Assembly (NCBI RefSeq): GCF_031432975.1
Contig: NZ_CP133838.1
Location: forward strand, 3,906,001-3,970,000
From: Buttiauxella selenatireducens
GTDB taxonomy: Bacteria > Pseudomonadota > Gammaproteobacteria > Enterobacterales > Enterobacteriaceae
DNA length: 64,000 bases
Direction of reading: 5' to 3'
Shown: positions 1 to 64,000 of the stretch, in pieces
How the letters are laid out: every line of letters begins with the position of its first letter
Position numbering within the stretch: position 1 is the stretch's first letter
Made by a program: the position numbers and the translations under genes
Notes under the pieces: model-generated
Told to the model about the DNA's origin: nothing
The model's database searches: none
What the model saw: only the letters and a program-made list of their open reading frames with translations

Positions 1-1
1 C

Positions 2-1543
2 TACACATACGATCAAGTTCTTAATCTTCATAAAAAACAATGGAATGGGATTTGGTTTCGCATTGTCAGAAACTTTTTCTGGTCAGCCACTGCCGGTCAA
101 TTTGACCTTATTATTGGCAATCCGCCTTGGGTTCGTTGGTCAAAGCTTCCAGACCTCTATCGTGAACGAGTAAAACCAACTTGCGAAGATTACGGTATTT
201 TCTCAAAAACTAAGCGCCATGGCGGAAATGAGCTCGATATTTCAGCCATGATTACTTATACCGTATCAGATAAATGGCTGAAAAACGGCGGTAAACTTGC
301 GTTCGTGATAACAGGATCATTATTTAAAAACCCATCATCAGCTGGGTTCAGGACATTCAAGCTTGAGCCAAAACGTAGTGATTCGTTGCATCTACAACCA
401 CTCTCAGTGGATGACATGAAAGCTCTGAAGCCCTTCGAAGACGCAAGCAATCATACGACTATAGCTATCTTCCAAAAGACACCGACCGAAGCTAAATACC
501 CTGTGACCTACCAGGTCTGGAAAGCTTGTGCTGGTGCGAAACGAGCTATTAAATCAAATCAATCACTTGACGTAGTGCTAACCCAAATACAATCGGAACA
601 AAAAGAGGCTTTTCCCGTTGAGGAACCGGGATCACCTTGGGCAATTCTAACACCAGGAAGATTTGCATCGATTAAGTATTTGTCTCGCCAATGCTCATGG
701 ACTAAAGGCCGTAAAGGGATCACAACTGATCTCAACGGGGTTTATTTTGTACCCGTCTTACAGAGCAACGGCAGTTTGGTTCAGATTCAAAGCCGTCCTG
801 AAGCTGGTCGTAAAAATATCGGTCCTCAGAGACAAGCGTGGATTGAACCTGATCTGCTCTATCCACTTATTAAAGGAGCCGGGGATTTTGAAGAATGCTA
901 TCTAAAACTAGATGCCCCAACCAATACTACTGAACGGCTTTATACTTTCGTCCCAAATACTGGCATATCATACTCAGATTATGCCGCAGCGGACAATGAA
1001 TTATATTCACCGAAACTAAAGAAGACAGCGGCTTGGTTTAAATCATATCAATTAATATTGCTTGACCGTTCAACATATCGGCTACAGATGAAAGGAGCAC
1101 CTTTTCACGCAATTTATAATGTTGGGGAATATACATTTAAGCCATGGAAAGTAATTTGGCCTGAAATGGCATCGTCATTCTATGCTGCGGTTGCAGGCGA
1201 AGCTGAAGTACCCATCGTTGGTACTCGTCCGTACATTCCTGACCACAAAGTTTACTTTGCCTCTTTTGATGATAAAGAAACTGCATGCTTTTTGTGCGGT
1301 TTACTAAACTCCTCTACGGTACAGGAATGGATTAACGCACATAACGTTTCAATTCAAATTGCCGATATCTTCAAGCATTTAGACCTCCCCAAGTATGATC
1401 CTTTAAATAAAGATCACAATAGAATGATTGAACTGGTTATGGCAGCTCATAGCGAACATAATAAATCATCACGCAAGAAATTGATTATAGAGATAAAATC
1501 CATATCTGATTTGCTGCTAACCGCATGGAGTAATACGTTTTAA
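2..1543 (+). CDS. N6-adenine DNA methyltransferase, 3' part only
   Basis: The reading frame is open from the left edge, so the gene starts outside the window and the visible part encodes about 513 residues. Near the start of the visible part is the N6-adenine methyltransferase catalytic motif IV, NPPW (bases 119-130), preceded by the typical hydrophobic strand FDLIIG. The S-adenosylmethionine-binding motif I must lie upstream and cannot be seen. The C-terminal half is consistent with a target-recognition region, with LNS-type segments around bases 1300-1320 as in Type IIG-like or BREX-like methylases. The methylase would modify adenine in DNA, as part of restriction-modification or a related defence system. 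A strong terminator follows, so it is transcribed separately from the next gene. The sequence is A+T-rich compared with the core genes further right. The subtype is not determinable here. Confidence 0.8.
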   Translation, partial: YTYDQVLNLHKKQWNGIWFRIVRNFFWSATAGQFDLIIGNPPWVRWSKLPDLYRERVKPTCEDYGIFSKTKRHGGNELDISAMITYTVSDKWLKNGGKLAFVITGSLFKNPSSAGFRTFKLEPKRSDSLHLQPLSVDDMKALKPFEDASNHTTIAIFQKTPTEAKYPVTYQVWKACAGAKRAIKSNQSLDVVLTQIQSEQKEAFPVEEPGSPWAILTPGRFASIKYLSRQCSWTKGRKGITTDLNGVYFVPVLQSNGSLVQIQSRPEAGRKNIGPQRQAWIEPDLLYPLIKGAGDFEECYLKLDAPTNTTERLYTFVPNTGISYSDYAAADNELYSPKLKKTAAWFKSYQLILLDRSTYRLQMKGAPFHAIYNVGEYTFKPWKVIWPEMASSFYAAVAGEAEVPIVGTRPYIPDHKVYFASFDDKETACFLCGLLNSSTVQEWINAHNVSIQIADIFKHLDLPKYDPLNKDHNRMIELVMAAHSEHNKSSRKKLIIEIKSISDLLLTAWSNTF

Positions 1544-1591
1544 CTGGTTAATCTGCCAAAACGTAGAAATTTAGCCACTATCATTTTCTCT

Positions 1592-1624
1592 AATCACCTG
1601 CTCTAAAGCGCAGGTGATTTTTTA
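1592..1624 (+). terminator. Rho-independent terminator after the methyltransferase gene
   Basis: A perfect 10-bp stem (AATCACCTGC pairing with GCAGGTGATT, loop of 8) is followed directly by a run of T. It lies 48 bp after the methylase stop codon and separates that gene from the next one. Confidence 0.85.
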
Positions 1625-1795
1625 CTATGCTTATTTGACTTGAGGCTCGTCTCATGAAAAACGTTAACATTTAAAGTTATCGTCTTGTCGTTACGAAATT
1701 TTTGGCTTACGGATCACACGAATCATAATTATCAAAGCGTATACTCTGAGTTGTAACCACATAAGAGATAAGTATAAGTTTAACAAGGATTCATT

Positions 1796-4408
1796 ATGCT
1801 CCGAGCTGAATTTTTGCGCTTTTTGCAGACATTAAACACCGTAGGCATACCAAACGAAGTTCGAAAAATTGCGAATTTGGTATTGGCAAACCTAGATGCA
1901 ATAGAACCATTAGGTACTAACCAAGGGCAACGGGTTAAGCGTGTAGTAGCTCTAGCGCAAACTAACTGGGATTCACTTAGTTCAGAAATCCAACCACTAC
2001 CTGAGCAGAATACAGAACTCGTTTCCTCTATCAGTCGGCTCAAAAGTTTGTCTGTTGGACCATTCAGAGGTTTTTCTCGACAGGAGGATTTTGATCTTGA
2101 TGCTCGCTTAGTTTTGATTTATGGGCCTAACGGTACTGGAAAATCCAGCTTTTGCGAAGCTCTTGAATATAAATTATTGGGGAGCGTTGCTGAGGCTGAA
2201 AGTAAACGCTTTCGTAATCAGAATGAGTATTTTAAAAATGCGCATGTTAATGACTTTACAATGCCAGAGGTTATTGGAGTAGGAGATCAAGGGCAGGAAG
2301 TTTCTATTGAAAGCAATGAAGCTTTATATCGTTTTTGTTTTGTTGAAAAGAACCGCATTGATAATTTTTCCAGAATTGCAGCACTAGCCCCATCAAGGCA
2401 AACTGAACTCATTTCGACGCTATTTGGATTGGATTTATTTAATGATTTCGTACGGAATTTTACGGCTGAAATTGATTCTAAATATATTGATCTTACTGGA
2501 ATAAAAGCTGCCCAACTAAAGGATAAACGCCTGACACTCTCAGGTGCTAATCAGCAGCTGGAAGCAAACAATGCTGAGTTACAAAAATTAGTTTCCGAGG
2601 AACAAACTTTAGCCACCCAATATCGTGAAGGTATAACCTTCCAACAAATGATTATTGAGATAAAAGGCGACGAGCAAAACAATGGTATCATCCAAAAACT
2701 TGAAGCAGAATTACAAACCCCGATAGGTAATAAAAGTAGCTTGACCTATATTGCATTACAAGAAGTAAGTGGCTTAATCATAAGTAACCTTACAGAATTG
2801 AATACAAAGCAGCAACAACTAGCTGCTGTAAGTCAGCAAGTTTCGTTCAAGAATTTATATAACGCAATTGTTCAACTACAACCAGACAGTCCTGAGCATT
2901 GCCCTGCATGCCATACTCAGCTAACACAAACACAAATAAACCCGTACACTCATGCAAATGAAGAATTGGTTAAACTTGAATTTTTAGCGACTCTGCAAGA
3001 GTCAATGTCACAGTTAGAACAAAAAATAATACAATTGATGCAGACTGTTTCGCAAATAATAAGTACCTGCTGCCATTGTCTTCCTCAAAGAAATATTCTT
3101 GAAAGTTATCTAACGCCCAGTGGAGGCACTTTGTGGAATGCTCTACAACAACAATTACAGGATGGTTCTACCCCATGGCAACATTTGGAGTCTCAGGTTA
3201 AACTCCTAGAAGAATCAGATAAGAAAATAGATGAAACAGCTCAAATACGTGAGGCCAAACAAATAGCACTTGGGAAGCTACGTGAGTTAGATCGTAAAAT
3301 AATAGTGCTACAGACAAGGAGAAATACTGCGCAACAAGTCATAGAATCGGCACAACAATTAATTAATAGTTTTTATACTAAAAATATGCAACTTATCGCC
3401 GATGTTGCACTGGAAGATGCAATTGTAAGAAAAAACTGTTTGATCTCAGGTTCGTACTCCCGATTTGTAGCAACTCTAAATGCCTATAAAGAGAGATTAC
3501 CTCAACAACTCGTCGCCAATCTTGGAGACAACGTTGTTACGCTGTACAATGCATTCAATCGAAACGATCTCCCTAGAGAGAAATTGTCTACGATCAAATT
3601 ACCATTGATACAAAATCAGCGGCTTGAAGTTTCATTCCAAAATAACCCTGAACAATACTTTGATGCATTACATGTTCTTAGTGAAGGGCATGTTCGCTGT
3701 ATCGGCTTAGCTATTTTATTAGCAAAAAATATTAATGAACGATGCCCTCTTTTGATATTTGATGATCCAGTTAATGCCATTGATGATGATCATCGCGAGT
3801 CGATCAGAAGAACCTTATTTGAAGATGTTTTTTTTGCAGAAAAACAGATTATTCTAGCTTGCCATGGTGAAGAGTTTTTCAAAGATATTCATAACTTACT
3901 ACCTGCTCAAGTTGCTGCACAATCAAGATCTTTCAGTTTCTTACCTCGCCTGGACGAGTCACATATTCGTGTTGATTTTAATTGTTCTCCGCGAAATTAT
4001 ATTATCGCAGCCCGAGGACATTTTGAGCGAAATGAGATCAGAGAAGCATTGGCTAAAAGTAGGCAGTCTCTAGAATCACTCATGAAAACAAAAGTTTGGC
4101 GCTATGTTAATAGATATGGAGATGGCAATCTTAGTCTAAAATTACGCTCATATACATCACCAATAGAGCTACGTAACCTATCAGAGCAAATTAAGAAACA
4201 GATTAACAAGGCAGATTTTAGCGATCCAAATAAAAATGAGGTATTTTCCCCAATTGATGCGTTGCTTGGACTAAATGGTGACTCACGCGAATGGCGTTAT
4301 CTTAATAAAGGGACGCATGAAGAAAATGACAGAGCCGAATTCGACAGAGCGACTGTATCCACTATGATTTCGGCTTTAGAAAACCTAGATCAGGCTATTG
4401 CTGGGTAG
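1796..4408 (+). CDS. SMC/Rad50-like ATPase with zinc-hook-like CxxC and C-terminal HEPN-type domain (RloC-like architecture)
   Basis: 870 aa. Residues 1-85 form a helical N-terminal region. Walker A GPNGTGKS is at 110-117. A long Gln/Glu-rich helical, probably coiled-coil section runs from about 240 to 520 and carries CPAC at 369-372, placed like the zinc hook of Rad50; a second Cys cluster (CCHC) lies at 425-428. An ABC-type signature-like segment (LSEGH) starts at 628 and Walker B with following acid (LLIFDDP) at 652-658. After the ATPase head, residues 735-870 look like a HEPN domain: an opening helix rich in Ala/Arg/Leu (about 738-763) and R834-x6-H841 (RYLNKGTH), the R-x4-6-H pattern of HEPN RNases. 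This combination is that of RloC/PrrC-type anticodon nucleases, in which the ATPase head controls an RNase. I infer a phage-defence or translation-arrest effector. Homology to RloC itself is not shown. AAGGA lies just before the start codon. Confidence 0.75.
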   Translation: MLRAEFLRFLQTLNTVGIPNEVRKIANLVLANLDAIEPLGTNQGQRVKRVVALAQTNWDSLSSEIQPLPEQNTELVSSISRLKSLSVGPFRGFSRQEDFDLDARLVLIYGPNGTGKSSFCEALEYKLLGSVAEAESKRFRNQNEYFKNAHVNDFTMPEVIGVGDQGQEVSIESNEALYRFCFVEKNRIDNFSRIAALAPSRQTELISTLFGLDLFNDFVRNFTAEIDSKYIDLTGIKAAQLKDKRLTLSGANQQLEANNAELQKLVSEEQTLATQYREGITFQQMIIEIKGDEQNNGIIQKLEAELQTPIGNKSSLTYIALQEVSGLIISNLTELNTKQQQLAAVSQQVSFKNLYNAIVQLQPDSPEHCPACHTQLTQTQINPYTHANEELVKLEFLATLQESMSQLEQKIIQLMQTVSQIISTCCHCLPQRNILESYLTPSGGTLWNALQQQLQDGSTPWQHLESQVKLLEESDKKIDETAQIREAKQIALGKLRELDRKIIVLQTRRNTAQQVIESAQQLINSFYTKNMQLIADVALEDAIVRKNCLISGSYSRFVATLNAYKERLPQQLVANLGDNVVTLYNAFNRNDLPREKLSTIKLPLIQNQRLEVSFQNNPEQYFDALHVLSEGHVRCIGLAILLAKNINERCPLLIFDDPVNAIDDDHRESIRRTLFEDVFFAEKQIILACHGEEFFKDIHNLLPAQVAAQSRSFSFLPRLDESHIRVDFNCSPRNYIIAARGHFERNEIREALAKSRQSLESLMKTKVWRYVNRYGDGNLSLKLRSYTSPIELRNLSEQIKKQINKADFSDPNKNEVFSPIDALLGLNGDSREWRYLNKGTHEENDRAEFDRATVSTMISALENLDQAIAG

Positions 4409-4734
4409 CAATTAATAAATTTCGAAATTTAGTTGTAACAAATACATACGAATTTGTTGTGTGTTATAGCAGAGAATGGCCTTACACAAAAAAGGTTATT
4501 CTCTGTAAGAAAAGTAGTGCTGGTGCATAGGCAGTGATTTCCATCGTACTTGCCGCCTGAGGTAAGATAATTTATCCAAATAGCCTTGGTTCAAAAATAT
4601 ATACAGCATTTTTCTTTATGTCCCTAGCATGTCGATAGTTGTTTCTTGTTACATTAAATCAAATGGTTAATCTAGAACGACTGAAAACTGACCGTTATGA
4701 TTCCCTTTACATAGAGCGAATAAGGGATTGAAAA
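4409..4734. other. Intergenic A+T-rich stretch
   Basis: Between the ATPase gene and the small secretion-related module. I see no convincing gene, RNA or strong hairpin. It presumably carries the promoter of the downstream module; AGGGA lies shortly before the start at 4735. Confidence 0.5.
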
Positions 4735-5199
4735 ATGGATACAGTAGAGGAGCTCAACGGAACGTATTTCTATGCGGGAAAATCCAATCTAACCGCTGCT
4801 GAACTTCTGTTCATGGTTTTTTGTGAAAACACTGCAAGCCAATTTGGTATTGGCGTTGCTGATTTTGGGGCTGTAATAGCGTTAGTATCAGGCCGTAACA
4901 ATCTTTGGACAAGAGCAAAGCCCATAAACGCCACGAAAGGGACCTCTTATGCCTCCAAAGCGGCACGAGCACTATTCAAAAAGACAAAGTTCCCTTTTGG
5001 CATTTCATTACCGACATGGCTTGGCGGCTACACTCCGTGGACAGCAAGACGAGTTATGGTTCGTAATATCGCTCCGTTTGTAGGACGTTCAATTCCACTT
5101 ATTGGTGAGATAATTCTTGCCTCAGATGTAACGCAAATCTCCTACCGGACCATACGTGACTACAACACTATAGCCAGAGGAAACGATAAGCTATGGTAG
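4735..5199 (+). CDS. Hydrophobic 154-aa protein of a Hcp-linked module, unknown function
   Basis: 154 aa; I cannot assign a named family. Two long hydrophobic stretches are visible, around residues 22-55 and 120-138, separated by a basic segment rich in Lys, Arg and Thr. There is no signal peptide and no obvious enzymatic motif. Its stop codon overlaps the next start by 7 bp, so translation is probably coupled to the DUF1493 gene, and hcp follows. Small membrane-active proteins beside orphan hcp genes are often type VI secretion effectors, so a membrane-targeting effector is my inference, with the neighbour as candidate immunity or accessory protein. A cell-envelope accessory protein is an equally open alternative. 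Confidence 0.6.
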   Translation: MDTVEELNGTYFYAGKSNLTAAELLFMVFCENTASQFGIGVADFGAVIALVSGRNNLWTRAKPINATKGTSYASKAARALFKKTKFPFGISLPTWLGGYTPWTARRVMVRNIAPFVGRSIPLIGEIILASDVTQISYRTIRDYNTIARGNDKLW

Positions 5200-5519
5200 A
5201 TAGTATCGAGCAGAGAGTTTACGAGTTTGTTCGGCCTTACGCTGGTGTCTATCTATTCAACATCAAAAAGATAGAACTAACCCCTGACACTGATTTTGAC
5301 ACTGATTTGAGCCTTGATGAGCTCGAAGTTGAAGATCTGATGAACGATTTCTTTGAAAAATTCAATGTTGAAAGAGGTAATTTCAACATTGAAACCTATT
5401 ATCCCAATGTTCCTTTTTCATGGAATCCGCTCAAGAAAACGGAACCTGTACCAGTTCCAGATTTCACTATCGGCATGCTGATCGAGTCAGCAAAAGCTGG
5501 GAAATGGTTGTTCGATTAA
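5193..5519 (+). CDS. DUF1493 family protein
   Basis: 108 aa, acidic. The C-terminal block ending in PDFTIGMLIESAKAGKW and the central FFEKFNVE/FNIETYYP pattern are characteristic of the DUF1493 family, small enterobacterial proteins with an acyl-carrier-protein-like size and helical layout. The phosphopantetheine-type DSL serine is not evident; the equivalent acidic region reads DTDLSLDELE. It starts inside the end of the preceding gene and is followed 22 bp later by hcp, so the three are likely one operon. An immunity or adaptor role for the preceding hydrophobic protein is inferred from position only. Confidence 0.75.
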   Translation: MVDSIEQRVYEFVRPYAGVYLFNIKKIELTPDTDFDTDLSLDELEVEDLMNDFFEKFNVERGNFNIETYYPNVPFSWNPLKKTEPVPVPDFTIGMLIESAKAGKWLFD

Positions 5520-5541
5520 TCAGAAGCAAGGAGCTTTTAAA

Positions 5542-6027
5542 ATGGCTGTACCTGTTCACTTATTTTTGACTGATGATGGCGGCGCAACGATCCGTGGTTC
5601 TTCCGATGTTGCAGACCGCGAAGGTAGCATAGAGTTACGAGGTCTGTACCACAGTTTAGCTATTCCCACCGATGCAGCAACAGGGAAAGTTACTGGTACA
5701 CGCCAGCATTCACCTTTCCAGTTTACTAAAGAGCTAGACAGCTCCTCTCCGTATCTCTTCAAAGCTGCCGCTACGGGCCAGACACTCAAATCTGCTGAAT
5801 TTCGTTTCTACCACATCAATGATGCAGGGCAAGAAGTGGAATATTACCGGATCACATTGGAAAATGTGAGAGTGATCTGCGTCAGCCCTGTAATGCACGA
5901 TACACGTGGTTGTCCCGGTACTGGTCACATGGAAGAAGTTGCTATGAATTACGAGAAGATCACCCATCTGTATAAAGATGGTAATTTGTTAGCTCATGAT
6001 GCATGGAATGAACGCCCCACTGCCTAA
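5542..6027 (+). CDS. hcp: Hcp, type VI secretion tube protein (orphan copy)
   Basis: 161 aa, the usual length for enterobacterial Hcp/TssD. The N-terminus MAVPVHLFLTDDGGATIRG and the internal TGTRQHSPF, ATGQTLKSAEF and NDAGQEVEYY segments are hallmark Hcp sequences. Hcp forms hexameric rings that stack into the secreted inner tube of the type VI secretion system and can carry small effectors in the ring lumen. No other T6SS structural gene lies in the window, so this is an orphan copy that would depend on an apparatus encoded elsewhere. AAGGAG lies 8 bp before the start. It closes the three-gene module and is followed by a terminator. Confidence 0.93.
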   Translation: MAVPVHLFLTDDGGATIRGSSDVADREGSIELRGLYHSLAIPTDAATGKVTGTRQHSPFQFTKELDSSSPYLFKAAATGQTLKSAEFRFYHINDAGQEVEYYRITLENVRVICVSPVMHDTRGCPGTGHMEEVAMNYEKITHLYKDGNLLAHDAWNERPTA

Positions 6028-6031
6028 CAAT

Positions 6032-6058
6032 ACAGGGGTTAAACGCCCCTGTTATTAT
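6032..6058 (+). terminator. Terminator after hcp
   Basis: A 7-bp stem (ACAGGGG with CCCCTGT, loop of 7) is followed by a T-rich stretch. It begins 5 bp after the hcp stop codon. Confidence 0.75.
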
Positions 6059-6170
6059 TAATATAACCATTTAATTCGTTATAAGTTTTTATAAAGCAAG
6101 TGAGTTTTTCTACTTTACTTTTAATATCTCGCAGAAAAATACAATATTATAAACAATGCGACTTAAAATA

Positions 6171-6200
6171 TAATACCACCCTATTTAGAGGGTGGTATTA
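6171..6200 (-). terminator. Perfect 12-bp hairpin, terminator of a truncated minus-strand gene
   Basis: TAATACCACCCT pairs perfectly with AGGGTGGTATTA around a 6-base loop. On the minus strand it is followed by TATATTTTAAG. It lies 25 bp beyond the stop codon of the minus-strand gene remnant at 6225-6383, so it is best read as that gene's original terminator. Confidence 0.65.
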
Positions 6201-6224
6201 TATGCTTTCACAGAATTAAAGTGT

Positions 6225-6383
6225 TTACTGACTCAACGGAAAAGTCCAGTCACCTTTATTTGTTTTCACTACGATTTCAGACCACATACATTGATTGTAT
6301 TTTTCCCTAGGGGCTTCATACCAGGCCCAACCTGTATTAGTATTAGCTAACTGGCTATCAATTGGTAAAGAGAAGTCCAGTCT
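6225..6383 (-). pseudogene. C-terminal remnant of an unidentified gene cut off at the island edge
   Basis: The minus strand holds an open frame of 52 codons ending in TAA with no usable start codon. Its translation contains natural-looking protein sequence such as TGWAWYEAPREKYNQCMW and ends in WTFPLSQ. A perfect hairpin terminator follows the stop codon. The open frame ends within 15 bp of the tRNA-derived repeat that starts at 6398, so the gene appears to have lost its 5' part when the element recombined at this site. I do not recognise the family; the fragment is too short to assign. Confidence 0.5.
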
Positions 6384-6397
6384 TTACCATAGGCGCA

Positions 6398-6442
6398 CTT
6401 CTAAGCCGTAGGTCACAGGTTCGAGCCCTGTAGGGCGTACCA
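6398..6442 (+). other. Attachment-site-like 3' half of a tRNA-Arg(TCT) gene
   Basis: The segment runs from an anticodon loop CTTCTAA (anticodon TCT) through a complete T arm (ACAGG/CCTGT with loop TTCGAGC) to AGGGCGT plus ACCA. The 5' half of a tRNA is absent: the bases before the loop do not pair with the 3' anticodon stem (GCCGT would need ACGGC), and no acceptor partner ACGCCCT is found upstream. Such 3' half-tRNA copies mark the far end (attR) of islands integrated into a tRNA gene. The intact tRNA-Arg gene and the integrase are expected to the left of the window. Confidence 0.75.
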
Positions 6443-6481
6443 TTTAAATCAATGCGTTACGACAAAACCCACCGCTACACA

Positions 6482-6676
6482 TTAATTTCCCGCTATCATT
6501 CCCGCTGTCATTTGTAAATTTGCGGTCTCGCTATGCTTCATCGGTTGACTTTTGCCTCCCAAAAACCCGCCATCTTTTGTTTTATGCGGTTTGGGAAAGG
6601 TGCCATCCTTCGCCCACATCGTCCATAACGTTTTAAAGCTCTTGCCTGTCAGGCTTTCGACTTCCTTAAATTTCAT
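6482..6676 (-). pseudogene. AlpA-like helix-turn-helix protein remnant
   Basis: About 64 aa from an internal ATG (a TTG start 39 bp further upstream would add 13 residues). The segment MKFKEVESLTGKSFKTLW followed by DGTFPKPHKT fits the AlpA/excisionase-type helix-turn-helix pattern (rule: V-x-x-x-T-G-x-S ... G-x-F-P-K-P). The usual Trp-containing end of that family is replaced by an unrelated tail, so it is probably degraded. Its place 40 bp from the tRNA-derived repeat fits mobile-element debris, perhaps from another element at the same site. Confidence 0.4.
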
Positions 6677-6805
6677 GTAGTGCGCTGGCTGCTGCGAACC
6701 ATCCAGTTTGCTCAATGGTGTATTTTTTGGTTGCTCGCATATTGGTGAGCGTCCTGGAAAATACCCTGAGCAATACGCAGCAATTCAAAATTGGAGCGCG
6801 GGGCG

Positions 6806-7642
6806 CTAATCATGTAATACCGCATCCGGCGGTGGCGGTGCGACTTCATAACGTGAAGGCGATACGCCAAATAATTGGCGGAATGCATAGGTGTAAGCAG
6901 ACGTACTGCCATAACCCAGCATCAATGCAATTTCAGTCACGCTTCGCGACTGGCGCAATAAAATAATCGAATGCAGTAAACGGTGCCTCTGTTTCCAGTT
7001 GCTGAATGTAATACCCGTTTCTTTAATAAAATGCCGTGAAAAAGTCCGTGGTGACATACCCACACGCTCAGACCACTCTTCCATTAAATGAGGTAAATCC
7101 GGTGATTCACTGATTTGCTGGCACATTTCCAGCAGCGCCGGAGCCGTTGGCCAGGTAATAGCAAAACCCGCAGCCGGAAGGTCATTGAGCACATCGAGCA
7201 AGGTTGAAACTAACCGCCCTTCTTTGCCATCGGCATCATAGTACTCAGGAATAGTTTGCGTGGCATGGTGGATAAAACTGCGCGCAAAGTCAGATACCGT
7301 CACCAGCTTCAATTCAGATTTCCCGCATTTCGACTCATAATATTCTGGATCGATATCCAGGTTTTCCAGCATCACTTCACTGGCGGTGTGCACTAAATGA
7401 GGGGTGAATGGCGGGATCCACAATCCATAGCAAGCGGGAATAATGTACGAATTATTCTCCACGGAAACGTATAAGGAGCCTTCACGAGCGTAGTGAAACT
7501 GGACAAACGGATGAGAATGGAGTTCAGACTGCACATTTTCTGCCAGCGTGAACGATCTAAAAAAAACTGGCCGAGCAAGCCTGGCCCCCTCTGCATCCTT
7601 CTCTGAGCGAAACGAGTAGAGCATCTTTTTCGGTTTAGCCAT
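6806..7642 (-). CDS. AraC-family transcriptional regulator
   Basis: 278 aa. The N-terminal half is a cupin-type sensor region (HSHPFVQFHYAREG at about 42-55, then IPPFTPH). The C-terminal half holds the double helix-turn-helix of AraC proteins, with SPRTFSRHFIKETGITF and SVTEIALMLGYGSTSAYTYA followed by FRQLFGVSPSRY. This is the layout of YdeC/NimR-type regulators that act on a neighbouring divergent gene. AGGTGG lies before the chosen ATG. It faces away from the cfa-like gene across a 420-bp gap, so control of that gene or of a distant target is possible but not shown. Confidence 0.88.
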   Translation of the reverse strand: MAKPKKMLYSFRSEKDAEGARLARPVFFRSFTLAENVQSELHSHPFVQFHYAREGSLYVSVENNSYIIPACYGLWIPPFTPHLVHTASEVMLENLDIDPEYYESKCGKSELKLVTVSDFARSFIHHATQTIPEYYDADGKEGRLVSTLLDVLNDLPAAGFAITWPTAPALLEMCQQISESPDLPHLMEEWSERVGMSPRTFSRHFIKETGITFSNWKQRHRLLHSIILLRQSRSVTEIALMLGYGSTSAYTYAFRQLFGVSPSRYEVAPPPPDAVLHD

Positions 7643-8062
7643 CTATCCCACCTAAATTGACGCTTGATCGACACAACTTGGCATCCCTTCATGATACACA
7701 AACCTTGTTAGCTGCGATAATTAATTCATAACTTCAGTCAATGAATAACCAAAGATCATTAAAGTTGTAACATATGCTTATTTTAATTTGACGACGCAAT
7801 AAACCTTCTCTTTAAAACGCGAATAACCTTAATGACACCAAACTCGTTAATATTAAAAATGAGCGGAATAACCATCGCCAAAATAAAGTAACAACGTGAG
7901 TCACCTATGATCTTTTTAATGATTGATTATGAATTAATAGCAAACAAGGAAATACGTTGATGCTGCGAAAAACGTTGAACGCCAGCCACCCTTTTGACGA
8001 AATATAAACACGTTCTGATAGTCGAGTAGAAAACTGACATAAGCTTTTACTGAGGATGAGAT
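7643..8062. other. Divergent promoter region between the AraC regulator and the cfa-like gene
   Basis: A 420-bp A+T-rich gap between two genes transcribed away from each other. Both promoters must lie here. I find no gene and no clear long palindrome that would define an operator. Confidence 0.5.
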
Positions 8063-9211
8063 ATGAGTGTTGAAGTTGAAAGTGCACCCGTCCCACGCAA
8101 AGACAGCTGGTATCGGATTGCAGAAGATCTTTTAAACCAGGCTGATATCCGCTTTAACGGAAGCCGTCGCTGGGATATTCAGGTACACAATCCTGACTTT
8201 TATAAACGTGTTTTGCAGGAAGGTTCTATTGGCCTCGGCGAATCCTACATGGAAGGTTGGTGGGATTGCGCTGCACTGGATGTTTTCTTTGAGAAAATCC
8301 TTCGCGCAAAACTCGATGAGAAAATGCCAAAAAACGTCAGGGACTTAATCCGTATCGCAGGTATGCGTTTGTTCAATTTACAGACACGTAAACGCGCCTG
8401 GATTGTTGGCAAAGAGCATTACGATATCGGCAATGATCTGTTCGCCAAAATGCTCGATCCTTATATGCAGTATTCCTGCGGCTACTGGAAAAAAGCGACC
8501 AGTTTGCCACAGGCTCAAGAAGCCAAATTGAAAATGCTGTGTGAAAAATTGCAGCTGCAACCCGGTATGAGATTGCTTGATATTGGCTGTGGCTGGGGCG
8601 GTTTGGCGCAGTACGCCGCCGAACATTACAATGTTCATGTTACTGGCGTGACCATTTCAGAAGAGCAGCAGAAAATGGCTCAGGATCGTTGCACCTGGCT
8701 GGATGTCTCTATCAAGCTGATGGATTATCGCGACCTCGACACCACGTTTGACCGCATTGTTTCGGTCGGTATGTTTGAACATGTCGGTCCAAAAAACTAC
8801 GACACCTATTTTGAAGTGGTGAACCGTTGCCTTAAACCGGGTGGAATGTTCCTGCTTCATACTATCGGTGCCAATAAATCTGATAACAATGTCGATCCCT
8901 GGATTAATAAATATATATTCCCCAACGGTTGTCTACCTTCTGTGAAACAAATCGCGAGCGCATCGGAAGCGAATTTTATCGTCGAAGACTGGCATAACTT
9001 CGGCGCTGATTATGACCTGACATTAATGGAGTGGCATCAGCGTTTTAATCATTTCTGGCCGGAGATTCAAAATAATTATACCGAGTCATTTAAACGCATG
9101 TTCAATTATTACCTGATGTCTTGTGCAGGTGCTTTCCGCGCGCGTGATATTCAGCTCTGGCAAGTGTTATTTAGCCGTGGTGTCGAAGGCGGCATGTACG
9201 TTTATCGCTAG
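8063..9211 (+). CDS. cfa: Cyclopropane-fatty-acyl-phospholipid synthase
   Basis: 382 aa, exactly the length of E. coli Cfa and clearly homologous throughout. The enzyme transfers a methylene group from S-adenosylmethionine to the double bond of unsaturated acyl chains in membrane phospholipids, which toughens membranes against acid and stress. The SAM-binding motif LDIGCGWGGLA, the segment MFEHVGPKNYDTYF, the DPWINKYIFPNGCLPS block and the AGAFRARDIQLWQV block are all present. The N-terminus and several internal stretches differ from the E. coli sequence more than housekeeping orthologues in this window do (compare CadA or LysU). It may therefore be a second, paralogous cfa; whether a canonical copy exists elsewhere cannot be seen. 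GAGG lies upstream of the ATG. Confidence 0.93.
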   Translation: MSVEVESAPVPRKDSWYRIAEDLLNQADIRFNGSRRWDIQVHNPDFYKRVLQEGSIGLGESYMEGWWDCAALDVFFEKILRAKLDEKMPKNVRDLIRIAGMRLFNLQTRKRAWIVGKEHYDIGNDLFAKMLDPYMQYSCGYWKKATSLPQAQEAKLKMLCEKLQLQPGMRLLDIGCGWGGLAQYAAEHYNVHVTGVTISEEQQKMAQDRCTWLDVSIKLMDYRDLDTTFDRIVSVGMFEHVGPKNYDTYFEVVNRCLKPGGMFLLHTIGANKSDNNVDPWINKYIFPNGCLPSVKQIASASEANFIVEDWHNFGADYDLTLMEWHQRFNHFWPEIQNNYTESFKRMFNYYLMSCAGAFRARDIQLWQVLFSRGVEGGMYVYR

Positions 9212-9454
9212 TATCTTCTGTTACGACGATTCAATATGTCAGTTATTAATTTAAGGATTTTCGTATGTCACAACAATAATATTACTCAATGTCTAACATG
9301 ATGAATCAATGATAGATCAACACAGGCACGCTGCCGTTGAGTAGCACATGATGTATCTGTTTTATCGATGGAATCTAACTTTAATATATCAGTTTAACCG
9401 ATAAAAATAGCGACCTGACCATGCCCATTCTGGCTTGCAACGAGGTTTCAGGTT

Positions 9455-9916
9455 ATGCAGCACAACGATATTCAACGCAGGAAACTGTCGGAACGCATCT
9501 TCCACGCCGTCTGTTTCGAGGGTATTGCCACGGCGATCCTCGCCCCGACGACCGCCTGGCTAATGCAGCGCCCGGTGCTGGAGATGGCGGGATTAACCAT
9601 TATCCTCGCCACCACAGCGATGATCTGGAACATCATCTATAACGCCGGTTTCGACAGGTTGTGGCCGAGGCATAAAGTGATCCGCACCGCCAAAGTCCGC
9701 GCCCTGCACGCCCTCGGCTTTGAAGTCGGGTTTATTTTTATCGGCGTCGGCATTGTGTCGATGGTGCTGGGGGTGAGTCTGCTTCAGGCATTCACCCTGG
9801 AAATAGGTTTCTTTATTTTCTTCCTGCCGTACACCATGCTTTATAACTGGGCGTACGACACTCTGCGCGATCGTTTGATGACGCGACGCCAGCAGCAGCG
9901 AGCTATCACTGACTAA
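9455..9916 (+). CDS. PACE-family multidrug/chlorhexidine efflux transporter
   Basis: 153 aa with four predicted membrane helices arranged as two tandem pairs, the signature of the proteobacterial antimicrobial compound efflux (PACE, AceI-like) family. The conserved RIFHAVCFEGIATAIL segment with its membrane-embedded Glu (about residue 22), the W-N-x-x-Y-N motif in WNIIYNAGFDR, the second-pair FEVGFI segment and YNWAYD are visible. The family pumps biocides or small polyamine-like substrates using proton motive force; the substrate here is unknown. A single gene with its own terminator. Confidence 0.88.
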   Translation: MQHNDIQRRKLSERIFHAVCFEGIATAILAPTTAWLMQRPVLEMAGLTIILATTAMIWNIIYNAGFDRLWPRHKVIRTAKVRALHALGFEVGFIFIGVGIVSMVLGVSLLQAFTLEIGFFIFFLPYTMLYNWAYDTLRDRLMTRRQQQRAITD

Positions 9917-9924
9917 CCCTCCCC

Positions 9925-9952
9925 GGCCGGAAATGCTATCCGGCCTTCTTTC
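9925..9952 (+). terminator. Terminator after the PACE transporter gene
   Basis: A 7-bp G+C-rich stem (GGCCGGA with TCCGGCC, loop of 7) followed by TTCTTTCC. Confidence 0.8.
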
Positions 9953-10035
9953 CCTGGCATCAACTGCGACCACAACGCGTCAATATGGTAAAATAACCTT
10001 TGTTTCGTTGGTTTTATAGTTGATACATTTATCTC

Positions 10036-11265
10036 ATGTTGAAAATCTGGTCTAAAGAAGAAACCCTCTGGAGCTTTGCCCTGTACGGCACTGCCGTGGG
10101 CGCAGGAACTTTGTTTCTACCCATTCAATTGGGTTCTGCAGGTGCTATCGTTCTGCTCATCACCGCCCTCGTGGCCTATCCACTCACCTACTGGCCGCAC
10201 AGAGCCTTATGCCAGTTCATTCTCTCTGCCAGGACAAAAGGCAATGAAGGGATCACCGGTGCGGTCACCCATTACTATGGCAAGACAATCGGTAATCTGA
10301 TCACCACGCTCTATTTTGTCGCGTTTTTTGTGGTGGTATTAATTTATGCCGTGGCAATCACCAATTCGCTCACCGAACAGCTGGCAAAACGTATGACGGT
10401 AGATTTGACCGTGCGGGTGTTGGTCAGCCTGGGCGTGGTGCTGGCGTTAAATCTGATCTTTCTGATGGGGCGTCAGGCGACCATCCGGGTGATGGGGTTT
10501 CTGGTCTTCCCGCTGATCGCGTACTTCCTGTTGGTATCGTTGTATCTCACCGGCAGCTGGCAGCCCTCGCTGCTCACCAACCAGGTGAACCTCGATCAAC
10601 ACACATTACACCAGGTGTGGATCTCCATTCCGGTTATGGTGTTCGCCTTTAGTCATACCCCGATTATTTCGACTTTTGCCGTCGATCGCCGTGAGAAGTA
10701 TGGCGAAGCCGCAATGGGCAAATGTACCCGCATCATGAAGGTGACGTACCTGATTATCTGCCTGAGCGTGCTGTTCTTTGTCTTTAGTTGCCTGCTGTCG
10801 ATCCCACCGTCGTACATCATCGCTGCAAAAGAAGAAGGGGTTACCATTCTCTCTGCACTCTCCATGATGCCCTCCTCCCCTGCCTGGCTTGGGATTTCCG
10901 GTATCGTGGTGGCAATTGTTGCGATGTCGAAGTCCTTTCTCGGTACCTATTTTGGTGTGATTGAGGGGGCAACAGAGATAGTGAAATCATCTTTAAATCA
11001 GATAGGTGTGAAGAAAAGCCGGGCCTTTAACCGGGCAGTGTCGATTATCGGCGTATCCGTGATCACCTTTGCAGTGTGCTGCATTAATCCAAACGCCATC
11101 TCGATGATTTATGCCATCAGCGGACCTCTGATCGCCATCATCCTGTTCATTATGCCAACCTTATCGACGTATCTGATCCCGACTCTGAAGCCTTACCGCT
11201 CAATCGGCAGTTTGCTGACGCTGATTGTCGGTGTGCTGTGCGTGTCGGTAATGTTCATCGCCTAA
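10036..11265 (+). CDS. yqeG: YqeG, HAAAP-family amino-acid transporter
   Basis: 409 aa, the same length as E. coli YqeG and very similar along its whole length (starts IWSKEETLWSFALYGTAVGA after the first residues). About eleven membrane helices. It belongs to the hydroxy/aromatic amino-acid permease family of inner-membrane proton or sodium symporters that includes SdaC (serine) and TdcC (threonine/serine). The exact substrate is uncertain; serine/threonine is likely by family. It stands alone, with a hairpin after the stop codon and a 120-bp gap before it. Confidence 0.92.
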   Translation: MLKIWSKEETLWSFALYGTAVGAGTLFLPIQLGSAGAIVLLITALVAYPLTYWPHRALCQFILSARTKGNEGITGAVTHYYGKTIGNLITTLYFVAFFVVVLIYAVAITNSLTEQLAKRMTVDLTVRVLVSLGVVLALNLIFLMGRQATIRVMGFLVFPLIAYFLLVSLYLTGSWQPSLLTNQVNLDQHTLHQVWISIPVMVFAFSHTPIISTFAVDRREKYGEAAMGKCTRIMKVTYLIICLSVLFFVFSCLLSIPPSYIIAAKEEGVTILSALSMMPSSPAWLGISGIVVAIVAMSKSFLGTYFGVIEGATEIVKSSLNQIGVKKSRAFNRAVSIIGVSVITFAVCCINPNAISMIYAISGPLIAIILFIMPTLSTYLIPTLKPYRSIGSLLTLIVGVLCVSVMFIA

Positions 11266-11275
11266 CCATAAATAT

Positions 11276-11305
11276 GCAGCACGCGCGTTAAAGACGGCGT
11301 GCTGC
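11276..11305 (+). terminator. Hairpin after yqeG
   Basis: A 9-bp perfect stem GCAGCACGC with GCGTGCTGC, loop of 12, starting 10 bp after the stop codon. There is no good T run after it, so it is either a weak terminator or an mRNA-protecting hairpin. Confidence 0.5.
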
Positions 11306-11755
11306 AACCACCTCTTCTCCCTGTGTCTCTAACCCCAGCCACTCCTCGCCTTACTGTTCCTGTTTCCACTCACTTTTCCGTTCTCTTTATTTACTAATTA
11401 TTTGATTAATAACACTTCTTATTGTTAGCGCGAATACTGCCACCCATGCTGGTGCGCTGCCCGGCGTGCTCTTGTGCATTAACACCCAATGAGAATAAGT
11501 GTAACCATTTGACATCAATTCATATTTTTCATCGGTGTATAAAAAAAATGAAAATAAATGAAACAAGATGTTTATTCGCAATGAAAAATATCTTATTGTT
11601 CGCAGTACATGCAGCGTGCCGTGCCGTATAGCCCGCCAGCGGAGGCGTAAAATGATCTTTTTAGGTTAATTTTACGCTAGGTTTGTAAATTTACTGTAAT
11701 AAGCAAATATTCCTTTTCAGAAAGCGCCATTTATTCAAGTAATCGGGGGTTTCGT
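11306..11755. other. Intergenic region between yqeG and ftnB
   Basis: About 450 bp with no gene I can support. Short open frames exist on both strands but none has a convincing start site or recognisable sequence. The right part must carry the ftnB promoter. Confidence 0.5.
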
Positions 11756-12259
11756 ATGGTGATGTCAGGCATGGTTCAAAATCTTAATACGCAGATGAAT
11801 CTGGAGTTTTCTGCGTCTAATCTTTACCTACATTTAAGCGACTGGTGTTCAGAAAACAAACTGATTGGAGCAGCAAATTTTTTACGGGCACAGGCGCAGA
11901 TCAATGTAACGCATGTAATTCAATTATTTGATTTTATTAAAAAATCAGGTGATCACCCTATAGTGAGTGGCACACAGTTTGGTGATGAACGCTGCTCAAC
12001 CCTTGAAGATTTGTTTCAGAAAATCCTGGGAGAACACCAGAAACTCTCTGCGACTCTTGTTGAATTCACCAAAGTAGCCAAGTCTCTGAACGACGACAGC
12101 ACCGCACACTTTCTTTTCATCATGAAAAAAGAACACCAACAGAATGGTCTGCTGCTGCAAAACCTGCTGGATGAAGTACGAATTTCACACAAAGCGGGGT
12201 TATGCATGCAACAAACCGATCGGCGCTTGATGAACATGGTCAACAAGCAACTACATTAA
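11756..12259 (+). CDS. ftnB: FtnB, ferritin-like protein
   Basis: 167 aa, the length of E. coli FtnB, with the same fold pattern: LNTQMNLEFSASNLYLHLSDWC near the N-terminus, FLRAQAQ-N-VTH, then LNDDSTAHFL and a C-terminus ending in VNKQLH. Like E. coli FtnB it deviates from FtnA at several ferroxidase positions, so it is a ferritin-like protein of less clear storage activity. In Salmonella this group helps repair iron-sulphur clusters under oxidative stress. Cytoplasmic, expected to form 24-mers. Start chosen by alignment with E. coli FtnB; a second ATG lies 6 bp later. Confidence 0.9.
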   Translation: MVMSGMVQNLNTQMNLEFSASNLYLHLSDWCSENKLIGAANFLRAQAQINVTHVIQLFDFIKKSGDHPIVSGTQFGDERCSTLEDLFQKILGEHQKLSATLVEFTKVAKSLNDDSTAHFLFIMKKEHQQNGLLLQNLLDEVRISHKAGLCMQQTDRRLMNMVNKQLH

Positions 12260-12519
12260 GACCCCCTCCCAAAAGAAGAGTTAATGGTCCGCTACAAAAT
12301 GAGCGTAGGTGGAACTATTGCTGCTGTTTACCGGATCACTCAGCCAGAACCGGTAAATAAACAGTCGTGATGTGTGCGAGTGGTTGGCAAATGACTGCGA
12401 TTGAATGGTGTCGTTCCCTTTCAGGATGAAAGGGTGCGTATATTCTCTATCTAAAATACAGCGTTACTCATAAGCAGTTATATCGTGCAATAAATTTCGG
12501 AAAATACAGGATCTCTACG

Positions 12520-12786
12520 TTGAAAAAGTATTTTGGGAAACTTTTTGGAGTGCTGAAACCTTTTACATGGCTGCTTATTCGTTCGTTTATAATGTCTGTT
12601 TTTATTCTTCCCGTACTTAGCCTGATACTTTTCATTATCATAGAGTTGCTAAACTGGACGGGGTTTCAAGAAATAAGAACCACAATGACAAGTCATATAC
12701 TCCAGGTGTGTTGGGCTGGAATAATCATTTATCTATTTTTGTGGCGACTGCTCGAATATATAAAAGAACAGCACCACCAGGATTAA
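12520..12786 (+). CDS. Small membrane protein, unknown function
   Basis: 88 aa from a TTG start. Two hydrophobic segments (about residues 20-45 and 58-74) separated by a short polar loop, with a basic N-terminus and a His/Gln-rich C-terminal tail, suggest an inner-membrane protein with both ends in the cytoplasm. I do not recognise the family. It converges on the LacI-type regulator gene. The start codon is weakly supported; AGG occurs nearby but is not a strong ribosome-binding site. Confidence 0.5.
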   Translation: MKKYFGKLFGVLKPFTWLLIRSFIMSVFILPVLSLILFIIIELLNWTGFQEIRTTMTSHILQVCWAGIIIYLFLWRLLEYIKEQHHQD

Positions 12787-12830
12787 TTATATAATAACGG
12801 CAGTTCTAACAGATGATACTGTATTTAAAA

Positions 12831-13805
12831 TTATGCACTTGACCGAATAATAAGTTTAACGGGTAACAGCTCATTCTCACCTTCTGACAGTGCCACCAGC
12901 ATTTCGACAGCTCGTTTCCCAAGGGTTGCTCTGTCAATCGCAAGCGTTGTGAGTGCCGGTGTGACATGCCTGGCGAGTTCAATATCATCAAAACCGACGA
13001 TAGCCAAATCTTCCGGTACCCGAATCCCTTTTGACTGACAGTAGTTCAGCGCCACAATTGCCGCGGAGTCGTTGTAACAAAACAGAGCATCGGGTGGCTC
13101 AGGAAGTGCCATAAGCTCATCGAGTGCATATTCCAAAGACTGGGTTAGCTCGGTGAGTGATGGAGCCGTCACTTCGTACTGCGGAGACATCAGCATACCC
13201 GCTTCAAATAACGCCTGCCGGTAGCCGCGCTCCCGCTGCCGGATGCTGTAGTGCGCAAGGCTGCTCGCCAGAAAAGCAATCCGCTGGTAACCCCGTTCAA
13301 TGAGGTGTTTTGTGAGCAACATGCTGCCCTGGTAATTGTCCGGGTTAATGCTTTGCATACCTGGGATTGCATGATCGACCAGGACAAGGGGCAAAGGCAT
13401 TTGTCTTATCTCTGCCAATATCTCTGGTTCAATAAAACCAACGCACAGCAGCGCATCTGGGGCGTGTTGTAACACTTGCTGCGAGATGTTATCGGTCGGC
13501 CCAATGACGAGAAAACTCAGTGCTATGCTACGTTCACTGCAGGCGTTTTCGACAGAGAGCAGGAGCGGAGAATAAAAACTCATCGCATTCGCCGTGTTGT
13601 GCTGCCGGTGGAGAATGAAAAGGATTTTTTTAATCTTGCTGTCCTGGAGTCGGGTAAAATCATAGCCGAGCTCTTTTGCCGTTTGTATCACGCGTTGCCT
13701 GGTTTCATCGCTCAGACCAGGACGGTTATTCAGCGCGCGTGAAACAGCCCCAGCCGATACACCTGACTTTTGAGCAATGTCCCTGACTCTCACAGCCTTC
13801 AGCAT
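12831..13805 (-). CDS. LacI-family transcriptional regulator of the adjacent beta-glucoside PTS locus
   Basis: 324 aa. The N-terminal helix-turn-helix VRDIAQKSGVSAGAVSRALN with the following hinge is typical of LacI/GalR repressors; the rest is a periplasmic-binding-protein-like sugar-binding core ending in AIVGFDDIELA and TTLAIDR motifs. I chose the internal ATG at 13805 because AGGAG lies just upstream, and the longer frame would begin with TTG. It lies 49 bp behind the ROK kinase gene in the same direction and probably represses the divergent GH1-EIIC-EIIB genes, with a phospho-sugar or free sugar as inducer. Confidence 0.9.
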   Translation of the reverse strand: MLKAVRVRDIAQKSGVSAGAVSRALNNRPGLSDETRQRVIQTAKELGYDFTRLQDSKIKKILFILHRQHNTANAMSFYSPLLLSVENACSERSIALSFLVIGPTDNISQQVLQHAPDALLCVGFIEPEILAEIRQMPLPLVLVDHAIPGMQSINPDNYQGSMLLTKHLIERGYQRIAFLASSLAHYSIRQRERGYRQALFEAGMLMSPQYEVTAPSLTELTQSLEYALDELMALPEPPDALFCYNDSAAIVALNYCQSKGIRVPEDLAIVGFDDIELARHVTPALTTLAIDRATLGKRAVEMLVALSEGENELLPVKLIIRSSA

Positions 13806-13854
13806 GCTTCTCCTGACCTTCTTAATATTCAACAATAAACGGGAATGTCACATT

Positions 13855-14775
13855 TTAACCCAGTCTGCGGGTCGCATCACGTCCTAACCAGGCCGCACCC
13901 CGCACACCGCTGCTGTCCCCGTGCATCGCAGGAACAATGGGTGTTGAACAGGATGTATTGAATATATACCTGCCCACGTCCTCTGTCAGATGGCTGAACA
14001 GAGCCGGGTAGCGTGAAACTCCCCCGCCGATAACAATAATATTCGGATCACAAATGTTTATGACCGAGGCCAGCGCCCGGGCGAGTTGGTCCCGGAAAGT
14101 CTGGTAAAGCGCAATTGCCGCCTTGTTTTCCTGTTCGATAAGCGCAAAAACACCTTTTGCATCGATGGCTTCCCGCTGAAGCAGCTGATACTGACGCGCC
14201 AGCCCCGTTCCCGAAATAAATGACTCAGTGCAATTAAATTTACCGCAATAGCACTGAACGGCTGGTCCATCATCACGCTCGTTGTAAAGCGGGAGCGGGT
14301 TATGCCCCCATTCTCCGGCGTTACTGTTGTGGCCACGCCAGAGAACCTTATCCATAGAGAGCCCGCCGCCGCATCCTGTCCCTAAGATTGCTCCAAATAC
14401 GCTCCTCGCTTCAGCCCCCGCTCCATCGGTGGCTTCTGACAACGTGAAACAATTCGCGTCATTATCCCAGGCTACCGGTTGTTCCAGTAAACGCTCAAGA
14501 TCATGGATCAGCGGATTCTGGTTGAGGACCACAATGTTTGAATTTTTGATGAGCTTTGTTCCGGCATCTTCGGTCCCTGGCAGGCAAATACCCAAGCTGA
14601 CAGGCTCCGCGACTGATTTGCGCATCTCCTGAATAAAGCTGACCAGCGACGTCAAAAATTCTGTGTAGCACGTCTTAACGGTAGGGATTCGCTTCGTCAC
14701 CAGTGCGTTCCCGAGAGAGTCCAGAATAACCGCCTCCGTTTTCGTCCCACCAATATCCAGCCCCATTCTTAGCAC
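13855..14775 (-). CDS. ROK-family sugar kinase (Mak/NagK-like)
   Basis: 306 aa. The N-terminal phosphate loop MGLDIGGTKTEAVILD, the substrate motif WDNDANCF, GTGCGGGL, the ExGH motif in GEWGHNPLP (Glu and His contact sugar), and the zinc-binding CYCGKFNCTESF cluster mark a complete ROK kinase of the fructokinase/N-acetylglucosamine kinase group. It phosphorylates a free hexose in the cytoplasm with ATP. In this locus the natural role is to phosphorylate the non-phosphorylated sugar released when the GH1 enzyme splits the imported phospho-disaccharide. Divergent from the GH1 gene and followed by the LacI regulator. Confidence 0.88.
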   Translation of the reverse strand: MLRMGLDIGGTKTEAVILDSLGNALVTKRIPTVKTCYTEFLTSLVSFIQEMRKSVAEPVSLGICLPGTEDAGTKLIKNSNIVVLNQNPLIHDLERLLEQPVAWDNDANCFTLSEATDGAGAEARSVFGAILGTGCGGGLSMDKVLWRGHNSNAGEWGHNPLPLYNERDDGPAVQCYCGKFNCTESFISGTGLARQYQLLQREAIDAKGVFALIEQENKAAIALYQTFRDQLARALASVINICDPNIIVIGGGVSRYPALFSHLTEDVGRYIFNTSCSTPIVPAMHGDSSGVRGAAWLGRDATRRLG

Positions 14776-15030
14776 GCAATACCTCCACTATTCCATTGAG
14801 TAAACAGCCATTTCTGCTCGCTATCCTAATCGTAAACGTTGCGATTAAAACCGGAACATTCGTTGATAGTGACAGTAATCACATAAACAAAATAACTAAA
14901 TACAACTCGTTTACTAAACAAAAACAAAAGTCATATGATTGGCTGCGTTACTGGAATTCACAATGCTCCTCAAAGAGATAGCCACTGAATCTATCGAAAC
15001 TTATAAGCAACTAAGCAACAGGGAAGCCGC

Positions 15031-16464
15031 ATGAAACTCAAAACTGAATTTTTATCCTTTCCGGAAGATTTCTGGTGGGGAAGTGCATGGTCAGCCGAGC
15101 AGGCTGAAGGCAGGGGCAATACGGGTAAAGGGCGTACTCAGTGGGATATGTCCTGGGATGCGCACCCAAATCGCTTCTATCATGGCGTGAATACCGACGT
15201 GACGACTGATTTTTTCAATCGCTATGTCGATGATATTCAGTTGATGAAACAAACCGGTCATAACTCATTCCGCTTATCTATCTCCTGGGCACGTCTGTTC
15301 CCCCAGGGCGCTGGCGAAGTTTGCGCTGAAGCCGTGACGTTCTACCGGGCCATGCTGAATGAAATGGTGGCTGCAGGCATCAAGCCCTTTGCGAACCTGT
15401 ACCATTTCGATATGCCAGAAGAGATGATGAAGATTGGCGGATGGGAAAACCGAGCCGTTGTCGATGCTTACGTCAATTTCTGCGCCACCTGCTTCCGTGA
15501 ATTCGGCGATCTGGTCTTCCATTGGTTTACGTTTAACGAACCACTGGGGCCGGTGCTGGGTGGGTACATGGAAGATTTCCATTATCCAAACGTTATCGAC
15601 TTCAAACGCGGCGTGCAGGTAGGTTTCAACACGATTCTCGCCAGTGCCCTGGCAATCAAAGCGTTCAAAGAACATCAGAATATTCATCCGGATCGCAGCA
15701 GCAAAATCGGCATCATTCTTAATCTGAGTCCGACCTACCCACGCTCTGAAAATCCACTTGATGTTGAGGCCGCGGTATATGCGGATCTGTTCTACAACCG
15801 TAGTTTCCTCGATCCGTCAGTTAAAGGGACTTTCCCGGAAAAACTGGTTGAAACTCTGCGTCTGCATGACCTGATGCCTTCTCACACCGAAAAAGATCTT
15901 TGCGATATTCGCGAAAATACGGTCCAGATCTTAGGTCTGAACTACTACGAACCACGCCGGGTGAAAGCGCGTTCTCACGCCGTCAATCCTCAGTCCCCGT
16001 TTATGCCGGAATGGTACTTCGAAAGCTATGTCATGCCTGGCCGTAAATTTAACCCCCATCGCGGATGGGAGATATACGAGCAAGGTATTTACGATCTGTG
16101 CATCGATATCCGGGACAACTACGGCAACATCGAATCCTTTATCTCTGAAAGCGGAATGGGCGTATCAAACGAAGAGCGCTTCATGCGCGACGGTCAGGTA
16201 CAGGACGACTATCGCATCGGTTTTATCCAGAACCATCTGGCCTACCTTCACCAGGCTATTACCGACGGGTGCAACATTAAAGGCTATCACCTGTGGACAT
16301 TTATTGACTGCTGGTCATGGATTAACGCCTACAAAAACCGCTATGGATTAGTCAGCCTTGATCTGGCCACGCAGCAACGCACCATCAAGAAAAGCGGCGA
16401 GTTTTATCAGGCATTGAGCCGGGATAATGGTTTTCATTTCAACGGACTGTATGTTGATTTTTGA
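15031..16464 (+). CDS. GH1 family 6-phospho-beta-glycosidase
   Basis: 477 aa, typical for glycoside hydrolase family 1. The start FPEDFWWGSAWSAEQAEG, the acid/base glutamate in TFNEP (E170) and the nucleophile region ISESGMG (E373) are visible. The usual family motif around the nucleophile is ENG; here it is ESG, a conservative change that keeps the catalytic Glu. The enzyme hydrolyses a phosphorylated beta-glucoside delivered by the PTS into a sugar 6-phosphate plus sugar or aglycone. First gene of a three-gene operon with EIIC and EIIB; GGGAAG precedes the ATG. Confidence 0.9.
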   Translation: MKLKTEFLSFPEDFWWGSAWSAEQAEGRGNTGKGRTQWDMSWDAHPNRFYHGVNTDVTTDFFNRYVDDIQLMKQTGHNSFRLSISWARLFPQGAGEVCAEAVTFYRAMLNEMVAAGIKPFANLYHFDMPEEMMKIGGWENRAVVDAYVNFCATCFREFGDLVFHWFTFNEPLGPVLGGYMEDFHYPNVIDFKRGVQVGFNTILASALAIKAFKEHQNIHPDRSSKIGIILNLSPTYPRSENPLDVEAAVYADLFYNRSFLDPSVKGTFPEKLVETLRLHDLMPSHTEKDLCDIRENTVQILGLNYYEPRRVKARSHAVNPQSPFMPEWYFESYVMPGRKFNPHRGWEIYEQGIYDLCIDIRDNYGNIESFISESGMGVSNEERFMRDGQVQDDYRIGFIQNHLAYLHQAITDGCNIKGYHLWTFIDCWSWINAYKNRYGLVSLDLATQQRTIKKSGEFYQALSRDNGFHFNGLYVDF

Positions 16465-16476
16465 GGCGAATACGCA

Positions 16477-17793
16477 ATGAAATTACTCGATCAAGCGGTT
16501 AACGTCGCTCAGCGCATCGGCGGGCAGGTCCATTTGCGCTCATTGCGCGATGCATTTGCCACCTTAATGCCATTCTTTGTGCTGGCAGGCCTGATGGTGC
16601 TTCTCAACAACACCCTCATTAAACCAGAAGGGATCCTCTCCGGCTTTATCAGCAACGCGACGCTCACCCATTGGCAACAGGTGGGGAATTCCATCGTTAA
16701 TGGCTCGCTTAACTTTATTTCGGTGCTGATTGCAGGGGCGATTGCCTATCACCTTTGCCAGAACAAAGGGTATGCGGACCCTATTGCACCGGTATTGCTG
16801 TCCATTGCGACTGTCGTCATTTTCATGCCGGAAAGCATTCATTTGACCGACGTACTGACGCAGAAAAGCGTGACCGTGACGGGCGGGATTTCATTCGCTT
16901 CGACGGGATCTGCCGGGATGTTTGTCGGGATCCTGACGGGACTTGTGGTCACATCGCTTTTCATCCGCTTAGCGAATGCAAAACGATTGCAGGTCAATAT
17001 CAGCGGCGGGGCTATTCCACCCGCCGTTGTGCGTTCATTCAATACGCTCATCCCTATTATGCTGACGATGATTGTCTTTGCCCTGTTCTCCTTTGCGGTG
17101 CAAAGTCTCAGCGGAATGGACGTCAACACGCTCATCGCAACGTTGATACAGCAACCCTTAAAATCCGTCACGACCAGCCTGCCGGGATTCCTGCTGATTA
17201 CCACGGTGGCTAACCTCTTCTTCTCCGTGGGCATTCATCAGGGCGTTATCTCTGGCGCATTGCTGGATCCATTCTTGCTAAACAACATGCAGGAAAACAC
17301 CCTCGCGTTTGCTCAACACCAGGATATTCCCAACATCATCTGTATGGCGTTTAAAGACACCTTTGGGGTGATGGGCGGATCGGGGAATACCATTGCGCTG
17401 CTTATTGCCATTTACCTGTTCAGCCGGAAAGCGGATTACCGTGATATTGCGAAGCTCTCCACTGCCCCCTGTCTTTTTAATATCAGTGAGCCGATTATTT
17501 TTGGGCTGCCGATAGTCTTTAACCCGGTGCTTATCATCCCGTTCGTCCTGGCTCCCGTCATAAGTTTAACGACCGCTTATTACGCGACGGCCTGGGGCTG
17601 GATTAACCATGTGACGGTTCAGATCCCCTGGACTACGCCACCGATTATCTCCGGATTTCTGGCAACAGGTGGTGACTGGAGGGCGTCTGTCCTACAGGCT
17701 TTGCTGATTGCAATCACCGTTTGCTTCTATCTCCCGTTCCTCAAATTTGCTGAGCGCGTCGCGATGGCGCAGGCTGCATCATCCCAAGGATAA
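16477..17793 (+). CDS. PTS cellobiose/lactose-family EIIC permease
   Basis: 438 aa, polytopic inner-membrane protein with about ten hydrophobic segments. The conserved NISEPIIFGLPIVFNP block of lactose/cellobiose-family (Lac) EIIC components is present near residue 340. It binds and translocates the beta-glucoside while EIIB phosphorylates it. Starts 12 bp after the GH1 stop, with GAGG upstream, and its stop codon is 4 bp before the EIIB start. No EIIA gene is present, so EIIA must be supplied from another locus such as chb. Confidence 0.9.
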   Translation: MKLLDQAVNVAQRIGGQVHLRSLRDAFATLMPFFVLAGLMVLLNNTLIKPEGILSGFISNATLTHWQQVGNSIVNGSLNFISVLIAGAIAYHLCQNKGYADPIAPVLLSIATVVIFMPESIHLTDVLTQKSVTVTGGISFASTGSAGMFVGILTGLVVTSLFIRLANAKRLQVNISGGAIPPAVVRSFNTLIPIMLTMIVFALFSFAVQSLSGMDVNTLIATLIQQPLKSVTTSLPGFLLITTVANLFFSVGIHQGVISGALLDPFLLNNMQENTLAFAQHQDIPNIICMAFKDTFGVMGGSGNTIALLIAIYLFSRKADYRDIAKLSTAPCLFNISEPIIFGLPIVFNPVLIIPFVLAPVISLTTAYYATAWGWINHVTVQIPWTTPPIISGFLATGGDWRASVLQALLIAITVCFYLPFLKFAERVAMAQAASSQG

Positions 17794-17797
17794 GAAA

Positions 17798-18100
17798 ATG
17801 ATTAAAATAATGCTCGTTTGTAACGCCGGTATGTCCACCAGCATGCTGATGAATAAAATGGTTGAGGCGGCTAAGCAACAAGATATTGACGCTGAGATCT
17901 GGGCCATTCCTGATGCGAAGCTCAATGAGGAGTGGAAAAAAGCTGACGTTATCCTGCTGGGACCGCAGGTGAGTTATCTTAAATCGCGCGTTGAGACGAT
18001 AACGGCGGGTAGCGTTCCTGTGGAGGCGATTCCTATGCTGGATTATGGCCGTATGAACGGGCCGGGCGTGCTTGCCATGGCCATCAAGATGAAAAAATAA
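17798..18100 (+). CDS. PTS cellobiose/lactose-family EIIB
   Basis: 100 aa, the normal length for a free-standing Lac-family EIIB. The phosphorylated cysteine is C8 in the loop VCNAGMSTSML, which is the family signature. It accepts phosphate from a EIIA protein and passes it to the incoming sugar bound by EIIC. AAGGA overlaps the end of the EIIC gene, so translation is coupled. A longer in-frame start inside EIIC exists but this ATG is preferred on alignment and ribosome-binding site. Confidence 0.92.
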   Translation: MIKIMLVCNAGMSTSMLMNKMVEAAKQQDIDAEIWAIPDAKLNEEWKKADVILLGPQVSYLKSRVETITAGSVPVEAIPMLDYGRMNGPGVLAMAIKMKK

Positions 18101-18112
18101 CGACTGATATAC

Positions 18113-18133
18113 AGGGAGTCTCGGCTCCCTTCC
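18113..18133 (+). terminator. Short hairpin after the EIIB gene
   Basis: AGGGAG pairs with CTCCCT around a 6-base loop, 12 bp after the stop codon, followed by TCC. It is short, so this is a weak terminator call. Confidence 0.45.
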
Positions 18134-18371
18134 TACCCTCTCCTTCCCCCCTTCTCTCGTCTTTCAGATATCCAACATTGCTTCCAATTCTCCGATATAA
18201 AATCTGTAAAAGTAGACAATCGACGTTTTTTCATCTAAAAGTTCTGCGGTTGGCACTAGACAAAACCAGCTATCTCATAATAATTGCTGAATGTTAAAGA
18301 GCGGCAAGTCAGATAACCGCCGGGCATTTCGCGACTCATAAAAACAACGACACACCTTCTTTGGAGAATTT

Positions 18372-19925
18372 ATGCAATCCTCGGTTAACAAAAACGAGAG
18401 CCGAACCTTCTTCGGCCATCCTTATCCTCTAGGCTCACTATTCTTCACTGAGATGTGGGAGCGGTTCTCATTTTATGGGATCCGTCCCTTACTCATTCTG
18501 TTCATGGCTGCGACGGTTTACGACGGCGGCCTGGGCCTTGCGCGGGAAAACGCATCGGCAATCGTCGGTATCTTTGCGGGCTGTATGTACCTGGCCGCAC
18601 TGCCTGGTGGTTGGCTGGCGGATAACTGGCTTGGGCAGCAGAAAGCCGTCTGGTACGGTTCGATTCTCATTGCCATCGGGCACCTGTCGATAGCGTTGTC
18701 CGCCGTATTCGGTAACAACCTGTTCTTTATCGGCCTGATGTTTATTGTTCTTGGCTCTGGCCTGTTCAAGACGTGCATCTCGGTCATGGTGGGAACGCTG
18801 TATAAGAAAGGTGATGCGCGCCGTGATGGCGGTTTCTCACTGTTCTATATGGGCATCAATATTGGTTCGTTTATCGCGCCGCTGGTTTCCGGCTGGCTGA
18901 TAAAAACCCACGGTTGGCATTGGGGCTTTGGTATCGGTGGTATCGGTATGCTGGTGGCGCTGATTATCTTCCGCGTCTATGCCGTTCCGGCGATGAAACG
19001 TTACGACAGCGAAGTAGGCCTGGATTCCACCTGGAACAATCCCGTTTCGAAGAAAAACGGTGTTGGTGCCTGGTTGCTGGTACTGGCGGTCGGTGTGGCG
19101 ATTGTCGTTACGCTGATAGCGCAAGGTGTGATCGTCATTAACCCCGTCGCGGTTGCCAGCGTGCTGGTGTACGTGATTGCGGCCTCCGTTGCCTGCTACT
19201 TTATCTACCTGTTTATGTTCGCAGGCCTTAACCGTAAAGAGCGCGCCAGACTGCTGGTTTGCTTTATTCTGTTAGTTTCTGCGGCCTTCTTCTGGTCCGC
19301 ATTTGAGCAAAAACCGACCTCATTCAACCTCTTCGCTAACGACTATACCGACCGCATGATCGGCGATTTTGAGATCCCGGCAGTGTGGTTCCAGTCAATC
19401 AATGCGCTGTTTATCATTTTACTGGCGCCGGTATTTAGTTGGGCATGGCCTTCGCTGGCGCGGAAGAACATCCGTCCAAGCAGTATCACCAAGTTTATCA
19501 TCGGCATTCTGTGTGCGGCTGCGGGCTTTGGTCTGATGATGATGGCGGCACAAAATGTTCTGAACAGCGGCGGAGCTGGCGTATCGCCATTCTGGCTGGT
19601 GGGAAGCATTCTGATGCTGACACTCGGCGAGCTGTGCCTGAGCCCGATTGGTCTGGCGACCATGACGCTGCTGGCTCCGGAAAGAATGCGTGGTCAGATG
19701 ATGGGGCTATGGTTCTGCGCCAGTGCGCTGGGCAACCTGGCGGCAGGTCTGATTGGCGGTCACGTGAAAGCCGATCAGCTGGATATGCTGCCTAACCTCT
19801 TCGCGCGTTGTTCCATTGCGCTGCTGATCTGCGCGGCAGTACTGTTCGTGTTGATTATTCCTGTACGTAAAATGCTGGAAAATGCCCAGGTGAAGACGGA
19901 AAACAAACCGGTAACCGAAGCTTAA
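18372..19925 (+). CDS. POT-family proton-coupled peptide transporter
   Basis: 517 aa, about 14 hydrophobic segments. The proton-coupling motif E-x-x-E-R-F is present as EMWERFSFYG (about residues 27-36), together with FKTCISVMVGTLY, DARRDGGFSLFYMGINIGS and a C-terminal ELCLSPIGLATMTLLAP block, all typical of the PTR/POT family. It is not a close relative of DtpA-DtpD as I recall them and resembles the longer oligopeptide transporters of other gammaproteobacteria; the peptide preference is unknown. It stands alone with GGAG before the ATG and a strong terminator after. Confidence 0.88.
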   Translation: MQSSVNKNESRTFFGHPYPLGSLFFTEMWERFSFYGIRPLLILFMAATVYDGGLGLARENASAIVGIFAGCMYLAALPGGWLADNWLGQQKAVWYGSILIAIGHLSIALSAVFGNNLFFIGLMFIVLGSGLFKTCISVMVGTLYKKGDARRDGGFSLFYMGINIGSFIAPLVSGWLIKTHGWHWGFGIGGIGMLVALIIFRVYAVPAMKRYDSEVGLDSTWNNPVSKKNGVGAWLLVLAVGVAIVVTLIAQGVIVINPVAVASVLVYVIAASVACYFIYLFMFAGLNRKERARLLVCFILLVSAAFFWSAFEQKPTSFNLFANDYTDRMIGDFEIPAVWFQSINALFIILLAPVFSWAWPSLARKNIRPSSITKFIIGILCAAAGFGLMMMAAQNVLNSGGAGVSPFWLVGSILMLTLGELCLSPIGLATMTLLAPERMRGQMMGLWFCASALGNLAAGLIGGHVKADQLDMLPNLFARCSIALLICAAVLFVLIIPVRKMLENAQVKTENKPVTEA

Positions 19926-19930
19926 GCAGT

Positions 19931-19960
19931 AATAAGGCCGATCGAGAGATCGGCCTTATT
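19931..19960. terminator. Bidirectional terminator between the POT transporter and the DUF1294 gene
   Basis: A perfect 13-bp stem AATAAGGCCGATC with GATCGGCCTTATT around loop GAGA. A and T runs on both sides let it serve both converging genes. Confidence 0.9.
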
Positions 19961-20317
19961 CTATAAAGAGTAATGAGTCACATCGAGCGTGACAAAACGA
20001 GATAGCACCACCAAAACCACGATATTCAACACCACACTGATAATGAAGTAAGTTTTGAATGGCTGCTTTTGCGTTTTATGGCGAAAGAGCTGCTGACCCA
20101 AAATGGCGCAAGGCCACCCACCGACAAAACCAAACATCAGCAAAGTAGACTCCGGCACTCGGCGCCAGGCTTTTCGTGCCGCCATTTTATCCGCACCGTA
20201 AATCACCAAAGTCAGAATGTTGGCCAGTAAAAACCACATCACAATTGGGTAAGGCAAAAACAGGCTCCCTATCGCCGCGAAGGCCAGAAGCAAATAACAG
20301 AAACGATTGAGGTTCAT
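19961..20317 (-). CDS. DUF1294 family membrane protein
   Basis: 118 aa from the preferred ATG. Hydrophobic helices flank the conserved family core YGADKMAARKAWRRVPESTL...GGWPCAI-GQQ, with QLFRHKTQKQPFKTYF after it (the family pattern also has a Gly where this copy reads C-A in PCAI). Small inner-membrane protein of unknown function, conserved in enterobacteria. A GTG 12 bp upstream is an alternative start. The stop codon directly abuts the shared terminator. Confidence 0.85.
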   Translation of the reverse strand: MNLNRFCYLLLAFAAIGSLFLPYPIVMWFLLANILTLVIYGADKMAARKAWRRVPESTLLMFGFVGGWPCAILGQQLFRHKTQKQPFKTYFIISVVLNIVVLVVLSRFVTLDVTHYSL

Positions 20318-20519
20318 ACCGTTAACCACAGGGTTCTCAGCTAAAAAGATGCGCGATTATACCCGATTAACAAAGCGCTGAGTCATCTCCCTGCATTGAC
20401 ATCCGCCTGGTCAAACGCTTCACTATTCCGTTGTTATTAATAAAACCTGCCCCGCGTTTCAGCAGGCGGGTTCGCGTTTGAATAATCAGAACAACATGAC
20501 GTTATTAAAGGGATGAATC

Positions 20520-21590
20520 ATGAATAAATGGAAAGACAGACGGAAAGTTTTCAATAAACGCAGCCCTGGGCTTTTTATCGCAGGCCTGTTATTAGCCGTA
20601 TCACAAGGCGCAGTTGCAGCACCTTCGCCGGAGTCGTTAAGTTTCACGCATAAAGACTGGGATCTGGTTTGTGATAACACCCTAACCTGCCGTGCGGCTG
20701 GCTACTCAGCAGACGATATTGATCCTGCGGTAACGGTCCTGATTACCCGAACCGCGGGGCCATCGACGCCGGTGACCAACCTGGTAATGCCTGGAGATTA
20801 TGACGGCGAAGCGGCGACCAAAACGCCCGGAGCGCCACAACTGCTGATAGATAAGCACTCTCTTGGCAAGCTTTTAGCGGTCGATGGCGATGCCTGGAAA
20901 ATGAGTGAAACGCAATTCACCGCCTTTAAGCAGGCACTGCGCCGCGACAGCAAAATCAGCTTTAAAAACAATCTGCATGAATACCCTTTCTCCGGCGCGG
21001 GCTCCAGCGCGGTATTGCTGAAAATGGATGATGTTCAGGGCCGCGTGGGCACGACGGGTGCGCTGATAAAGCAAGGGAGCAACAGCGAATCTGATGTCAA
21101 AATGGCGGTTCCGCAGCCGGTTATAGTGAAAGCCCCGGTGCGCGACAAAAAAAGCCGTGACATGACTCCTCAGGAAACCGCGCTGATTAAACCGGCGTTG
21201 CTCGATCTTGTCGGTAAAAATAGTGACTGCGATGACCAGCGACTCAATGAAACATGGCAAATCGCGAGCCTCAATGAAAAGCAATCACTGGTCATTGCAC
21301 CTTGCTGGATGGCGGCATACAACTTTGGCGATGAGTATTTTGTGATCAGCAATGATATGTCGAACCCTCCGGTGCTGGTGACAGACAGCGCAACCTCCTA
21401 TGAGGATGGCATTGTTGGATTTTTCATGAAAGGCCGGGGATTGGGTGACTGCCTGAGTCTGCAAGAGTGGGCATGGGATGGCGAACGTTTCGTACCCAGT
21501 GCGGCACGGGACACCGGGCGTTGTCGGCTGATCCGACCGGGTGGCGCATGGGAGTTACCGACACTGACCACCAGAGTCGTCACACGCTGA
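20520..21590 (+). CDS. DUF1176 family secreted protein
   Basis: 356 aa. A signal peptide is visible at residues about 15-34 (LFIAGLLLAVSQGAVAA), so the protein is periplasmic. Conserved DUF1176 features include DWDLVCDNTLTCRAAGY near the mature N-terminus and paired cysteines throughout (C50/C56 region, C238, C258, C274-type spacing and CRLIRP near the end), consistent with a disulphide-stabilised domain. Function unknown. AAAGGG precedes the ATG and a strong terminator follows, so it is monocistronic. Confidence 0.85.
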   Translation: MNKWKDRRKVFNKRSPGLFIAGLLLAVSQGAVAAPSPESLSFTHKDWDLVCDNTLTCRAAGYSADDIDPAVTVLITRTAGPSTPVTNLVMPGDYDGEAATKTPGAPQLLIDKHSLGKLLAVDGDAWKMSETQFTAFKQALRRDSKISFKNNLHEYPFSGAGSSAVLLKMDDVQGRVGTTGALIKQGSNSESDVKMAVPQPVIVKAPVRDKKSRDMTPQETALIKPALLDLVGKNSDCDDQRLNETWQIASLNEKQSLVIAPCWMAAYNFGDEYFVISNDMSNPPVLVTDSATSYEDGIVGFFMKGRGLGDCLSLQEWAWDGERFVPSAARDTGRCRLIRPGGAWELPTLTTRVVTR

Positions 21591-21597
21591 GCCATAA

Positions 21598-21633
21598 AAA
21601 AGCCCCCTGGCTTTCAAGAGCGAGGGGGCTTTT
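21598..21633. terminator. Bidirectional terminator between the DUF1176 gene and lysU
   Basis: AAGCCCCCT pairs with AGGGGGCTT, flanked by A on the left and T on the right, between two converging genes. Confidence 0.88.
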
Positions 21634-21647
21634 ATCTTTACTGAGAC

Positions 21648-23165
21648 TTACTTCTGCGGACGCATCGCCGGGAACAGGATAACGTCGCGAATAGTGTGGC
21701 TGTTGGTAAACAGCATCACCATACGGTCGATACCGATACCCAGACCCGCCGTTGGCGGCAGGCCATATTCCAGCGCGGTCACGTAGTCTTCGTCATAGAA
21801 CATCGCTTCGTCGTCACCAATCGCTTTCGCATTCACCTGCTCAAGGAAGCGTTCAGCCTGATCTTCGGCATCGTTGAGTTCGCTAAAGCCATTACCGATT
21901 TCACGTCCACCGATGAAGAACTCAAAGCGGTCAGTGACTTCCGGGTTCACGTCATTACGGCGCGCCAGTGGAGACACTTCAGCCGGATATTCGGTGATAA
22001 AGGTCGGCTGAATCAGGTGCGCTTCTGCGACTTCGTCAAAGATTTCAGTGACGATGCGGCCCAGACCCCAGCTCTTCTCAACGTGAATACCGATGGATTC
22101 GGCGATGGCTTTCGCCGCATCGAAGTTATCCAGATCCGCCATGTCAGTTTCCGGGCGGTATTTCTTGATAGCTTCGCGCATGGTCATTTTTTCAAACGGC
22201 TTACCGAAATCGAAGGTCCGATCGCCATAAGGCACTTCTGTTTTACCCAACACGGTCAGCGCCAGGGTACGGAACAACGATTCAGTCAGTTCGATCAGAT
22301 CTTTGTAGTCCGCATACGCCATATAGAGTTCCATCATGGTGAACTCTGGGTTGTGACGAACGGAGATCCCTTCATTACGGAAGTTACGGTTGATCTCGAA
22401 TACACGTTCGAAGCCGCCCACCACCAGACGTTTCAGATACAGTTCCGGCGCGATGCGCAGATACATATCCATATCCAACGCGTTGTGATGGGTGATGAAC
22501 GGACGTGCAGATGCACCGCCTGGGATCACTTGCATCATTGGGGTTTCGACTTCCATAAAGCCGCGTTCCACCATGAACTGGCGCATCGTAGCGAGGATTT
22601 TCGAACGCACTTTAAACGTGTGACGCGATTCGTCGTTGGAGATCAAATCCAGATAACGCTGACGGTAACGCGCTTCTTGATCCTGCAAACCGTGGAATTT
22701 ATCCGGCAACGGGCGCAGCGATTTCGTCAGCAGACGCAACTCGGTGCAATGAATGGAGAGCTCACCGGTTTGGGTTTTGAACAGCGTACCGCGCGCGGCA
22801 ATAATGTCGCCAAGGTCCCATTTTTTAAACTGTTCGTTGTAGAGCCCCTCCGGCAGAGAATCACGGGCGACATACAGCTGAATACGGCCCCCCATATCCT
22901 GCAATGTCACGAAAGAAGCTTTCCCCATGATGCGACGGGTCATCATACGACCAGCAACAGAGACTTCAACGTTCAGGGAAACGAGCTCTTCGTTATCCTT
23001 GCCATCGAATTCAGTGTGCAATTGGTCAGAGGTATGGTCACGACGAAAATCATTCGGGAATGGGATACCCTGCTCACGAAGTTGAGCCAGCTTTTCACGG
23101 CGGGTTTTCAGTTCATTATTAAGGTCAATTGCCTCATCGGCACGTTGTGCTTGTTGTTCAGACAT
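21648..23165 (-). CDS. lysU: Lysyl-tRNA synthetase, LysU position
   Basis: 505 aa, class II aminoacyl-tRNA synthetase, as long as E. coli LysS/LysU and highly similar. The anticodon-binding OB-fold region precedes class II motif 2 ([20 protein letters not shown]) and motif 3 ([13 protein letters not shown]). It charges tRNA-Lys with lysine in the cytoplasm. LysS and LysU are nearly alike in sequence; I call it lysU because it sits directly beside dtpC-cadA-cadB-cadC as in E. coli. It could still be the only lysyl-tRNA synthetase of this organism. In E. coli lysU is induced by heat, low pH and leucine-containing peptides. Confidence 0.93.
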
Positions 23166-23393
23166 GTTGGTTCCTCATAACCCTGCTTTCATACTTGTTT
23201 CGATAAAGTGAACCTGGCCACTCTCCTGCGCACAATCGCTCTCAGGCATCATCGTCAAATATCGAGCGATAGAATGTTACTTAACCAGGTCTAATTTCAG
23301 TCCGATATCACTCAGACACAAACAAACTAAAGTTATTTCATCGACTTTCTACACTATTACCAGAATATCCTCCTAACTATGACGCAGTGCAAG

Positions 23394-23413
23394 GAGCAGG
23401 CTTACACCTGCTC
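23394..23413 (-). terminator. Hairpin after dtpC
   Basis: GAGCAGG pairs with CCTGCTC around a 6-base loop, 16 bp beyond the dtpC stop codon on the minus strand. A T run is poor, so confidence is moderate. Confidence 0.55.
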
Positions 23414-23429
23414 TCTGTATGGGTAAAAA

Positions 23430-24899
23430 TTAATCGCCTCGGGATTCATGCAAACACGGGACCGGTGGGGAAAACAGCAGCCGGGCTGCGATAACCAACA
23501 GCACAATCACCGCCACGCAGCCAATCGTCCATTCGCCCATTTGCGAGAAAAAGTGCTGGTAAGCGGCAATTGCCGTTTCACTGATATGTGACTCGGTAGT
23601 CTGTTGCGCCACCAGGCCCGCCAGCCAGTTCGCGACGGCACCGGTCGCCAGCATATAGATTCCGGTCAACATGCCGGTCACGCCCGGCATATTCAGACGG
23701 GTGATCTGCGCCATAGCCACTGGGTCAATAAACAGTTCGGCAAAGCCCATCAGCGCCAGCCCGCCCACCATCAGCCCCATCGAAGCGTGACCGTCGACGG
23801 TGCCATGACGAGCATTGAGCGCCAGCAGCATAAATCCGCAGCCCATCATCAGCAGGCCAAAGGCAAATTTCAGCCACACGCGAAGCACAGAACGGGTCTT
23901 TCCTTCCGGGCGAATCAGCCACGCCAGCACCACGCCACCCGCCATGACGGCAACCGCGTTAACCGACTGGAACAGCGCCGTCGGCACTTCAATATTGAGC
24001 AAGCGGCGGCTAACAAAGTTGTCGATAAACAGGCTGATAGAGCTTCCGCCCTGCTGGGCCAGAACCCAGAACAGTGTGCCCGTCAGCATCAGCAGGACGA
24101 TTTGCCACAGCGCACGACGGTGCTGCGGCGATGACACCATGATCCGCGCCACCATCTGGGCCGCAAAGAGACACACGATCGCCAGCAGATAACCGGCCCC
24201 GTTATTTTCGAGTAGCAGCGTGAAAAACACCGGTGCCACACACAGCATCACCACCAACCAACCCCAGGTTGGCAGCACAAACTTCACCGCGCACAGCGCC
24301 TGTTTGTCGATGCCACGGGTGTGGCTGAAATGGCGATGTCCGCTTAAAAAAATCAGCAGGCCGATAAACATGCCGATCCCCGCCAGTGCAAAACCGATAT
24401 GCCAGCCATACCACTGCGCCGTCAGTCCACAGGCGATCGGGGCGGCAATCGATCCTACGTTCCCCGCTGCGTAAAGCAGCGAAAAACCGCCGTCGCGACG
24501 AGGGTCGTCAGCGGCGTACAGTTCGCCGAGCAGGCAGCTGATATTGGATTTGAACAGACCATAGCCACAAATAATGATCGCCAGCGCGAGGTACAAGCTC
24601 CAGATTGAATCAGATTCAAAGCCCAGCACCACATGGCCGAGCGTCATCAACAGCGCACCGGCAATGACCGCCGTGCGATTGCCGAGCAGGCGGTCGGCAA
24701 GCCAGCCGCCAAGAATGGGTGTTACGTAAACCAGAGAAGCGTAAGCGCTGAAAAGACTGATGGCGTGGCTGTCATCAAAGCCAAGCTGATGGGTGAGATA
24801 AAGGATGAGTAAGGCACGCATGCCGTAAAAGCTGAAGTATTCCCAGATTTGAATCGCGACGATGTAATAGATCGCGCGCGGCTGTGAGGGTGTTTTCAT
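23430..24899 (-). CDS. dtpC: DtpC, dipeptide/tripeptide permease
   Basis: 489 aa from the preferred ATG; the open frame begins 42 bp earlier, but AAGGAG lies just before this ATG and E. coli DtpC (YjdL) starts with the same MKTPSQPRAIYYIVAIQIW. POT-family inner-membrane transporter that takes up di- and tripeptides, preferring lysine-containing dipeptides in E. coli. The usual ExxERF motif is here IWEYFSFYGMR, as in E. coli DtpC. Follows cadA by 59 bp in the same direction, so it is a likely part of the cadBA transcript or the same regulon, bringing in lysine for decarboxylation. Confidence 0.95.
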   Translation of the reverse strand: MKTPSQPRAIYYIVAIQIWEYFSFYGMRALLILYLTHQLGFDDSHAISLFSAYASLVYVTPILGGWLADRLLGNRTAVIAGALLMTLGHVVLGFESDSIWSLYLALAIIICGYGLFKSNISCLLGELYAADDPRRDGGFSLLYAAGNVGSIAAPIACGLTAQWYGWHIGFALAGIGMFIGLLIFLSGHRHFSHTRGIDKQALCAVKFVLPTWGWLVVMLCVAPVFFTLLLENNGAGYLLAIVCLFAAQMVARIMVSSPQHRRALWQIVLLMLTGTLFWVLAQQGGSSISLFIDNFVSRRLLNIEVPTALFQSVNAVAVMAGGVVLAWLIRPEGKTRSVLRVWLKFAFGLLMMGCGFMLLALNARHGTVDGHASMGLMVGGLALMGFAELFIDPVAMAQITRLNMPGVTGMLTGIYMLATGAVANWLAGLVAQQTTESHISETAIAAYQHFFSQMGEWTIGCVAVIVLLVIAARLLFSPPVPCLHESRGD

Positions 24900-24958
24900 G
24901 AGGTCTCCTTGCTGCGTGAAAAAAGGGAAGTGGCAAGCCACTTCCCCTGGAGCTTCAA

Positions 24959-27106
24959 TTACTTGTTGTTTTCTTCTTTCAGCACTTTAACGGTATAACG
25001 ACCATCCGCCTGGCGATATGCGCCATGGATATCGGTTTCGAAGCCCGGATAATGAGCGCCGATTTCGCACAGCATCTGCAAGAATTCCAGCACCGGACGG
25101 CTCTCTTCGGTGATCATTTCACCTGGCATGACCAGTGGAACACCTGGAGGATACGGCAGGATCATGTTGGCATTAACGCGACCGACCATCTCATCGAGAT
25201 ACACTTCTTCGGTTAGGCCATGCAGCTCTTTCTGGAAAGCAACGAACGGAGTCACCATCATGCTTGGCAGCACTTCGAAGGCGCGGAACATCAGATCCGG
25301 CAGGTTGTGATGCGCAATCAGTTTGTGAATGTTCTGTGCCAGTTCCTGAATACGCATGTTTTCATAGAATTCAGGATCTTCACGGTACAGAGATGGCAGC
25401 ATGTTTTTCACACGCAGGTTCAGGTCGAACGAACGTTTGAAATCGGTCAGCGCACGCAGCAGGCTCAGTGCTTTAGTTTTGTCGATACCGATGCTGAACA
25501 GGAACAGCAGATTGTATGGACCGGTTTTCTCAACAATGATGCCGTGTTCGTCGAGGTATTTCGACACGATGCTTGCCGGAATACCGAACTCATCCATGGT
25601 GCCGTCTTTCTTCATGCCCGGAGTCAACATAGTGACTTTGATCGGGTCAAGGTACATGTGTTCGTTATCGATGTTTTTGAAACCGTGCCATGCGCTGTCA
25701 GAGCGCAGCGGCCAGCATTCCGCACCATCGATATGCTCTGGCTGCCAGACGTCGAAGAACCAGCCTTCAGATTCCCCTTTCAGGCGTTTGATCTCTTTAC
25801 GGAACTTGATAGAACGTTCAATAGAGCCATCAATCAGACGCTTACCGGAATTGCCTTTCATCATCGCAGCGGCAGTTTCGGTAGAAGCAACAACACCGTA
25901 ATGTGGAGAAGTGGTGGTGTGCATCATGTAGGCTTCGTTGAAGGTTTCTTCGTTGATATCCCCTTTCACGTGGATCATTGAAGCCTGAGAGAACGCCGCC
26001 AGCAGTTTGTGCGTAGACTGGGTTTCATAAATCACCTTCCCTTCCACACGGCCACCGCTCATCCCGCATTTACCGGCATAGATTGGTGAGAAGTTGGTGT
26101 ATGGCACCCACGCGGAGTCAAAGTGGATAGATTTAACATCCAGGGTTTTCTTGATGAAATCAGTGTTATACAGCAGACCATCATAGGTGGAGTTGGTGAT
26201 AACTGCGTGCACCGGCCAGGTCGCATTCGGCGTCTCTTTAACGCGTTTTGCGATAGTTGCGCGCTGGAATTCGCTCTGTGGAATACCACCGAGGATCCCG
26301 TAAGCGTTACGGGTTGGACGGAAGTAAATCGGCGTAATGTTGCTCATCATCATCAGGTGAGTCAGAGACTTATGGCAGTTACGGTCAATCAGTACGGTGC
26401 TGCCCGCAGGTGCAGAGTACATACCGACGATTTTGTTCGCGGTTGAAGTCCCGTTGGTCACCATATAGCTGCGTTCAGCGTTAAAGACGCGAGCGATGTA
26501 CTCTTCTGCTTCTTTGTGCGGGCCGCTGTGATCCAGCAGTGAACCCAATTCAGAAACCGAAATAGAGATATCTGATTTCATGGTGTTTGAACCAAAGAAA
26601 TCATAGAAGATGCTGCCTACCGGGCTTTTCTGGAATGCAGTACCGCCCATATGGCCTGGCGTACAGAAAGTGTATTTACCTTCGCGGACATATTTGAACA
26701 GCGCTTTGGTCAGTGGCGGCAGAATCGTGTCGATGTACTCATCGGTGTTCTGTTTGATTTTATTTGCGATATCTTCCGCAGCACCCAGCGCATATTCGAA
26801 GAAGCGAACCTGTAAACGCAGGTCGTTCAGGCTAACGTCCAGTGTGGAGTAGGTATTAGCGAATGCGTACAACGGCATGTACTCGTTGCATTTGCTGATC
26901 TCTTCGCACAATTCCAGATTGTATTTATCCCAGTCGAAGATCACGCCGCACAAACGGGCGTTGTTTTCGATAAGCTTCAACAAATCTTCGCGGTCGTTTG
27001 GATAAACAATGCGGAAGTCCAGGCGTTCAAGGGCGCGATGCAGTTCACGGATAGGCTCTTCTTTAAAGTAGACGCCCATGTGATTCATGATTGCGATAAC
27101 GTTCAT
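24959..27106 (-). CDS. cadA: CadA, inducible lysine decarboxylase
   Basis: 715 aa, the E. coli CadA length with near-identical sequence. N-terminal wing domain (1-130), then the PLP-dependent fold-type I domain with the active-site lysine in THKLLAAFSQ (K367 by E. coli numbering, conserved spacing) and a C-terminal domain ending in VKVLKEE. It converts L-lysine to cadaverine and CO2 in the cytoplasm, consuming a proton; decamers are expected. Second gene of the cadBA operon, 82 bp after cadB. Activated with cadB by CadC at low pH with lysine. Confidence 0.97.
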   Translation of the reverse strand: MNVIAIMNHMGVYFKEEPIRELHRALERLDFRIVYPNDREDLLKLIENNARLCGVIFDWDKYNLELCEEISKCNEYMPLYAFANTYSTLDVSLNDLRLQVRFFEYALGAAEDIANKIKQNTDEYIDTILPPLTKALFKYVREGKYTFCTPGHMGGTAFQKSPVGSIFYDFFGSNTMKSDISISVSELGSLLDHSGPHKEAEEYIARVFNAERSYMVTNGTSTANKIVGMYSAPAGSTVLIDRNCHKSLTHLMMMSNITPIYFRPTRNAYGILGGIPQSEFQRATIAKRVKETPNATWPVHAVITNSTYDGLLYNTDFIKKTLDVKSIHFDSAWVPYTNFSPIYAGKCGMSGGRVEGKVIYETQSTHKLLAAFSQASMIHVKGDINEETFNEAYMMHTTTSPHYGVVASTETAAAMMKGNSGKRLIDGSIERSIKFRKEIKRLKGESEGWFFDVWQPEHIDGAECWPLRSDSAWHGFKNIDNEHMYLDPIKVTMLTPGMKKDGTMDEFGIPASIVSKYLDEHGIIVEKTGPYNLLFLFSIGIDKTKALSLLRALTDFKRSFDLNLRVKNMLPSLYREDPEFYENMRIQELAQNIHKLIAHHNLPDLMFRAFEVLPSMMVTPFVAFQKELHGLTEEVYLDEMVGRVNANMILPYPPGVPLVMPGEMITEESRPVLEFLQMLCEIGAHYPGFETDIHGAYRQADGRYTVKVLKEENNK

Positions 27107-27188
27107 AGTAGAATCTCCAGATATGGGGAGCCCCTCCCATCACGGTGTGACAGGTTCAGGAAGGCGCTCCAGGAAAAGGGGTTAGTGA

Positions 27189-28526
27189 TTAATGCGCGTC
27201 AGCGGTTGAGCTGTCGGTGGCGTCGTTAGCGTGTTGACGCTGGTGCATTTTGCGACCGTAGAACATCAGGATGATCAGGCTGACGATAAAGGTTCCGGCC
27301 AGTTCGAAGGAACTTGCACCCATCAGGGCGATGAAGCAGAACGCGCAACCCAGTACAGAACAAATCAGGCTCACGAAGTTGCGAATGTTGAAACCTTCGA
27401 AGCGAATCAGGTCAACGCAAGAGTAGAAGTAAGGCAGCATGGTCAGCAGTACCGCGATACCGGTCAGTTCACCGAACAGGTCAGAAGCTTTACCGCCGCT
27501 GGAGTTCATCAGCGTGATCAGTACCATCAGCGCCGTCATTTTCACCGCAGCCAGCAGCAGACCTTTCTTCGGAATACCGTTGTTATCCACTTCGCCGTAA
27601 ATTTTCGGGAAGTTACCGTCGCTTGCAGCACGAACACCCGCCTGGCCTACCAGCATCATCCAGGAACCCAGAGAAGTCAGACATGCAAAGGCAGTGAATG
27701 CGGAAACCATCGGAGCTGCCCAGCCGCCAAGGATAGTTGACGCACTGATAGCGAACGGAGCACCTGATGCCGCCATCTGAGCCGCAGGATACATACCGGC
27801 AATAACTTGAGTTGCTGCAATGTAAACGATACCCGCCATCGCCGTTCCCAGCATGGTTGCCAGCGGAACGGTACGTTTTGGATTTTTCACCATACCGGTA
27901 CTCACGGCGGCGGATTCAACACCCACGAAGGCCCACAAGCAAAGCAGGATACTTTTAATGACCGCGTGGCTGTCAGTGGTATTGGAGGTGTTCCAGTTTG
28001 CCTGATAGGTTGCCGCATCAAACCAGTGCCAACCCACAATGGCGGTAATCAGCACCGGAATTAATACCAGTACCAGACCAATGGTTGTCAGACGACTGAC
28101 CCAGGTACCGCCGAGCATATTTACAAAGGTAAATATCCATACGATAGCAATACACGCCAGACCGGCAGGAATGGGGTCATTCAGAACCGGGAAGAAAGTA
28201 GAGAGATAAGAAACAGCGGTAATACCGATTGCCAGGTTACCAATCCAGTTTGCGTGATAATAAAGCACACCGGTCTGGAAGCCGAATGCGGGAGATATTT
28301 CCCCGGCATAGGCAATTGGGCCACCTTGTTGTGGATTCTTGGTTGCCAGTCGGGCATAGACATAAGCCAGAGACATCGCACCAATAATTGAAATAACCCA
28401 ACCCCAAATAGCAATACCACCAATACCTGCGAGGTTAGCAGGTAATAATGCAATACCGCTCCCCATCATATTACCGGCGACAACGCCGGTACATGCAAAT
28501 AGCCCGATCTTCTTGGCAGAACCCAT
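27189..28526 (-). CDS. cadB: CadB, lysine/cadaverine antiporter
   Basis: 445 aa, 12-helix APC-superfamily antiporter closely matching E. coli CadB (444 aa): starts MGSAKKIGLFACTGVVAGNM and contains the NMMGSGIALLPANLAGIGG helix and YYHANWIGNLA. It exchanges external lysine for internal cadaverine, exporting the alkaline product. GGAG lies 10 bp before the ATG. First gene of the cadBA operon, transcribed from the region between cadB and cadC. Confidence 0.96.
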   Translation of the reverse strand: MGSAKKIGLFACTGVVAGNMMGSGIALLPANLAGIGGIAIWGWVISIIGAMSLAYVYARLATKNPQQGGPIAYAGEISPAFGFQTGVLYYHANWIGNLAIGITAVSYLSTFFPVLNDPIPAGLACIAIVWIFTFVNMLGGTWVSRLTTIGLVLVLIPVLITAIVGWHWFDAATYQANWNTSNTTDSHAVIKSILLCLWAFVGVESAAVSTGMVKNPKRTVPLATMLGTAMAGIVYIAATQVIAGMYPAAQMAASGAPFAISASTILGGWAAPMVSAFTAFACLTSLGSWMMLVGQAGVRAASDGNFPKIYGEVDNNGIPKKGLLLAAVKMTALMVLITLMNSSGGKASDLFGELTGIAVLLTMLPYFYSCVDLIRFEGFNIRNFVSLICSVLGCAFCFIALMGASSFELAGTFIVSLIILMFYGRKMHQRQHANDATDSSTADAH

Positions 28527-28851
28527 GTTTGCTTATCTCCTAAGTTTATTTGGGCGGTACAGGCAATCCTGGTGAAACATGTATTGGCCCGACCCACTGC
28601 CGATAAGGTTACTGATTCAGAAAAAATAAGTCCTAAAGATAAAGTGAAATATCACCAAACATCAGACAAATGATAAGTTGAGCTTTTTCAATTAACATAT
28701 AAGGATGACATGCTGATATCAAAAAAACATAAACAACGTTTATTTACAGTAACTTACAGCACGCTTACTGAGTTAAAATTGTGTTATGTTATTGCCGCAA
28801 AAAGATAAACATAGATAACAATTGGGTTGCTCATGAGAAACATAAGTTTAA
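28527..28851 (-). promoter_or_regulatory. cadBA promoter region (predicted CadC target)
   Basis: A strongly A+T-rich gap between cadC and cadB, both on the minus strand. By homology with E. coli, CadC activates cadBA by binding two A+T-rich sites upstream and relieves H-NS silencing. The imperfect palindrome TTGAGCTTTTTCAA (near 28678-28691) is one possible site. I cannot place the -10/-35 elements with certainty. Confidence 0.55.
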
Positions 28852-28884
28852 CCTCATCATGTCCAATATCCTGAACATGATGAG
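28852..28884 (-). terminator. Terminator after cadC
   Basis: An 11-bp perfect stem CCTCATCATGT with ACATGATGAGG lies 8 bp beyond the cadC stop on the minus strand, followed there by a T/A-rich stretch. Confidence 0.65.
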
Positions 28885-28891
28885 GGTTTAC

Positions 28892-30421
28892 TTATTCTGA
28901 AGCGAGGAAGTTGTCGAGATAAGGAACAACGTTGGTCACAGAGGTCTGGAATACAGCGTTTTGAATCCAGTAAAAGGTATTATCACCCGGACGTAAATTG
29001 AAAGCCGTCAGATAAGCATCTGCCGCTTCACGGTTCTGGCCTTTCATCTCGTAGACTTTACCTAGCAGCACGTAATTCATCCACGACATTTCCATCTCGA
29101 TGCTGGTATTAATGGCACTGTATGCCTCATCGATTTTCCCCTGACCTAACAGATAGACCGTTTTAATTTGATAATAAACCGCCAGATCTTTAATTCCCGG
29201 CATCTCCCCTAGCTGTTTTATTTCGGCATACAGCGTATTGAGTTGTTCTTTATCCAGCGTCTGTTGCGAATGGCGTAATACATCCACCAACATTTTCTCC
29301 GCAAAAGCGTATGAAAAGTCAGGTGAGTCTTTAATCACATCATCAAGCACCTGGCTGGCTTTATATAATGAATCCACATCACCATTCATTAATAGCTGAT
29401 GCGCCTGGTAAAAATGCGTTATTGCCGAGCTATCTGACGGCTGATAAAGCTTGAGCATAGCCTGCATGCGTTCTGGCCACGGCTGTTTCAGGGCTACCGA
29501 CAGGCTACTCATCAGGTCGCTTTGGATCGTCAATTGGTTGTCGCTGGTGATGAAATAACGCTTGTCCATCATCGTTGAACCGTCGGCGTTATCCACCAAC
29601 TGCACGGACATAAAGCACTGCTGCGCGCGATAGTGCCGCTGGTTGACGAACTCAATGGTCAGCGTTTTACCTGAGCTGCTTGGCTCATTGGTGTTGTAGT
29701 TGGTTTTATCATGCACCATAAAGGTGGAGAACGTGTTCAGCGAGGTTGTCATCAGGCTGCCCAGCCCGACCGCCCAGGCGTCCTGCGATGCCCAGTTGGT
29801 ACAGGTGCCGCCCTTGACCAGATGGATATCAATATCCCGCGGATTCAAAAGCAAACGGGCTTTATTGCGCGGTTTTGGCGAGTCTATCGTCGACAGCGCA
29901 ACCAGTGCGACACACGTCCCTAACGCCAGCAGAAACAGCAGCCAGACCCAAAAGGTCGAGGCACGCTTAGGCTTCTGCGGTTTCACGGATGGCGGCAAGC
30001 CTTGCGGTATTTCTACGGCAGACGCGGGGTCAGAAAGATCCGCAACCGCTGCAGGCGCCGATTGCGCAATAACAGGCGCGGGTACTTCACCCTCTTCCGT
30101 ACACCAGACAACCGGCACCGTCAGCTTATAACCTCGCTTCGGCACCGTCGCGATGTATTCCAGGCTACAGTCTCCGCCATCTTTCAATGACTTGCGTAGC
30201 TCGGAAATACTCTGCGTGACGACGTGGCTAGTGACCACGTTTCGCGTCCAGACGTTATCGATAAGCTCATCCCTGCTGAGCACCTCATCAGGGTGGCGGG
30301 CAAAGAAAACCAGAAGATCGATTAAACGCGGTTCAAGAGTAAGCTGACGTCCCTTCCGGCTGATTTGGTTATCAGAAGGTGTTACCAGCCACTCCCCCAC
30401 ACGAACTACAGGTTGTTGCAT
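28892..30421 (-). CDS. cadC: CadC, membrane-bound pH/lysine-responsive activator
   Basis: 509 aa from the ATG at 30421, matching E. coli CadC (512 aa), which starts MQQPVVRVGEWLVTPS; the open frame's extra 23 residues are not part of the gene. ToxR-like: an OmpR-type winged helix at 1-105 (DNA binding), a disordered linker rich in Pro/Ala, one transmembrane helix at about 156-179, and a periplasmic sensor domain. Both periplasmic cysteines that form the pH-sensitive disulphide in E. coli are present (C207 and C269). CadC activates cadBA at low pH when the lysine permease LysP signals lysine. The linker is more diverged than the DNA-binding domain. Confidence 0.95.
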   Translation of the reverse strand: MQQPVVRVGEWLVTPSDNQISRKGRQLTLEPRLIDLLVFFARHPDEVLSRDELIDNVWTRNVVTSHVVTQSISELRKSLKDGGDCSLEYIATVPKRGYKLTVPVVWCTEEGEVPAPVIAQSAPAAVADLSDPASAVEIPQGLPPSVKPQKPKRASTFWVWLLFLLALGTCVALVALSTIDSPKPRNKARLLLNPRDIDIHLVKGGTCTNWASQDAWAVGLGSLMTTSLNTFSTFMVHDKTNYNTNEPSSSGKTLTIEFVNQRHYRAQQCFMSVQLVDNADGSTMMDKRYFITSDNQLTIQSDLMSSLSVALKQPWPERMQAMLKLYQPSDSSAITHFYQAHQLLMNGDVDSLYKASQVLDDVIKDSPDFSYAFAEKMLVDVLRHSQQTLDKEQLNTLYAEIKQLGEMPGIKDLAVYYQIKTVYLLGQGKIDEAYSAINTSIEMEMSWMNYVLLGKVYEMKGQNREAADAYLTAFNLRPGDNTFYWIQNAVFQTSVTNVVPYLDNFLASE

Positions 30422-30597
30422 AAAAAAGGGCCCAACGAGAAAAGGCCGGATGATAACACAATTCCACCCCCTATTTTTGATAGGGGTCATTACCTTAACG
30501 CGTTACATATCACTATGTTTATTAAATATAAACGTTTTTTATATCTAAAAATGATAAAAAACGCCGCATTAACAACCGCTAAAATTCTTAAGGCATT

Positions 30598-31686
30598 TCA
30601 CCCTTCCGCGAGCCGCTCCCCCGTCTGCGCATCGAACAGATGAACCGCTTCACTGTTGGCTTCCAGATACAAAGTCTGGTCGCCACTGGCACGAATACGC
30701 CCCGCGAACTGAACATGCAGTGGGAAACCGCTCCAGTCGATGTGCAGCAAACTGCTCTCACCGGTGACTTCCAGTAAGCGCAACGTTGCTGCTGGCAACT
30801 CACTTTGCGCGACGGGTTTTATATCGTGCGGACGCAGCCCAAGCGTCACGGGTTCGCCTTCACTGTTATTGGCCTTGCGCGCCCATTTCTCCGGAAGCCG
30901 GAACCACAACTGATTGCAGGCCACGCCCGGTTTTCCGTCGATATTCTGGAATACGCCTTTTAGCAAATTCATTGGCGGCGAACCGATAAACCGGGCCACA
31001 AAAGTGTTCACCGGCCTGTCGTAAATCGACAAGGGGTCGCCCTGCTGCACGATAAAACCGTCTTTCATCACCACGATATTATCGGCAAGCGTCATCGCCT
31101 CGATCTGATCGTGCGTCACGTACACCGTGGTGGTACGAAACTGCTGATGCAGCGATTTAATTTCCGCCCGCAGTTCCATGCGCAGTTGCGCATCCAGGTT
31201 GGACAGCGGCTCATCGAACAGAAAGACTTTTGGGTTACGCACCAGCGCACGCCCCATCGCCACACGCTGGCGCTGGCCGCCGGATAAATCTTTCGGCAAG
31301 CGTTTTAGCAGATTGCCAATGCCCAGCACGGTCGCCGCCTGCTGCACTTTCGCCTCTTGTTCGGCTTTGGGCACTTTCTTCACCTGCATGTGGAAGGCCA
31401 TATTCTCAGCAACCGTCAGATGCGGATAGAGCGCATAACTTTGAAACACCATCGCGATATCACGGTCGGCAGGGTCGAAATCATTGATTTGTTGCTTATC
31501 GAGCAAAATGTCACCGTCAGTCAGTGACTCCAGCCCAGCCAGCAAGCGCAGCAACGTCGATTTTCCACACCCTGACGGGCCGACCAGCACGGTGAAGCTG
31601 CCGTCCGGAATGGTGAGATTCAGGGGTTTTAGCACCTGCACTTTGCCGTAATTCTTGGCGACGTTTACCAGTTCAACCAGAGCCAT
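30598..31686 (-). CDS. Sugar ABC transporter ATP-binding protein (MalK/UgpC type)
   Basis: 362 aa. Walker A GPSGCGKST (36-44), Q-loop FQSYALYPH, signature LSGGQRQRVAMGRALVR, Walker B VFLFDEP with D-loop SNLDAQLR and H-loop VTHDQ are complete, followed by a C-terminal TOBE-like regulatory domain (about 240-362). Such ATPases energise carbohydrate ABC importers. Last gene of the operon; its ATG lies directly against the kinase stop codon. Confidence 0.92.
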   Translation of the reverse strand: MALVELVNVAKNYGKVQVLKPLNLTIPDGSFTVLVGPSGCGKSTLLRLLAGLESLTDGDILLDKQQINDFDPADRDIAMVFQSYALYPHLTVAENMAFHMQVKKVPKAEQEAKVQQAATVLGIGNLLKRLPKDLSGGQRQRVAMGRALVRNPKVFLFDEPLSNLDAQLRMELRAEIKSLHQQFRTTTVYVTHDQIEAMTLADNIVVMKDGFIVQQGDPLSIYDRPVNTFVARFIGSPPMNLLKGVFQNIDGKPGVACNQLWFRLPEKWARKANNSEGEPVTLGLRPHDIKPVAQSELPAATLRLLEVTGESSLLHIDWSGFPLHVQFAGRIRASGDQTLYLEANSEAVHLFDAQTGERLAEG

Positions 31687-32637
31687 TCAGGTCTTCTCCA
31701 CGAGGCCAAAAAGCGATTGCCAGTCAGGATAACGGCGCGGGGAACTGCTGATCGCACACCCCGCCACGCGCACACCCCATTGCAGCGCCGTGGCGAGGGG
31801 CAGCCCATAGATCAACGCGGATAAAAAACCGGCATTGAAGCTGTCCCCGGCACCAATGGTGTCGACCACCTCAACCGGCTGCCCAGGCTGATGCAGTGCA
31901 AGATTCGCCGCCCATAAACGCGCCCCATCCGGCCCACACTTCACGACGCAAAATGCATTATTTGGCATTTTTGCCAGCAAGCGCCGCGCGGCCTCATCAA
32001 GCTGAGAAGAATCTGCCAGTCCCAGAGTTTCGACTTCATTGAGCAGCAGCGCATCACAAAACGGCAGCCATGTTGCGGTTTGCTCACGCAGGGCATTGCT
32101 CCAGTCCTGCGGTGGCCAGCCACTGTCGACGGCAACGAAATATCCGCGATCTTTTAGCGTTGCCAGCAATTGTGGGTATTCGGCATACAGCGCAGTACAC
32201 AGCCAGGTGCCGCACAGTAACACCCAGTCGCCAGGCTGTGCGGTTTCAGGGATCTGCGCCAGAACATCCTGCATAGAAAGACGGACGATGTGTCCCTGGT
32301 TACTGAAAAAGGTGCGCTCGTGGTCGGGATGCGTCACGCCGAACGTCAGCGACGTTTCGCACTCATAGGTTGGCCAGTGTGGTGCGCTTTCAGGAAACAG
32401 GCTCGCCAGCCAGAAGGTGAACTGATCGTGACCTTGATTGGCGACTAAACGGTAAGGCGACTCCAGTGCAGCCAGCGCTAACGCGCAATTTCCAGCGGAA
32501 CCACCGGGGCGCAGAGAACTGCTTTCAAGCATCGCTTCGGTGCCTTTTTTCGGCCATTCACGCAGCGTACTCATGATCAAATCCACATTAATATTGCCCA
32601 CCACGTACAGCGTGGCGCGGGTTTCTGGTTTCTTCAT
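31687..32637 (-). CDS. PfkB-family carbohydrate kinase
   Basis: 316 aa. Typical ribokinase-like layout: N-terminal VVGNINVDLIM, the RPGGSAGNCALALAAL substrate-side motif, and the C-terminal DTIGAGDSFNAGFLSAL with the catalytic Asp in GAGD. It phosphorylates a sugar or sugar derivative in the cytoplasm with ATP. Embedded between the permease and ATPase genes of an ABC operon, it presumably acts on the imported sugar. The substrate cannot be told from sequence. Confidence 0.9.
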   Translation of the reverse strand: MKKPETRATLYVVGNINVDLIMSTLREWPKKGTEAMLESSSLRPGGSAGNCALALAALESPYRLVANQGHDQFTFWLASLFPESAPHWPTYECETSLTFGVTHPDHERTFFSNQGHIVRLSMQDVLAQIPETAQPGDWVLLCGTWLCTALYAEYPQLLATLKDRGYFVAVDSGWPPQDWSNALREQTATWLPFCDALLLNEVETLGLADSSQLDEAARRLLAKMPNNAFCVVKCGPDGARLWAANLALHQPGQPVEVVDTIGAGDSFNAGFLSALIYGLPLATALQWGVRVAGCAISSSPRRYPDWQSLFGLVEKT

Positions 32638-32665
32638 TATTTTGCATTTCCCATGATGCTGGCAT

Positions 32666-33505
32666 TCATCCTTTACTGCCGCCGGCGGTGAGCCCGCTCA
32701 CCAGCGTTTTTTGCAGCCAAAGAGCAATAAACAGCGGCGGAATAGCCGCAAGAATACCGACGGCGGCAATCAGGCCGTCATCGGTGGCACGCCCGGCGGT
32801 GAAACCCGCAATCGTGACCGGTAATGTCTGGGCGTTAATATTGTTAGTAAATAGCAGCGCGTAGAAAAACTCATCCCAGGCCAGCAACCAGCCGAACATG
32901 GCCGAAGCACCGAGTGCGGGTTTCGCCAGCGGCAAAGTTATCCTCAGTAAAACCTGCCAGTAGCGCAACCCGTCAAGACGCGCGGCCTGCTCAATATCAA
33001 TGGGCAGAGCATCAAACTGGTTTTTCAGCATCCAGGTCAGGAACGGAATGATCATCGAGCAATACACCAGAATCAGCCCAATGTGCGTGTTGAGCAGCGC
33101 CAGCTTTTCCAGAATAAAGTACAGCGGCAGCACGAACGCCACCGGAGGCACCATGTAAATCGCAAGCCCGCCAAACAGCCAGATATCGCGTCCGGGATAG
33201 CGTGAAAAACTGTACGCCGCAGGTATCGCCAGCAGCAGCGAAATTAGCGTGGCACCGCAGGCCACCAGCAAGCTGTTGCCAAGGGCATGCAGGAACAAAG
33301 CCCCCGGTTGCCCCGCTTCCAGGGTCAACAGACTGGCATAGCGGCTGAAATCCCACTGGCGCGGCAGCCACTCCAGCGGAACGCGGGTCAAATCCTCCGC
33401 CGAACTGACGCTCATCAGAAACATCCAGAACAACGGCGCCAGAATAGACACGGCAAGAAGCGCTGCGGCAACATAGCGCAGAATAAGCCGGATTTTCTGT
33501 TTCAT
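32666..33505 (-). CDS. ABC sugar transporter inner-membrane permease (MalG type)
   Basis: 279 aa from the ATG at 33505, which overlaps the preceding stop as ATGA; the longer open frame is not needed. Six hydrophobic helices and the EAA-type loop EQAARLDGLRYWQVLLRI-LPLAKPA mark a CUT1-family permease of the MalG/UgpE kind. It pairs with the preceding permease to form the membrane channel and docks to the ATPase through the EAA loop. Confidence 0.9.
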   Translation of the reverse strand: MKQKIRLILRYVAAALLAVSILAPLFWMFLMSVSSAEDLTRVPLEWLPRQWDFSRYASLLTLEAGQPGALFLHALGNSLLVACGATLISLLLAIPAAYSFSRYPGRDIWLFGGLAIYMVPPVAFVLPLYFILEKLALLNTHIGLILVYCSMIIPFLTWMLKNQFDALPIDIEQAARLDGLRYWQVLLRITLPLAKPALGASAMFGWLLAWDEFFYALLFTNNINAQTLPVTIAGFTAGRATDDGLIAAVGILAAIPPLFIALWLQKTLVSGLTAGGSKG

Positions 33506-34404
33506 TCGATGCCCCCCGAACGACGCTGGCGTAACAACATCACCATATAAATCAGAATCAACACGGCACAAATCAGCGTCATGAGTATCGCGTAAGCGGC
33601 CCCGCTTCCGGCGCGCAGATAACTGAAAGATTCCTGGTAGACAAAGAAACTCACCGTTTTTGTACTGTCCAGCGGCCCACCACGGGTCATCACGTAGATG
33701 ATGTCGAAAACTTTAAACGCGTCGATAGTGCGTAAAATCAGCGCCACTGCCAGCGGGGCGGCAATCGCCGGGAAGGTGATTTTGCGAAAACGACGGAAGG
33801 CCGATGCCCCGTCCAGGCGTGCAGCCTCATATAAATCGTCTGGGATGGTCTGTAACGCGGCCAGGACCAGCAGTGTGACCAGCGGATAGTTCTTCCAGAT
33901 ATCAGCGAACATCACTGCATTAATGGCGGACGACGGGTCGCCAAGCCAACTGCGATAGTTATCAATCACCCCTGACTGAGTTAACAAGGCGTTGATGCTG
34001 CCGTAATCCGGGTTGAAATTCAGCCGCCACATGGTGGCGTTGACGATAGTCGGCAGCGCCCAGGGTAAAATAACCAGCACCCGCAGCACGCTACGCCCCC
34101 AAAACTGCTGGTTGAGCAACAGCGCCGTTAGCACGCCAATAATGCCTTCGAAAATCACCGAAACTGCGGTGAAGTACAGCGTTCGCCAGAGTGCCTCGCG
34201 AAAGTCGGGGTCCGTCAGCGCATAGAGAAAGTTTTCGCTCCCCACCCAGCCTGGTGCTGTGCCATCGCCAATCAAACCTGCATCGGTAAAACTGAGCCAC
34301 AGCGTGCGCACGAGCGGCCAGGCGGTCAGCAAAAACATCATGATCAGCATGGGTGCGAGGAGCAGCCAGGCTTGATGTTTCTCTCGTTGGCGTAAAGTCA
34401 GCAT
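33502..34404 (-). CDS. ABC sugar transporter inner-membrane permease (MalF type)
   Basis: 300 aa from the preferred ATG; a GTG 27 bp upstream is an alternative. Six hydrophobic segments and the loop YEAARLDGASAFRRFRKITFPAIA (EAA motif) place it with MalF/UgpA-type permeases. The gap to the upstream binding-protein gene contains an ERIC element, so expression of this gene and those after it may differ from that of the binding protein. Four-base overlap with the next permease. Confidence 0.9.
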   Translation of the reverse strand: MLTLRQREKHQAWLLLAPMLIMMFLLTAWPLVRTLWLSFTDAGLIGDGTAPGWVGSENFLYALTDPDFREALWRTLYFTAVSVIFEGIIGVLTALLLNQQFWGRSVLRVLVILPWALPTIVNATMWRLNFNPDYGSINALLTQSGVIDNYRSWLGDPSSAINAVMFADIWKNYPLVTLLVLAALQTIPDDLYEAARLDGASAFRRFRKITFPAIAAPLAVALILRTIDAFKVFDIIYVMTRGGPLDSTKTVSFFVYQESFSYLRAGSGAAYAILMTLICAVLILIYMVMLLRQRRSGGIE

Positions 34405-34464
34405 ATAAATTCCCGGCCCGTCATCGTTCACCCATGACGGGCATTTTGGCTTTTACAAAACAGC

Positions 34465-34591
34465 TATACCCTAAATAATTCGAGTTGCAGGCAGGCGGCA
34501 AAGGAGCTTATCCCCAGGAGCTTACTTGAGTAAGTGACTGGGGTAAGTGAGTGCAGCCAACGCCCCTGCAGCTTGAAGTATGACGGGTATA
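34465..34591. repeat. Full-length ERIC (IRU) element inside the sugar ABC operon
   Basis: 127 bp beginning TATACCC and ending GGGTATA, with terminal inverted repeats. The core includes CCAGGAGCTTAC and GTAAGTGACTGGGG, which are the conserved ERIC sequences used in typing. It fills most of the gap between the binding-protein gene (stop at 34593) and the first permease. Transcribed, it can form a long hairpin that may affect mRNA processing. Confidence 0.93.
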
Positions 34592-34592
34592 A

Positions 34593-35843
34593 TTAACGCA
34601 AACGATCGGCTGCTGTCGTTGCCGCCTCCATCCCCTCTTTCGCCGGGGTTTTCCCCTGCAAAACGGCCTGGATGTTTTGCTGCAATATATTCGACAAACG
34701 GGAGTAATCCGCCGTCACCGGGCGAGAGAGCATCACGTTCAACGAGGTTTTCGCAGCGGCAATCAGCGGCTCCTGACCTTTCTGTACAGCCGGATCGTCA
34801 TAGGACGATTTCCAGATGGGCAGGCTCAGCTTGGCGTATTTGTCCTGAACCGGCTGTGAGGTCATGTAGCTGATGTATTCCCACGCCTGATCCGGGTGTG
34901 CGCTAGCTTTAGCGATGCCTAGCCCCATCGAACCGTTCACGCCAGCCGCACCGCCTGCGGTTTCACTTGGGGCTGGGATCACGCCAACATCACCCGCGAC
35001 TTTGCTCTGTTTCGGGTCGTTCGCCATGTTGTACATGTACGTCCAGTTCAGCGCGAAAGCCGCATCACCGTTGGAGAAGGACTTGCGCACGTCCTCTTCC
35101 AGATATTCGCGGGAGTTCGGGTTGGTCAGCCCTTTATCCAGCGTCTGTTTCATGTAATCGATAGCTTTCATTGAGCCCGCATTGGTGAAGTTCAGCTTAC
35201 CGTCTTGATAGAACTCACCTTTAAACGCCGACACCAGCGTCGTGTAGTCGCACAGCAACGCTTCAGACTGCGACCAACTCCAGACCAGCGGGTATTTCAC
35301 AATGCCTTTTTCTTTCAGGATCGCAGACTGCTTCTCAACATCAGCCCAGGTGGCGGGCGGCGTGGTGATCCCCGCTTTTGCCAGCATCGCTTTGTTGTAA
35401 TACAGATATTTGGTATCGAGGATCCACGGCATCCCCCAACGTTTGTCTTTGTAGGTCACGGTAGAGATCGCGCCGTCAAAAATTTTACTGCTCACATCAG
35501 CCGGAATACGGGTCGTCACGTCCTGCAACAGGCCAAACTTGTTAAATTCCGCAGGCCAAATAGCGTCAAAAAGCACCACGTCATAACCTTTGTCCCCCGC
35601 CCCTCGCGCCGCGACAATTTTGTCGTGCAGGGCTTCGTAAGGGACAAATTCCAGATTCACTTTGATATCAGGATGCTGTTTGGTGAAGTCGGCGGTCATC
35701 GCGCGGATATCCGCTTCGCTGTAGGCTGCCTGAGTCATAAACAGCGCACTGAGCGTGGTTTCAGCAAGCGCGCTGGCGGTGTATCCCATCGTGAGTACAG
35801 AGAGGGCGCACAAGGTGGCCGCAGGGGTAAATCGTAGGCTCAT
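34593..35843 (-). CDS. ABC sugar transporter periplasmic substrate-binding protein
   Basis: 416 aa from the preferred ATG, which is 6 bp after GGAGA; another ATG 6 bp upstream is less well spaced. A signal peptide is visible (LCALSVLTMGYTASALA). The mature part is a family 1 (MalE-like) sugar-binding protein: YDVVLFDAIWPAEF, WGMPWILDTKYLYYNK, and C-terminal YISYMTSQPVQDKYAK are typical. First gene of the operon, which goes on to two permeases, a PfkB kinase and an ATPase. An operator-like palindrome lies 32 bp upstream of its start. Confidence 0.92.
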   Translation of the reverse strand: MSLRFTPAATLCALSVLTMGYTASALAETTLSALFMTQAAYSEADIRAMTADFTKQHPDIKVNLEFVPYEALHDKIVAARGAGDKGYDVVLFDAIWPAEFNKFGLLQDVTTRIPADVSSKIFDGAISTVTYKDKRWGMPWILDTKYLYYNKAMLAKAGITTPPATWADVEKQSAILKEKGIVKYPLVWSWSQSEALLCDYTTLVSAFKGEFYQDGKLNFTNAGSMKAIDYMKQTLDKGLTNPNSREYLEEDVRKSFSNGDAAFALNWTYMYNMANDPKQSKVAGDVGVIPAPSETAGGAAGVNGSMGLGIAKASAHPDQAWEYISYMTSQPVQDKYAKLSLPIWKSSYDDPAVQKGQEPLIAAAKTSLNVMLSRPVTADYSRLSNILQQNIQAVLQGKTPAKEGMEAATTAADRLR

Positions 35844-35874
35844 CGTCATTCTCCGAAACAGGGTTAAGTTGATT

Positions 35875-35891
35875 AAATCAATTTGATTGCT
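35875..35891. promoter_or_regulatory. Predicted ROK-repressor operator before the sugar ABC operon
   Basis: The 17-bp sequence AAATCAATTTGATTGCT contains the perfect 13-bp palindrome AATCAATTTGATT. An identical 17-mer occurs at 36139-36155. The near edge of this copy is 32 bp from the binding-protein start codon. Two identical palindromes in one divergent gap strongly suggest binding sites for the divergently encoded ROK regulator. Confidence 0.75.
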
Positions 35892-36080
35892 TTAATTGAC
35901 TAAAAAAAATGGCCCGGCCTTGAAGCCAGCCCTGCGTCCCTGCCGAATGATGTATTGCTACTGGAGTGGTACAAGCAAAATCGAAAAGCTTCATAATGAA
36001 TAGTAACTGGCGAACATCATTAACATGGCAATAACATTCAAAGCTGTGATGCCACCGTCAAATTCAATTCATTGTATTTC

Positions 36081-36136
36081 TACCCTAAATAATTCGAGTT
36101 GCAGCCCCCCCTGCAGCTTGAAGTATGACGGGTATA
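36081..36136. repeat. 56-bp ERIC deletion derivative
   Basis: Only the two ends of ERIC are present: left end TACCCTAAATAATTCGAGTT and right end GCAGCTTGAAGTATGACGGG plus TATA, joined at GCAG/CTGCAG with about 70 bp of the core missing. It ends 2 bp before the second operator copy. Confidence 0.85.
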
Positions 36137-36138
36137 TA

Positions 36139-36155
36139 AAATCAATTTGATTGCT
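36139..36155. promoter_or_regulatory. Predicted ROK-repressor operator before the ROK gene
   Basis: Identical to the 17-mer at 35875-35891 and 32 bp before the ROK repressor start codon, so it would give autoregulation. The spacing of the two copies to their start codons is the same. Confidence 0.75.
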
Positions 36156-36186
36156 ATATTACTGACATGGTTTCGCTACTGGGTAC

Positions 36187-37368
36187 ATGGCCGTGATAAC
36201 CACTTCTGGCACCAATCTTGAACACGCCCGCGCCCACAATCGTCGGGTCGTCATTGAAGCTATCCGCCTCAACGGGGAACTCACCCGTGCTGAAATCGCC
36301 CGACTCACGTCACTCACGCCCCAAACGGTGTCCAACATCGCGACCGAACTCGAACAGGTCGGCATTTTGTCCTCACACCTGCCGCGTCGTGCGGGCGGGC
36401 GTGGCCAACCCGCAACGCCACTGACACTCAATCCTGATAGCGCCTATTCCATCGGCATCCATCTTGATCATCAATCGCTGCTGGTTGTGCTGGTTGATCT
36501 CACCGGGCAGGTCCGCTTTCGCAAACTTGTCCATGTGCAGAAACCTCAGCCTGAACCCACGCTTGCCCTTATCGATCACATACAGCAAGAAATGCGCCAA
36601 CAGGTGAAAATCGACTGGCGAAAAATATTAGGCGTCGGTGTCGTCATGCCCGGTCCCTTTGGAGTTGAAGGTATCTCCTCACAAGGGCCAACCACGCTCC
36701 ACGGCTGGGATAATGTCGATATCGAAGCGCGTTTAAGTGCGTTAACCGGGTGGCCGGTGACGCTGGAAAATGACGCCACGGTCGCCGCCATTGGCGAACG
36801 TTTTCACGGTGTCGCCAGGCAATTATCCTCATTCGTTTATCTGTATATCGGCACGGGCCTGGGGGCGGGGATCTTTACCGATGGGCGCATTTACACCGGG
36901 CATGCACACAATGCGGGCGAAATCGGCCATATGGTGGTGCAACCGGGCGGCCGTGACTGTTATTGCGGGAATAAAGGCTGCCTGGAACGCTATGTGTCGT
37001 TGCAGGCGGCGTACGAAGCCTGTGATCTCGACCCGATGACGGCCATGCCTGAAGATTTATTGAATGTCGATGAAACGCAAATCGAGAGTTGGCTGGATAC
37101 CGCCGTCGAACCCGCATGCCAGGCGATTAATATTATGGAGTGTGTGTTCGATGCGCAGTGCGTGATTATCGGCGGGATGATGCCGCAACCGCTGGTTGAA
37201 AAGCTGATTAACCGCCTGACACCACTGTATAATTCCGTGCGCAGCCGATATCCGAAAGCGGCCAGAATTCGCATTGGCATGTCCGGCAGCGATACGCCCG
37301 CATTAGGTGCCGCCGCTTTACCGATATTCGATGAATTTAACCCTCAATATGAGGTTCTGCTGAAATAG
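36187..37368 (+). CDS. ROK-family transcriptional repressor (NagC/XylR/Mlc type)
   Basis: 393 aa. An N-terminal winged helix-turn-helix (LNGELTRAEIARLTSLTPQT, about 28-47) is fused to a ROK sugar-binding domain. The latter has LENDATVAAIGE, YIGTGLGAGI, ExGH as NAGEIGHMVV and the zinc cysteines CYCGNKGCLER. Proteins of this type repress a sugar operon until the sugar or its phosphate binds. It is divergent from the sugar ABC operon and should regulate both that operon and itself through the two identical palindromes. Confidence 0.92.
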   Translation: MAVITTSGTNLEHARAHNRRVVIEAIRLNGELTRAEIARLTSLTPQTVSNIATELEQVGILSSHLPRRAGGRGQPATPLTLNPDSAYSIGIHLDHQSLLVVLVDLTGQVRFRKLVHVQKPQPEPTLALIDHIQQEMRQQVKIDWRKILGVGVVMPGPFGVEGISSQGPTTLHGWDNVDIEARLSALTGWPVTLENDATVAAIGERFHGVARQLSSFVYLYIGTGLGAGIFTDGRIYTGHAHNAGEIGHMVVQPGGRDCYCGNKGCLERYVSLQAAYEACDLDPMTAMPEDLLNVDETQIESWLDTAVEPACQAINIMECVFDAQCVIIGGMMPQPLVEKLINRLTPLYNSVRSRYPKAARIRIGMSGSDTPALGAAALPIFDEFNPQYEVLLK

Positions 37369-37442
37369 CGGCGCGGAATAGCCAGGATATATAAATATGC
37401 GGGGAGCGGTGACAGTCCGCCCCCCTGCACCGTTTCTGTCTA

Positions 37443-37907
37443 TCAACCCTCTGGCATAGCCGAAGAATGGTGCGTAGAGATTTTCCACTCTTTGCCATCC
37501 CACGCGTAGGTGAAGGTATAACGCGCTGAAACAGTAGACTTATCGGCGAAAGTAAACGTGTAGGTACCGGTATCTATCGCCTTATTACAGCCCAGGCGAA
37601 TGGTACGGGTGTCTATTTTCCCGGTCGGTTTTTTCGCGAGGAAGTGCTCAAAATAGTCGATGCGTTCCGCGTCAGTTAAACGCGCCTGGTTAGAGACAGT
37701 TGGCAGCAAAACCGCATCGCTGAGGTAGTTCTCAGAAACCGTCTTCGCATTCCCCGTTTTCAGAGACTCGTTCCACTTATCAAACAAACCTTCTATTTGA
37801 GCTTTATCGACCTTCACACATTCGGGCGCAGGTGTGGATGCAGGTGCAGCAAAGACAGAACCGGAAAGTAGCGTGAGCGAAACGGCAAAACCAATGAGTT
37901 TATTCAT
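37443..37907 (-). CDS. SgcJ/EcaC-family secreted protein (NTF2-like fold)
   Basis: 154 aa with a clear signal peptide (MNKLIGFAVSLTLLSGSVFA, cleavage near AAPA). The mature part, KVDKAQIEGLFDKWNESLKTG...YLSDAVLLPTV...YTFTFADKSTVSARYTFTYA and IHHSS-like end (ISTHHSSAMPEG), is the SgcJ/EcaC or CaMKII-association-domain-like NTF2 fold. Exported, function unknown; some relatives bind small ligands. A single gene, not linked to its neighbours. Confidence 0.82.
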   Translation of the reverse strand: MNKLIGFAVSLTLLSGSVFAAPASTPAPECVKVDKAQIEGLFDKWNESLKTGNAKTVSENYLSDAVLLPTVSNQARLTDAERIDYFEHFLAKKPTGKIDTRTIRLGCNKAIDTGTYTFTFADKSTVSARYTFTYAWDGKEWKISTHHSSAMPEG

Positions 37908-38283
37908 TTTAATGATTCCACTATGAATTCACTGAATAGAATTAGCTGCATGCACTTAATGTGATAATTAGAGAAACCAAGAAGGGAAAAAATATTTAAT
38001 ACGATGAAATAATTATGAAATTTAGAATTATCGCCACGCGAACAGCGAACTAATATCTTCTTTATTGTAGTTCAGCATACGCTCACCTGCTCCCGGCGCT
38101 CATAATCACCGGCAAGCGGATTTGCCGCAGGGTAACGGCTGTATGATGTTTGACGTTAAACACGGCGGTTATCAGCCCACCACTGAACAAGACTCAACCA
38201 CATGAGCACCTGTCGGAAGCACTATCATGCGTCAACATTCAGCCAAGTTTGCTGAATGTTGACGCCATATCTAATCGTTTGGT
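37908..38283. other. Intergenic region between the EcaC-like gene and the M48 peptidase gene
   Basis: About 375 bp. It holds the hairpin at 38229-38265 and the promoter of the EcaC-like gene. I see no further gene. Confidence 0.5.
38229..38265 (-). terminator. Perfect 15-bp hairpin after the M48 peptidase gene
   Basis: GCGTCAACATTCAGC pairs perfectly with GCTGAATGTTGACGC around a 7-base loop, 18 bp beyond the peptidase stop codon. No T run follows on the minus strand, so it may act as an RNA-stabilising hairpin or be an old mobile-element end instead of a simple terminator. Confidence 0.55.
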
Positions 38284-40518
38284 TTAGCTAATATTATTCA
38301 TCCGGCCTAAATAATTCCATTCCCCTTTTTGCCCTTCAAACCAAATCCACATTTGTTTACATCCCTGGTCCGGAATAAATATTCTAAACTGCGGGTTTGG
38401 GCTTTGCGTGACGACAGTGCCAGAACATCCTTTGACGATTGTCTTCCCGACTTCTGTAAATTTCGTTGTCATAACCGAGCCGGGATAAATCTCACTCCAC
38501 GTTCCATTACCGGCTCTTTGCCATGTTCGGATTCCTTTATTGAGGCCAGATGTATAATCAAACTGAAATGCCGTAACAGGTTTAGACTTTGTTACTACCA
38601 CGACAGGATTAATCCATCGATACACATAGTTAACGGATTTAAAAGTAAATATGCAAAGTACACCAAACCCCAACACGACAAGCGCTAATGTTATTCCCGA
38701 GAGGTTGCGCCTCTCTGTATGCAGGAAATTCACAAACCGATAAGCACTTCTAGCAACCGGCCGTTCTATTTTCCGAACAAATCTCACCCGATGATTAAAT
38801 TCCTTTTTATAGGGTTTATCCGTATACATTACTTTTGCGTTATCTAATCCATATGGCATACGTCTATTGTTACTTCTTGCAGGTAATGGTACCAGTGAGA
38901 AAATAACCAACAGTAATAAAATAACCGAGGGGGTAAGCGCTAACATTGCAGGCAACGCTTTGATTCCTTCATCTTTTAACGCACTCACTCCCGGAAAAAT
39001 TAAATCACTCAAATCAAAATAAAACTGCCTGATCTGGATTGAGAATCCAGCATAGTAAAATGCGGCACCCGCAAGAGTTGACATCAAGAAATAAATAATA
39101 AACCAAAGACTGACAAGGTAAGTCACTCTCCAAAAAGTAGATTTAACTTTAACCCTCATATAAAGGAAAGAGGCAACAACACCGCTAAACAAAGCGATTG
39201 AAAAATAGCAAGAAAACATAATCAGCAAAGGTAAAACCTCAGATAAAACCCCAGAGACACCTTCTATCTCCCCTCTATAAACATCTCTAATAAACCCTGT
39301 TTTTACAAAAATGGAGACCAGACACCCAGCTAAAGAAACAATAAAGAGAAGAATCATTTTACTAAATATAGAAGGGAGTTTAACCCCTTTGTAAATCAAG
39401 GATGAAGAGACTCTATTAATATGGTTCATAACCACCATTGAAATAACAACTATTAACACACCGGTACCTACAGTAAAGTAAAGATCACTCACAATATCAT
39501 CGATATTTTTAGACATAGAATCTAAATCATTAACATTAAGATATGATGTAATAAACTCAAATAAGTTATCTGAAACAAGAGATGCTGCACTAATAATTAT
39601 GAATGATAAAGAAAACACCAAGCCGTAATTAACCTTCATCCAAAGATACCCACTGGCTAAATTTTCTTTTCTACTTTCAGAACCCGGATGGAAAGAAAAT
39701 AACTGATACTTCTTGGCTTTGTTTTGAGACAAGCGTTCGATAATACTTTTCCTGTACCCTGTCTGCGCAGCCAGTTCATCAGTAAGTAACTCCCTGACAC
39801 GGATAAAATGGCGAGCAATCAATGTGACCGCAATAATAAACATTACATTATAAAGTACATTAAACAATGATTGTGGTATTGCTTTTAAAAAGTAACTAAC
39901 ATATGGAGTGAGATGTCCTTGCAACACAAATGAATAATCTAACCATATCCCCCAATAATGAACTTCAGCAGTAATAATTTTTAACAAACTTAGAGAGATA
40001 AATGCATAAGTAAAATTAAGAAGGTAAGTAATATACCAGGCGTCTTTTCTGACAATATGTGCACATTCATGCGCCACCACACCAGAAATATCCTCACCTT
40101 TGTTAAAAGACATCAGTAAACCTTTTTCAAGGACAATGTAGGGCCTGAATAAGTTGTACTGATAAAAAGCATTTCTACCCATCGTTGAGGTAGTAAGAAC
40201 ACGGATATTTTTGACAGTGAGGTTTCTGCAAACACCCTCGCAAAATTTATTTACTGCTCGCTCATCCATCGGAAGTGGGCACACACCATATTTAATGTTG
40301 CGACTGACATTTCTGTATATCCCAATGGCAAGTGATAAGACAACAAGTATGCAAACATCATAAACACCTGAAGCAGCGACTTTATCATCCATAATGATTT
40401 GATGAAATAATACAAATGGTCCATATCCATAGTAAAAGATCAAACACATGATCAAAATTAATAAATTAACGCCAACTTTTGTTTCATCATAGAATGAGAG
40501 AGGATCAATTCTGTCCAT
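38284..40518 (-). CDS. Membrane-embedded M48-type zinc metallopeptidase with C-terminal extracytoplasmic domain
   Basis: 744 aa, clearly A+T-rich. Zinc site HECAH at 150-154 (HExxH) and third ligand E243 in ELLTDELA (ExxxDxxA), the M48/Ste24-HtpX arrangement. Roughly ten hydrophobic segments are spread over residues 14-640, many after the peptidase core, unlike short HtpX proteins. After a last hydrophobic segment near 620-640 there is a soluble C-terminal part (about 645-744) with paired Cys and WIWFEGQKGEW, probably outside the cytoplasm. It should cleave membrane or envelope proteins. It follows a 149-aa gene after 3 bp. Function and substrate are unknown to me; acquisition by transfer is suggested by base composition. 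Confidence 0.75.
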   Translation of the reverse strand: MDRIDPLSFYDETKVGVNLLILIMCLIFYYGYGPFVLFHQIIMDDKVAASGVYDVCILVVLSLAIGIYRNVSRNIKYGVCPLPMDERAVNKFCEGVCRNLTVKNIRVLTTSTMGRNAFYQYNLFRPYIVLEKGLLMSFNKGEDISGVVAHECAHIVRKDAWYITYLLNFTYAFISLSLLKIITAEVHYWGIWLDYSFVLQGHLTPYVSYFLKAIPQSLFNVLYNVMFIIAVTLIARHFIRVRELLTDELAAQTGYRKSIIERLSQNKAKKYQLFSFHPGSESRKENLASGYLWMKVNYGLVFSLSFIIISAASLVSDNLFEFITSYLNVNDLDSMSKNIDDIVSDLYFTVGTGVLIVVISMVVMNHINRVSSSLIYKGVKLPSIFSKMILLFIVSLAGCLVSIFVKTGFIRDVYRGEIEGVSGVLSEVLPLLIMFSCYFSIALFSGVVASFLYMRVKVKSTFWRVTYLVSLWFIIYFLMSTLAGAAFYYAGFSIQIRQFYFDLSDLIFPGVSALKDEGIKALPAMLALTPSVILLLLVIFSLVPLPARSNNRRMPYGLDNAKVMYTDKPYKKEFNHRVRFVRKIERPVARSAYRFVNFLHTERRNLSGITLALVVLGFGVLCIFTFKSVNYVYRWINPVVVVTKSKPVTAFQFDYTSGLNKGIRTWQRAGNGTWSEIYPGSVMTTKFTEVGKTIVKGCSGTVVTQSPNPQFRIFIPDQGCKQMWIWFEGQKGEWNYLGRMNNIS

Positions 40519-40521
40519 ACT

Positions 40522-40971
40522 TTACCTCGATTCAGCCAGGTATAGTTTAACAATAATTGCATTAGCAATTACTTCGGCCGTCTCCCGCGAAATTTTATTT
40601 TTCAGGCAATAAGCAAAGACTAATTTCCTCACCTCATCCGGTGAGTGATTTATTTTATACTCTACATTCTTAGAGTTAGAATGACTGTCTTTAAAGTATT
40701 CTTTTAATTTATCCAGACTTATTGACACCATTTTCTCAAGAAATACAGGTGCAATGATCCCGAGAACATACTTGATAATAAAAAACAGTTGCTGCGAGGT
40801 ATATTGCAATACCTCTCCGGAATCGAAAGCCCCAGGAAGTTCTTCCATATTCTTCATATCATGAGAATTATAGACGATCTCGCTTAGATATTTTTTCTCC
40901 GTGGGGTCTACATCATCCAAAGCAATCGACACAATATCCCAGGCTAATAAATCTTTTGAATTGATATTCAT
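40522..40971 (-). CDS. Small helical protein co-encoded with the M48 peptidase
   Basis: 149 aa from the ATG at 40971, chosen because GAGG lies before it; the frame extends 57 bp further with an ATG of poorer context. Acidic N-terminus, a central hydrophobic segment (FFIIKYVLGIIAPVFLEKM) and a helical C-terminus with DEVRKLVFAYCLKNKISRE. I cannot assign a family. The stop is 3 bp before the peptidase start, so the two are one operon. A substrate, adaptor or regulator of the peptidase are all possible. Confidence 0.6.
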   Translation of the reverse strand: MNINSKDLLAWDIVSIALDDVDPTEKKYLSEIVYNSHDMKNMEELPGAFDSGEVLQYTSQQLFFIIKYVLGIIAPVFLEKMVSISLDKLKEYFKDSHSNSKNVEYKINHSPDEVRKLVFAYCLKNKISRETAEVIANAIIVKLYLAESR

Positions 40972-41130
40972 AGCACCCTCGCGCAAACCATAGTCTGAAT
41001 CAACAAGCGATAGCAGAATAAGCGTCAAACTCAGAGAATGTGAGTTAACTACAAGTATAGTTTGAGCGAAAATCGTGGATCTAATAGAAAAATATTATTT
41101 TCCTTTATCCACTCAGCATTTTATTTGAAG

Positions 41131-41159
41131 TATCGATGAAGAGGGTTTCTTCATCGATA
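41131..41159 (-). terminator. Terminator after the efflux/K+-channel operon
   Basis: A perfect 11-bp stem TATCGATGAAG with CTTCATCGATA around a 7-base loop, 29 bp beyond the stop codon of the last operon gene. Confidence 0.75.
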
Positions 41160-41187
41160 TCCTTCAATCATCCATGTCACTGATGGG

Positions 41188-41613
41188 TCACTTAATCTGT
41201 CCGATTTGCTTGCGGATATGATGCTGCAACACTGCCAGCATACTGGCACCTGACAGGCCAATCATCAGCGCGCCATTCACCGCTTCCAGCGGACCCAGCA
41301 GTTTCCACTGAGGACTCATGACGATGTCGCCATAACCCAGCGTGGCGAAGTTTACGCCTGAGTGGTAAACGGCTTCTTTCAGCGTGGAGAATTCCCCCAG
41401 CCACAGGAACAACATTCCCCAAAGCAAAATCTGTAGCAAGTTCCCCATCAGAACGATAATGATGATACCAAACAGCGCCAACACCCCCGCGAACATCCCT
41501 TCTCGTTGGTGAAAGCGTTTGATGTAAAAACGAATACAGCCGATAGATACCCACGACTGCAACAGCATATTTAGCAGGATGACCGGCATCCCCGTCAGTA
41601 AAACCAGCAACAT
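41188..41613 (-). CDS. Two-helix potassium-channel-like membrane protein
   Basis: 141 aa from the ATG at 41613, which follows GGAG and the previous stop after 1 bp. Contains the potassium selectivity filter TLGYGD (91-96) between two hydrophobic segments, the ion_trans_2 pattern, with an extra N-terminal hydrophobic segment and no RCK-type regulatory domain. Probably a small inner-membrane cation channel. It is the last gene of an operon with AI-2E, OM factor, HlyD and DUF2955 proteins. Why an ion channel is in an efflux operon is unclear. Confidence 0.8.
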   Translation of the reverse strand: MLLVLLTGMPVILLNMLLQSWVSIGCIRFYIKRFHQREGMFAGVLALFGIIIIVLMGNLLQILLWGMLFLWLGEFSTLKEAVYHSGVNFATLGYGDIVMSPQWKLLGPLEAVNGALMIGLSGASMLAVLQHHIRKQIGQIK

Positions 41614-41614
41614 A

Positions 41615-42637
41615 TTACTCTCCTGGGGTGGCTTCCACCGCGGGCTGGCCACTCGGGTGCCAGCGTTCAATAATCACAACACATGCCCAACCATAGAGGG
41701 CAACCGCTACATATAAAGAGCAACGCATGGCCGATGCCAACCAGACGTCTTTACCCGCAGCGCTATCCTGAATCGCCGGGCCAAACAAGATAAGGCAGGT
41801 GACCCAGGCATTACTCCAGAAAGAAGGCGTGAACCGGTTAGCCACCAGCCGCACCATGCGTCGGGCAACCCACAAACTGACCAGTGCCAGCCACAGCACC
41901 AGCATCAGTAGCGACGGCCAGATACTCAGACCAAACCACATCACCACCGCCAGCACCGCCCCCATCAGCGTCGAAAACACCAGCTCTCGCCCCACCTGCT
42001 TTGCTGCCAGCGTGTTGGTTTGCTGCGCCAGCATCACGGTCTTCATTACCGCCGGGATATAGAAAGCGGGGTTGCTCAAGGCCAGAAGCCAAACCGGTAA
42101 CACAATCAGTACCGCGCGTAAGGCCAGTTGATGCGGAGAGTCAGGTGGAAGCGACACTTTCGTCGCCGCGGCTGGTGTGGGATGCGGAGGAAAGAGCGCC
42201 AGTGCAAACCGGTTAACCACCGTACCGATAATAATGCCGAGGCCCATCATCTGAGCGATGCCAATGGCGAGTGACTGTTCAATAAGACCCGCAATCGGAA
42301 TGATGGTGACGGCCGTTATCAGCAACATCGCCTGAGTGCCTTTTCCCGCCAGCCCCATCAACATCAGCAGATATAGCAGCAAGCCGGTGAACAGCAATGC
42401 AGGCAGCGGATAATGCGTCAGTAAGGGCACCATCAACACCCCGCCAATCATGGTCGCCATCAGCACGATGCCAACCACGATCCCCTTTTTGATCGGTAAC
42501 GGTTTGCCCTGACACAGCACAATCCAGGCCATGATGCACCCCAGATGGGGCATCGGTAGCGCGAGTCCAAAACAGACCAGCGCCGCGATGGCTGTTCCGA
42601 AGCCTATCCTCAGTACCGCGCGATCTCCGTTATGCAT
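41615..42637 (-). CDS. DUF2955 (FUSC-like) inner-membrane protein
   Basis: 340 aa with about eight hydrophobic segments in two blocks, the arrangement of DUF2955/FUSC proteins related to aromatic acid exporters (AaeB-like). Start of the protein DRAVLRIGFGTAIAALVCFGLALPMP is typical. Likely the inner-membrane component working with the HlyD adaptor encoded next to it. Substrate unknown. Confidence 0.82.
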   Translation of the reverse strand: MHNGDRAVLRIGFGTAIAALVCFGLALPMPHLGCIMAWIVLCQGKPLPIKKGIVVGIVLMATMIGGVLMVPLLTHYPLPALLFTGLLLYLLMLMGLAGKGTQAMLLITAVTIIPIAGLIEQSLAIGIAQMMGLGIIIGTVVNRFALALFPPHPTPAAATKVSLPPDSPHQLALRAVLIVLPVWLLALSNPAFYIPAVMKTVMLAQQTNTLAAKQVGRELVFSTLMGAVLAVVMWFGLSIWPSLLMLVLWLALVSLWVARRMVRLVANRFTPSFWSNAWVTCLILFGPAIQDSAAGKDVWLASAMRCSLYVAVALYGWACVVIIERWHPSGQPAVEATPGE

Positions 42638-42648
42638 GGTGCAGCACC

Positions 42649-43743
42649 TTAGTAGATATACGAGAACAGGCTCATCAACCGGATGTAGATGCTACCTAAA
42701 AAGCTCATCAGGCCACTGCCGTTCGCGTACACCAGCACATCGGCTTGCCCGCCCACCCGTAAACCTTCGGCGGGGGGGAAGTCATCTTTAGAAAACGCAA
42801 TCTTCACCGGGAAACGCTGCGCCTGACGCAACCAATCGCGGTTATTGTCGACCGTTGGCAGTACGCCCGCAGGCTGGCTTTGGGAGGCACTGATGCCATA
42901 ACCGATACTGCGCACCTGCCCTGTGAAGATATGGCCGGGTATGCTGTCGAGCAGAATGGCGACTTCAGCACCAGGCTTCACGTTGCCAATGTTGTTCTCG
43001 GTCATGTCTGCGCTAATCCAGACATCGTTAATCGCCACCAGCGTCATCACCGGTGCGCCCGCCCCGAGGAACTGGCCAATATCAGTGCGCAAATCCGTCA
43101 CCAGGCCACGGTTGGTGGCAACGACGACGGTATTTTTCCTGTCCAACTCGGCTTTATGTACCGCAGAACGCGCACTCAGAAGCTGTGAGTTGTTTTCACC
43201 CGCAAGGCCTGCCGCTTCAGTGGCACGGCGTACATCAGCCGCGGCGGCGGCCATCGAGCTACGCGCGGTTTCACGCGTGGCTTGCGCCACTTCAAGACGA
43301 CGCACTGAAATCGTACCCGGGTCTTCCCGATACAGACGCTCCTGGCGTTCAGCATCTTTGGCTGCATTCTGGTAAGCGGCTGTCGCCGCCTGCAAACCGG
43401 CTTTGGCGGCAACAATCGTTTCAGAGTTTGCCTTGACCGAACTCAGAACCGTTTCATAATCCGAACGCGCTTTTGACAGTGCGATGTCGTAAGGCTCCGG
43501 ATCAAGTTCGAACAACCGATCGCCAGGTTCCACCCGTTGATTGTCCTTCACATACACTTTCTGGATCTGACCGGAGACTTCTGCGGATATTGGGATCACA
43601 AATGCCTGAATTCTGGCCTGCGAGGTATAGGGCGTGAGCCTGTCGGCCGCTAAATACCAGCAGAGCAGTAAAACGATCACGGCGAGGAGCGTTAACACGC
43701 CGCGACGACTGGCTTTTCCCGCCGGGGATGAGGGTTCGGTCAT
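42649..43743 (-). CDS. HlyD-family periplasmic adaptor
   Basis: 364 aa. An N-terminal membrane anchor (about 15-35), then the barrel-sandwich region with IPISAEVSGQIQKVYVKDNQRVEPGDRLFELD, a helical hairpin rich in Ala/Arg, and the second half-motif VVVATNRGLVTDL. This is an EmrA/AaeA-like membrane-fusion protein bridging inner membrane and outer-membrane factor. Starts with a 4-base ATGA overlap with the OM factor gene. Confidence 0.9.
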   Translation of the reverse strand: MTEPSSPAGKASRRGVLTLLAVIVLLLCWYLAADRLTPYTSQARIQAFVIPISAEVSGQIQKVYVKDNQRVEPGDRLFELDPEPYDIALSKARSDYETVLSSVKANSETIVAAKAGLQAATAAYQNAAKDAERQERLYREDPGTISVRRLEVAQATRETARSSMAAAAADVRRATEAAGLAGENNSQLLSARSAVHKAELDRKNTVVVATNRGLVTDLRTDIGQFLGAGAPVMTLVAINDVWISADMTENNIGNVKPGAEVAILLDSIPGHIFTGQVRSIGYGISASQSQPAGVLPTVDNNRDWLRQAQRFPVKIAFSKDDFPPAEGLRVGGQADVLVYANGSGLMSFLGSIYIRLMSLFSYIY

Positions 43744-45263
43744 TGCTGTTTACCTTCTTTAAGATCGGTTGCTGCTGGCAGAGGAGCATCAAGCAACGGG
43801 ATCCAGTCATCCCGCTCACGTAAATGGGCGTCGGTTTCTTTGTCTACCAACGGACGCTGACGCCCTTTCTCCCAGCCACCACCCAGTGCTTTGTAGAGCG
43901 TAATCAGATCGCGCATCAGTGCGCCCCGGCTGTTCACCAGACGCTCCTGTTGATTGAACAACGCTCTTTGCGAATCCAGTACACGCTGGAAATCAGCCAT
44001 CCCCTCGCGATATTGCGTATTGGCAATATCCAGAGAACGGTTAGCCGCCTCCCCGGTTTGGGTCAGCAACTCGATTTCATCTTTGCCATTGGCGTAAGCG
44101 GTGGCCGCATCGTCGACTTCACGCGCGGCCTGGAACACGGCATCCCGATAGCGTTCATGCAGTTGCAGGAATCGAGCGTCTTGTACCAGCACCTGATTAC
44201 CGAGCCGCCCTTGATCGAGCAGATTCCAACTGAAGGTCGGCCCCGCAGCCCAGGATAACGAGTTGCTGCCGCCATTACGTCCGCTGATCCCGACGCTGCC
44301 GATAAGCGAAATTGAAGGATAGAGTTCGGCTTCTGCGACACCAATAAGCGCCGACTGAGCAGCCAGCTGGCGTTCGGCGACGCGCACATCAGGTCGACGA
44401 CGTAACAAGTCGGCGGGCAGTTCGGACACCAGAGACAAATTGCCTTGAGGAAGCTCGCCTGTATTCGTCGCCATTTCTGGCAGCGGCCCTGGTTTTCGCG
44501 CCAGCAGCACGCTCAACGCGTTCTGACTCTGGCGAAGACTGGTTTCAAGCTGAGGGATACTGGAGAGCGTCGACAAGTATTGGGTTTTCGCTTGTTGCAC
44601 ATCCAGTTCGGCACTGTTGCCGCTCAGGAACAGTTTCTCGGTAATCTCGAGGCTTCGCCGCTGAATTTTGGCGTTGCTGCGCGTGATGTCCAGGCGCGCT
44701 TCTAGCGTGCGGATACTCACATAAATCTGCGCCACCTGTGCAGCCATCAGCACTTGAATATCATCGTACTGAGCAAGCGTTGCGAAGTAACTCGCATCGG
44801 CCGATTCAACACCGCGCTGGAATTTGCCCCAAAAATCAATTTCCCAGCCCAGATTGAAGCCTGCTCCATAGTTGGTGCTTGAAATGTAACGGTTATCACG
44901 GCGCTGGCCGCCAGTAATCACCTCACCACTTCCGATGGTTGCCTGCGGGCCAAGTAAGCTCTCAGCAATCCCCAGTTGGGCGCGTGATTCCAACAGACGC
45001 AGCCCCGCAATTTTCACGTCAGGGTTTTTGCGTAAAGCTTCATTGATAAGCGCCGTCAGCGTTGGATCGTTGAGTTGGATCCACCACTGATCGTAGTTTT
45101 GCGAGGATGTCCGGGAAGAGATACCCTGGGTTGATGGCTGCCACTGGGTCATTTCCGGAACTTTTGGGGCCTTATAATCAGGCCCCAGAACAGTACATGC
45201 GGACAACACCAGGCAGGCGCCCCCTGTTAACAGGAAGCGCCCAAAAAAGCTGTCATTGAGCAT
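43740..45263 (-). CDS. Outer-membrane efflux lipoprotein (NodT/TolC-like)
   Basis: 507 aa from the ATG at 45263, which overlaps the AI-2E gene end by 11 bp; the longer frame is in the AI-2E gene and unlikely. Lipobox LSAC at about residue 22 after a short signal sequence, then VLGPDYKAP, the usual start of NodT-family factors, and two repeats of the outer-membrane efflux domain (RLLESRAQLGIAESLL and RRRPDVRVAERQLAAQ). Forms the outer-membrane exit duct for the HlyD/DUF2955 system. Confidence 0.92.
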   Translation of the reverse strand: MLNDSFFGRFLLTGGACLVLSACTVLGPDYKAPKVPEMTQWQPSTQGISSRTSSQNYDQWWIQLNDPTLTALINEALRKNPDVKIAGLRLLESRAQLGIAESLLGPQATIGSGEVITGGQRRDNRYISSTNYGAGFNLGWEIDFWGKFQRGVESADASYFATLAQYDDIQVLMAAQVAQIYVSIRTLEARLDITRSNAKIQRRSLEITEKLFLSGNSAELDVQQAKTQYLSTLSSIPQLETSLRQSQNALSVLLARKPGPLPEMATNTGELPQGNLSLVSELPADLLRRRPDVRVAERQLAAQSALIGVAEAELYPSISLIGSVGISGRNGGSNSLSWAAGPTFSWNLLDQGRLGNQVLVQDARFLQLHERYRDAVFQAAREVDDAATAYANGKDEIELLTQTGEAANRSLDIANTQYREGMADFQRVLDSQRALFNQQERLVNSRGALMRDLITLYKALGGGWEKGRQRPLVDKETDAHLRERDDWIPLLDAPLPAATDLKEGKQQ

Positions 45264-46368
45264 CTTTTCCGCTCGCCGCCAGGCCATCTGGACCCTGGTT
45301 GACCCAGGCCATGAAGATACGATAACCGATGGAAAGCAACGTCGCCCCGACGAACATACCCAGAATACCGCTGGCTGCCATACCGCCCAGAGCACCTAAC
45401 AGCACTACAGGCATCGGCGCATCTACACCGCGTCCCAGCAGCAAAGGTTTAAGCACGTTATCGGCCATACCCGCAATCAGCAGCAGCACGGTAAAGACGA
45501 CATTCATCACCATACCGTGATCGCCCGTCATCCACATGATGGCAATAGCCGGAGCCGTGACCAGGATAACCGGCACCTGAGCGATACCCAGAATCAGCGC
45601 CAGAACAAAGAAGATGCCCACAGCAGGAATGCCCGCTACGGCCATGACAATACCCGCCAACAGTGCCTGAATGAAGGCGACCCCGATAACCCCCATCGCA
45701 ACGGCACGAATGGTGCCGGTACACAGTTTGGTCAACGCCAGGCCTCTTTGTGTATCGGTGATGCGTATGGCGATGCGATCGGCGCTCAGTGCACCTGCCG
45801 CTCCCCAGGCCATCATGATCCCGGCCACGATGAAGGAGAAGACAAAACCGAGCAATCCACCGCCCATACTCGCCAGCACGCCAACGACCTGTTTAGCGAT
45901 GTCCCCCAGCTGTGGGCGATAGCTGCTGATAAGACCGGGTAAATCAGTCGAAGCCTTGAGCCACAAAACGTACACTTTCCCGCCCACTACCGGAATCGAG
46001 GCGATGTGAGCAGAAGGTGCCGGGATAACCAGGCTATCGCTGCTGACCCTTTCCACAAGGTGGCTTACGCTATCACCCAGTGAAGAGAGCATGGCGATAG
46101 TTGGCAACACGATTAATACGATGCCGAGCAGCACCAGTACCGTGGCAGCCAAACCTTGTTTGCCTCCCATTCGAGATGCAAAACGCTGATGCAAAGGATA
46201 CAAAGTGACCGCCAAAATAAGCGCCCACAGCAACATATTCATGAAAGGTGAAAGGACGGTAAAACAGAAAGACCCTAGTCCCAGGATAAGAACAAGCTTG
46301 ATGAACATATCCAGAAATCTGGCAACCAGTCTTTTCTCGACGACGGTGGATAGTTCGTTATTTTCCAT
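45253..46368 (-). CDS. AI-2E family transporter
   Basis: 371 aa, about eight hydrophobic segments, with the family block GIPAVGIFFVLALILGIAQV and the C-terminal DNVLKPLLLGRG and ALGGM motifs. AI-2E proteins include TqsA (autoinducer-2 export) and sodium/proton antiporters; the substrate cannot be told. First gene of the operon ending in the potassium-channel-like gene. No strong ribosome-binding site is seen before the ATG. Confidence 0.85.
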   Translation of the reverse strand: MENNELSTVVEKRLVARFLDMFIKLVLILGLGSFCFTVLSPFMNMLLWALILAVTLYPLHQRFASRMGGKQGLAATVLVLLGIVLIVLPTIAMLSSLGDSVSHLVERVSSDSLVIPAPSAHIASIPVVGGKVYVLWLKASTDLPGLISSYRPQLGDIAKQVVGVLASMGGGLLGFVFSFIVAGIMMAWGAAGALSADRIAIRITDTQRGLALTKLCTGTIRAVAMGVIGVAFIQALLAGIVMAVAGIPAVGIFFVLALILGIAQVPVILVTAPAIAIMWMTGDHGMVMNVVFTVLLLIAGMADNVLKPLLLGRGVDAPMPVVLLGALGGMAASGILGMFVGATLLSIGYRIFMAWVNQGPDGLAASGKDAQ

Positions 46369-47299
46369 GATGAGGTTATTCCAAATTTAATAGTGACCAC
46401 GTAGTTATCCTGACCTGGCACAATAAAGGCAGGCCAGCGGATAGCTGGTATTGCATTAAAATAGGCGAGCGATTATTTCAGTGATAGGAATGAACTCAAT
46501 ACTCATTGAATTCATTCCACTATTTCCATGATAGAACAAACAGGCACACTTGCAAAGAATGGGCAGTACGGAAGGAATGAATAGTTTAATACCTAAAAAC
46601 AAACACAAAAAACCATTCAATATAATCGTGATTTTGTTTTTACATAGTATTTATAACTACATTAAAGGTGATTAATCAGAATTAAAATCTACAAACAGCT
46701 ATTTTTTATTAGCATGTGTTATGTAAGCAGTTGTAATGCTTTCGAACCGGAGGAAATACCACTAAATAATGAGAGAGATAGCATTTACAGCCCAGCACAC
46801 GCCTGCGTTATATGCTTTACCACCCCTGATGACTTCGCTCTATGGGAATAGAAAAGTGGTCAACTCATACAAAGCCAAACGATAGAAACACTTACGTTAT
46901 TCCGTTAGCACGGTAATTAAAAATCACCACTGAAGTGTAAAAAAATACAATGCATTTCTTATTTTTAAATAAACATTAATTATCTGGAATAAAATTAATT
47001 TATTACTCGGGCTTCACGTCCGGCAATGACAATAAAAACGGTCAAACTGATTTATTCTTGATGAAGGATGTCCCTCACGCAAATCCACCCTACAACAGTT
47101 TTCCTTTGGCGGGTTAGCGTCCCGCTCACAAAGTCATTAGAAACTAGCTTGTCGACGCTTAACGACTTAAACGGCATTGAGAAATGTCTATTCGTTTATT
47201 TTTAAACAATAAAAAACTGGCAAAACTCAAAAACTGGACCATAGTCAATAGCGTAGGGATCGCATTGTATTTTCCACAACCAATAAAATGAGGTTTGTC
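46369..47299. other. Long A+T-rich intergenic region
   Basis: Over 900 bp between the divergent efflux operon and the bhsA-like gene. It must hold both promoters. I found no convincing gene, tRNA or strong hairpin; its length and A+T content make a small RNA or unseen short ORF possible, but nothing specific supports one. Confidence 0.45.
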
Positions 47300-47578
47300 A
47301 TGAAAATAGCGCAAGTCATTATTGCAACATTTGCTTTGGGCGCGGTGTCTTTTGGCGCCATCTCAGCTGAGTTGCTGACGAAGGAAGCGTATAACAGCCA
47401 TAAAGATGAGTATGTGAAAATCGGCACTATCACCACCAGCGGTGAAACGGCACCGAGTGATGCCAAAGCTGAGCTATCCAAAAAAGCTGATGAGTTGGGT
47501 GGCAAGTTTTACGTTGTGACGTCTGCTGATACCGAGAATAAAATTCACGGCACAGCCGATGTATACAACAAGAAGTAA
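47300..47578 (+). CDS. YhcN/BhsA-like DUF1471 periplasmic stress protein
   Basis: 92 aa from the ATG at 47300 (GAGG 6 bp before; another ATG 12 bp upstream is less likely). Signal peptide FALGAVSFGAISA, then the DUF1471 core IGTITTSGETAPSDAK, LSKKADELGGKFYVVTS and NKIHGTADVYNKK, the layout of YhcN, BhsA and McbA. These small periplasmic proteins change surface properties under stress such as copper, acid or peroxide. Monocistronic with its own terminator. Confidence 0.9.
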   Translation: MKIAQVIIATFALGAVSFGAISAELLTKEAYNSHKDEYVKIGTITTSGETAPSDAKAELSKKADELGGKFYVVTSADTENKIHGTADVYNKK

Positions 47579-47600
47579 GCGCCGAACTGATTAACTGAAA

Positions 47601-47636
47601 ATGGGCAACTTATGCGTTGCCCATTAGTCTGTTTTC
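47601..47636 (+). terminator. Terminator after the DUF1471 gene
   Basis: ATGGGCAAC pairs with GTTGCCCAT around a 6-base loop and is followed by a T-rich stretch ending in GTTTT. Confidence 0.85.
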
Positions 47637-47669
47637 CCGTCCCCCCCATAGCAGACCACCTTCCCTACC

Positions 47670-47795
47670 TATACCCAAAATAATTCGAGTTGCTTGAAGG
47701 CGGCAAAGCAGTGAATCCCCAAGAGCTTACTTGAGTAAGTGACTGGGGTGAGCGGGTGCAGCCAACGCATAAGCAACTTGAAGTATGCGGGTATA
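47670..47795. repeat. Full-length ERIC (IRU) element before the Trk-type gene
   Basis: 126 bp from TATACCC to GGGTATA with the ERIC core (GTGAATCCCCAAGAGCTTAC and GTAAGTGACTGGGG). It lies 70 bp before the start of the Trk-type gene and extends the apparent open frame upstream; the gene's real start must be downstream of it. Confidence 0.93.
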
Positions 47796-47864
47796 AATGC
47801 CTTATACTTTGCCATCCGCACTCGATTGAAATACCTGAACAACACAGGTATCTGGGTTTATCTG

Positions 47865-49325
47865 ATGTATATATCAACCCGTTTTAGAATCGTGATTCAC
47901 CTCTGCGCTTTTTTAGTGGTGCTCTACAGCCTGACCATGATCCCTCCCATGGTGCTGGCATTAATTGAGAAAGATCGCAGCCTGTTTGGTTTTTTTTATA
48001 CGTTTATCATCACCTTTTCCCTTGGCGGGATAGGCTGGGCTGTTACCGGGCGCACAAACATTCAGCTTGAAACGCGCGATGGATTTATCATCATCGTCTT
48101 GTTTTGGCTGCTCTTTTCGCTTATCAGTGCGATGCCGCTCTGGCTTGATGATAGCTACAATGTGTCACTTGCCGATGCCATATTTGAAGGCGTTTCGGGC
48201 ATTACGACCACCGGAGCCTCGGTTTTTAACGACGTCTCGGGCCTGCCAAAATCGATTCTCTATTACCGCGCACAGCTTAATTTTGTTGGCGGGTTAGGCG
48301 TTATCGTACTGGCCGTCGCGGTGCTCCCTCTGCTGGGCATTGGGGGGATGAAACTGTATCAATCTGAAATGCCGGGGCCATTTAAAGAAGAACGCCTCAC
48401 CCCACGCCTTGCCGATACCGCGAAAAGCCTGTGGCTGACTTACTTGCTACTGGGTGCCGCCTGTACGCTTGCGTTCTGGCTGGCGGGCATGCCTTTCTTT
48501 GATTCGATTTGCCACGGCCTTTCTACCGTTTCACTTGGCGGGTTTTCGACCCGTACAGAGAGCATTGGCTTTTACGACAGCTACGCGATTGAACTGGTGG
48601 CGGGAGGGTTTTCGTTACTCTCGGCGATCAACTTCACGCTCTATTTTGTGGCTCTGTCACGCCGCAGTTTTAAACCGTTCCTCAAGAGTGCAGAACTGCG
48701 ATTCTTCCTGTTGGTCGCAAGCATAGTCATTCTGATTATCACCCTCGAAGTCTGGCGCGCAGGAATGTACTCCCTGCCCGCGTCGTTTGTGCACGCCTTT
48801 TTCCTCACCAGTTCGATGATCACCGACAATGGCCTGGCGACGGCTGATTACGCCTCCTGGCCGGTACACACCATCGTTTTGCTGTTATCGGCCAGTTTTT
48901 TTGGCGGCTGCGTGGGGTCAACCTGCGGGGGTATTAAAGCGCTCCGTTTCCTGGTGTTATTTAAGCAAAGCCGCCATGAAGTGCATCAACTGGCGCATCC
49001 GCGCGCCATTATGAGTATTCGTGTTGGCAACTCGCCGGTTAACGACCGGGTATTGCGCTCGGTGTGGAGCTTCTTCTTCCTCTACGTCGTTTGCACCTGC
49101 TTTTTTATCTGGATGCTCAATCTACAGGGATATGACCTCTTAACCTCTTTCGCCACCGTCGCGGCATGTATCAACAATATGGGGCTGGGATTTGGGGAAA
49201 CGGCCGCAGGATTTGGCACGCTGAGCGATAGCGCAAAATACTTGATGTGCGCAGCCATGCTATTGGGGCGACTGGAGATTTATCCGGTGTTGATTCTGTT
49301 ATCAAGAACGTTCTGGCGCAGTTAA
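47865..49325 (+). CDS. TrkH/TrkG-type potassium uptake protein
   Basis: 486 aa from the ATG at 47865, aligned with TrkH/TrkG (483-485 aa); upstream extension would run into the ERIC repeat. Superfamily of K+ transporters with four pore loops: GITTTGASVF (loop 1), SLGGFST (loop 2), loop 3 TDNGLATADYA (TrkH has TTAGFTTDS) and loop 4 NNMGLGFG (TrkH has NNLGPGLG). The key Gly of each filter is kept, but loops 3 and 4 differ from TrkH, so ion selectivity could be shifted. Interacts in the family with TrkA, absent here. Ribosome-binding site weak. Confidence 0.85.
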   Translation: MYISTRFRIVIHLCAFLVVLYSLTMIPPMVLALIEKDRSLFGFFYTFIITFSLGGIGWAVTGRTNIQLETRDGFIIIVLFWLLFSLISAMPLWLDDSYNVSLADAIFEGVSGITTTGASVFNDVSGLPKSILYYRAQLNFVGGLGVIVLAVAVLPLLGIGGMKLYQSEMPGPFKEERLTPRLADTAKSLWLTYLLLGAACTLAFWLAGMPFFDSICHGLSTVSLGGFSTRTESIGFYDSYAIELVAGGFSLLSAINFTLYFVALSRRSFKPFLKSAELRFFLLVASIVILIITLEVWRAGMYSLPASFVHAFFLTSSMITDNGLATADYASWPVHTIVLLLSASFFGGCVGSTCGGIKALRFLVLFKQSRHEVHQLAHPRAIMSIRVGNSPVNDRVLRSVWSFFFLYVVCTCFFIWMLNLQGYDLLTSFATVAACINNMGLGFGETAAGFGTLSDSAKYLMCAAMLLGRLEIYPVLILLSRTFWRS

Positions 49326-49338
49326 CTGCCTGACGATA

Positions 49339-49364
49339 ATCCTGCCCTTTTTACCGGGCAGGAT
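49339..49364. terminator. Bidirectional terminator between the Trk-type gene and yahJ
   Basis: ATCCTGCCC pairs with GGGCAGGAT around an 8-base loop between two converging genes. Confidence 0.8.
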
Positions 49365-49372
49365 ACTTCCCT

Positions 49373-50761
49373 TTACACGCTAAGTTCACCCCAAACCAAA
49401 TTGCCTTTATGGAAGGTGGCAGTGCGTGGCGAGATACGCGCGACGGCTTCGGCAGAACACGAAGCGTCCACCAGCACAAAGCTCGCTTCATCTTGCGCTT
49501 TTGGCCACACGCGTTCGCCTTTGTCGTTAAGCGGCAGCACATTGCCGGTGGCAATCGCCAGCGATCGGGAAAGATTCTCTTCACTCACGCGCATATAAAG
49601 CTGCGCATACAGGTTAGCTTTCTCCAGCATGTCGCCCAAACCATACGGCGACCAGTGGTCGATAACGCTGTCGGTGCCGGTCATCACAAACACACCCTTT
49701 TCTTGCAACTGCTTGAGCGGCATGTGCATTGTGCCAATCGGCACCGTCGATGCGATGGTGATGTGTTGCGCGGCCATACGCGTAGCAATAGCGTCCACTT
49801 CTTTTTCGTTCATCATTGCCAGTGCAAAAGCGTGGCTGATGGTCAGCTTGCCCTTCAGCTCCGGGGTTTTCTCAACGGTTTCAACCATATAATTCACCGC
49901 CGCGATGCCCGCAGGGCTGGTTTCATGCAGGTGAATATCCACGCCTTTTTTGTAGTCGATAGCAATCTGGAACATCGTATCTAACGATTTTTCCATCGCG
50001 CCGTCGACGTTAGTCGGGTCAAGCCCGCCGACGTAGTGAGCGCCCGCTTGCATCGCGTCACGCATCAACGCCACCGAGTTTGAATGCAGCAAACCATGTT
50101 GTGGGAACGCCACAATTTCACAGCTAAAACCGGCTTTGCGGCGTTCTAACACGGCTTGCAGGTTTTCCAGATTTTTCAGCCCGGAAACCGGCTCAACGTT
50201 GCAATGGCTGCGGGCAATGGTTGAGCCTTTCGACTGAATCAAATCAATCAGTTTTTCTGCACGTTCCTGGGTGACCGGTTGCAGTTCCGGTAACAGTTTT
50301 TGCTCAAGGGCAATCATATCCAGGATGGTGGTGCCTGCCGGACGCGAATGCACACGCCACGGCCCACCGTAAAACGTTTTATCCAGATGGATGTGCATGT
50401 CACGCATCGCGGGGAGCAGCAGTTTGCCCGACGCGTCATAGTGCGGCAGCGTGGCGTCTGGATGCTGTTTATTTGCGAGCAATGCCGCAATAACGCCGTC
50501 TTTAATTTCGAGCGTTTTCAGTTCGGTTTCCGTTCCCACGACATTCTGCCCGTCGCGCACAAACCCTGCTTCCAGCAGAACGTTGTCGAGGTAATAATGC
50601 GATTCTTTAATGGCACTCATGCGGTTATCGGTCTCACAAACGGTGGCTGCGGGTTTTGCAGCATACGCCATTGAACCGGTGGCACCAAAAAGTGCGCAGG
50701 CCGCAGCCACTTTTGTCCCACCGCTTAAAAACTCGCGACGGCTTTTTTCTGCATTATTCAT
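49373..50761 (-). CDS. yahJ: YahJ, Tat-exported amidohydrolase (cytosine-deaminase-like)
   Basis: 462 aa; matches E. coli YahJ (460 aa). N-terminal twin-arginine signal SRREFLSGG (residues 7-15) with the following hydrophobic stretch to AYAA, so it is probably periplasmic. Metal ligands of the amidohydrolase superfamily: H123-x-H125 (DMHIHLD), H277-x-H279 (DIHLHE), H310 (ISHAF) and D364 (TGTDS), close to CodA. It hydrolyses a C-N bond, in a ring or an amino group, of an unknown substrate. Last gene of the yah operon; follows yahI by 15 bp. Confidence 0.93.
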   Translation of the reverse strand: MNNAEKSRREFLSGGTKVAAACALFGATGSMAYAAKPAATVCETDNRMSAIKESHYYLDNVLLEAGFVRDGQNVVGTETELKTLEIKDGVIAALLANKQHPDATLPHYDASGKLLLPAMRDMHIHLDKTFYGGPWRVHSRPAGTTILDMIALEQKLLPELQPVTQERAEKLIDLIQSKGSTIARSHCNVEPVSGLKNLENLQAVLERRKAGFSCEIVAFPQHGLLHSNSVALMRDAMQAGAHYVGGLDPTNVDGAMEKSLDTMFQIAIDYKKGVDIHLHETSPAGIAAVNYMVETVEKTPELKGKLTISHAFALAMMNEKEVDAIATRMAAQHITIASTVPIGTMHMPLKQLQEKGVFVMTGTDSVIDHWSPYGLGDMLEKANLYAQLYMRVSEENLSRSLAIATGNVLPLNDKGERVWPKAQDEASFVLVDASCSAEAVARISPRTATFHKGNLVWGELSV

Positions 50762-50776
50762 CGATTTCTCCCGCTA

Positions 50777-51727
50777 TTAAGCATTAACGATATGAGTCCC
50801 GGTTTCGCCACGCAGTGCGGCGGGTAATTTTTCCGGTGTAGTGATAATGACGCGCTTGCCGCCATTACGCAGGAACGCAAGGCTGGCAGTGATTTTCGGC
50901 AGCATGCTTCCCGGCGGGAAATGCCCCTGCGCGCTAAATTGTGCCATTTGCTCGACCGTCACTTCGTCGAGGGCTCGCTGTTCTGGCTTGCCAAAGTGAA
51001 TACACACTTTCTCAACGCCGGTGGTGATAACCAAAATGTCCGCCTTCACTTCGCGGGCCAGCAGCGCGGTCGAGAGATCTTTATCGATAACCGCATCCAC
51101 GCTCTGGTAATCGCCCTCCGTGGTGCGAATCACGGGAATACCTCCGCCGCCCGCGCCAATCACCACAAAACCTTGTTTGATAAGCGCACCAATGGCATCG
51201 GCTTCAACGATGCGTTGAGGTTCCGGTGAAGCCACCACCCGGCGGTATCCGCGCCCGGAGTCTTCGACAAACTGCCAGTCAGGGTGCACGGCTTTCAGCG
51301 CGTCACACTGCTGTTCGCTAAAGAACGCGCCAATCGGTTTAGTGGGATGGGCAAAGTTCGGATCGTTGGGGTCCACTTCCACTTGCGTAATCACGGTGAC
51401 CGCTTTTTTATCGCCCTGTTTTCCCAGGCGATTATTGAGCGCTTGTTGAATCAAATAACCGATGCCACCCTGGGTATCCGCCACGCAGTTTGCCAGCGGT
51501 GTGAGCGGCAGCCCTTCTTTTTCGTGGGCGATTTCCGCACGACGCAAATCCAGCCCTACTTGCGGGCCATTGCCGTGTGTCAGCACGATGTCGTAATCCG
51601 ATGAGAGCATTTCCAGCACTGTCTGAGCGACTTCTTTTACTGCGATTTGTTGATGTTCAACCGACTGGCTGGCGTTGTCTTTGATGATGCTATTGCCACC
51701 GATGGCGACGACGACGAGTTGTTTCAT
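50777..51727 (-). CDS. yahI: YahI, carbamate kinase family protein
   Basis: 316 aa, the same length as E. coli YahI. Carbamate kinase features: VVAIGGNSIIKDNASQS at the start, LTHGNGPQVGL, GAGGGGIPVIR and DKDLSTALLA, GSMLPKI near the end. The family makes ATP from carbamoyl phosphate and ADP, giving ammonia and CO2. In the operon it would use carbamoyl phosphate made by the YahE/F/G-type transcarbamoylase. Upstream of it, before the permease, lies the inverted repeat at 51752-51831. Confidence 0.93.
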   Translation of the reverse strand: MKQLVVVAIGGNSIIKDNASQSVEHQQIAVKEVAQTVLEMLSSDYDIVLTHGNGPQVGLDLRRAEIAHEKEGLPLTPLANCVADTQGGIGYLIQQALNNRLGKQGDKKAVTVITQVEVDPNDPNFAHPTKPIGAFFSEQQCDALKAVHPDWQFVEDSGRGYRRVVASPEPQRIVEADAIGALIKQGFVVIGAGGGGIPVIRTTEGDYQSVDAVIDKDLSTALLAREVKADILVITTGVEKVCIHFGKPEQRALDEVTVEQMAQFSAQGHFPPGSMLPKITASLAFLRNGGKRVIITTPEKLPAALRGETGTHIVNA

Positions 51728-51751
51728 GTGTTTTCCTTGTAGGGTTGGTCG

Positions 51752-51831
51752 CCCTCACCCCGGCCCTCTCCCCCAGGAGAGGGGGAAACCTGGACAATCC
51801 CCTCTCCCTGGGGAGAGGGTTAGGGTGAGGG
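51752..51831. repeat. Palindromic repeat (REP/BIME-like) within the yah operon
   Basis: Nested inverted repeats: CCCTCACCC at the left pairs with GGGTGAGGG at the right, and CCCTCTCCC pairs with GGGAGAGGG inside. It fills the gap between the permease gene and yahI. Intergenic G+C-rich palindromes of this kind occur repeatedly in enterobacterial genomes and stabilise or separate parts of an mRNA. Confidence 0.8.
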
Positions 51832-51837
51832 GAAAAT

Positions 51838-53385
51838 TTAGCTATCTGAAACCGCAGTCACCGAAGTCGCCGCCGCTTCACGTCGGTCCAACACATGCTT
51901 CACCACAAACATTGCGCCCATCATCAAATACGCAGTGACGAACATCAGCGAACTGCCCTGCGCAATGCCAACCATCGGCGCGTGAATCACGCCAAACAGG
52001 GCCAGCAACGCACCGACTGCCGCCGCAATCGCGCCGCGTAACGGTTTGTTGATGATGGCGAAGATAGCCACGCAGCCCCACAACATACTGGCCAGCGGCG
52101 CGCCGTTACCCAAATGCACCAACCCTTGATAAAACACGCCTTTGTGAGCCAGCGCTTCCGGGCCGATTTTCGCCGCCGACGTTCCTGCGGCTGCCATCAC
52201 GCTATTCACCATGGTCAACGCCCAGTTGGCTATCCACGGGAACAGGCAGATAAAGATAACCGGCACCTCTATTTTCGGCGTTTCACGCACCACCTGGTTG
52301 GCGGTGACCACGCCGATAAACACCAGAATCGGCACAATCGCAGTCATCGGAATAATGGCGAGCATGAACGCACCCAGCCCGAACAACGGCACGATAAACA
52401 TGGTCACACCCGACGCCAGCGTATAACCGATACTTGCGCCCATCGCTTTCCAGCCTGCGTGACCGACATACACCGTGACCGGGAACGGGTTCCCCATCAG
52501 GCAACCGAGCGTTGACGCCAGCCCGTTGGTCAGCATGACTTTACGCGTGTTGTATTCATCCCCTGCGGCGTGAGCACTTTCGATGTTTTCCAGGTCGAAA
52601 ATGTAGTTCGCCAGGCCCAACGGCACCGCGGATGCGAGGTAAGGCAGCGCATGTGGCAGGCCTTGCAGGAAGCTATCAACATGAATCGATGGCGGGTTAA
52701 ACCCGAACGATGACATTGACGCTTTGATGGCTTCCGGACTTTGCAGACCTGAAATCCAGGCCAGCGCAGTACCGGCAACCAGCAGCAGCAAACCGGTCGG
52801 AATGCGGGCAAAAATAGGCTTTTTGCCAAACCAGTTAATGAAGATAAGCAACAGCACGATGAATGAAACCGTTGGCGCTTCGAAAGCCTGTAACATCGGG
52901 TTCATGGCTAACAACAGCAGCCCTAAACCAGACAGGCACGACAGCAACACGGTGCGGGGGATCATCTTGCGGATGGTTTCGCCAAGGAACGAACCGCCCA
53001 CCAGAATCATCGCTTCAACAAAGCACCACACCAGGCCAATTTGAATCGCAAACTCGGCATCGCCCGTTTGCTGATAAACCGGCATCAGCACCAAAAATGT
53101 CACGGTAAAAATCGAAGGCGCGCTGGGTCCGGATGGCAGCGCGGTAACGTCTTTTCGCCCTGTCTCCTTTGCCAGTTGCAAACCAAACCATGCGTAGCAC
53201 ACGCTTGCGACCAGTACCGCCAGCCCGAAGGCTGGCGCAATACGTCCATAAACAATTTCAGTCGGAATACCCACAACGAAAATGAGCAATCCCATCATGG
53301 TCAGCAAGTTGGTCAGGTTGTTCGTCATTAACCCGAAATACGCTGCCCAGTCACCACGTTTCCACTCCAGCTTGATGCTATTCAT
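51838..53385 (-). CDS. NCS2/AzgA-like purine/pyrimidine permease of the yah cluster
   Basis: 515 aa, about 12 hydrophobic segments. Family features: the N-terminal GDWAAYFGLMTNNLTNLLTM, ALPSGPSAPS, PFPVTVYVGH in the middle and C-terminal WVIT-type segments, placing it with nucleobase/vitamin-C-type permeases near AzgA. The substrate cannot be told. It lies between yahG and yahI, where I recall only the tiny yahH in E. coli K-12, so here the operon has its own uptake system. Starts 11 bp after yahG. Confidence 0.82.
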   Translation of the reverse strand: MNSIKLEWKRGDWAAYFGLMTNNLTNLLTMMGLLIFVVGIPTEIVYGRIAPAFGLAVLVASVCYAWFGLQLAKETGRKDVTALPSGPSAPSIFTVTFLVLMPVYQQTGDAEFAIQIGLVWCFVEAMILVGGSFLGETIRKMIPRTVLLSCLSGLGLLLLAMNPMLQAFEAPTVSFIVLLLIFINWFGKKPIFARIPTGLLLLVAGTALAWISGLQSPEAIKASMSSFGFNPPSIHVDSFLQGLPHALPYLASAVPLGLANYIFDLENIESAHAAGDEYNTRKVMLTNGLASTLGCLMGNPFPVTVYVGHAGWKAMGASIGYTLASGVTMFIVPLFGLGAFMLAIIPMTAIVPILVFIGVVTANQVVRETPKIEVPVIFICLFPWIANWALTMVNSVMAAAGTSAAKIGPEALAHKGVFYQGLVHLGNGAPLASMLWGCVAIFAIINKPLRGAIAAAVGALLALFGVIHAPMVGIAQGSSLMFVTAYLMMGAMFVVKHVLDRREAAATSVTAVSDS

Positions 53386-53396
53386 TGCTGTTTCCC

Positions 53397-54809
53397 TCAG
53401 AAAGAGTAACGCCCGCTAAAGGCGAGCAGAGCCTTCTCAAAACATTCAAACGGCGGATGCACAATCCCGGCTCCAATCATGCCAATACCCGCATCTTTGT
53501 GGGCAATGGCCGTGTTGATAACCGGCAAAATGCCGCTGTCGCCCACGCGAGTAATATCAATGGCAGTCGGGACTCCCATAAACGACAGCAATGGAATGGT
53601 GATATTTGGGTTTTCGCCGAGGGTTATCTCGCGCATCTGGCGCGAAAAATCGATGGCTTCGTCCACGGTGCCGCCCACCAGTGCAACAATCGCCGGGGCC
53701 GTCGCCATGGCAAAACCGCCAATGCCGTAGGTTTCGGTTATCGCGCTGTCGCCAATATCCAGGCCGGAATCTTCAGGCTTGTAACCGGCAAACATCGGGC
53801 CGATCACCTGCTGCGCCGGGCCGGTAAACCAGTGACCAGGCAACCCGCTCACGCGCAGACCGAACTCCACGCCGTTACGCGCCATGGTGGTGACGACGGT
53901 GCTGTACTCGATGCCGTGCGCCGCGTCCATCGCCGCTTTACACATTGCCATCCACGTCGGGCCAGAGAAGTAGTCGCTGCTGGCGACAAAATCGAACACC
54001 TCTTTTTGCTGCGCCACGGTGAAGTCGGTCTGGATAATCCACGGCGTCAGCGCCTGAATCAGCAGCGTCGTACCTGCGTTGTTGCGGTTGTGGCACTCGT
54101 CACCCATATGCAGCGCTTGCGCCAGCATCAGACGTAAATCGATTTCACCTGCGAGCTTCATCGCATCGCGTAACATCGGGCCCAGCACGTCGCGCATCCA
54201 GATAAGACGGTCAATCACGCTCTGGTCGTTGGCACCCATGCGCAGGATCTTCGCCATCTGCTCGCTAAGGTTGGTGTAAGCGCGGTTGCCGTAGGTTTTG
54301 TTCTCGACGATGTGCATAAACATCGAAGCGGAAGTCACGCCCGCCATCGAGCCTACGCAGTCGTGTTCGTGGCAAGGCGAGAAGATAATTTCGCCCGATG
54401 CGGCAAGCTCTGCGGCGTCTTCCAGGTTTGCGGCCAGCCCTTCAAAGACTAACGCGCCAGTGACCGCGCCTTTCATCGCGCCGCACATTTTTTCCCAGGC
54501 AACCGGAGGCCCGGCGTGCAAAATCGTATTGCGGGTCATGCCCGGCACCACGTTGATCGCCTGGTCATAGCCAATCAGCACAGGATGGGACTGGATGATG
54601 CGCTCAACGGCTAGCTTGTTGGCCGCCGCTACTTTTTCCGCAAGTGCAGGTCCGGCAATGGCATCCAATGACTTAACCACGTCTAAATTGCCCTGCCCCG
54701 GCGGCGTCCAGTCCAGCTGAGTCACGGGGATGTTCTGCTTTTTCAAATCGTCACTAAACATCGCAATACCGACGTTAATCACGTTCAGCGGTTGGTTGAA
54801 CAAACTCAT
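53397..54809 (-). CDS. yahG: YahG, DUF1116 protein (YlbE/AllG-like)
   Basis: 470 aa (E. coli YahG 472). DUF1116 markers include VINVGIAMFSDDLKKQNIPV, QLDWTPPGQGN, MTRNTILHAGPPV and SPCHEHDCVGSMAGVTS. Its paralogue YlbE (AllG) is one of three subunits of oxamate carbamoyltransferase. Start overlaps yahF's stop as ATGA, and it forms a translationally coupled pair. A role in carbamoyl transfer is inferred from the paralogue. Confidence 0.9.
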   Translation of the reverse strand: MSLFNQPLNVINVGIAMFSDDLKKQNIPVTQLDWTPPGQGNLDVVKSLDAIAGPALAEKVAAANKLAVERIIQSHPVLIGYDQAINVVPGMTRNTILHAGPPVAWEKMCGAMKGAVTGALVFEGLAANLEDAAELAASGEIIFSPCHEHDCVGSMAGVTSASMFMHIVENKTYGNRAYTNLSEQMAKILRMGANDQSVIDRLIWMRDVLGPMLRDAMKLAGEIDLRLMLAQALHMGDECHNRNNAGTTLLIQALTPWIIQTDFTVAQQKEVFDFVASSDYFSGPTWMAMCKAAMDAAHGIEYSTVVTTMARNGVEFGLRVSGLPGHWFTGPAQQVIGPMFAGYKPEDSGLDIGDSAITETYGIGGFAMATAPAIVALVGGTVDEAIDFSRQMREITLGENPNITIPLLSFMGVPTAIDITRVGDSGILPVINTAIAHKDAGIGMIGAGIVHPPFECFEKALLAFSGRYSF

Positions 54810-56356
54810 TGTGCATTCTCCTTGCAGACAAACTCACGCGCCAGCAGACCGGTGTTGGTGCTGCTACTTGCCCAAATCACGCCAGCATCCGTCAGCATCT
54901 GGCACTGCTGGGCAAGCGAAGGGGTGTCCAAATCTGTGCCCAGGACGTAACCCAAAATCTCCAGGTGACGCCCATCGCGTGCAGCAATGGCTTTCGCTTC
55001 TTTGATGGCATCAAGCATCACGCCGACAGGATCTTCATGCGAGCCGTAACCCAGCACGAAATCCATCGCAATCACGCCGACTTCCGGGTCACGCGCTTCT
55101 TGCAGCAAGCGGCTGATGCGGTTGGTTGGGTCAATCATCGGGTGCGGTTTGCCGTTGGTGAAATCGTCGTCACCAAAATCGAGGAAGGTGTGGGCAATGC
55201 TGACGTTGACGTCTTTGAGGCGATATTCCGGGTTTGGCTGGATATTGCTGTAAACGTCCGGGTATTTTTCCAGTGCGGCAAACATCGCTTCGTCGCACAG
55301 CGTACCGCCGCAGAACAGCGCACGAATGTACTTCTGTTCAGGCTTCAGACGGGAACGAACTTCTTCAATAAGCGGCCAGTTAAGCGGGTGGAGATCCAGC
55401 GATTCCTTTTTAATGCCTGTGAGCAACACGGCTTTTAGCGCGGCTTCTTTAGTGGCACGGGCAAACTGTAAACCCGGTTCATCTGCGCGAGTCTCTTTTG
55501 TCCCGAGGAAGCAGACAACAACTGGCTTGCGGCAATCCTGCGCACGTTGCAGCACTTTACGCGCGACGCTTTCAGCAGGCGGTTTTGAGACCAGCACAAT
55601 CACTTCGGTTTGCGCGTCATCTTCCAGCATCTGAATCGCATCGAGCATCATGATGCCGCCGATTTTTTCGCTTAAATCACGTCCGCCGGTGCCGATGAGC
55701 TGAGAAACACCCCCGCCAAACTCGTGAATACGCACGCTGAGTTCCTGGCTGCCGGTTCCCGACGCGCCCACGATACCGATAGATCCGCGACGCACCGCAT
55801 TGCCAAAGCACAACGCCGCGCCATTGATAATCGCGGTGCCGCAATCTGGCCCCATCATCAGCAAGCCTTTGCTGTGCGCGAGTTGTTTAAGTGCCAGTTC
55901 ATCTTCAAGGGAGACGTTGTCGGAAAACAGCATCACGTTGAGATCATTTTCCAGCGCCTGGCGCGCTTCGCGGGCAGCAAATGCGCCGTTAACAGAAATC
56001 ACTGCGAGGTTGCTTTCAGGCACGTTGTTGCTTGCGCTGGTCAGTGTTGCGTATCGAGCTTCGTGGCGCGAACCACCGTTGTCTTTTCGCGTGAACAACC
56101 CTTCGATGGCCTCAAGTGTGGCCTCGTTTGCTGCGTCGCTGGCACCTTTGATAACGATCATTAGGTCGCCATTGTTGGCCTGTTCGAGCTCATCGTTTAA
56201 CAAGCCGAGGTTTTTCAGCACGCCTTTGTTCATCTCGGTGGCCATTGCCACAAACGCCTGTTCAACCCCTTCCAGCTGGTTAGCTTTGGTTGAGATGGAC
56301 ATCAGTGAGACAGAATCAAAATAGGTATTCTTTTTAATCACAATCCTGGTTGACAT
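54806..56356 (-). CDS. yahF: YahF, FdrA/AllF-like subunit with CoA-ligase-type fold
   Basis: 516 aa from the ATG at 56356, which has GGAGG 7 bp before it; the longer frame is not used. Matches E. coli YahF (515 aa). Contains MGPDCGTAIING, GIVGASGTGSQEL and the GTGGRDL-S segment of the succinyl-CoA-synthetase-like superfamily. FdrA (AllF), its paralogue, is a subunit of oxamate carbamoyltransferase. Overlaps the end of yahE by 23 bp. Confidence 0.92.
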   Translation of the reverse strand: MSTRIVIKKNTYFDSVSLMSISTKANQLEGVEQAFVAMATEMNKGVLKNLGLLNDELEQANNGDLMIVIKGASDAANEATLEAIEGLFTRKDNGGSRHEARYATLTSASNNVPESNLAVISVNGAFAAREARQALENDLNVMLFSDNVSLEDELALKQLAHSKGLLMMGPDCGTAIINGAALCFGNAVRRGSIGIVGASGTGSQELSVRIHEFGGGVSQLIGTGGRDLSEKIGGIMMLDAIQMLEDDAQTEVIVLVSKPPAESVARKVLQRAQDCRKPVVVCFLGTKETRADEPGLQFARATKEAALKAVLLTGIKKESLDLHPLNWPLIEEVRSRLKPEQKYIRALFCGGTLCDEAMFAALEKYPDVYSNIQPNPEYRLKDVNVSIAHTFLDFGDDDFTNGKPHPMIDPTNRISRLLQEARDPEVGVIAMDFVLGYGSHEDPVGVMLDAIKEAKAIAARDGRHLEILGYVLGTDLDTPSLAQQCQMLTDAGVIWASSSTNTGLLAREFVCKENAQ

Positions 56357-57152
56357 GATTTCCTCCGTCATATCGGGTCAACGCGAAGGCATCTGCCATG
56401 CCGCAAAGCATGTCACAACCTGAACTTGACCCTATTTTTTTAATTTCATTAATTAACTGCTGAATATTTTGTTGTTCGCCGTTCAGTGCGTGATAAATAA
56501 AATCATGGATACTTTCACGAAAGCGTTGATCAATAGCTTCCCGTAGCGTAATGGCACTGAGAAGCGTGGTTTTATTCCTGGCGCACGCTAATACAGAAGT
56601 AAATAACGAGCGATATTTATTGGCCGGATGCCCATTAATAAATAGCACCGCACTTAATCCTGAAAGATAATCATCGCCCGTAGGTGTCAGCCCAATGCCT
56701 AATCCCAACAACGCGGTCATTTCATTTTCAATAGCAAAACAATTCTCTTCCCGTAGCGCTAAAATAAGTTTCGCCCGGTGTAATTGCAGCAAGCGACTCA
56801 TTTCCTGATAAAAAATATTATCGCTCTGAAAATAAAATAATGACGAACTCTGTATCACACTGGCCAGGGTGATTTGCGCCAGACTTTGCCAGTCAATTTC
56901 TTGTCTACGTTGTGGGCTCAAATAAAGTGCATCAGGTTGCCAGCGTGTAGCGCGTGATAAATCAATGCGTTTATCGTTGCCAATATCAATGCCGTTATTG
57001 TGAAAACTCACCCGTTCACCGGGCCGGAATAGGTCCTGACAATGCTCAAGTGCTACACGGCAGCTGTTCGGTGCGTTATCACAATCGGTGCTCAGCAAGG
57101 TGAAAATCTGTTGCCTGTCAGGGAGGTGGATATTCACCGCCCTTGAAAACAC
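56334..57152 (-). CDS. yahE: YahE, DUF2877 protein (YlbF/AllH-like)
   Basis: 272 aa as drawn from a GTG start; E. coli YahE is 287 aa, so the true start could be upstream. The DUF2877 motif LLGLGIGLTPTGDDYLSGL is at about 148-166. Its paralogue YlbF (AllH) completes the oxamate carbamoyltransferase. Low GC relative to its neighbours. An 8-bp inverted repeat (GCACTATC/GATAGTGC, 57193-57250) lies in the gap to yahD. Start uncertain. Confidence 0.85.
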   Translation of the reverse strand: MFSRAVNIHLPDRQQIFTLLSTDCDNAPNSCRVALEHCQDLFRPGERVSFHNNGIDIGNDKRIDLSRATRWQPDALYLSPQRRQEIDWQSLAQITLASVIQSSSLFYFQSDNIFYQEMSRLLQLHRAKLILALREENCFAIENEMTALLGLGIGLTPTGDDYLSGLSAVLFINGHPANKYRSLFTSVLACARNKTTLLSAITLREAIDQRFRESIHDFIYHALNGEQQNIQQLINEIKKIGSSSGCDMLCGMADAFALTRYDGGNHVNQDCD

Positions 57153-57262
57153 CTGCTCAACATAACCGTTTGTAAAAGATGAATTTAAAAACGCACTATC
57201 TGCCGTTATAGCCAGGAAGCACTGCCGCTCAATCGTGCCTGCGATAGTGCATCTCCTGTGTT

Positions 57263-57868
57263 TTACGCGCCGGCGTTTACCAGCAATTCAGCAATCTCGT
57301 GATAGCCTTTATCCCGCGCAAGCGTCAGCGGAGATTTGCCGTATTTGTCAGTCATGTGCGGATTCGCACCATGGTCCAGCAGCAGTTTGACGATCTCTTG
57401 CTGCTTAGGGCCGCCGTCATTAAGCACGATGGCTTCCAGCAGTGGCGTCCAGCCAACAAAGTTTGTGTGATTGACGTTTATTTCCGTGCGCGTCACTAAT
57501 TCACGCACAATTTCGACGTGGCCTTTTTCGCTGGCTGGGGTAATTCCAACACCACCAAAACGAGATAATACATTCAGGTCAGGATTTGCCGGCAATATCA
57601 GTCGTAATAATGTGAGGTCGTTATTCAGGCAGCTCAGCAGGAATGGATTGAAGCAAGTTTCATCTTGTTTATTAATATCAGCACCGGCTGCGATTAAATA
57701 CTCGATGCAATCATATTTTTTGTGCAAACTGGCGAGTGTAATTGCGGTGCGTCCCTGGCGATTAGTGGCATTAATATCCACGCCATCGTTGAGGCATTGT
57801 TTGAGGTTTTCCAACTGCCCGAGCTGTGCTGCATTTAGAAATTCTGCAATGAGTTCTTTCTGAGACAT
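57263..57868 (-). CDS. yahD: YahD, ankyrin-repeat protein
   Basis: 201 aa from the ATG at 57868 (GGGGAG about 7 bp upstream); the longer frame has no ribosome-binding site. Length of E. coli YahD. About five ankyrin repeats, seen as GVDINATNRQGRTAITLA, AGADINKQDE, NPFLLSCLNN, GHVEIVRELV and HGANPHMTDKYGKSPLTLA. Cytoplasmic protein-binding protein of unknown partner, first gene of the yah operon. Confidence 0.92.
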   Translation of the reverse strand: MSQKELIAEFLNAAQLGQLENLKQCLNDGVDINATNRQGRTAITLASLHKKYDCIEYLIAAGADINKQDETCFNPFLLSCLNNDLTLLRLILPANPDLNVLSRFGGVGITPASEKGHVEIVRELVTRTEINVNHTNFVGWTPLLEAIVLNDGGPKQQEIVKLLLDHGANPHMTDKYGKSPLTLARDKGYHEIAELLVNAGA

Positions 57869-58243
57869 GTCCATACTCCCCTGCTTAGATATATATCTGA
57901 TGAATCCCAATGAACTGAGAATAGCAACACTCTGGCATTATTAACATCCGCTTAAAAATCATTCATCGTTAATGGCAGCATTGTTGAATAGAATTCAACA
58001 GTGTGAGTAAAATGTGCTTCAGCGCAATGTTTTACCTATGACAAAACCGTTTTCACCGCACTTTAGTACCGACTGCCCATGACGCCTCAAGCCCTTGTCG
58101 ATAGCGGGGAAAACAGGATTCAAGAAGTGTGATACTCTTCAAATCAGTTGTAACGGCAGTGTTAAATACGGTTCAAGACTGGACCGTGGATCATAAGGAA
58201 TACAAATACATTCAACAATTCGTTTGCCCAGGGAAATCGCGTT
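57869..58243. promoter_or_regulatory. Divergent regulatory region of yahB and the yah operon
   Basis: About 375 bp between yahD and yahB. It contains the 19-bp palindrome at 57982-58000. I see no gene in it apart from a short frame that overlaps the start of yahB. Confidence 0.6.
57982..58000. promoter_or_regulatory. Predicted YahB (LysR-type) operator
   Basis: TGTTGAATAGAATTCAACA is a perfect palindrome with 8-bp arms and a 3-bp spacer. It contains the LysR-type T-N11-A box TTGAATAGAATTCAA and lies in the divergent gap between the LysR gene and its presumed target operon. Confidence 0.65.
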
Positions 58244-59173
58244 ATGAACTCTATTTTCACCGAAGAAAACCTCCAGGCTTTTACCACGACTGCCCGTTAC
58301 GCCAGTTTCAGCAAAGCCGCCGTGGAGCTGGGTGTCACCACGTCTGCCGTCAGCTACACCATCAAGCGAATTGAGACTTACCTCGATGTGGTGCTGTTTG
58401 TGCGCAACACGCGCAGCATCGAATTAACCGAGTCAGGCTACTATTTCTATCGCAAGGCGACTGAATTGCTTAACGATTTCCATGCCATCAAACGCGGCGT
58501 CGATACCATCTCGCAGGGAATTGAAGTGAAGGTGCGCATTTGCATCAATCAGTTGCTCTATACCCCGCGCCACACCGCAAAACTGCTGCAAATTCTCAAG
58601 AAACAGTTTCCCACTTGCCTGATTACGATTACCACTGAGGTTTACAACGGCGTGTGGGACGCGATTATTAATAATCAGGCGAATATTGCGATTGGCGCGC
58701 CGGATACGCTGCTCGACGGCGGCGGCATCGACTACACCGAAATCGGTGCGATTCGCTGGGAATTTGCCATCGCCCCGACCCACCCGCTGGCGTTTATGCC
58801 GGAGCCTATTTCTGAAAGCCAGTTGCGCCTGTATCCCAATATCATGGTGGAAGACACCGCGCTGACGCTCAATAAAAAAGTGGGCTGGTTACTGCACGGC
58901 CAGGAAGCGATTCTGGTGCCGGACTTTAACACCAAATGCCAGTGCCAGATTTTGGGAGAAGGGGTAGGTTTTTTGCCTGATTACATGGTTCGTGAAGCGC
59001 AAGAAAGCGGTCTGCTGGTCACGCGCCAGATAAACAACCCGCGCCAGCATTCACGCATGTTGCTGGCAACCCAACACGCCGCCACCGGGCAGGTCACCCA
59101 GTGGATTAAAAAGCAGTTTGCGGCGGGCGGATTACTGGCCGAGATTTATGGAGATTTGCTGCATCGGGAGTAG
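58244..59173 (+). CDS. yahB: YahB, LysR-family regulator
   Basis: 309 aa (E. coli YahB 310). N-terminal LysR helix-turn-helix FTTTARYASFSKAAVELGVTTSAVSYTIKR (shown in two parts: FTTTARYASFSKAAVELGV, then TTSAVSYTIKR), then an effector-binding domain. Divergent from the yah operon, as in E. coli, and the natural regulator of it. Converges on the DsbA-like gene with 24 bp between stop codons. Confidence 0.9.
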   Translation: MNSIFTEENLQAFTTTARYASFSKAAVELGVTTSAVSYTIKRIETYLDVVLFVRNTRSIELTESGYYFYRKATELLNDFHAIKRGVDTISQGIEVKVRICINQLLYTPRHTAKLLQILKKQFPTCLITITTEVYNGVWDAIINNQANIAIGAPDTLLDGGGIDYTEIGAIRWEFAIAPTHPLAFMPEPISESQLRLYPNIMVEDTALTLNKKVGWLLHGQEAILVPDFNTKCQCQILGEGVGFLPDYMVREAQESGLLVTRQINNPRQHSRMLLATQHAATGQVTQWIKKQFAAGGLLAEIYGDLLHRE

Positions 59174-59197
59174 CGATGCTGGCACGGGCATTCACAT

Positions 59198-59848
59198 TTA
59201 CTGGGCGCTAACGTATTCGCGCAGTAAAGCCTGCCACGCCTGCGCATCGCCAAGGTACTGCCCGACCGGAAGGACATGGAGCTGGCCTTGCGCATCTTCC
59301 AGCACGAAAGTGGGGAACCCTGGCCCCTGAACTTTTGCCAGTAGCGCACGGCTCTGGGCGATATGGTCAGCAAGCGTAGTCGCCTCAATTAACGCCATTT
59401 CCTGCATAAACTCACCCACAGGGAATCCGGCCTCTTGTGCTAACCCTTCCAGCACCGGCCTATCCGCTACACGTTTACCCTGTTGATAATGCGCAACCTG
59501 AACCAGGTGCAGCATCTCCAGCCCTCGCCCGGCGAGCTTTTCAGCGGCGAGGATTGCACAGGTCGGCGGTGCTGAGTCCATAATCGCGGTGGTATCCAGC
59601 AACAGACCGTTGATATACGCCTCGCCAAACGGCTGCCCGGTCATGGCGGCAATCCTCGCATCATGTTCAATCACATGACCGCGCCATTGCGCATCGATTT
59701 TGCGACGGTGGCTGCCCACCATCATGCCGCCACCATGCAGGGCGATGGCAAGGCCAGGAACCGCCTGGGCGGCATCCACTAACGGTGCGGCACCGTAGCA
59801 CCAACCACAAAGCGGATCGAAAATGTAATGCAGGGTCGTTGTGCTCAT
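59198..59848 (-). CDS. DsbA-family oxidoreductase
   Basis: 216 aa. Thioredoxin-like active site CGWC within FDPLCGWCYGA at residues 10-20 and the cis-proline region GPGFPTFVLED near 175, in the FrnE/DsbA-like order. There is no signal peptide, so it is probably cytoplasmic, unlike DsbA itself. Thirteen bp after the MBL-fold gene, with which it likely forms an operon. Physiological substrate unknown. Confidence 0.87.
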   Translation of the reverse strand: MSTTTLHYIFDPLCGWCYGAAPLVDAAQAVPGLAIALHGGGMMVGSHRRKIDAQWRGHVIEHDARIAAMTGQPFGEAYINGLLLDTTAIMDSAPPTCAILAAEKLAGRGLEMLHLVQVAHYQQGKRVADRPVLEGLAQEAGFPVGEFMQEMALIEATTLADHIAQSRALLAKVQGPGFPTFVLEDAQGQLHVLPVGQYLGDAQAWQALLREYVSAQ

Positions 59849-59861
59849 GATTTACCTCGTA

Positions 59862-60734
59862 TTATTGCGGCCATTTCATTTCGTTTTTCAGCACCTTCGC
59901 ACTGAGTTCCAGGCTCGATTCATCTTTCAGATTTGGGTACTGTTTTTTCATCATCGCAATCAGTTCTGCCGAATCTTTTGCCTTGGGTAAAGCCACTTCC
60001 AGCGCGGTGAGGTAGTTTTGCGTGAAGGTAACAGACTCCAGCGTTTGCGGCGCACCCGGTAAGAAATGCCCCGGCACCACGACTTTCGGCTTCAGCGCTT
60101 TAATGCTTTCCAACGTTTGCAGCCAGGCGGCGCGAGATTTCACGGTTTGCGTATCCGCGACCCATAAATGAATATTGTTGCCAGAAACGGGCACTCCACC
60201 GACCACTGCTTTTAACGCAGGAACCCAGACGAAGGTACGATCCGCCGTGTTGCCTTTCACTTCAATCTGATGCCCATCAACGGTGAAACGGTTGCCCGAC
60301 AAAGGCTGCGGGACGATAATCGTCTGCGGCGCATTGTCTTTCAGAATCGGTCCCCAGTACGCCAGTTTGCCCTCTTTTGAAGACTCGATCGCGTTGATAG
60401 TTTCCGGTGTCGCAACAATTTTAGCGTCAGGGAACGCGGCATGAATTTTATCGAGCCCAAAGTAGAAATCAGGGTCTGAATGGCTGATATAAACCGTGGT
60501 CAATGTTTTGCCGGTGGCTTTAATTTTCTTCACCAGTTGCTCGGCATCGTTACCCTGGAACTGAGCATCGATCAGCACTACTTCATGTTCGCCGCTAATA
60601 ATTTCGGAAGAGACCGGGAAAACGCTTTTTTCGCCGGGATTATAGACGTCCATCTTCAATGGGCTGGCGGCATTCGCCCAGGTGCTGACGCCAATAAGAG
60701 CCAGTGCCAGTAATGATTTTTGATGTTTAAACAT
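59862..60734 (-). CDS. Exported MBL-fold protein with altered metal-binding motif
   Basis: 290 aa. Signal peptide ending LIGVSTWANA (cleavage about residue 22), so periplasmic. Metallo-beta-lactamase fold seen from the ISGEHEVVLIDAQF strand, the ISHSDPDFYFG loop and the VVPGHFLPG loop. The canonical HxHxDH motif is H85-S-D87-P-D89-F90, so two metal-binding His positions are Asp and Phe. The enzyme may bind only one metal or another metal. Divergent from a LysR regulator 106 bp away. Confidence 0.82.
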   Translation of the reverse strand: MFKHQKSLLALALIGVSTWANAASPLKMDVYNPGEKSVFPVSSEIISGEHEVVLIDAQFQGNDAEQLVKKIKATGKTLTTVYISHSDPDFYFGLDKIHAAFPDAKIVATPETINAIESSKEGKLAYWGPILKDNAPQTIIVPQPLSGNRFTVDGHQIEVKGNTADRTFVWVPALKAVVGGVPVSGNNIHLWVADTQTVKSRAAWLQTLESIKALKPKVVVPGHFLPGAPQTLESVTFTQNYLTALEVALPKAKDSAELIAMMKKQYPNLKDESSLELSAKVLKNEMKWPQ

Positions 60735-60840
60735 GGTCGATGTCCTGATTGGTCATAAATAATGGGCACATCTTACGTTGCACAAATCGAGACAAAAACC
60801 CGATAATAAGCAACTATTCATTGCGTAAATCGGACGAATC

Positions 60841-61749
60841 ATGGATCGCCTCACGGCAGCAAACGTCTTTATCACCATCGTCGAACGAGGCAGCATGATT
60901 GCCGCCGCTGAACAGCTTGAGATGTCGCGCGCTATGGTCACGCGTTATCTGGCGCAAATGGAAGAGTGGGCGGGCGCCCGGCTTTTGCATCGCACCACAC
61001 GCAAGTTGAGCCTGACGGACGCGGGCGAACGTACGCTGGTGCTCTCACGCAAAATGCTCGACGTTGCCAACGACATAGACAGGGTTGAAGACCCGCAAAG
61101 CGACGAAATTAGCGGCTTATTACGCATCACCTGCTCGCAATCGCTGGGACAAACCGCGTTGGTGGGCGCTGTGACTCAGTTCCTGAAACAACACCCGTTA
61201 GTGACGGTTGATTTGCAGATGAACAACCGTACGGTGAACCTGGTGGAAGAGCGCATCGATCTGGCGCTACGTATCACCAATGAACTCGACCCCAATCTGA
61301 TTGCCCGCCCGCTTTCAATATGCCAATCCGTTGTTTGCGCCTCACCGGACTATCTGGCCGCGCACGGCACGCCGCAACACCCCGAAGATCTCGCCAGTCA
61401 TAATTGCCTGACCTATTCGTGGTTTGGCAAAAGCCTGTGGTATTTCGAGCACGACGGTGAACAATCAAGCGTCGCCGTCAGTGGCAATCTTAGCGCCAAC
61501 GAATCCGTGGTGTTACTGGCCGGGACATTACAAGCCGCCGGTATCTCAATGCAGCCGTATTATTCAGCCGCCCCGCTGCTGGCAACCGGCGAACTGGTTG
61601 AGTTATTACCCGACTACCAGCCACAGCAAATGGAGATTTACGGCATCTATACCTCCCGCAAACAGATGCCTGCGGCGCTACGTGCAATGCTGGATTTCCT
61701 GGTGGCATGGTTTGCCTCAGATGAGCAGTGGCTGAAGATGATGCGTTAG
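60841..61749 (+). CDS. LysR-family transcriptional regulator
   Basis: 302 aa. N-terminal helix-turn-helix VFITIVERGSMIAAAEQLEM then SRAMVTRYLAQMEEW, followed by a LysR substrate-binding domain (GLLRITCSQSLGQTALV, CVVCASPDYL-like SVVCASPDYLAAHG). Divergent from the MBL-fold/DsbA-like genes, which it probably regulates. No co-inducer can be inferred. Confidence 0.9.
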   Translation: MDRLTAANVFITIVERGSMIAAAEQLEMSRAMVTRYLAQMEEWAGARLLHRTTRKLSLTDAGERTLVLSRKMLDVANDIDRVEDPQSDEISGLLRITCSQSLGQTALVGAVTQFLKQHPLVTVDLQMNNRTVNLVEERIDLALRITNELDPNLIARPLSICQSVVCASPDYLAAHGTPQHPEDLASHNCLTYSWFGKSLWYFEHDGEQSSVAVSGNLSANESVVLLAGTLQAAGISMQPYYSAAPLLATGELVELLPDYQPQQMEIYGIYTSRKQMPAALRAMLDFLVAWFASDEQWLKMMR

Positions 61750-61818
61750 CGCTGTGTCGTGTTACTCAGCCAACACATATCCCTGCATCAATAGTGGTTA
61801 TTAAACGCGCATCTCGTC

Positions 61819-61834
61819 TACCTCTTAAGGAGTG
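61819..61834 (+). promoter_or_regulatory. Predicted NarL/NarP 7-2-7 site before fdnG
   Basis: TACCTCT-TA-AGGAGTG matches the inverted 7-2-7 heptamer consensus TACYYMT / AKRRGTA at 13 of 14 positions. Its centre lies 39 bp upstream of the FNR site centre. Nitrate-activated NarL induces fdnG in E. coli. Confidence 0.7.
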
Positions 61835-61858
61835 TTTCGCTACTCAATGTTTATTGGC

Positions 61859-61872
61859 TTGATTTTGCTCAA
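61859..61872 (+). promoter_or_regulatory. Predicted FNR site before fdnG
   Basis: TTGATTTTGCTCAA matches the FNR consensus TTGAT-N4-ATCAA at 9 of 10 fixed positions. With a -10-like TATTTT at 61894-61899 it would be centred near -41, the usual position for FNR activation, in keeping with anaerobic induction of fdnG. Confidence 0.72.
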
Positions 61873-61934
61873 TAACCCACCGGCAACTGTTGGTATTTTC
61901 GCGGCCATTCATACGTCATAACAGTGAGGTTACG

Positions 61935-64000
61935 ATGGACGTCAGTCGCAGAAAATTCTTCAAAATCTGTGCCGGCGGTATGGCAGGAACAACAGCCGCA
62001 GTTCTGGGTTTTGCACCCAAAGCGGCTCTCGCGGAGGTGCGCAATTACAAGCTTATGCGCGCGAAGGAAACCCGCAATACCTGTACGTACTGCTCCGTAG
62101 GATGTGGATTGTTGATGTATAGCCTGGGCGATGGCGCGAAAAACGCTAAATCCAGCATTTTCCATATTGAAGGTGACCCGGATCACCCGGTGAACCGTGG
62201 GGCGTTATGCCCCAAAGGCGCAGGCCTGCTGGATTACATCCACAGTGAAACCCGCCTGCTTTACCCGGAATATCGCGCACCAGGTTCCGATAAATGGCAG
62301 CGCATCAGTTGGGATGACGCGTTTTCACGTATCGCCCGCCTGATGAAAAACGACCGCGATGCCAACTTCGTTGAGAAGAATGAGCAAGATGTCACGGTCA
62401 ACCGCTGGCTCTCCACCGGCATGCTGTGCGCCTCTGCGGCCAGTAATGAAACCGGGATGCTGACGCAAAAATTTGTGCGCTCACTCGGCATGTTAGCGGT
62501 AGATAACCAGGCGCGCGTCTGACACGGACCAACGGTAGCAAGTCTTGCTCCAACATTTGGTCGCGGTGCGATGACCAACCACTGGGTTGATATCAAAAAC
62601 GCCAACGTTGTGATGGTGATGGGCGGCAACGCCGCTGAAGCGCATCCAGTGGGTTTCCGCTGGGCGATGGAAGCCAAAAACAACAACGACGCCACGCTGA
62701 TTGTGGTCGATCCGCGCTTTACCCGCACCGCTTCGGTTGCGGATATTTATGCGCCGATTCGCTCCGGCACCGACATTACTTTCCTGTCGGGCGTGCTGCT
62801 GTACCTGATTTCCAATAACAAAATCAACGCCGAGTACGTCAAAAGCTACACCAACGCCAGCCTGCTGGTGCGCGATGATTTTAGCTTTGATGACGGGCTG
62901 TTTAGCGGCTACGACGAAGCCAAACGCCAGTACGACAAAACGAGCTGGAACTATCAGTTTGACGAAAATGGCTATGCGAAACGCGACGATACGCTGACCG
63001 ATCCGCGCTGCGTGTGGAACCTGCTCAAAGAGCACGTCTCGCGCTATACGCCGGAAATGGTCGAACACATCTGCGGCACGCCGCAGGCAGATTTCCTGAA
63101 AGTGTGTGAAGTGCTGGCCTCCACCAGTGCGGCTGACCGCACCACCACCTTCCTGTATGCGCTGGGCTGGACGCAACACACTGTGGGCGCGCAGAACATC
63201 CGTACCATGGCGATGATCCAGTTGCTGCTTGGCAATATGGGCATGGCGGGCGGCGGTGTAAACGCCCTGCGCGGGCACTCCAACATTCAGGGTTTGACCG
63301 ATATCGGCCTGCTTTCCACCAGCCTGCCGGGTTACCTGACGCTGCCGTCTGAGAAGCAAACGAGCCTTGAAACCTATCTTGCCGCCAACACGCCAAAAGC
63401 CACACTGCCGGGCCAGGTGAACTACTGGAGCAACTATCCAAAGTTCTTCGTCAGCCTGATGAAATCGTTCTATGGCGATGATGCGCAAAAAGAGAACAAC
63501 TGGGGCTTTGACTGGCTGCCGAAGTGGGATCAGTCCTACGACGTGCTCAAGTACTTCGACATGATGGACCGCAACAAAGTCACGGGATACATCTGCCAGG
63601 GCTTTAACCCGGTAGCGTCGTTCCCGGACAAAAACAAAATTGTCGCCAGCCTTAGCAAGCTGAAATATCTGGTGATTATCGATCCGTTAGTGACCGAAAC
63701 CTCCAACTTCTGGCAGAACCACGGCGAGATGAACGACGTGAACCCGGCGGCGATCCAGACCGAAGTGTTCCGTTTGCCATCGACCTGTTTTGCCGAAGAA
63801 GACGGTTCGATTGCCAACTCCGGGCGCTGGTTGCAGTGGCACTGGAAAGGCGCGGACGCACCAGGCGAAGCCCGCACCGACGGTGAAATTCTGGCGGGCG
63901 TTTATCACCGGATGCGCGAGCTGTATCGCACTGAAGGCGGTAAAGGTGCAGAACCGCTGCTGAAAATGAGCTGGCATTACGACATGCCGGACCATCCAGA
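61935..64000 (+). CDS. fdnG: FdnG, formate dehydrogenase-N major subunit (selenoprotein), 5' part
   Basis: The first 688 complete codons of a gene of about 1,015 codons; it continues past the right edge. Tat signal SRRKFFKIC at residues 4-12; [4Fe-4S] cysteines C50, C53, C57 and C92; then the molybdopterin domain. Codon 196 is TGA at 62520-62522 and reads as selenocysteine, exactly the position of U196 in E. coli FdnG, with HGPTVASLAPTFGRG after it. The reading frame is open on both sides. FdnG oxidises formate at a Mo-bis-MGD/Sec site in the periplasm and passes electrons to FdnH/FdnI and nitrate reductase. The start is the ATG preceded by GAGG. FdoG is the near relative; the NarL and FNR sites favour fdnG. 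Confidence 0.93.
62520..62562 (+). other. Selenocysteine TGA codon and SECIS hairpin
   Basis: After TGA comes a two-level stem: GACCAA (62527-62532) pairs with TTGGTC (62557-62562), and an upper GGTAGCAA/TTGCTCC stem closes a GTC loop with a bulged T. This is the bacterial SECIS form that recruits SelB. Confidence 0.88.

Follow-up and report, generated by a model that had tools for sequence, protein, structure and literature searches.

The gene at positions 1796-4408 (+ strand) of the window, i.e., the whole stretch of 64,000 nucleotides analysed here (positions 3906001-3970000 of a 5.2-Mb single-contig genome of Buttiauxella selenatireducens), encodes a protein of RloC/PrrC type, in a variant form whose restriction partners are unusually diverse, and this diversity is the most striking feature of its family. 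On balance, we favor the hypothesis that the members of this family (ATPase-HEPN family hereafter) are PrrC/RloC-like, one-chain, ATP-gated and self-targeting HEPN-type RNases that form a movable second line of defence beside restriction or BREX systems. PrrC illustrates how an RNA-cleaving suicide function can be concealed within a restriction locus; the ATPase-HEPN family suggests that this type of arrangement is general, with one gene recurring next to defence systems of most DNA-modification classes. Of the members examined, a third or more are found beside or inside restriction systems of various kinds, which suggests a backup role when restriction fails. Further, the switches between partners offer natural material for asking to what such guards respond, and simple tests of function can be built on the invariant residues. 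The literature searched gave no description of the family, which may be covered by the classification of ABC ATPases in Krishnan et al. 2020.

The architecture of the protein, with ABC heads, a zinc hook and a HEPN-like domain in one chain, together with the restriction genes around it, suggests a gated, self-targeting RNase acting as a restriction backup, for which PARIS (below) and PrrC (PMC3710099) provide precedents. Specifically, the Rad50/SMC-like ABC head with its hook-tipped coiled coil would dimerise, and the dimerised head would keep the C-terminal HEPN-type ribonuclease in check; we consider such gating of the RNase by the ATPase head likely. The head would sense a trigger, probably DNA ends or a failed or inhibited neighbouring restriction system, and an ATP-driven rearrangement would release the nuclease. 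The freed nuclease may then cut host RNA, presumably tRNA by analogy with RloC and PrrC, through R756, E760 and H841 with the help of N837, and RNA cleavage would stop translation, with a putative antiphage effect. That is, the gene would represent a movable second defence line that has been recombined beside many restriction and BREX systems.

The gene, its island and its protein

The open reading frame, which was noted in an earlier, sequence-only reading of the window, is real and no artefact; it starts with ATG, encodes a protein of 870 aa (P0001) and has relatives in plasmids, genomes and viral contigs. The island that this reading suspected is also real: a perfect 64-bp direct repeat, with copies 8520 bp apart, delimits it, giving a length of 8.5 kb next to a gene for tRNA-Arg(tct). 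The left copy (L003:3878-3941) is the 3' end of the tRNA gene plus 19 bp, and the right copy, which marks the right boundary (window positions 6398-6461, + strand; L003:12398-12461), is 100% identical to it. The DNA methyltransferase noted beside the ATPase-HEPN gene does adjoin it, but is more than a methyltransferase, being a type IIG restriction-methylation protein, a partner by position, whose gene begins before the window and occupies positions 1-1543 (+ strand, 3' part) within it. The whole reading frame (L003:4349-7543, 1064 aa) matches the PADLOC model REase_MTase_IIG at 3.1e-239, and its C-terminal 431 aa alone at 1.6e-92. The ATPase-HEPN gene starts 253 bp past it, and a terminator-like hairpin (1592-1619, + strand; a 10-bp stem plus a T run, identified by consensus match only) lies between the two; therefore, the two genes need not share a transcript. 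The other island genes belong to the STM2901, DUF1493 and Hcp families.

All protein motifs, which are encoded on the + strand, were located where the sequence-only reading had placed them, that is, the Walker A GPNGTGKS (residues 110-117; 2123-2146), the zinc hook CPAC (369-372; 2900-2911), a second Cys cluster CCHC (425-428; 3068-3079), the Walker B LLIFDDP (652-658; 3749-3769; DD, not DE) and R834-x6-H841; the ABC signature LSEGH occupies residues 628-632 (3677-3691). Pfam matches to SMC_N (1.8e-14) and AAA_23 (1.8e-11) and the conservation of the hook (below) support an SMC/Rad50-like, zinc-hook ATPase. The top fold matches of the full-length predicted structure were Rad50, SMC and Lamassu heads (LmuACB structures among them), the named proteins among 50 listed matches in a viral fold library were mostly of Rad50, SMC or recombination type, and Rad50/SMC-type heads came first when PDB sequences were searched with the whole family profile. 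The PADLOC models scoring highest on P0001 were LmuB (4.9e-24; 83.5 bits, partial), mad3 and DndD, no NCBIfam model matched it over a cut-off, and none of the scanned Pfam, PADLOC or NCBIfam models covers the protein as a unit. For the PADLOC candidate PDC-S06, which the relevant passage of PMC11514479 lists without a function, the top-scoring stretch on P0001 falls in the ATPase lobe. Residues 1-80 (1796-2035) form a conserved N-terminal helical domain with predicted helices between residues 2 and 60 of the structure model and an arginine, R46, invariant in alignments of 13 and 50 sequences. This domain corresponds to no Pfam family: residues 1-80 of P0001 gave no family match at E<=10, and the N-termini of ten relatives none better than 0.033.

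To assess conservation, 110 proteins were recovered by tblastn in the loci, of which 32 were set aside as short, low-scoring or identical to another copy; the remaining 78 and P0001 were aligned and clustered at 80% identity into 59 representatives. Further alignments comprised 50 of these representatives (nine loci omitted) or 49 (truncated L057 also omitted). The Walker A, signature and Walker B residues G110, N112, G113, G115, K116, S629-E630-G631-H632, D656 and D657 are identical in 59/59, as is the C369-P-A-C372 of the hook, which sits between the long helices 352-360 and 383-428 of the structure model. In the second Cys cluster, called conserved in the sequence-only reading, C425 is kept in 31/59 and C426 in 17/59, and in the alignment column of C428 the six most frequent residues do not include Cys. 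Based on these counts, the zinc hook and the ATPase motifs are features of the family and the second Cys cluster is a local one; conservation thus rules out a conserved second metal site at residues 425-428.

Distribution of the family

The ATPase-HEPN family is widespread in bacteria, yet rare in the taxonomic family of the window. At least 258 candidates were confirmed in species genomes, from which 79 loci of many phyla were retained, and viral contigs provided 19 loci, some of them distant ATPase matches only. On plasmids, tblastn found relatives in 27 records, 24 of which cover >=80% of the query and 21 of which are predicted to be conjugative. A near-identity DNA search found the gene in 1 of 5426 E. 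coli genomes, and only 5 of 392 genomes of the window's taxonomic family had a match at E 1e-30. These are the genome of the window itself, one with 36% identity, one with a broken copy and two carrying members of a sister group (below), and no copy was present in five further listed genomes of the same genus.

Restriction and BREX partners

The loci of the 59 representatives support the proposed linkage to restriction loci, since at least 19 of the 59 are near restriction or BREX genes. The neighbour set comprised 625 open reading frames of >=90 aa from a mechanical caller, all of which were searched with ten queries by local phmmer; PADLOC was run on sets of 10, 25 (pooled answer) and 9 neighbours and Pfam on 10 and 8, and 19/59 is a minimum because these profile scans took in part of the neighbours. 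The count includes one locus with an hsdS-like piece only (L018), two at contig starts (L049, L057), two with the restriction gene on the opposite strand, 843 bp (L092) and 1.1 kb (L102) away, and one Mrr_cat endonuclease recognized by Pfam without a PADLOC match (L004).

An upstream open reading frame was present at 58/59 loci, and at 20 of these it was on the same strand and within 130 bp. In 11 of the 20 it was a restriction or BREX gene, i.e., type I hsdS (L018, L026, L028, L048, L049, L056), BREX brxL (L024, L047), type III res (L046, L057) or a type IIG gene (L093), and at some loci the gene overlaps or nearly overlaps hsdS, brxL or res. The other close upstream genes encode a DUF7380 protein inside a type I operon (L050), a PD-(D/E)XK protein (L052), a DUF900 hydrolase (L044), a phage Mu F-like protein (L103), a PIN-domain protein (L066), a DUF6602 protein (L012), the end of a MutS-like protein (L042), a weak membrane-protein match (L017) and a 675-aa protein (L025). 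Further restriction-linked loci are of type I (L050, L092) or type IIG (the window) or carry type II or single restriction/methylation genes according to annotations and profiles (L004, L006, L014, L015, L102). Type I genes lie beside or around the ATPase-HEPN gene in 8/59 representatives, the window not being among them. In L026, the order is hsdM-hsdS-ATPase-HEPN gene-hsdR (HSDR_N 4.6e-30), which is the order in which prrC occurs (hsdM-hsdS-prrC-hsdR), and in both BREX loci (L024, L047) brxL comes before the gene and an SbcD/metallophosphoesterase-like gene after it, with an SbcC-like gene next in L047.

The partner type changes repeatedly on the tree of the family. With six labels (five restriction/BREX types plus ICE; 38 unlabelled rows uncounted), 10 changes are needed on a tree that was built by a quick method and has L015 and L102 on long branches, compared with a least possible 5 and a shuffled mean of 11.9. 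Judged from the starred branches, the type I label alone requires at least 5 changes, and BREX, type III and type I partners occur together in one starred clade of 6. The labels are at most mildly clustered: counts as low arose in 13 of 200 shuffles of all labels and in 199 of 500 for type I. It is tempting to speculate that one family provides a universal plug-in guard, swapped among type I, II, IIG, III and BREX systems, that fires when any of them is disabled, a tentative idea that we regard as possible rather than probable. A guard of many systems would be expected to sense a common state, such as unmodified DNA, DNA ends or anti-restriction proteins, and not one partner protein.

Alternatively, the protein might be a self-contained, RloC-like responder to DNA damage, with the restriction genes being fellow travellers in defence islands. 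RloC is reported to be activated by DNA-break inducers even in a restriction-modification-deficient host (PMC3874168), 40 of the 59 representatives have no identified restriction or BREX gene nearby, many copies occur in conjugative-element, plasmid or phage-plasmid settings, and the hairpin upstream of the gene in the window is also consistent with independence from its neighbour. However, the overlapping or nearly overlapping order with hsdS, brxL and res exceeds what island company would provide, as does the placement of the L026 gene between hsdS and hsdR. Moreover, across 143 genomes from the class to which the window belongs, PF01420 (HsdS domain) has 201 matches (summed over 65 listed rows), from which ~0.03 hsdS neighbours would be expected by chance at 58 loci vs. 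6 seen; this rough estimate assumes ~3000 genes per genome and ignores the clustering of defence genes, and the loci come from other phyla too. We view the damage-responder explanation as unlikely, and place a functional tie to restriction and BREX systems, beyond mere neighbourhood, slightly short of an even chance.

Comparison with RloC, PrrC and other systems

The likeness to RloC and PrrC seen in the sequence-only reading holds, in that the protein combines a zinc hook, an R-x3-E...H arrangement, and an ATPase with a HEPN-like C-terminus. In RloC, a tRNase, the triad R692, E696 and H737 has been confirmed by mutation, the triad is defined as R-x3-E-x36-52-H, and the zinc hook regulates the enzyme (PMC2610378). 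Our comparison set consisted of 12 AAA_13-type proteins (L115-L122, L148-L150 and APECO1_RS04465). The ATPase-HEPN family has in common with RloC the CxxC hook, the LSEG signature, the DD Walker B and R-x3-E...H; as in RloC, the hook (C369/C372) lies in a helical insert, with long helices around it, that splits the ABC ATPase. In addition, N-x-G-[ST]-H is common to the family, which has YLNKGTH, and several RloC-type proteins, which have FINRGSH or YINRGSH; other AAA_13-type proteins end differently (e.g., NNEYSH).

These shared features would also fit a divergent but true member of RloC, as opposed to a separate branch. Nonetheless, P0001 scores 19.5 bits against AAA_13 (Pfam PF13166), below the cut-off of 36, and 80 residues separate E760 from H841 vs. 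the 36-52 reported for RloC (PMC2610378), and since it departs from RloC in both respects we do not file the family as RloC. The conserved 80-residue N-terminal domain, which is absent from APECO1_RS04465, and LSEGH also set the ATPase-HEPN family apart from RloC, and the ATPase scores better with the LmuB, mad3 and DndD models. Accordingly, true RloC membership appears quite improbable, and the "new branch" of the sequence-only reading is supported. A whole-profile comparison with the RloC-type set aligned 221 columns at a probability of 98.6 (E 1.4e-15), starting ahead of the signature and reaching the C-terminus. The comparison of C-terminal profiles alone was weak (probability 5, P 0.0079), and in its register the R-x3-E of RloC lands on R793-E797, which are variable in the ATPase-HEPN family. 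Because this C-terminal alignment is not significant, the active sites are judged to be alike from their motif, its conservation and the predicted fold. The family probably works like RloC. The two differ in company as well: the ATPase-HEPN family is linked to several restriction types, whereas 8 of 72 RloC cases were placed at a type I or III locus (PMC2610378).

PrrC, the anticodon nuclease of a type I restriction locus, resembles the family in that an ATPase is joined to an HEPN-type RNase at the C-terminus and, as in L026, the gene has type I genes around it; PrrC is distinguished from RloC by the coiled-coil/zinc-hook insert of the latter (PMC2610378), whereas the ATPase-HEPN family pairs with BREX, type II, IIG and III systems as well. 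The APECO1_4465 ABC-HEPN group, often found in prophages, has an ABC ATPase, a CPFC zinc hook, R-x3-E and YRYINRGSH in common with the family. APECO1_RS04465, which to judge from its prophage setting is presumably the protein of the old tag APECO1_4465, differs in its length (738 aa), the lack of an N-terminal extension (Walker A from residue 30) and LSEGE; it had no PDB sequence match at E 1e-5. Lamassu LmuB, the top PADLOC model for P0001, is likewise a Rad50-like zinc-hook ATPase. Lamassu, however, has a separate effector, LmuA, whereas the ATPase-HEPN protein has its effector fused, and LmuB is reported to have Gln in place of the Walker B Glu as a rule (PMC10586767), whereas the family has D657 in 59/59. 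No LmuA or LmuC partner appeared among the matches listed for ten neighbours of relatives or among the four scanned neighbours in the window. In PARIS, the ATPase AriA detects the phage protein Ocr, a restriction inhibitor, and activates the host-tRNA nuclease AriB (PMC12839542), i.e., tRNA cutting is ATPase-controlled and Ocr-triggered, but the nuclease AriB is encoded apart from the ATPase and is of TOPRIM, not HEPN, type.

The C-terminal domain and its candidate active site

Residues 735-870 (3998-4405) are predicted to adopt an all-helical, HEPN-like fold, in agreement with the sequence-only reading; the best VIA matches were HEPN domains and Csm6, and Foldseek returned no match with E under 0.001. 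Sequence searches with this domain were less specific. Pfam gave nothing significant for the C-terminal domain of P0001 itself, and scattered matches for the C-termini of 49 members, the best being to the unrelated Pannexin_like (0.00014) and DUF5113 (0.00015), followed by weaker ones, in three members to DUF4145 (0.032) and in a single member to HEPN (0.065). Similarly, a PDB sequence search with the C-terminal profile had no HEPN entry in 16 rows up to E 10.

The catalytic pair proposed earlier, R834 (4295-4297) and H841 (4316-4318), stood in part. H841 is invariant in 59/59 representatives and remains the proposed catalytic His, but R834 is an arginine in only 22/59; conservation thus rules out the pair as such. 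The sequence-only reading had named lack of conservation of R834/H841 as a refuting condition, which applies to the arginine, although a set that is better conserved (R756, E760, N837, H841) takes its place. Consequently, the HEPN motif Rx4-6H, which P0001 fits with R834-x6-H841, is not family-wide, for which reason we use the label "HEPN-like"; some HEPN families are described as keeping the H without the R (PMC3710099). R756 (4061-4063), invariant in 59/59 and part of R-x3-E, is the likeliest catalytic arginine as judged from this conservation. The proposed catalytic glutamate, E760 (4073-4075; 59/59), is located in the domain's second helix (748-774), where many HEPN families carry a conserved acidic residue. 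N837 (4304-4306) of the motif W-x2-L-N-x-G-x-H is also invariant, as are H690, W768, W833 and G839 (all 59/59). Taken as a whole, an HEPN-type RNase effector is, in our view, very likely.

It is highly improbable that the protein is instead a DNA-repair or DNA-organising ATPase with a structural or RNA-binding, non-catalytic C-terminus: the full-length model does match Rad50, SMC and Lamassu heads best, some HEPN domains are non-catalytic (PMC3710099) and an SbcD/metallophosphoesterase-like gene comes next in both BREX loci, but R, E, N and H are invariant inside an otherwise variable domain, the distribution (5/392 genomes of the taxonomic family) is patchy, unlike that of a housekeeping repair gene, no Mre11/SbcD partner was found among the four scanned window neighbours, and the SbcD of L047 has its own SbcC.

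The candidate residues of the gated RNase that we favor extend to the sister group, which consists of five proteins, three from viral contigs (L105-L107) and two from genomes of the window's taxonomic family (L153, L154). All five keep R749, R756, E760, W833, N837, H841, the zinc hook and LSEGH. Within this group, L106 and L153 end alike.

Signs of mobility and decay in the ATPase-HEPN genes

Members of the ATPase-HEPN family that are 874 aa long were found to be identical between different genera, with one such protein shared by Tistrella, Achromobacter, Pusillimonas, Stenotrophomonas and Pseudomonas and a second one by Xenophilus, Pigmentiphaga and Methyloversatilis (loci L012/L077, which are one record, L074, L078, L079, L080, L081, L084 and L085, and further L075, L082 and L083 as well as L087, L089 and L091). 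Locus L009 is surrounded by genes of an integrative conjugative element and has neighbour genes in common with L012, which suggests that an element of this kind has spread the gene recently. A decayed copy with several stops was also observed in another genome of the Enterobacteriaceae (G028, contig C1:1919979-1922579; loci L152, L155 and L156).

In the Buttiauxella window itself, the tRNA-Arg island also holds STM2901-family, DUF1493 and Hcp genes (4735-6027) 3' of the ATPase-HEPN gene, Hcp being a type VI secretion tube gene; no integrase was found among the scanned ORFs of the island.

Genes near family members

In both BREX loci, an SbcD/metallophosphoesterase-like gene begins where the family member ends (L024:10637-11233 and L047:10640-15570); in L047 it is followed by an SbcC-like gene. 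Elsewhere, a Shango-type system with SngA and SngC profile matches adjoins the E. coli A33 relative (L007:2945-8769). At L050, a protein of 649 aa that weakly matches prokaryotic Argonaute (7.5e-07; L050:1767-3713) has hsdS on one side and an hsdR-like gene on the other; it lies upstream of the family member.

Related groups

A sister group (L105, L106, L107, L153 and L154), found on viral contigs and in two Enterobacteriaceae genomes, shares its ATPase signature and its catalytic residues with the family, has a W-x2-Q-N-Q-E-H-H motif and carries an additional C-terminal tail. Finally, matches to the RloC-type Pfam model AAA_13 included small ABC ATPases of about 400 aa (L123, L130, L131 and L133) with R-x3-E and a Ser-His motif close to their end, possibly representing a minimal RloC-like group; the stretches analysed for similar AAA_13 matches (L125-L129) contained ORFs that, judged by eye, look like HsdR or HsdM.
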